From Ectocarpus siliculosus (taxonomy: Eukaryota; Sar; Phaeophyceae; Ectocarpales; Ectocarpaceae), in assembly GCA_000310025.1 (NCBI GenBank), contig FN649741.1, positions 6,336,176-6,367,703 on the forward strand: a stretch of 31,528 nt of DNA. The letters run 5' to 3'. The notes under the pieces were generated by a model. It saw only the letters and a list, made by a program, of their open reading frames with translations. It was not told the DNA's origin and did not search any database. Below, in pieces: positions 1 through 31,528 of this stretch. A program made the translations under genes and the position numbers. The first letter of the stretch is position 1. Every line of letters begins with the position of its first letter.

Positions 1-390
1 GGACGGAGCACGCCGGGTTCTCACCGGACCAGGCTCTCACATCACCAAGCGCGAAGCGCCGTGAGGTATTCGGCGAGTCGCATGAAGGGTGCGCTGCATC
101 CTGCTAAGGGTGTTTGGCATCTTATGCTTACTTCCTTGCGTACGAATGACAGCTGCGTATGACTTAATTTATTTTCTGGCGCTTTGACTTCCAGAGACAG
201 TTGTAAGCGCTTTGTATCTGCCTCGAGGGTGCTTGGCCAATTTAACACAACGTGCGATCATCCCCTTTGCGCGGAGTGAGGGTTCTCGATCCCGCACAAC
301 ATAATCTACTCGACCACCACTATGGTTACCGCAAAAAAAAAAAAACATAGGCAAAAAAGAAAAAGCGGTAACCTGGTTGCGGAGCTCACG
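1..390 (-). repeat. Dispersed repeat, copy 1 (inverted relative to copies 2 and 3)
   Basis: The reverse complement matches 9385-9774 along nearly its whole length, including the segment ending in AACCCGGCGTGCTCCGTCC and a short hairpin-capable block (GGTTACCGC, A-rich spacer, GCGGTAACC at 324-373). The window begins inside the repeat, so its other end is not visible. No transposase, reverse transcriptase or long conserved ORF is present. It is a non-autonomous dispersed repeat of unknown class. Confidence 0.85.
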
Positions 391-398
391 AAGTGAAT

Positions 399-530
399 CG
401 GCTTGTTTTACAATATCGCTGCCAAGCGACGAAAACCCAACCCCGATGGCAAACACCGGGGGGGCGGCTTGTTTTACAACGTCGTTGCCAAGCGACGAAA
501 ACCCAACCCCGATGGCAAGCACCGGGGGGG
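399..530 (+). repeat. 66-bp tandem duplication ending in G-runs
   Basis: Two adjacent units start at 399 and 465. They share CGGCTTGTTTTACAA, then a CCAAGCGACGAAAACCC-type core, and end in a G-run. The period of 66 is a multiple of three, so several reading frames stay open across both units. This explains the overlapping short ORFs here, and I do not call any of them a gene. Confidence 0.9.
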
Positions 531-534
531 GGGG

Positions 535-590
535 AGGGGGGGCTATGTGTCCAGAAACGTTTTTCACGTATACCCTTGCTTGAGCAAACA
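535..590 (+). repeat. G-run plus TATGTGTCCAGAAACG motif, copy 1
   Basis: A G-run is followed by TATGTGTCCAGAAACG and a tail with ACCCTTG. The same arrangement recurs in direct orientation at 2190-2240, with about 80% similarity over roughly 45 bp. The pair brackets the TACCGCC arrays and may mark the ends of a composite repeat block. Confidence 0.75.
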
Positions 591-640
591 TAAACTGCGT
601 GTTCTGTCGTGGCCGGAATTTTGGAAAATACCAGGGTATT

Positions 641-660
641 CGTCGGGAATTCTCCCGACG
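641..660. repeat. Short perfect hairpin
   Basis: An 8-bp stem, CGTCGGGA and TCCCGACG, flanks a 4-nt ATTC loop. It sits just left of the first TACCGCC array. Confidence 0.85.
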
Positions 661-689
661 TGTTTTACGCCCACGGTAGGCGGATCCGG

Positions 690-970
690 TAATTGGCGGT
701 ATACCGCCGAAATTCGCGTTACCGCCTACCGCCGAAGGCGGTACCGCCGAAAAAGCAGATACCGCCTACCGCCAAAAAACTACCGCCGTATTTCGAACCG
801 CCAAAAAACTACCGCCATTTTACGCGATAACGGATACCGCCAAAAAACTACCGCCGTCTTGTGTACCGCCAAAAAAACACCGCCATATTGGCTACCGCCA
901 AAGCTATACCGCCATATTGGCTACCGCCAAAATAGTACCGCCACATTGGACACCGCCACAAAGGTACCGG
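690..970 (+). repeat. Irregular TACCGCC array 1
   Basis: About nineteen copies of (T/A/C)ACCGCC occur in one orientation, separated by variable A-rich or TATTGG-type spacers of roughly 4-15 bp. This is not a fixed-period satellite: the heptamer is kept while the spacers vary. A related array lies at 1800-1990. Confidence 0.9.
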
Positions 971-978
971 CAAAAGGT

Positions 979-1060
979 CAGTGTTGGTTAGACTGTTCAA
1001 CAGGATGATCACCTGATGGGAAGAACTGGAGTTCAATTCTCGCCAATGTCTTTTTTTTTT
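979..1060 (+). ncRNA. tRNA-like Pol III promoter-type sequence (possible SINE head or degenerate tRNA)
   Basis: A D-arm-like stem, CAGT/ACTG with loop GTTGGTTAG (979-995), is followed by an anticodon-arm-like CAGG/CCTG stem with a 7-nt loop having T at the second position. A B-box-like GAGTTCAATTC follows at 1029-1039, and a T10 run at 1051-1060 could terminate Pol III. The acceptor stem does not pair and the T stem pairs only partly, so this is not a functional tRNA by eye. It could be tRNA-derived or chance. Confidence 0.35.
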
Positions 1061-1206
1061 CGATTCATCTGGAGTTCATTTTTTATTTTTTTGTTCCTCT
1101 TCGGTAGAACCTCGATGGTGTGCACTGTGCGCTGTCGCATGGACCACAGCAGCAGCAATGTAGATGCACACACGCACCCACCGCGCAGCGCGTGTGATGC
1201 AACAGA

Positions 1207-1525
1207 ATGATGAGCAATTTATCCGGGAGTGTTAGTGCTTCTTCTAATAGTGCGGAGGCTGCGAATGCTGGTGTTGCTGATTCGGGGACGCCTTCTTCTG
1301 GCAATTCGGTGGTTGCCATCAAACGATTCGGTGGTTGCTGAAGAAGAAGAGGAGGTGGTGTTGCAACCCCCACTACCCCAGCCTGAAGCCACGATTCCCT
1401 TTGCTGCTGTAGACACTTGTCTTAGCGTTTTTACGTTTTTACTGTCCTTGGTTGTTCTGATGGTTGGTCTGATATTTACAAAAAAAATGATCAACATGCC
1501 TACACCATCCGGTGATGATATGTGA
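1207..1525 (+). pseudogene. Small acidic single-pass membrane protein ORF broken by a 22-bp duplication
   Basis: Reading from the ATG at 1207 gives a Ser/Ala/Gly-rich start that runs into TGA at 1339. The 13-mer ATTCGGTGGTTGC occurs at 1304 and again at 1326, so a 22-bp tandem insertion shifts the frame. Past it, the +1 frame encodes a run of acidic residues, a Pro/Gln-rich stretch, a hydrophobic segment of about 22 residues suited to one membrane span, then KK and a short polar tail ending at TGA 1523-1525. Without the duplication the two halves would form one frame of about 98 codons. I recognise no family. It lies between the two TACCGCC arrays and may belong to that repeat block. Whether it was ever expressed is unknown. 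Confidence 0.4.
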
Positions 1526-1799
1526 TTTTGTGATTTTGTGTCTCAGCCTCTTATGCTTCTGTCGTCTTTCGTATTGCAGAAGGCTGGTCAATTTACGATA
1601 CTTCGAAGTGTACAATTTAAATGTAGTCGCTTTGTCTACATACATTGCGTGCTTTGCATTTCTGGGGTGACATGGTGGGGAAGAACACAAGAATATACTC
1701 CGGAGTTGTCAGAAAAGATATGCACCTAGTCTCGCCCGAAAACGACTACAAATAACGGAACACCGCTTCTGTAACATAACTTGTGCCGGACAGACAATT

Positions 1800-1990
1800 G
1801 CGAACCGCCGGCGGCGTTCCCGACATTATTCGCGTTACCGGCAACCGCCGAAGGCGATACCGCCGAATAAGCAGATACCGGCAACCGCCGAAGGCGGTAC
1901 CGCCGAAAAACCAGATACCGCCTCCCGCCAAAAAACTACCGCCGCCGTATTTCATACCGCCGAAACTGTTACCGCCCAAAAAAACGCTAC
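1800..1990 (+). repeat. Irregular TACCGCC array 2
   Basis: This is a second cluster of ACCGCC heptamers in the same orientation as the first. It shares longer blocks with array 1, such as AACCGCCGAAGG and GCAGATACCG, and adds a GGCAACCGCCGAAGGCG-type unit. The shared blocks show the two arrays derive from one another or from a common source. Confidence 0.88.
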
Positions 1991-2189
1991 GGAGGAATAC
2001 CCTGGAAAATACAGCATCGGGTTAAGCCTTACAATAAAATGATCTCAAGCGCAAATTATTTTTCCTTGGGCTGTGGGCCGTCTCTCCTTTCCTGGACCTG
2101 GACCATCTCGGATCTCGATCCCGATCGCCGTGCCAATCGATCGTGTCCAGCTTCATGGTAACTTTTCGAATTTCTTCCCCCTCCGGTGG

Positions 2190-2240
2190 GGCGGGGGGGG
2201 GGGGGACTATGTGTCCAGAAACGATTTGAACGTTACCCTT
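2190..2240 (+). repeat. G-run plus TATGTGTCCAGAAACG motif, copy 2
   Basis: Direct-orientation copy of the motif at 535-590. In copy 1 the motif precedes the TACCGCC array, while here it follows the array, so together they frame the block 535-2240. Confidence 0.75.
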
Positions 2241-2568
2241 GGTTGTATGCATATGGGGGAAGAGAAAGTGTCGAAGACACGGCAAGCTGCCGATGACCAT
2301 AACTCGAATTGCAAGCCTTCCAGAGCACTCTCGAAAGTGCGGATTGAATAATGAGGACCACCTGTTCCAGCCGATACCTAGCGCATGTGTTTGATGTGCG
2401 CTCGCCAACAGGTCCCTTCAAAACCTACACCACCTCCTGCTTCCTCTACCCCCCACTCGTCTTTCTGCATCTAATGGTTGTATTTGTTGCCTTTGAGGAC
2501 CTGCGGGCCGCACGCGCGCCAGACACGCGCACTGAACTGTTCCGTGTTCCCGGGAAATGCGATGTGTG

Positions 2569-3296
2569 TTAAGGCCGCACTGGGGATCGCAGTACTTCCT
2601 CTTCGAAAAAGCAGGAAACGCCTGGAAACGCCTGCATATCTCGGTTTTCCAAAGTCTAACTCCAGTACGAAACTACCATCGTAAATTAACCGTCCGCAGC
2701 GGTCGCTTGTGTACAATGTTAGTAGCTGAGGTTGTATCCCTTGCGATACACTACAGACTAGCGGTCCGCGATTTTCCAAACGATCCTTCTATCATCGAGT
2801 TCGGTGAGCTACAAGCTAGATTTTTGAAGCTGCTGTGCGGTCCAATTTTGAAACGCTTCAAGCACACGGTGAACACGAATCACCGCCTATGTGAGTGTAT
2901 GGGGCCGCGAACTTCAGCGCAGCTCTTCCCTCACATATCCAGCTGGTCGCCATTGTCCATTTGAATGTCCAGGGTCATGTATATGCATTTCCAGCCTTTA
3001 GGCAAAGGTGCTTGAAGCGTTTCAAAATTGGACCGCATAGCAGCTTCAATAATCTGGCTTGTAGCTCACCGAACTCGATGATGATAGAAGGATCGTTTGG
3101 AAAATCGCGGACCGCTAGTCTGTAGTGTATCGAAAGGGCTACAATCTCAGCTGCTAACATTGTCCACAAGCGACCGCTGCGGACGGTTAATTTACGATGG
3201 TAGTTTCGTACTGCAGTTAGACTTTGGAAAACCGAGATATGCAGGCGTTTCCTGGATTTTTCAGAGGAGGTACTGCGATCCCCAGTGCGCCCTTAA
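2569..3296. mobile_element. Foldback/MITE-like element with about 290-bp inverted arms and TTAA ends
   Basis: The left arm 2569-2865 and right arm 3008-3296 are inverted copies, roughly 93% alike by eye, around a 142-bp spacer (2866-3007). Both outer ends read TTAAGG(C/G)CGCACTGGGG, so the element is bounded by TTAA, the target duplicated by piggyBac-type transposases. Differences include an extra TGGAAACGCC-type copy in the left arm and one extra ATC codon in the right. No transposase is encoded. Membership in the piggyBac group rests on the TTAA alone and is only a suggestion. Confidence 0.85.
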
Positions 3297-5640
3297 GACC
3301 CAACGACACGGAACATGGAACAGGGAATTCCGAGTTCCATGTTCCCTGTTCCCTGTTTGGTCTAGACTGCATATACGCCCTCAGACATACACGCCCTCAG
3401 TATCTAAAAAAACGAGTTGGTGAACAACATGATTGCTATTTTGACTCCGTGAATGGAAAGCCGATCCAAAAAGGCCAAACAATGCAACTCTCTTGGGTTG
3501 CGTTGACTATCTATGCATCCCGATCGTCTTTGCCTAAGCGATGTGCGTGCGTTCTCTCCTTGCCATGGGTTTGACCAGATCAGTTAGCCCCACGCTTTGG
3601 AGAGGCAACAGCAGCATATTTTCCCACAAGTGCTCACCTGCTCACCCGTGGTCGAACGCAGTGAATGGTTGACGGTCGGAATACCCTTTCTAGGAACATT
3701 CCTTGGGAAGGTGCAGCTCGTGCACAGCAACCTAGCTTTTCACCCTTACGAACCTAGCGCTTGTACCGTACACAGCAACCTAGCCCTTACCACCTCTTAC
3801 GCCGCGGCTTAGGCGCACACGAAGAGCACCTGATCCATCGTTCATCGTTGGTGAAAAAAAAATAGGTTTACGACCTGTGTACTGAAAAATGACGCCGGGT
3901 ACTTGACGCTTGTATGCATCCTTTTGTATGTAGTTGAGCGAACATGTCGTGGTGGCGTCGATGTACCGGCAAGAGCGATATGCCCGACCTAAAGTAAAAT
4001 GCCGTGGTGGCTCTACGAACAATACGGATACACTCGCAACAGAGGTCACGACGACACACATTGTGCTGGCCACATCCCCTTGATCGGTTCCCTTCGCAGC
4101 AAACGGCGAAATCGATCGGTGTGTTACATATCTATTACCTATATCTATTGCATACGAGTAGTTTTTTCGGCTCTAAAATATCTTCCATCAATTGACCCCA
4201 AGCTTCGTACTGCAGCTCTCACCCAGCGACGCTGTCGAAAAGCAGGTGCTGGAGCTCCAACGTTTGGTCCTGCAGTAGGGCTGGTCGCGCGTCCGTGCCT
4301 GCAAGGTGGGTGGGTGGTGTGTTGTTGCCTTGTGACAATTCAACTTCAAAGGCAGAGTGTGCGGTGTGCGGCCCACCGGAGCGACAAAAGTCATGCCGAT
4401 CACACCCTTGTCAAAAACGCAATTGGATGTGAAGGAACTCCCAAATTCCCAGATATGGTTTCCTCTCTCAGCTCTCCCTGCTGCTGCTTGCTGCTGGCTG
4501 TTGGCTGTTGGGCAGTGGTGGTTCGATCCACGGCCAGAGGGGGTCCACGATGTCAAGGGTCTTCGTGTTGCTGTGTTTTCTTCTGCCAGCTGGAGTGCAT
4601 ACCTTCGTGGGCCATCACCATGTCGTGATCGGGAGAAGAACAGCGAGGTGCCGATCGATGCTCATGATTTCGCGTGACGGCAGTGTGTGTAGCATGATCT
4701 CCTCTCTGTTGATGGTGTTGACGGGTACAGCAGTACTGCTGTAGCTGCTGCACGCCAGCCCCTCTCCTTTCGAAAGGAGCTTGTTAGGCCTGTCTACCAT
4801 CCCAGCTTCTTTGTCCTGTGTCTTCCGGCCTGATTCCTGCGGTTACCGCTGTGTTCAACTCCATGGCCGCGCGAAGAAGGTTCCGTACCATGCTACAGCC
4901 ACCGCATTCCTTGCCGTGCTTCACGCGACCCAACCAGGAAACCACAGTCTAGGCTAGACTACGGCTGTCATAGAGCAAACAGGGTACTCTGTACAGTGCA
5001 GTGTAGTGCTTGTGTACCACACAAGTTTCCTTTACAATGTCGGTGATCTGCCGCTGTGGCGTGGCTGCATGTGAAGAAGGCACAACCAAACAACTCCAAG
5101 CAATCGCAGTGTATCGTACCATACTGGTAGGAATCGGTCAACGTAGTTCATGCACCAGCAACATGGTCTAAATACTACTGTGTACTCCGCCGATGGGTAT
5201 CTACATTCAATTTGTACCCCATCATACACCGACATTGTATCGGGCAAAGCGTACTTGTGACGATGCAGGATCCCAAGCGATATGTATTTCGCGTGTGTTT
5301 CCATGTTCCATGCTCCCGGCAGCACCCTCGTGCTTCTTCCTCGTTCCCTTTTCAAGAGCATCCTCGTGGTGTGCTCCGTTCTTCTACATGTACTCGGATT
5401 ATGCATGTCAGTTGTATGTACTTCCTCTCATCCCGTGTTTGTGCCAACAGTACTCAGGGTCAGTGCAGAGCAGACACCGCCCAGCGTACCTAAAATGAAA
5501 ACGTCTGAAACCTCCAAAACCGTCCCATGTGCCCCGGCGGCAGCAGCGGCAGCGACATCACGCAACAGGCACCATCAGCAGCATGGACTCAAGCGGCCAC
5601 GCCACCACCACCAGCAACTAGATGCTGCACGGAGCTGCGC
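3297..5640. other. Intergenic stretch without a recognisable gene
   Basis: Only short ORFs without recognisable domains were seen. There is an imperfect inverted GGAACATGGAACAGGG-type block near 3310-3355, a duplicated CAGCAACCTAGC near 3736 and 3774, and CAG/CTG-rich patches near 4480-4750. The right end presumably holds the promoter and 5' UTR of the methyltransferase gene, but I cannot place a TATA box or start site with confidence. Confidence 0.6.
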
Positions 5641-8600
5641 ATGGCCTCATCCAAGTCGAAACGGTCGAAGAAGGCAAGAACAGCACCAGCTGGACCGACT
5701 GCGGCTGCGACCGTTTCTCGGGACGAAGATCTCGCCGGCTTCCTGCACTGGGCGGGCGAGGAGATAGGAGTCAAGGCTCCCAAACTCAAGGGAAGTTTCG
5801 TCGATGGGTTGCGCGGTAAGTGCCGGCCGGTTTGTGTCGATGGGTTGCGTGGGGAGTGCACGGCCGATTTGCGCCCCCGGTATCTGCTTGATACCCCTTT
5901 TCCGGCGTCACAACACGCGCCCTTTTAATGGCGTGCCGGCCGGATTTTGTCGATGGAGTGCAGGTGGTGAGGGCAAAGGAGTGCCCGACTGTTTTGCGCC
6001 CAGTACCACTACCTGATCCCCGCCTTTCCGACATTGCATCGCTCGCCCTTTCGATGACCACACGCAATCGGCGAGCAACAGCCCGACGGGTTGTTCCGCC
6101 CTCTGTGCATGCGCACATGTTGTATTCTGGGAGTTATTGAAAGTGGTGGCAGTCTGCATGCTTCATTAGCCCCAGCCTATCCACGGGGCTGACGGCAGTC
6201 CACCGCCGGCGGCGGCCTCTACACAAACGGGAGTTTGAAAGGAACATCCGCGGATAGATCGTGGGAGACCTCGCATGCAGCTTTTTGCCAGTTGTTGAAA
6301 AGGTGGCTCGACACGTTTCAGCTTCTCCTTGTGTATTCGATACACTGCCGGTTTAGTCGGCTCCTTCCTTTTCCCCTTCTGGTGATCGCGCCCTGCGTAT
6401 GGTGTTCGTGGTGTAGCTAGCTGTCGCGCCCGAATGCGTCGTTTTGGTTCTGCGGCCGATACCCCACAGCAGGACCGCGTCTCAATCTCCGATGTCCCTC
6501 AATGCCCGAACCAAAGTTATTTTTCCCGTGCTGGCGGCGTCGCCTTCCCCGTGCTGCTGCTTCTGTGCCCGCAGGGCTGGTCGCGACCCAGAACATCGCG
6601 AAGAACGACGAGATGGTAGTTGTTCCCAGCGAGTCAGCGCTGGTCACCACGACTGACCAGCTCTGCCCGTTCCCCGAATGGGTCAGCAAGGACTTCTGGG
6701 CCAGTAGTCCATGGTGCGTGCCGCATTGCGAGGGGGGGATGGGGTTGGACCATGCTGGATATCCGTTTTGTTGTTGTTGCTGTTAGTGGTGGTGGTGATG
6801 TTTGATTGCTGTTGCTGTTGTGATGGCCGTTTTTGTCCCCTTGTTGCGTTTCGTTTGAATAATGATCCGATGGTACTAGCCGCGTGCCTCTATTGGGTTT
6901 GACTCGCGGCGAGCATTCGGCACCGCGCCTTTCATGGCGTCGCGAGATGCACGCTGCACGGAAAAAATGCCCGCCTTCCTCCATGTGACGAAACAACCCA
7001 AGGCGTTAGTCGAGCATCGCGGAACGGTTCACTCGAAAACGGTCCTGGACGTTTCGCAACTAGCACATACGATTTGTTTTCGCGTAGGCACTGTTGTTGT
7101 TGCAGCGTTTAGACGCGTGTACTGTTCTGTGGCAATTGAAAACCATTCCTTTACTCCGATATTTGTTTTTATTGTTTCGGAAACAGTAACATCTCCGTGT
7201 TTGACGAGTCAACTCCTCTCCTCGACGGCCCGGGTCCGTGTTCTTTTGCTTTTGCAACGTTGCGTTTTGCTTTACTGCACGCCGCAGGCAAGTCAGGCTG
7301 GCCCTCCTGTTGCTGCGCGAGAAACAGAAGGGGGCGGCATCCGAGCTAGAACCTTGGTGAGAAGAGTGATAACAAATATTGCGACAAGCAGTGAGGACTC
7401 TCAACGCAACTCCCCGCTCGGCCTACCCCGTTTGAAAACCCGCCGCCGTTCTAGAAGCGAGAATTGTACCGGTGCATCGCACCGGGGTGTACCATGCCCG
7501 CGTCAGACACCACTCTCGGACATGCACAAAGGCAGCCGTTCACAAGTGACTTTGCTTCTTGTCGTTATTTTTCTATTTTTTGTTGTTAGGATTTCCCGCC
7601 TCCCCGAGTCCTTCGGAACTCCGGTATCGTGGTCGGCCGCCGAGCTGTCGGAGCTGCAGTACCCTCACCTCGAGGCGGTGGCGAGGGAGCAGCGGGAGGA
7701 GTGGAAAGGTTACTACTCGTCTCTGATGGCGTCGAGCCCGGGTTGCGGGGTGGCGGAGGAGGAGCTGTCGTGGGCGATCGGGGTGGCGTACAGCAGGGCC
7801 TTCAGGCGAGTCTCTCCAGACGATGCATGGCTTGAGGCTGTGTCCTCCACGTTTTTTTTTCAATACATGCGGTAGTATCTCCTTGGCACAACAACCTGGC
7901 CTATTGGCAAAAATTCAGGGACCTTCCCCCAATAGCGCGGCTCTGGTAAGTTTTGTCTGTCACTTTGCAGGTACCTGTTTATCGCCGGTTTGTGCCCCGA
8001 AAATACACGGGCACTATGCCGGAACGGCAATTTTCAAGGTATTGAGAATTGCGTGAAAATTCAAGTGTGTGCCCGCCGACAACACCGACACAATACCGGG
8101 CACCGGCGCGATTCAACCGGCACTAATCAGGGCCTCTACAAATACCGTACCGCGATATACCGGGACCACTATTGCTGCATGCGCCCGTGTTTTTGGGCCC
8201 TCTCGGTTTCGGTAGTGTTTCTATGGGGAACAGCATGTGCCGTGGTCGGTTCATGCGCCGTCACTTGGCGACGAGAAAAGCAAAGTTGAAAACGTCGAGC
8301 CCGCGCGCGGAGGCTCGATGCCCCGAATACTGTTAGGCTTCCAGGTGCGCAGGATGTGCGTGAGACAGATCGAGACTCGTTGTCGATGTAGGGGAAGGGG
8401 ACACCTTAGCTCCACCCCCGACTTTCACTCTCTTGCTTTTTTTTCACTGGTGTTTTTTTTTAATTCCCCCGTGCTACGGATAACGACAATTTCCCATCAC
8501 TTCACGAGAATCAGATCACATATGAATGTCTCACCAACGCTTGTCCTTTCCTTTCTATCCCCAATGTTCCTATCGCCTCTGGTCGTGCCTGTTGCAACAA

Positions 8601-11600
8601 CTCCAGCGGCCCGTATGAAGGGCGGGGCCCCAAGGAGCGCCTGGCGGAGGTGGCGTTTGTGACGGCGCTGGCGGGAGGCTCTCTCGCCCTGGGGCTAGGC
8701 ACACCCGACCAGGTGGCGAACGGGGCTTTCGCGGTGTTGCTCAGCATACCCTTGAGGTGATTCTTCTTCTTGTTCGTGTTGTTGTGTTTTTGAGTCTGCA
8801 TCGACCGCGCTGAGCAATGAAAAGACATCATCAGTCTTTGCAGCGGGATAGTTGACGCGAACACGCTTTGTAGTCACAGGAGGGGCGCAGGAGTTGGACG
8901 AAAGCTTGCTGCTTCTCGAGTACAAAGAGTATGTGTGTGTTCGTTTGCGGAGGGGCGCAGGAGTTGGACGAAAGCTTGCTGCTTCTCGAGTACAAAGAGT
9001 ATGTGTGTGTTCGTTTGCGGAGGGGCGCAGGAGTTGGACGAAAGCTTGCTGCTTCTCGAGTACAAAGAGTATGTGTGTGTTCGTTTGCGGGTGCTAAGAC
9101 ATGTTGTAGCTTCGGGTGAAGCGTCGTGTGTTCGCTCTTGTGGGCATCGGCATCGTCCAAACTCAGCCCTCGTTGCGGTGGTCGCCACGAAGGATACGCA
9201 ACAGCGGTCAGGGGCTTTGTCCGTCGATTCGCCGACATTTTCTTCTCGTACACCGAATCCACTGCTGTTTTGTGTTTCACTTGCCCCTTTGCACCACCCT
9301 CGCATTATGGCATGGTTGCCTGTCGTGCTTGCTGCGGTTGTGTGTGACTGCTCTGTGCCGAATTCTCCATCCTCGTTTTCGCTTTCCCTGAGCTCGTCAA
9401 CCAGGTTACCGCTTTTTTTTTGCCTTTTTTTTTTTGCGGTAACCATGAATGGTGGTCGAGTAGATAATGTTGTGCGGGGTCGAGAACCCTCACTCCGCGC
9501 AAAGGGGGGTCATCGCACCACGTTGTGTTAAATTGGTCAAGCACCCTCGAGGCAGTTACACAGTGCCTACAACTGCCTCTGGAAGTCAAAGCACAAAAAA
9601 AACATTTAGTCATACGCAGCTGTCATCCGTACGGAAGGAAGGAAGCACAACATGCCGAACACCCTTAGCAGGATGCAGCGCACCCTTCATGCGACTCGCC
9701 GAATACCTCACGGCGCTTCGCGCTTGGTGATGTGAGAGCCTGGTCCGGTGAGAACCCGGCGTGCTCCGTCCCGGCTTTGTAGGGATGCGAGGTCAATGGT
9801 CTAACGACTACGGCATGCACGACTATGAGTACACACACCCTACTCTCTCTCTCTGTCTCTCTCTCGTTGCCACCGCTTCTCTCCGTCTTGACTTTCCTCT
9901 TCTCTCCCCCTGCCTTCGCTCTCCCCACACCCTCACACACGAAACCGTTTCGCATTCGCGGGACATGAATGCCGCTTCCAACCCCCAGAGACTTCTTTAT
10001 GACGAAGCTGGTTCAGCTGAAGAGGTACGCGCTGACGCCGGTGGTTGACCTTATCAACCACCAGAGCGGGATTGACAGCGACGTCTCCTACAACTACTTC
10101 TACGGCTACTTCGCGGTCACCACTCAGGTTGGTAGATGCCCAGGGAGGGCAGGCAGGGGGTCCCGTATAATCGCTTGCTAGGGTGTGCGCATGTTTTCGG
10201 GGAGTAATCCTGCTATTGATTGGCGGTCACCACTCAGCTCTGTTTTTTTTTCGTGGCTTTTGTAGATGTCGTGGGGGGGAACGTCCGTTGGCGTAATGTC
10301 TCAGCTCCTCCTCCTTCAGCCTTCCTAACCTGCCCGGTGTCCCTTGTTTGTCGTTTCATCACACGTTATATTTTGTTTTGCCTTGCTTCCTTTGGGGACT
10401 CGCGTTTCCACCCTACTTTCAGAGGGGGTGGACGGCCGGGGAGCAGGTGCTCATCAGCTACGGGCCGCGGTCCAACGACCACCTGCTCCGACGCTACGGG
10501 TTCGTGGAGCAAGACAACCCCAACGACGTCTACCGCATCACTGGGCTTATCGACAAGGTGGGGGGGGCTCATCATCTCGCTCCTGTTGCACATGCATCCT
10601 GCCGAAGTCTTCGTTGCTGCCGCGAAGTCCCCGCGCGAGAAAGCTGCGCGGGCAGGCAGCGCTCGTTTTGTTTTGGGCGACGGTTTTGAAGGGAAACGAT
10701 CACCTTGGTGATGACAAGGGCCTGTGTTGCTTGGTGCAGCCGTGAAGCCGATCCGCCGCCGGGTTGCTGTTCGGTAGGCGGCCTTAGCCTATGGTTGGTC
10801 TCACGAACGGAAGACGTTGCTCGCTGGCGTGCAAGCCCATCTCACCAAGTTGGTGGGAGTAGACCCGACGCAAGACATACCTATATACTGATCCCTTCGC
10901 CGAACATCACGCCCGGTATAACTGCCTTGTAGACGTGGCGGTTTCGTCTTGCTTGCCGGTGTCTCCGTCGATGGACGCAGCCTTGGCATCTCCCCCCCCT
11001 CCCCCCCTCCCCCTTCTTCCGCCTCCCCCCCGCCCCCTCCGGTGCAATGCAGAATACAATCTGTTTCGGTGTTTTCGTAGCAACAGGACGTTGAGATCGG
11101 CGCGCCTTCGTCTTGTTTGCCCCATGCTGCACCACACACAACCGTCACAAACAGGAACACCTCTTGTCCCCAGCTCACCCGCTGACCTGACCTGACCTGC
11201 CCGCACACACGTCTCGCGCCATTGCGTATGTCATTTGCGGAAAAACAACAACCGACAAAAGCTGTCCGACGTCTTGGGCAAGGACAGCGTCAGAGTGCTG
11301 CGAGAGTCCGGGGGGAAGCTTGGGACGACGGGGGACAATGCGGAAGGGCGGCCCGTGGAATCGGTTACCGTGGGGCGGTCGGGGCTTCTTGGGGAGAAGG
11401 AGGAGGGCAGGGTCATGCCGGTGTTTCGGTTAGCGGTCGTCAAAGATGACCAGGTGCGTTGGGGTGGAAGTGCGAGGTAGCCTGTTCTGGCGCCTGTTTT
11501 TTTTTACGTAGGATTTCTGTTTTCGCCCTTTGGTGGGTACGATTTTTTTTTTTGGGCTTTGGTGCTCACGTGGTCTTGTTCGCTCGGTCGGCGTTTGGTC

Positions 11601-14275
11601 CCTGTGGGTCAGGGGGGGGGGTAGCAGGGCAATGCCCGCGTTCGCATGTACGGTCTCTTGTACTTCGAAGAAGTGATTTGTGTACGAGTCAAATAGAAAA
11701 TTACCGATTTGTTGGCTACGCCCCCCCCCCCCCCCCCGCTCATTGCGTATGTTCAGGATGTGCATATTTTGTTGGCCTGCGACTGCCCGCAGTGTTCCCG
11801 TTGGTCAATTTTGTTCCCACCGTAACCTTACGATAGGGTGGTGGTCATTGGTAGAAGAGTAGATCTGCCCCGAACCCCCAGGTGCAATCAATCAAGAACG
11901 GAGGTGACCAATCCAACCAACAATCTGTTGTTATCAACCCTAGATGATAGATAGCACCCGATGGGATCAGAACAGCTCCACAAACAGCCCGTCTCAACAC
12001 ACCTCATCACATGGAACGATCTCGCGACCTAACCGCCCCTTGCGTATCCCCAGTCAGGTGGAACCAAACATCTGGGCCAGCTCTCATCCCGAGCAAGCCA
12101 AGAGTCATGAAAAACACCCAATGGCGACATCTCTACAAACCGCCCCGCTCCGCCCCATACCCCCACCCACAACCGTAAAAAAAGAAAAAAAAACGTATTC
12201 CGCGCCCGCCAATGGTCGTTGCTGCTGCTGCTGTGTTGTCAATATTTTAGTTGCCCGAGGGGAAAGCGGCGGGAATCTCGCTCAAAGACTTTTCGAACGA
12301 AATATCGCCAGCCAATGAGGCTGCCGCTCGCGATGCTCTGAGAAAGGTGAGGGAAAAGCGCCGCCAGCGAGAGGAGGGTGTGTACTCATGTGAACGCTTG
12401 CCCTATGGTCGTTTGACCATTGGCTTCACATGTCTACAATGCCGGGACGGAGCGATATGTACGAAGTACGTATGCCGGGTTTTTCGCCGGTCCAGGCTAC
12501 GTTTCGCGAGGACGAACCAGAAGCCAACCATTCATCCTTGCATTTCGCTGTGCCAAACCAGATATGCGATGGGTTAGGATTGGGAGAGAAGAGCAACTTT
12601 TGTGAGTCGTGCTCTGCTTGTCGACGTCACCCCCCTGCCGTGCGTCGCAGCCTTGAGGGCGGAAAGTGCGACGCTAGCTCCGGGTTTTGCCAGTGTTGCC
12701 GTTAGCTGGATTTCGTTGTGTATGCTGTATGACCGACCGACCGCGTCGTCCTTATCCTCGCGAAAAACATGCTCAACCATTGTTGCACTCTCAACGCAAG
12801 ACGATTTCGATCTTTTTCGGAGCGTTTTCGTTGGATAGGGTAGTCGGGGGGACAGCAGATTGTGGTGCGTGCTGGGTACAGGTGTGAACGCCTTAGCAAA
12901 TTTGACGTCAGCAGCAGATAACAACGACGCTTCGTCAAGAGTAGGCACTCACGAAGCAGCAATCATAAGAATGTCCGAAAAAACAGGGCCGATAGCCCAG
13001 GGCGTCTTGCCTTGAAACATGGACATCAACCCGTTTGTTTTTCTGCGATACGCCCTCGCCATGCTGCACTCAATTTGGGATTGTTGCCGACTCTGTTGTT
13101 GCGGAGTGACTTATCGTTACGTGGAAATGAAGCCGATTATTTTTGTCCTCATCGTGTTTATTGTCCATAATGAATCACCAGCTATGCATCAAGGAGCGGG
13201 AGGGCTTTGCCACTACCTTGGCAGAAGACGAGGCCTACCTGTCCTCGCTGGGCAACAGCTTGGGAGGTAAGCGAAGCAGCCACATGTAATCACCACCGAC
13301 TGTCTAGCCCTAGACGAGGTCCCCAACTGTAGGATTCAATCCCTGGGGGGGGGGTGTAGGCTTTGAGGAGCTTGTGAGGGGATCGACCAGAGGGAAAGTC
13401 ATCGCGAAACGTTCAGGTCGAAAGGCCTGGAATGGGTATCTACGGGAAAGACGGTGTCACGGCCTTTGCGCGAGGAAGGACGTGTCGCGTCTGTTTTCTA
13501 GACTAATGCATGTAGCCACTGAAATACTACCCGTTGGAGAAATTGATACCACAGCAGTCGAAGGGGATGTGTTGAAAGCCTTTGCAGTGTTTTCTGTTCG
13601 AAGCACGTCGACCATCGAGCGCAAATCTAACAGGTACGCGCGGAATGCTTGTTGGTCAGCACGTTTCCCCGAAAACATCGGTTGTAGATTCCATAAGAAT
13701 ACATAAGTACATACGCATACATGCTACCCGTTGGAGATAATAATATCACAGTACGTGGCAGTGGGTGGGGGTGGGGGGGGGGGGGGGNNNNNNNNNNNNN
13801 NNNNNNNNNNNNNNNNNNNNNNNNNNNNNNNNNNNNNNNNNNNNNNNNNNNNNNNNNNNNNNNNNNNNNNNNNNNNNNNNNNNNNNNAACTTGCGAGAGG
13901 ATTGCCGCATCTCTCTGAGTTAGCATACCATGGCAGGGTTTTGCAGAGTGAGTTCCTGTGTCTGTATTGTACTCGCACCTATCCCTTTGACTGTTGCTGA
14001 TGGTACTACTTTTGCTGAGTCTTATACCGTTGTAGTCGGGTCAATGTTGAGATTCCCCCGCCCCCACCCCCACCCCCACCCACTGGCGCGTTTAGGATCA
14101 CGACCTGTGCTCTCTCCCTGCTGTGCTTGTCTCTGTACGATTGGTGTTCTTTTCTGTTTTTTTCGCAGCCCAAAAGCGGGTCGCGTTCAGCTTCCGCATG
14201 GAGAAAAAGCGAGTGCTGGACGCCGCCATCGCGTCCATCGGCACCGCTGGCGGCGGCGGGAGCAGGGACAACTGA
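5641..14275 (+). CDS. SET-domain protein-lysine methyltransferase, Rubisco-LSMT class (10 exons)
   Basis: Exons: 5641-5815, 6575-6713, 7590-7805, 8607-8756, 9989-10127, 10423-10557, 11262-11453, 12251-12346, 13182-13266, 14169-14275. They total 1,434 nt, join in phase and give 477 residues. The family transfers methyl groups from AdoMet to protein lysines. SET landmarks visible are: GLRGLVAT after the first junction (AdoMet-binding RG), SRAFS near residue 175, TPVVDLINH with Asn250-His251, and GEQVLISYG with Tyr286, followed by LLRRYGFVE. Residues from about 325 to the end, including RVAFSFRMEKKRVLD, match the LSMT substrate-binding domain. The start at 5641 has a good context (GCGCATGG), but an in-frame ATG at 5527 would add 38 residues. 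No clear plastid bipartite presequence is seen. Intron 3 is GC-AG. The exon 7 acceptor (11261) has a poor pyrimidine tract and is the least certain border. The protein substrate cannot be told from sequence. Confidence 0.9.
5798..5980 (+). repeat. Degenerate minisatellite spanning the exon 1 donor
   Basis: The exon-end sequence GTCGATGGGTTGCG plus the following GGCCGG(T/A)TTTG-type block recurs two more times in intron 1, near 5837 and 5949. In the second copy the donor GTAAGT has become GGGAGT. The repeat thus began at or across the splice junction. Confidence 0.7.
8881..9090 (+). repeat. 70-bp minisatellite, three perfect copies
   Basis: Units start at 8881, 8951 and 9021, each beginning AGGGGCGCAGGAGTTGG and ending TCGTTTGCGG. 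They are identical, so the expansion is recent or is being homogenised. It lies in intron 4 of the methyltransferase gene. All frames that stay open across it are by-products of the repeat. Confidence 0.97.
9385..9835 (+). repeat. Dispersed repeat, copy 2 (intron 4 of the methyltransferase gene)
   Basis: Matches the reverse complement of 1-390 and, at its right end (9702-9835), copy 3 at 31366-31507. It includes the hairpin block GGTTACCGC, T-rich spacer, GCGGTAACC at 9404-9444. It is followed by an ACACACCC then CTCTCT tract. It carries no protein-coding gene. Confidence 0.9.
10113..10236 (+). repeat. Exon-end fragment duplicated in intron 5
   Basis: GCGGTCACCACTCAG, the last 15 nt of exon 5 (10113-10127), is repeated exactly at 10222-10236 within intron 5. 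The second copy is followed by CTCTG rather than a GT donor, so it is unlikely to be used in splicing. Confidence 0.75.
13788..13887. other. Assembly gap (100 N)
   Basis: Exactly 100 N follow a long G-run, inside intron 9 of the methyltransferase gene. The true length and content are unknown. A round 100 usually denotes a gap of unknown size. The exons on either side still join in phase. Confidence 0.99.
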
Positions 14276-17203
14276 AGAGGAAACCTGGCGTCCTCTTGGA
14301 AGACCGTCCTTGAGTACTCGCCGCACGCCCACCTTGTTTACTAATATACCAGTGCCAGGTTGTGTCCGTTCACCACTCGAAACACGACCCGGTGTGTGGG
14401 CGTTGAGTTAAGGACCAGACAGAACCTAGGGTGGCGTTGGATTAGGGATTTGTGAAGGAGAGAGGTCTAAGCCTACAATGGCAAGTACGAGTCACTAACA
14501 CCATACGAGCATGCCGTGGCCGCCGCCTGCTATTTAAGTTTGTTAAATAGGCGAGAGTCGTTACTGCTGCTTGGAGCCGGCGGAGATAAACGTCACGGCC
14601 GTTGCCATGGAGAACGGGGCGCTGACTCGAAGCGATTTTTGCCGCCCTCTGGGGAAATCGGCATGTGTAGTTTCTTGAACGCTTGTTCCGAACATTGTAT
14701 TTTCGGGTGTTGGGTCAAAGTGCAGCAACACGTACAACGAAGAAATTTATCTTGAGAGTGTGGCAGGTAAAACGTGCACCCAAGAAATTATCGTGGGTTG
14801 TGCGGCGGGCAGGCACGGTGAACCCTCTTCCACAATAGGGTGTGGTCCCCGCAACGTGCTTATCTATGCGATGTGCTTGTAGCGCCATATCGTGTGCCAT
14901 GGTCGGCCGGCATTGTCGAATAAACTAAGGTGGGCATGACCTAACGGGACGACGCAGCCACCCAAGGAGTGGGGCCCGTGGGTGGATTCGCTCGCAAAGT
15001 CGGTGGATTCACTCGCAAAAAGACCTTGGATTCACTTGTTGTCCTATTTTGGAGCTGGAGTTTCCCAGTGCGTAGCGACCAAAGTCAAGTCGATCGGTTG
15101 TGCGTAGTATTGTGGTGTTGAAGGATAGTTTTTCATACTGAAGCCGAGTCCCCCTTTGTCTGGCAAGGAGCTCAGATTCTTTGGGGGGACTGTATAGTCT
15201 GGCCTCGACCAACGGCTGACCAACATTTATTGCAACAATTTTTTTGTTGAGGGACTGGGTAAGGGTCAAACTCTTATTCCGACCCAAAGCAAGGTGGGCC
15301 CGATTAGTAGTGGCGTCAGGAGGACGCGATTCAGGGCAGGTCACTATTGACATTGTATGGTGCCACTTGATTGTGCTCGCTACAATAAACAGGGCATCTC
15401 CTCCGCCGGTCAACTACTTAGGACTATGAAGTTGCACCGCATTTTTTTGCTAACGTAGCCACACGGTTCATTCAGTGTGGACATATTTGTGGCACGCAAT
15501 TCGCTGATTGGTCAACGACCGACTCCAAGTGCGCCCAGTACAGAGCAGGCTCACTCGCTGACACTTCCAACATCCCCCCCTCCTTGTATGTTCTCAAACG
15601 GGTAGTCTCTCTACATATGTACATCGAGAGGCCAGGGCCAGCGGGTGCCCACGTGCTGATTTGAAGTTGAGTACGTAGGTGTGCGTCAGGAGTGGCCACC
15701 ACCTCCAACAAAGATACTGATTCGTGTTGCAGCGCTCGCGTCGTGTCAGTGCCCAGCAACTGCGCTTGTCCCTGCTGTACCTTATGATCTATGAATAGTG
15801 CTGTGCACGCAGCACACAGACACACTGCATGCTAATAGATTCGCTGATCGCCTGTGTGGTGAGAATGGGTTTCAGTGTAATTTGCGATGCGTTTTTGGTT
15901 GATTGAGATAAGAAACGGTCGACACGTTTCTGAGTGTCTAGACGACTGGACCGACCGACCCAGTAGTGTAGTTGCTGCTACAGCAGTGCTGAATGTGGAT
16001 GACCTAGTGCTGAGACAAGCATAGACCTACAGTCACGAGAGTTAGCCTGTAACATGAGAGAGTTCATAGCATTGGATTAAGTGCAGCGAATCAGATGGTT
16101 GTGTAGAGGTATCACGGACCACGGACTGACGTGTGTGTCTGTTCGTGACGATTATTGAAGTTGGACCATCCGGAAGCTTGGCTCCGTCAAGCCTCGCACA
16201 TGATCACTCTCACTGCTTTGCCCTCAGTTCCGAACGTCTAGAGCTGATTGCAAGAGTGCCGAGTCAGTAATAAGACACGAACCCAACGATAACCGAACCA
16301 AATACGCTTGAGCACAAGTGCCTGCACTGACAAGCTCGAGCCTGTTAGCAGAGAAGAGGACCCAGTTCTCCCCACACCTGATCATGGGAGCTTCGACTGT
16401 TTGAGGAGGCGTCGGCCCGAAACCAAGGGACACATTTTTTTTTTTCTTACAGTATGACACAACGAATCCATCTCTATTTATTTATTTATTTATTTATTTT
16501 TCCCTTTGCGCGAAACGCTTGCAGTTGTTGAACTAACATTTTTTAACCGCAACATCTGTCGGTCACGTCACATCCTGTTCGACTTTGAGAGGATACACGG
16601 GAAAAGGTTCGCCCAATAGAAACCGAAATCGGAAATGCGTCAACACATCCCTTTGACCTGGGACATACGACAGCAGTGAGTGATTGCGTGAATATGCTTC
16701 GAATAATCAGTCGTTAGTCGTTGGTCGTTGGTCGCTGCGGCAGCCCCATGCGTACTTGCCGACGTACGAGGGCAGAGCGGTTCCCCGAGTCTCCTTATAG
16801 GTGTTCGCAAGCACATTCACCAATTGACCACACCAGTACACACACACTTTCGCTCGACGAGTCGAGGGGGTATTGTACCGGTAAGGAGCAAGCATAAGCA
16901 ACGACGATTGTACCGCAGTACAGCGTCGTACGGTCTATCGGGTTGATCAACATTCCTCCAAGTGCAGCCCGAAGAGCACAAGATGAAGGCACCAGCACCT
17001 TCGCCAACAACATAGCAACAGGTCAACACCAGCTGTGAGCACAACAACAGCACCTTGGAATCAACGAAGACCAAGCCTCGAGTCAGGTCCATCTATTTTG
17101 ATACGAGTCAGGTCCATATTCTGGTATCATCACAACACGATCGGGAACCAGGCGCCCCCTCGTTGCGGAGTGCAGTTCGGATTGCTTGGCGCCGTCATCG
17201 ACA
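14276..17203. other. Intergenic stretch; short tandem repeats only
   Basis: No gene recognised on either strand. Visible structure: a 21-bp tandem of GGTGGATTC(G/A)CTCGCAAA at 14981 and 15002 with a partial third unit at 15026, an (ATTT)n tract at 16476-16500, and a GTCGTTGGTCGTTGGTCG patch near 16714. The 3' UTR of the methyltransferase gene should lie just after 14275. Confidence 0.6.
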
Positions 17204-17239
17204 GAGAGAGAGAGAGAGAGAGAGATAGAGAGAGAGATA

Positions 17240-17328
<89 letters not shown>
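17204..17328 (+). repeat. (GA)n microsatellite
   Basis: About 125 bp of GA dinucleotides with a few TA/TG interruptions between 17225 and 17247. It ends about 70 bp before the first ATG of the kinase-like gene, so it lies in its promoter or 5' UTR. Frames on both strands remain open through it and are artefacts. Confidence 0.98.
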
Positions 17329-17332
<4 letters not shown>

Positions 17333-17398
17333 TGGTCTCTTCTGCATGGCCCGTGACCCATACCCTACTGGAAGAGAGAGGGACGTCGTCCCATCGTC

Positions 17399-20300
17399 AT
17401 GGGGAGAATGCTGGGCAACAACTATGTACTTTCGGCTACTCGGGCGTAAGAGGAGTCTCCGAGTGTTGTGGTCAAGCTCGGGCGTGACCTTAGAACGAAT
17501 CAGCGAGTCGAGGTGGAGACCCTCGAAATGGACGACACATTCATGCACGCCGCGAGCGTTCGCGAGCTGATGGAGTTTGAAGTGACCACCATGTGTTGCA
17601 CCAACACGCACTCGAACATCTTCCGGTTGGTCGACGTTCTGGCGAGCAAGAGCAAGATTTTCGCGGTCATGGAGCGGGCGGGCGGGGGCGACCTTTTCGA
17701 CGCGATCGTTGCGGAGGGCAGGTACATGCTGTAGATCTGTCGGTGTCGCGTGTTTCCAACGGCCAGCGCTGTGTCGACATCCTTTTACTGCGTTGAATTG
17801 GGACAACGTGTACTTTGGCTCATTCCGTGGCGTCGTGGCGGAAGTCGCCTGGAGCGTTGGGTTTGCCGGTGTTGATTGACGCCATAATTCTTCCGGGCGG
17901 TCAATACGTTGGTGCGATCTTGAGCTCGTTCGAACAGAACTCCGCCTTCTGCTTACTCCTCCCGTTACCCACTTGTGCAAGCGGACGTTTCCACCAAATT
18001 CGCGCCAAAGAAGTCCGGCAAAGACAGGGACCAGAACACATGCAAGCAACATGTTCGCACGCGCGGGCAGGAACAAAGGAGTGATACAGGGTGTGCCCTC
18101 CGCTACCTGCAGGCCGCGTACCGGGTCTCGAAGAGTGTCTGAGGTTTTGTTTCCTGCTACCAAGTACTCGGCATAGAGCTTAGCAGTCAACTACTGTAGC
18201 ACAACCCTTCATATCATCCACTCAAAATCAGGGTTTCGCGCGTGATTGTTCTTGTTCCGGTCATTGCCCGTTTCGATGCAAAGGCTTAAAGACGAGAACC
18301 TGGTGCACCACTACTTCCGGCAGCTTCTGGACGCTATCGAGCACTGCCACTCCAGAGGAATTTGCCATAGAGATATCAAGGTGAGGGAAAGGAAATTATC
18401 ACAGCCGCGGGCATCCAAGACTCCAAGCCACTGCAACAGCATTCCATCTGGGTACGCAGGTCGACAACATCTTAGAATACAACCCCACTGTTTTCGGACA
18501 ACACAATCTGGGAAACTCTGCTCCGAATGAACATGCCTTGGTACTACATACGTCTACATAGCTCATCCATAGCACGACCATTGAATGCTGTATATATTGG
18601 CCGTTTTTCCCGGTCCTGCTACAATCCTTCAGCCAGAAAACGTTCTCTTGGGCAAGGGAGGTGTGGTCAAGCTGACGGGCTTCGCGCTGGCAGGGCTGTT
18701 CGACCCATCCATCGGCGGTCACCCGGCCAACCTTCTTCACGCTACGTGCGGAACACCAGACTACGTCGCTCCTGAGGTAAGTGCGCCATGTGGTAGCCTC
18801 GCTGGCACCTGGTACAGATGCGTAGGCGAGTCTCATACAGTGCCGCATGCGATGCAACAGCTTCTACCTCTTTGGACATGATTTACGTCCCAGTTTTGGC
18901 GCCAACCTCTGACGACGGGTACGTGGCAGGTGGAGGGTTGGGGTGGGGGCGGGGCTGCGTTAGACGAGACATTAAACACGGAACCCATGCCGATACCACG
19001 AGATTTCCAGCCCTTGCTTGCGGAAGAGTTTCCTGAACGTTGTTCCTTTTTTCGCGAGTGGTGGATCTGTCTCCAGAGAAGTTTCGTGTACTTTGAGTTA
19101 CTGTAGCTTGCGACCATTTCGACCATATACTTCTTCGCTGTGAAGGGTGCAGGCAGGAGATGACCTGCTGGACCACGGTGGGAAGAATTTACCATGACAA
19201 CGACGAAAACAACAACGCATCCTCCGAACGACATTAGGTTATAGAGGGAGCGGGATACGACGGTCGACCGGCTGATCTTTGGTCGGCTGGGGTCACGCTC
19301 TACACCATGCTCGCCGGTTTCCTTCCCTTCGAGGCCGACAGCATTGAGGAAACGTTCGCAAGGATTCGGGTAAGAATTGCTCGTCTCGTGCGCATAGGTA
19401 CGAAAATGAACATCTGATTTTTCCGTATCTGTAGATGAGTTACGACGTACTGTGATAGCTCTCCCGTGGTTAGGGGCGTGAGCGACTTCTTGTACACACG
19501 TGACAATCGTTTTCGCACATGCAAACACAACGGCCAGTTTCAGAAACGAGAAATGCACGGGAGGATCGTTGGGGGGCGTGGGGGCGGTGGGGACCATGCG
19601 CCATGCCACGACCACCTGACCGTCGAGTACAGTTTCCGCGACACTCCCGCCCAATATGAGAGTCACCCAGCCCCACATAACAACTACCAACACGACATTC
19701 ACAACAACGCCACCCTAACAGGCTGCAGATTTCAAGCTCCCCCCCGAGATATCAGTGTCGGCATGGTCTTTGCTTGAGGGCTTGCTGGAGCCGAACCCGA
19801 GGAAGCGGTACACGATAGCTGATGTGCGGCTCCACCCCTGGATGGATCATCAACCACCGGACAGGTTAACGACCTCAAACAACGCAAAGGCTTTCGGCAG
19901 CGGAGAGAAGAGCATCACTCCATGCTCCGGCAGCAGCAGCAGCAGCAGCGAGAGCACCTGTGGCGGAGGCGTGGGGGGTGCCGACGCGTGTCCCAAACTT
20001 ATCCTAGATATCTGGAAGATCGACGACGACGACCGAAAAAGAGGCAGGGTCGGTGAAGGCAGAGATGGCAGGGATACAGGTGTCCAGATGGAAGCCGGCT
20101 TTAACAACTACAGTATCAGTGGGGGCGGGAGCGAATATGACGGCAGCGGCTTGCCGAACTCAAGTGGAAGATCCGACATGAACGACAGTCACTCGTCCTA
20201 CGCGGCAACATCGTGCTGCGGGATGGAAACTAGGTACAGCAGCGACGAGTCTTCGGCAGCGGCCAACTGTTACCACGATGGCAGCCGGCCGAAATCGACC

Positions 20301-21932
20301 TCGCCGTCGCTCCCGGCCTCGGCCTCAGTGCTATCATCTCACGACCGCTATCGTTTCTCCGACAGGCGCACTGATTTCTACCGGCGGTCGTCTTCCCCGT
20401 CGCTCGGATTGACCGACTCGCTCCCCCCAGCTTCCTCGGCCTCGCCGCCATCGTCCATGTCCCCGGCGGTAGCCTGGAGGTGCACGTGGGCGGACGTGAT
20501 GGGCAAGAGTGGGGGGCGCCAAGAGGCAGACCCCCCTCACGCTAGAGCTTCGACTCTGAGGGGTCGCCGCCGGAGGCGGGACAAGCACAGTTTCTCGCGG
20601 CGGCGGCGCGTTCAGGACCAGCGCCTCCACCCGGCCGCTTTCCGCGCCTCCTCCCGCCCGGAGGGCTCCACGGAGGAAGGGTGTGTGTGGGCGGGAAGCG
20701 AAGGAACGTTGTCGAGCTCTACGGAAGATGTGATGAAGCTTCGCCATAGTGAGGTGGTCAATTTCGCGGGGGGGTTCGAGACCGAAGTTCATCACCTCGC
20801 AGGACTCATAGAAAAGGCGGTGATCGTCGGCGAGCACTCCATCACGCCCAAGACGGAGCGAAATACACCCGGCAGTGCGTGGTCCTGTGCCGACCGGAAT
20901 TTGACCACGGACGCGCCGAAACAACTGCGGCCTGTTTTCTCCTGTATTTCGATGTCGCCGTCTAGGCAGCTGAAGTCTCGCTCGTCACCCCAGCGACGCC
21001 AGCAACAGAATGCAACCGTTATCGAAAAGCGTGCCCATATCTGGTCCGAAGGCTCTCCGTCAATTGTCTCCCGACGCTATGAAGTGCTTAGCACGTCGCC
21101 GCGAGTAGGGGGCTGTACTAGAAGCGCCAGCACTAGGATCGCCGTGGTATCGCCAGCAAGCCCAACCCCGGCGAGGTTGCGGTCGTTGGACCTAGGAACG
21201 AGGAGTGCTGCAAGGGACGCAGCGCTAGTCGGCGTGGAGACTCAACAGACCGATGGGATGGACATGACAGCGTCCGTCTCCACTTCTAGCACGTACAGCC
21301 CCTCGCGTTCCGTCTCGAGCAGCACCATCTCCCACACCATCTCCCACACCATCTCCCACACCATCTCCCGGCCCACCTGGAGGCTGGCCGAGACGAGGAT
21401 GTCGATGAGGAGGCTCGGGGCAACGCGCCTGTTGCTCTCACTCCCCGAGAGCGAACCCTTGAGCCTCGCGAAGGCGTTTCAACGCTCGCTGGAAGACCAG
21501 TCCGGGTGCGTCTGCCGCCTGCTGCCGAACCCCAAGCGGGTAGCGCGCGCGAGGGTCAAAGCCTGTCGTACGATCGCGCCAAGCCCAGGGGGAGAGACCC
21601 TTGTGGGCGTCGTATTGAGCGTGATGTACCCCGGGGCCACGACGCCTCCGACAGCGGATGGGTTTGGTGATAGCAGCTTCCGCGACGGGAACGAACGAGG
21701 CATCGTCGACGACCGCGGCTGTGGCCGCAACGGCGATAGCGGAGGTAGCAGCCGGAGTGAGACAAGCAGAGGTCGTGGTCAAGATCGTGGCCCGGCTGCC
21801 AACGGCCCGGATGAAAGGAGTACCGACGTCCTCATCGCTCTCAACGCAGGCACCATAGAAGCCTTTGACCTCCTCATTGAGGATCTGCTCTCGTTGACTG
21901 ATGGGCGATGGCGCGCCAACGTGCTGCTATAA
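17399..21932 (+). CDS. CAMK/SnRK3-like pseudokinase with long disordered tail (5 exons)
   Basis: Exons: 17399-17721, 18284-18380, 18633-18776, 19238-19369, 19722-21932, all joining in phase at GT-AG borders. Kinase landmarks: an ALASKSKIF-type beta strand, [13 protein letters not shown] (18366-18380), [31 protein letters not shown] and a DFKLPPE...HPWM C-lobe end, in the style of SnRK3/CIPK and other CAMK kinases. Key residues are lost: the VAIK lysine is Glu (VEVE, codon 17516-17518), DFG reads GFA (18678-18686), and the glycine loop is not recognisable and contains an in-frame TAA at 17447. A start downstream, for example 17529, would avoid the stop but drop the N-lobe strands. The tail of about 690 residues is Ser-rich with a NAF-like patch and a KA1-like end. 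If expressed, a non-catalytic binding or scaffold role is the natural inference; alternatively it is an early pseudogene. Confidence 0.75.
20751..20815 (+). other. NAF-like patch in the pseudokinase tail
   Basis: The tail reads VVNFAGGFE, then a short insertion, then LAGLIEK. This resembles the ISFSSGFDLS-LFE part of the NAF motif by which CIPK kinases bind calcineurin-B-like calcium sensors. The core NAF triplet itself is not clear and the spacing is longer than usual, so this is a weak match. Confidence 0.3.
21328..21371 (+). repeat. In-frame 12-bp coding repeat
   Basis: Four tandem ACCATCTCCCAC-type units encode Thr-Ile-Ser-His repeats in the kinase tail. The 12-bp period preserves frame. 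Confidence 0.93.
21430..21929 (+). other. KA1-like C-terminal segment of the pseudokinase
   Basis: The segment from [15 protein letters not shown] through [11 protein letters not shown], and again [19 protein letters not shown] to the C terminus, follows the pattern of kinase-associated 1 (KA1/PPI) domains. It shows an amphipathic helix, a basic strand, hydrophobic strands and a final helix ending in DGRW. A Gly/Arg/Asp-rich insertion (about 21640-21815) splits it. The domain call rests on pattern, not on a profile search. Confidence 0.45.
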
Positions 21933-22990
21933 CGGATGTGCGACTTACTACCGCCCGTTTTGAGATCATGGCTTGGGGGTTCGAGAGAGATTCTAGGCCG
22001 TACGTAAGGGTACGCACCCGAGCGAGTTCCGGTATAAGAAAAAAATAGGAATCGAACTACCGTAGGTTGGGCTTCATACGCTGGATTCTTTCAGACGTGA
22101 TGCATAGGGAGTCGCTACCGATCTGGATCATATTGCTATGGTAATGCTAGCCGAGCTTGGGACTGAGTTTGCAGCGATCTCACCAACAAATTTTGATCCC
22201 CGCCCGATGCACGTCGGGCAATGCTATCAAATCATATCATTCTCGAAGGAACTGATTCCCGATTGGCCCACACTGCACACCGCGCGTGGTGGAATAAGGG
22301 TACTCTGAGGGAGGTTTGGTTTCACTGCTTGGGCCGGTCTCCACCATTTCAGACATTACAGCTCTGGGGTGCGTTCATTTCGCCACCACGACCCACCCCG
22401 CCATGTATCGCTCACTTTTGAGAGATGGTCAAATACGACAGCGTGGTGATTACGTAGGCACAACAACTCACGGTTTGGATATCGAGGAACGACATTTTCC
22501 ATTTTGGATTCATTGATCAAATGAGCGCGTTTCGCAGAACTTTGGCAGGGTTCTCTACATGCCGCACATTTCGAGCGCACCCAAGCAAGGTTGGAAAAAG
22601 TAGTGAGTGCATTGAAGCCTGTCGCTAGCACCAAAAGAAAGCCAAATAACATGATTCCGAAAGTGATCATGGCGCGAGCTATGTAATATTGCCCAATTTT
22701 TTTCACACAACATTGTCGTGCGATGTCTCCTTAAAGAACGATCTATAAATGGCACAGAACGAATCCATTGACATTTTCAATATGCATCGATATCAATATC
22801 CGAACACACGCAAAAAAAAACTCCCAAAACATGCCTTTATCGCGGTATTCTCGTCAGATTGCTAAAAGGCCTTCGCTATGCATGCATGCAAGCAGTTCCT
22901 CTACGAGACCGTTGATCTGTAGAGGCTTCGCAGAACGTGTCTGTTTGTCGCCGTTTACTGGCGATCTCCTACACTATTTGACAAATGTAT
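21933..22990. other. Intergenic stretch without a recognisable gene
   Basis: Contains the 3' flank of the pseudokinase gene and only short ORFs without family features. No tandem structure was seen until the palindrome array begins at 22995. Confidence 0.6.
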
Positions 22991-22994
22991 TCAG

Positions 22995-23660
22995 CTTCCA
23001 TGGAAGTTAATACTGACTTCCATGGAAGCTGAATCTACTTGCATGGAAGCTACTCCCTACTTCCATGGTGACATGTTTTTACTTCCATGGAAGCGCTGCA
23101 CGACACTTCCATGGAAGTACATATGAAAAAGGTGGATGTGCCACTTCCATGGAAGTCGAATTTCCACGGAAGTCCTACTGGACTCTCATGGAAGTGGAGT
23201 AGCTTCCATGGAAGTTAAACTTAGACTTCCATGGAAGCTACGCAAAAGAGAGCAACGGCAGCTTCCATGGAAGTATTCAGCGTCGGGTATAGCTTCCATG
23301 GAAGTAAAATCACGGACTTCCACGGAAGCTCTTTCAAATAGCATGAGGTAGCATCCATGGAAGTCTGCAATGGTTTGCATCGCTTCCATGGAAGTGATCG
23401 ACGAACACTTCCATGGAAGTCATCGAAAGAGCTTCCATGGAAGTATATTGCGTCCAGCCAACTTCAATGGAAGTACCCCCAGCAAGACTTCCATGGAAGC
23501 AATCGAAAAAGTTTGCGCCTGCTTTCATGGAAGTCTTACCATCTTAGACCAGCTTCCATGGAGGTTGATTTCCACCGCTGTCACCTGCTTCCATGAAAGT
23601 TCTTGTAGTCAGCGTCCATGGAAGTGTTTCTGCTCCACGCCACGCCAGCTTCCATATCGA
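22995..23660. repeat. Array of about 25 CTTCCATGGAAG palindromes
   Basis: The 12-nt perfect palindrome CTTCCATGGAAG (NcoI site at centre) or a near variant begins at about 22995, 23017, 23038, 23060, 23082, 23106, 23144, 23161, 23183, 23213, 23236, 23272, 23303, 23327, 23352, 23383, 23408, 23432, 23462, 23488, 23522, 23553, 23588, 23613 and 23649. Thirteen are exact; most others differ by one or two bases. Start-to-start distances are 21-24 bp for the first five, then 17-38 bp. Spacers are unrelated to each other. Flanking bases are usually A/G before and T/C after. Confidence 0.97.
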
Positions 23661-24233
23661 CGTCATCTCCGAAAAGTCTTACGGTGCAGGGTGTGCACGT
23701 CTCTCTCTCTCCGTCTGACGTCGAGATCAACTTTAATGAGTCGTGATAGCTGGATGTTCCTGGCTTAGCGCCGCTGCCTTTCCCACGCGTGAAGACGCCA
23801 CACATCAAGCCCCACCCCAACCTGCAGGGGTTTTCACACACACGTATCATGGTCTCGCACGCTAGCCTGGAACTGTAGTAGACACACCTATTATTATTCT
23901 CCTGGCGACGCCTCTCCCTCTGTAAAGGGAACCTCCTTTTGAAATTGCCCCCCCCGTGATCCAAACATGTCTGTCTGTCACTCGGTCTATCCGGCTGATT
24001 GGCTCTCTCCCTCTCCCTCGCACCCTAAGGACGATCAAAGCCACATAAACAATGCAGTATAATCTGTAGTCAATACTGGATATGCACGATATACACCATT
24101 ATATGTTGTTTGCTTCTTACTTTGCACTCTCGCCTACACGCACTCACACGTCTAATGCTACAAGGTGGTTACAGTAGTCAATTTTCGAAAAATATATTCC
24201 TCATTTTACTTCTCGTTTTCGATGTACACCCAG
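23661..24233. other. Intergenic stretch between the palindrome array and the retrotransposon
   Basis: CT-rich patches near 23700 and 24000 and short ORFs only; no recognisable gene. Confidence 0.55.
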
Positions 24234-24341
24234 ACGATCACCATCACCTGCGACGCACTCGTCCGGTCCCACGCTTCGTTGGACACCATGGACCTTGCCC
24301 TGGTCGTACACCCTGGGGCAAGTTTGACTGTCCGCGCGCCG
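24234..24341 (+). other. Possible host exon truncated by the retrotransposon
   Basis: A pyrimidine-rich tract ending in CACCCAG is followed by an open frame of about 36 codons with alternating hydrophobic residues (LALVVHPGASLTVRAP). It runs directly into the left LTR and stops at TAG inside it. It has the look of one exon of a beta-rich repeat protein, but no family is certain. It could also be chance. Confidence 0.3.
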
Positions 24342-24342
24342 G

Positions 24343-24444
24343 TGTTCGTGGGTCTACGGATGGATATGGTTTGGATATGTTAGCCGTACGTACAAGTGTG
24401 ACGCAGATGGTGTAGAACCTTTTACGTAGGGGTACGGTGATGAT
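24343..24444 (+). repeat. Left LTR of the copia element
   Basis: 102 bp, beginning TGTTCGTGGGTCTACGG and ending GGTACGGTGATGAT. It differs from the right LTR only by an extra GGAT and one C/G change, which points to a fairly recent insertion. Confidence 0.8.
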
Positions 24445-24648
24445 GCACCGGGGCCCCCTTTTGTTGTGTGCAGCAGCCCTGCTGCCACTCCTCCTTTCTG
24501 AGCACGACAGCGCCCTGGGTACGGGCGTTGCCTCACCGTCTGAAGTTAATACACTACACAAACAATACCCGATAAGTACGCGGAGTACGGCCGACAAACA
24601 CTCTAGAGTTAAGAATATTTGTCCCTCGAGGGATAGCCGCATCGGGTG

Positions 24649-26090
24649 ATGGCTGCGTCGGACAGCAGTTCGGTCGAAGGGCTGGGGGAAGAGACCTCAG
24701 CCATGCAACAGCAACACGCCGAGGACCCGGCGATTGCGAGGCTGGAGGACCAGTTATCGCAGCTGATTAGCATAGTGATCGAGCTGAAGAGGAAGGAGCC
24801 TGGCGACGCCGTGGCGGGCGATGCCAGTAGGGGCGGCGGTGCTGCCGTCCCAAGCCAGAGAGTCCTTGCCGTCAGAGGGCGGCGGAGCATTTTCCCGGGA
24901 AGCGGCCCGTGATGGGCCAAATCACCCGTGGGAAAGCCGCTGGGACAACATACCGGGAGCGAGTCCTGGGGTTCCAGCGAGAGTGGGGCCTGGCGTAGGA
25001 GCTGACCGCGGGGAAGCGAGGGGGTTAAACCCCCCAGGTGAGATACCCGCAACTCGTGGTAACGGTGATTACATCGGTAGCTTCAATCACTCGAAGAAAG
25101 TGAACGTGGTGGCCCCTCGCCTTGAGGGGGGCCGCAGCAGCGGATTTAGAACGTGGCGAAACGCTTTCATCCAGGCCGCTAAGACCGTGGAACTAGACGG
25201 TCAATTCATCGGGAGTACTGAGAGACATGCCCCCGTGGGCGACCCGAACATGCCCACCTCCACACTTTACAATGACTTGCGCTACACTAGGAGCGAGGTC
25301 GCACGTGGGCTCGCTGCGTTCCACTTCATCACTACCGCCGTGGTGAAAGAAACCGACAAAGCGGTCGTCAGTAGTTGCGAAGGGGGTCCTCACGGAGCTT
25401 GAAAATTTTTACGACCCCGAGTCGCAGGGATCCAAACAAGCCCTGATGAAAGAGATGTTCCGCTTCTCGATCCCGGCACACAGCAGCAGCAATCAAATCG
25501 AGCACCTAAGCAAGCTCGAGCAGATATACATGCGCCTACGCGAAAAGGGGCTCAACGCTGACACACCATTTGTCCTCGCACACTTCGTCGACTCGCTTCC
25601 ACCCGAGTATCAACAAGCGAAGTTCCTGTTGGAGACGGCGACAAAGCTGGACAGGGGCGAGATCGTCAGGATCGTGAGCACGGTGCACGCGAGCCTCCCG
25701 GAGGGGAGGAAGGCCCCGAAGGGCCAGCGGAAGGCGGAGCATGCCGTCCTCGCGAGCGACGGTGGCAGCAGGGGTGGAGCGCCCGGCCGCAGCAGCGGCG
25801 GCCGCAACAAGGGTGGCGGCGGCGGTGGTGGCGGCCAGAAGGGGAAAGGGGGTGGCAGCAAGGGCGGTGGGGGCGGTGGTAGTGGCAACAGCGGCGGAGG
25901 CGGCGGCGGCGGTGCAAGTAGCATGCACGGCCGCTGCTTCCGGTGTGGAGAGAAGGGTCACCAGGCGGCCGCCTGTACCAAGCCCGAGCCCCTGCGATGC
26001 GAGAAGTGCCTGGGCTACGGACACGACAAGAGCACGTGCTCGTCCGAGCAGGCGGTGCTCGCGGTGGAGCTGCCGGTCTTGGACGCCACC
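24649..26090 (+). pseudogene. gag: Copia gag region with two CCHC zinc knuckles (frameshifted)
   Basis: The ATG at 24649 opens a Ser/Glu-rich N-terminus with a Leu-rich helix. The reading moves to a second frame near 24830-24900 (the part with FRTWRNAFIQAAKTVELD) and to a third near 25370 (ELENFYDPESQG onward). The third frame carries a UBN2/gag-like helical part (QIEHLSKLEQIYMRLREKG), a long Gly-rich linker (about 25760-25915), and two Cys-X2-Cys-X4-His-X4-Cys knuckles (CFRCGEKGHQAAAC and CEKCLGYGHDKSTC), which bind nucleic acid in the retrotransposon particle. Two frame changes disable the reading as one polypeptide. Confidence 0.88.
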
Positions 26091-27649
26091 GCACTGGACG
26101 TGGCAGAGGAGGCGCTAGTGGTCCGTGACTTCACAGGCGAGTGGAACAGAGTCGTTGATCGAGGGGGTGTAGAGCAGGCCAGGCAGGAAAGGTTTGTGGC
26201 CGATACCGGCGCAACCAACCACATGTGCCCGAGCGCTAACGCGTTCGAAAACTACCATGAGTGCGATCGACGTTTGAGTGTCGCCGCAGGGAAGCAAGCC
26301 TTCGCCATCGTAGGGTATGGCGACGTGAGGGTGACCATCGGTTCTCGCGTTGGGACCACAGACCTGTTGTTGACACGGGTCGCTCATGTGCCGGAGCTCA
26401 ACTACAACCTCGTGACCCTCACAGCCCTCTTGAAACAAACCAAGGGCCGCTTAGCCGCAGACGAGCACGAGTTGGAGGTGTTCGTTGGTGGGGGGGAGTC
26501 GGTGTACTTCCCTCTGTGGGGGGACCTGTTCGTTCAGACTGGTCACCGCATAGAGTCGGGTAGGGAACTAGCCTGTGCCATAATTGCTCCTGGTAACGCG
26601 AAAGCGAACCGCACCCCCGTTAACATCAACGACTTCCACTGCGCGCACGGCCACTCCCACGAGGTGCTGCTGAAGAACACGGCGAAGCAGCAAGGGGTGA
26701 CGCTGGTGGGCCAGCTCCGGGAGTGCATGGGGTGCTTGACGGCAAAGGGGCTATCCAAGCCCATCCCCAACAGGACGTCAACCCGAGCAGTTAAGAAACT
26801 GCAGAGAGTTTTCGTGGATTTGAGTGGGAAGGCAAGGGTGCAGAGCTTGGGGGGGAAGTGGTACACTCTCGTTGTAAGGGATGACTGCACGAGGTGGAAC
26901 CGCGTCTACTTCTTGAAAAACAAGTCAGACGCTGCAGAGGCATTCGAGAGTTACCTAGCGGAAAACAGGGCAGACGGAGCCCCATCCGAGGTCATGGTCG
27001 TGCGGTCTGACAACGGAGGAGAGTTTTTCGAGGGAGAGTTCGGAAAGCTGTGCCGCAAGTATTGCATCAAGCAGGAGTTCACCCCCGCATACAGCCTAGA
27101 ATACAACGGTGTAGCTGAGAGAGCACTGGGACTGATCAAGGATGCAGCACTAGCCGCCCGCATACAGCGCCGATTCTTTACCCCGAAGCACCAAGCTACC
27201 CCTCCCTTTGGGCCGAAGCCACAGCTTGGGCATGCAACGCCCTGAACTGCACCTCCACCACATCCAACCCGGACAAGAAATCGCCGTACGAAATGTGGCA
27301 CGGGCACCCACCTCCCCCAGAGGCGACGTACCCGTTCCTCAAACCCGCCGTATACAAGGTCAAGCGCACGCACAAGTCAGAGCCGAAAGCAAAAAAGTGT
27401 TTTTACCTCGGCCCTGGAATCAACACAAACCGTGATTGCGTGCGCATCCTGAACGAAAAACGTCAAGCGATCACCACTCGCAACTTGACCTGGCCATCTG
27501 TGCCCGCTGCCCCGACCGTGCACCCCCAGCCGCTGCCTCCCATTGCAGAGGAGGACGAGGAACTCACGACTGGGGAGCACGAGGGCGGGGAGGGTGCGTC
27601 ATGCCACGGTGGAGGGAGCGCGGAGGGAGAACCTGAGAATGGAGGTTGA
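26091..27649 (+). pseudogene. pol: Copia protease and integrase region (frameshifted)
   Basis: Continuing the gag frame, the protease active site is seen as VADTGATNHMC near 26200. The integrase zinc-binding HHCC pattern follows (HCAHGHSH ... CMGC), then the catalytic Asp in VFVDLSG, the second in VVRSDNGGEF and the Glu in NGVAERALG: the D,D,E triad is intact. The frame ends in TGA at 27243-27245. The expected next part (SYPSLWAEATAWACNAL, then KKSPYEMWHG) resumes in another frame from about 27184, so one indel lies there. That frame ends at 27649. Confidence 0.92.
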
Positions 27650-27869
27650 CACGACGGTAACGCCGGGGCCCGCGGAGCCGCCCGCGCGCGATGCGCCGGC
27701 GGCGCCGCCCGGCCGCGCCCCAGGAGTCGGGCGCGGGCGACGCTGGCGATGGCGCCCCCTCGAGCAGGGAGGGCGCGAGCGTCGCCCCATCTACCACGTC
27801 GACCGGGATGGCCGATGTGGGCGGCGGCGAGGACGACCGCCGCAGCAGCAGCAGCAGCCGCGGTGGCGG

Positions 27870-27907
<38 letters not shown>

Positions 27908-28150
27908 GTGGCGGCAGCGGCAGTGACAGCGGCGGTGACAGCGCAGCGGCAGCGACGCGGATATTCCGGCGCTCCGCGGGCCCGAGGAACGGAAGCTCGC
28001 CCGCTTTGGCGAGCCGGCCGAACTCACCAGCCGCTGACTCAGGGAGAACCCTCGCCGGAACACGAGGTACGAGTCGTCAACGAGTGCCGAAGGTCTGCTC
28101 GCCCGCCATGCGTCGGCGGCGGGGCTGCCCACCCTGCCCATCAACAGCAC
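27650..28150 (+). pseudogene. Low-complexity linker between copia integrase and reverse transcriptase
   Basis: GC-rich sequence with a (GCA)n tract near 27838-27905 that gives poly-Ser, poly-Ala or poly-Gln depending on frame. Two frames remain open for long stretches. The frame leading into the reverse transcriptase carries LLARHASAAGLPTLP just before 28170 but is interrupted by a stop upstream, so the join to the integrase part is lost. Confidence 0.7.
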
Positions 28151-29939
28151 GGAGGAGTACACCCACTGGATGCTCGCGTGTGTGGTCGACGTGGTGGAAG
28201 GGCTAGAGGCGAGGGCGGTGCAAGCGCTGCTGTGCGAGCGCGCGGAGGAGGCCAACATCGCGCGCCAAGAGGCCGAGGACTTCCTGCTGGGAGCGGAGGA
28301 CCTCGTGCTCAACTCTCCAGACGCCTTCGTGAGGGCCCTGGCGTCGACCGAGCTGAGTACAGAATCCCCCATAGGCAAGCGTCCGAGTGACGTTGAATCC
28401 CCCCCCATGACAGTAGCCGGCGTTGCCAAGTCTGTGTACAGAGAGGGATGGGAACAGACCATGAGGGAAGAGTTTGATGGGCACTTGGACACGGGAACGT
28501 TTTCGTTCGTAGACGGTACGCCAGAGGGGCGTAGACCTGTGAGTTCTAAGTGGCGTTTTACTTGGAAGACGAACAAGGAGGGGAAAATCGAGAAGTTCAA
28601 AGCGCGTCTGGTCGCTAGGGGTTTTTCGCAAATTCCGAATGTGGACTTCTACTCATCCTCCCCTTGCCCATCATCCGCATCCATTAAACTGATGCTTGCG
28701 GTAGCCAATGAGAAATCATTGAAACTCAACCACTGGGATGTCAAGCAGGCGTTTACACACGCTAAGTTAGACGAGGATGTGTTCTTGAGGCTCCCCGCGG
28801 GGTGCGGGGAAAAATCCCACAAAGTTGTGAAGGCTGAGCGTGCTATTTACGGCTTGAAGCAGAGCGGCAGGCAGTGGGGGTACCACGCTGCCGACACTCT
28901 TGTAGAAAACGGGTTCGAGCAGTGCAAGGCGGACCCATGCGTCTTCCGCAAGATGAAAGACGATGTCGTGGTGATGATTATCGTGATTTATGTGGATGAC
29001 ATTTTGGTGGCTGGGTCTGATGATGATTGCAAGGAGTTGCTCGCTTCCCTCAACAAGGCATTCCCCACCAAAGACCTTGGAGAGTGTGTGTGGTTCGACG
29101 GGTGTGCCGTTGAGAGAGACCTAGAGGCTGGGACCCTTAGAATCTTCCAAACCGCGTACATTGACAGCACCGTGAATCGCTTTGATGTGCAGTCGACCTC
29201 CCCCATCCCTGCTTCCCCTGGTGCCGACCTAGGGCCGAAGCGAGATGACGAAAGTGGAGGGGAGTGGCCGGTGAGGGAGGCCATCGGCAGCATGATGTGG
29301 GTGTCGACGTTCTCGCGCCCGGACATCTCGTTCGCTGTGCGTGCGGTAGCGCGCCACGCCCATGCCCCTGCCGAGAGGCACTGGAAAGCGATACGGAAGA
29401 TCCTCGCCTACCTCAAAGAGACGAGGGACCTCGGGATCACCTACAAACGGGGATCGGGGCTGGGGCTGGCGGTGTACGTGGATGCTAGCTACGCCGACGC
29501 TGAGGATAGGCGTTCGGTGTCAGGGCTGGCAACAACGGTTGGAGGGACCGTCATCAGCCACGGTAGCAAGACGCAAGCTATCGTATCTTTGTCGTCTACG
29601 GAGGCAGAGTACATTGCTGCCGGAGAGGGTGTGAAAGAAGCTTTGTTTGTGCGTGCAGTGCTTTCGTTTATTGCCCCAGAGACCAGTGGCGGTAGCATTC
29701 AGGTCCTTGGGGACAATCAGGGGGCCATGGCCTTGGTGCAGAACCCCCTTAGCTCAGCGCGTAGCAAGCACATCGACGTGCGGTACCACTTCATTCGTGG
29801 ATTGTTTAGGTCGGGGGACATCTCGATCAAATTTGTGTCGACGTCGGAGCAACATGCAGACATGCTCACCAAGGCTCTTAGCAAGAGCAACCTGCAGTAC
29901 CACCGGAAAAAGCTGATGAATTTGCCGGAGCTTCTGTAG
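28151..29939 (+). pseudogene. pol: Copia reverse transcriptase and RNase H (open frame)
   Basis: One uninterrupted frame of about 590 codons. The reverse transcriptase starts with the REGWEQTMREEFDGHL-type entry, KARLVARGFSQ, and DVKQAFTHAKL with the first catalytic Asp. YGLKQSGRQWG and YVDDILVAGSDDD supply the two metal-binding aspartates. RNase H follows: YVDASYADAEDRRSVSG, LSSTEAEYIA, DNQGAMAL and SKHIDVRYHFIR. Catalytic residues look intact. The usual 'TFAPV' stretch after the VD motif is replaced by YSSSPCPSS. It is labelled pseudogene because it depends on an upstream frame that is broken. Confidence 0.95.
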
Positions 29940-30249
29940 GATTTTTTAGCGCTTGGGGAAGGTCATGTATACCATGCGGGGAAAGATGCATTACTGTCGC
30001 GGGCTGTGTCCCATTGGCAGGAGTAGGAGGCTTGCCTCGCATTCTTGTCTTCGCCTTGGCCTTCCTGATAAGTGCGGCCGTTGTGATCCGCCGTGATAGC
30101 AATGGTTTGTGTTGGATGGGGTTTATTTTCGAGGGGTTTTGCCCGGGCGCCGGGTTTCCCCTCGACCACCGTATTGGCATTTTATTGATGTATCCGGGGT
30201 GTTTTTGCCCCACTGATGGTTAGTCACTTGCGTGAAGAGGCAGGGAGGA

Positions 30250-30347
30250 TGTTCGTGGGTCTACGGATATGGTTTGGATATGTTAGCCGTACGTACAAGT
30301 GTGACGCAGATGGTGTAGAACCTTTTAGGTAGGGGTACGGTGATGAT
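30250..30347 (+). repeat. Right LTR of the copia element
   Basis: 98 bp, the same sequence as the left LTR minus GGAT and with one C/G difference. It is preceded by the polypurine tract and followed at once by ankyrin-like coding sequence. Confidence 0.8.
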
Positions 30348-31142
30348 CTATGGGGCGAAGGGGCTTGCGCCGATGCTACCATAGCCGGGCGTCACGACAT
30401 TGTGGAGTGGCTTCGGGATAACGGCTGCCCTTGGGATGGAGGGACATGCACATCGGCCGCACTCGGCGGATTCTTCGATGGCCTTCAGTCGGCATTTGCT
30501 CAAGGATGCCCTTGGGACAGCCAATCCTCTTTCTTGGCCGCATGCAGAGGAGACTCGCGCATGCTTGAGTGACTCCGAGAAAAAGACTGCCCATGGGATC
30601 TAGTAGATGAAGGGGGTCCATGCGCCGGGGCTGCACGTGGCGGCCATCTTGAACTCCTGAAGTGGGCGAGGAGTAAAGGATGTCCATGGGACGAGCGAAC
30701 GTGTGCAGAGGCAGCAAAAGGCGGGCACCTAGAAGTGTTGCAATGGGCACGAGAGAATGGGTGCGAGTGGGACAGCGACACTTGCGCGGGGGCTGCCTGG
30801 GGACAGCACCTTGGGGTTTTGCGCTGGGTGAGAGAGAACGGCTGTCCTTGGGATAGACGGGCTTGCTCGAATGCGTCCAATCGGGGGAGCCTCAAGATCC
30901 TGCAATGGCTGCGTGGAAAGGGCTGTCCTTGGGACAGCGACACCTGCACGCAGACAGCCGCGCGCGGGCACCTTAGAGTGCTGATCTGGGCCTTAGCCAA
31001 CGATTGCGCTTGGGACAGGCGCCTTTCACGCGTGGCAGACGCCAACGGCTTTGGTTTCATCCGTCGCTGGGTGGGAAATCACGTTCGGCGGAACACTCGC
31101 AAGCGACCAATCAGCTTGATATCGAGTGGTGAACCGAGGTGA
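30348..31142 (+). pseudogene. Ankyrin-like (GCPWD-type) repeat protein, 5'-truncated, one nonsense codon
   Basis: The frame opens right after the right LTR and ends with TGA at 31140. About eight units of roughly 28-33 residues follow the pattern (G/D)C(P/E/A)WD-x-x-T-C-x-x-A-A-x-x-G-H-L-x-V-L-x-W-x-R. Such repeats are abundant in brown algal and some other protist genomes and act as protein-binding scaffolds. TGA at 30570-30572 sits exactly where the repeat calls for Trp (LE-W-LRE), a single TGG-to-TGA change. No starting Met or upstream exon is visible because the LTR abuts the first unit. The gene is therefore cut by the insertion and carries a nonsense codon, unless translation restarts downstream. 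Confidence 0.88.
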
Positions 31143-31365
31143 AGTGTGTCGGATGCGTTAGCTAAACACGTGCAATTGGGTTGGTGGTGACGGACCCTCG
31201 CCAAGGAATGCCCAGCCACGTTTGGAAAAGTAGGAAGGAATGATGGGCCGTATTTGATCGGTCCTGTGGGAAAGATGCTCCGTCCTTTGGAAGGACGCGT
31301 AGTCAATGGTAAAACCGGTAAGGGCATAGAGTACAAAACATGAGCACTCCCCCCTCGACGTGTCG
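31143..31365. other. Short non-coding spacer
   Basis: Follows the ankyrin-like pseudogene; no gene or repeat recognised before copy 3 of the dispersed repeat. Confidence 0.55.
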
Positions 31366-31507
31366 AATAATACCTCACGGCGCTTTGCGCTTGGTGATGT
31401 GTGATGTGAGAGCCTTGTCCGGTGAGAACCCGGCGTGCTCCGTCCCGGATTTATAGGGATGCGAGGTCAATGGTCTAACGTCTACGACATGCATGACTGT
31501 GAGTGCC
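31366..31507 (+). repeat. Dispersed repeat, copy 3 (truncated)
   Basis: Matches 9702-9835 (AATACCTCACGGCGCTT ... ATGCGAGGTCAATGGTCTAACG) with scattered changes, including a duplicated TGTGA. It lacks the left 300 bp of copy 2 and ends in a C18-type tract where copy 2 has CA/CT repeats. Truncation on one side with a simple-repeat tail on the other resembles non-LTR or SINE-type insertions. Confidence 0.88.
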
Positions 31508-31528
31508 CCCCCCCCCCCCCCCCCAACA

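Follow-up and report, generated by a model that had tools for sequence, protein, structure and literature searches.

Arrays of short repeats beneath the termini are a known architecture of DNA transposons. In En/Spm, a short motif is repeated subterminally, and the TNPA sites act in cis for non-autonomous copies that are moved in trans (PMC2613891). The BED fingers of Hermes bind AAG(T/C) half-sites arranged in quasi-palindromes (PMC10368747), and the 8-bp target-site duplication usual for hAT elements is likewise recorded for Zisupton (PMC12730594). It has been reported that the piggyBac transposase uses a dimer of one of its domains to bind palindromes at the element ends, one to three per end, and that one subterminal site restrains transposition in piggyBat (PMC11707139). 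A survey of Ectocarpus describes giant KDZ elements with nested elements, reports an accessory protein (ParB-like or methyltransferase) for the 21.5-kb Sola1-1_Ec32, and places 51 families with 9109 copies in the DNA/Unknown class (PMC12477816). In this study, we analysed a palindrome array in Ectocarpus siliculosus for which the original prediction knew of no family that explains it, a statement that proved too strong: the subterminal-array architecture is known, and what is new are the unusually dense, perfect palindromes.

The window, that is, the whole stretch of DNA analysed, comprises 31,528 nucleotides (G000:C16:6336176-6367703). A motif scan of the window recovered 23 copies of CTTCCATGGAAG with at most 2 mismatches at 22995-23624 (13 exact, 8 with one mismatch and 2 with two) and none in the rest of the window, against a mean of 1.40 and a maximum of 5 in 100 shuffles. 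Two extra partial palindromes are legible at 23060 (CTTCCATGGTGA) and 23649 (CTTCCATATCGA), and with them the predicted count of about 25 is a fair one. When the partial copy at 23060 is included, the gaps between neighbours range from 5 to 26 bp and the first five spacings are 22, 21, 22, 22 and 24 bp, both as originally described; otherwise the gaps are 5-32 bp. Satellite DNA was considered and rejected, as a whole tandem unit is not conserved: Tandem Repeats Finder returned three repeats with periods of 21-25, all short and weak, and the spacers of the array are otherwise unrelated to one another by eye. Instead of standing alone as a satellite, the array occupies one end of an element that belongs to a DNA transposon family; the parts of the window copy are listed in Table 1. 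We propose, with a probability of about 0.75, that it represents one end of an old non-autonomous DNA transposon scattered through the genome, and that its palindromes would most likely be sites for a transposition protein.

Table 1. Parts of the transposon remnant, in window coordinates
Feature	Position	Strand	Basis
Left terminal inverted repeat CGATCTCCTACACTATTTGACAAATG, core CACTATTTGACAAATG at 22972-22987	22962..22987	+	Same terminus in other copies; inverted at their other end
Subterminal array of RCTTCCATGGAAGY palindromes	22995..23660	.	23 palindromes with at most 2 mismatches, and partial ones; other copies have homologous arrays
Internal region of the element	23661..24027	+	Repeated in other copies
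Whole non-autonomous DNA transposon remnant, right end missing	22962..24027	+	Relatives L016, L019 and L020 extend about 280-300 bp further, to a right terminus

The original prediction had proposed to compare the genome-wide density of the motif with expectation, and this comparison bore it out: in the 189.5 Mb searched (492 contigs), exact CTTCCATGGAAG occurs 1212 times versus 6 times for the reversed control, and among the places listed most exact matches sit in clusters. Of at least 111 candidate places in the genome for 22960-23680, at least 40 were scored, and many of those listed have common boundaries. Copies that reach the left end mostly begin at window 22961-22968, with one at 22953, and the left flank (22250-22961) matched nothing else in the genome search except for 38 bases over the terminal repeat. 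Many copies match the first 340 bases only, and in several the left end recurs in inverted orientation about 0.5-1 kb further on. On the inner side, five places cease matching exactly at 24027, and further copies match shorter parts of 23661-24027. The element has terminal inverted repeats around CACTATTTGACAAATG, and two-ended copies have a palindrome array at both ends. Copies of this family (family 1) measure about 0.45 to 2 kb, more with insertions, and are dispersed over many contigs.

The family has left ends with the sequence (C)GATCTCCYACACTATTTGACAAATG and right ends that run GGGTAACCTACACTATTTGACAAATG in the inward direction; in the window-type relatives L016, L019 and L020, the right end, around CAATATTGGACGAATG, diverges more. 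With at most 3 mismatches, the terminal pattern was found 46 times forward and 40 times reverse in the genome, and 0 times in the reversed control. Many elements are flanked by an 8-bp target-site duplication. Among 16 family-1 copies with both ends, the best flanking 8-mers agreed at 8/8 positions in 8 copies, 7/8 in 3, 6/8 in 2 and 5/8 in 3, so that 8 of the 16 are without a perfect duplication, whereas mismatched pairings of flanks from different copies gave 8/8 in 0 of 240 and at best 7/8, in 10 of 240. The scan let the distance between 8-mer and core vary within limits on both sides. Perfect matches lay at distances of 6-14 bases on one side and of 10-14 bases on the other, so that the boundaries are not fixed, and some shared flank stretches exceed 8. 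C443 and C188, whose flanks equal those of C21 and C24, L034 and L035 (equal to L032) and C14, where the right end was not caught, were left out of the scan. L016 and L019, two of the relatives whose right end is divergent, showed no shared flank, and the count including them is 8/18.

A sister family was recognised by arrays at C1:826200-831540 and C3:4078480-4079652, which have spacers in common, and its termini (CAGTCCTCTACATTACTGTCC and GGGTAATATACATTATTGTCC) are related to those of family 1. The ends of its copy on C12 lie 24.8 kb apart (C12:1738668-1763444) with the exact duplication GACCAAAT, and those of the copy on C76 lie 6.8 kb apart with the exact duplication ACACAGCA(G). The 8-mer scan gave 8/8 in 2 of 4 sister copies. 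In L141, GAGTGAAA adjoins both ends if the right end is taken without its outer eight bases, a position outside the scan offsets; in L142 no duplication was seen. The part read of the 24.8-kb copy (1743000-1751000 and the two tips) contains a Copia-like polyprotein frame by eye, and four other frames in it matched no Pfam family.

As to the superfamily, CACTATTTG at the left end first prompted a CACTA/En-Spm reading. However, the termini begin with CGATCTCC and GGGTAACC, and this superfamily was excluded because the CACTA sequence lies about 10 bp inside and because the duplication is 8 bp, not 2-3 bp. A first reading as a MULE with a 9-bp duplication was set aside when the duplication was re-read as 8 bp. 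The flank scan covered 8-mers; by eye, the flanks of C12 and L042 share exactly 8 bases and those of C76 share 9. Duplications of MULEs measure 9-11 bp, the target of piggyBac is TTAA, unlike the 8-bp duplication here, and hAT termini are of the CA(A/G)NG kind. The termini observed are CAGTC / GGGTA in the sister family and CGATC / GGGTA in family 1, and one terminus, which begins GGGTAA, is a difference from Hermes. The half-site GGAAG(T/C) agrees with that of Hermes over four bases (PMC10368747), a lead and no more. Compared with En/Spm, the subterminal repetition of a short motif is alike, but the duplication is 8 bp instead of 3 bp and the motif is a perfect palindrome. In size, and in holding a Copia-like frame by eye, the 24.8-kb copy recalls the giant KDZ elements with their nested elements (PMC12477816). 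By these comparisons, the 8-bp duplication fits hAT and Zisupton and the giant size fits KDZ, and hAT-like and KDZ-like affiliations are both candidates. The main text of the Ectocarpus survey contains neither "subterminal" nor "palindrom", and the family might be listed in its library under a different name; the element may help to sort the DNA/Unknown families (PMC12477816).

Alignment of 20 left ends showed palindromes at homologous places and plainly homologous spacers. The claim that the spacers share no sequence holds by eye inside the window array, but not between copies of the element, in which homologous spacers recur in the same order. For a test of conservation, the palindromes were delimited from the window sequence only, after which the window copy was taken out together with L034 and L035. 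Pairwise identity among the 17 copies was 0.868 in palindrome columns (144), 0.710 in spacer columns (165) and 0.80 in terminal columns (33), values from a single alignment in which sites of related copies are not independent. The gap between palindromes and spacers was present for each of the four bases, and none of the 308 circular shifts applied to the mask reached it (largest 0.149 vs 0.157 observed); an earlier version with a partly circular definition had given 0.883 vs 0.708. Mirror positions do not change in a coupled way. Double changes at them numbered 12, and 4 of these were symmetric, which equals the chance rate of 1/3; about 24 doubles are expected from the single rates, but the two-mismatch limit itself eliminates some doubles, which leaves the symmetric share as the informative figure. 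As this share is at the chance rate, it gives no hint of correction copied through hairpins.

In fact, conservation extends over a unit of 14 bp, RCTTCCATGGAAGY, with the outer R and Y at 94% each among 829 sites of the fetched loci, and the logo of these sites is nearly flat past it; it is composed of two inverted GGAAGY half-sites. In the pooled set, fewer palindromes than expected have AAGC on both sides (75/761 vs about 119 if independent, in sites that are not independent), and the window has 0/23, but such palindromes are not scarce in the sister family (13/121). A half-site preference against double AAGC may be taken from these counts as a lead only, given the non-independence of the sites. 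The spacings of palindromes, with related copies counted repeatedly, peak at 15-16, 20-22, 24-25, 30-31 and 35-36 bp. The spacing of two helical turns suggested originally thus holds in part only. Helical phasing was rejected as no single phase appeared; a count over 81 clusters, formed from 789 pairs, pointed to a period of 12 bp, a value at the limit of the range tested, and this result was not relied on, short spacers having been over-merged by the clustering.

By analogy with En/Spm, Hermes or piggyBac, the palindromes are best read as putative subterminal sites for a dimeric transposition protein. Each 14-bp unit would be bound by a dimeric or paired-finger protein that an autonomous relative provides in trans. 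With dozens of sites, each end would gain in avidity and the two ends would be brought together, and a transposase would then cut at the terminal repeat and insert the element with an 8-bp stagger. If the spacers merely hold the sites apart, they would drift and the palindromes would be kept. The platform for a dimeric protein that the original prediction had offered would thus remain the best reading of the palindromes, as part of the end of a mobile element and not as a free platform. On the other hand, the precedent of piggyBat means that the arrays could instead restrain the element. With many palindromes and copies of differing ages, the ends form a comparative set in which site number, spacing and half-site choice become readable.

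It has also to be considered that the arrays are a passive relic, grown by local duplication, whose apparent conservation comes from conversion or slippage between copies and to which nothing binds. Local tandem growth exists indeed: in L005, 4434-4612 repeats a higher-order unit, and in L073 (G000:C30), 2201-3391 consists of 11 tandem copies, with a period of about 116 bp, of a transposon terminus and its first palindrome, apparently a satellite born from a transposon end; the window copy, moreover, is truncated. Nevertheless, we hold such an origin unlikely, as symmetric double changes (4/12) do not exceed chance, the spacers of one array are unlike each other, and the outer R/Y preference constrains a 13th and a 14th base. 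Slightly less probable again would be a separate lineage of DNA transposons, comprising giant as well as miniature forms, in which the ends would be recognised through dozens of identical dyad sites, not through one terminal repeat, by cooperative loading of an element-encoded dimer. An accessory protein of the ParB-like or methyltransferase kind, as reported for Sola1-1_Ec32, could play this part and might mark the element as well. Dense clusters of perfect dyad sites, and the position of the window array, some 1 kb downstream of coding sequence judged kinase-like by eye, might suit a dimeric host factor acting in gene control, chromatin or nuclear positioning on arrays that the transposon merely spread; yet the arrays lie at element ends in many contigs and a transposition role suffices without one for the host, which makes this explanation distinctly improbable. 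We give very little credence to array transcripts that fold into alternative hairpins, as the original prediction had also considered, or feed silencing. Any two palindromes could pair in principle, and intact Ectocarpus transposons have been tied to small RNAs (PMC12477816), but no Rfam family exceeded the threshold in the window, symmetric change is not in excess, and no finding favours RNA. Repeated insertion of mini-palindromes of 12-14 bp, each an independent event, at the hot spots of the original prediction would leave a fixed palindrome among spacers unrelated within an array, but is contradicted by the joint inheritance of palindromes and spacers in the 20 aligned copies and has next to no probability.

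For the transposon end with putative protein sites that we prefer, a transposase or DNA-binding protein was located in none of the copies and frames searched. Among eight frames of L005, which is at least 5.4 kb long, and two frames of L073, none passed the Pfam cut-off (best ComJ, E 0.0035). As autonomous copies, L073 and L074 were rejected for want of a recognisable transposase frame, C138:86293-94565 for the Copia-like frames seen inside it by eye, and C25:2305168-2313096 for what is probably an insertion too. The KDZ models PF18758 and PF18803 had 0 genome matches, and the control models also had 0. Of hAT transposase, 20 places were listed in the genome; the five fetched, one of which (L145) is cut by the contig end, lack a palindrome array and have no more than single matches to the motif, with 2-3 mismatches. 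The one zf-BED match contains stops and lies away from known arrays. None of the 45 places matching MULE PF10551 falls within known element spans, and two MULE copies on C1 lie on a contig without exact motif outside 826200-831540. The old copies may have outlived their source protein. One of the hAT copies, L147 (G000:C11:2344900-2348400), contains the 8-mers ATATCGAT and GATATCGA 10 and 9 times on both strands, perhaps another palindromic end array.

An origin from giant viruses was rejected, with 0 exact matches in viral contigs for the double palindrome or for the terminus plus motif. In prokaryotes, 66 stretches of bacterial records (L075-L140) have two CTTCCATGGAAG near each other; 52 of these pairs are exactly 21 bp apart, mostly around a TATAAT-like stretch, in records whose names we took as actinobacterial. 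They look like a conserved double operator, and their layout is unrelated to the element arrays. In Segatella maculosa, CTTCCATGGAAG arrays have a period of 41-42 bp. In the literature, the sole match to the literal motif among the search results was unrelated work on Bermudagrass.

Several other features were seen in the window. Within 624-2012, a hAT-like element of 1373 bp (632-2004) has a 10/10 terminal repeat (CAGGGTATTC) and an exact 8-bp duplication (GAAAATAC), and 27 of the 35 plus-strand ACCGCC of the window fall in it, in arrays with uneven spacers near both ends; it is of the same architecture as the palindrome element with a different motif. A Ty1/copia element with integrase and reverse transcriptase domains occupies 24343-30345, with short direct repeats from near 24348 and 30255. 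The kinase-like coding region has introns and extends over 17500-21932, and its last long frame (19755-21929) matched no Pfam family. At 30376-31060, a peptide of the kind GHLEVLQWARENGCPWD is repeated, which we take by eye to be ankyrin-like; the two overlapping open frames there had no Pfam match. A long inverted repeat (foldback) was noted by eye at 2581-2900 and 3000-3300, and three identical 70-bp tandem units stand at 8879-9090. By eye, a stretch around CACGGCGCTTCGCGCTTGGTGATGTGAGAGCC occurs three times (1-110, 9660-9780 and 31376-31450), once inverted and once slightly changed.
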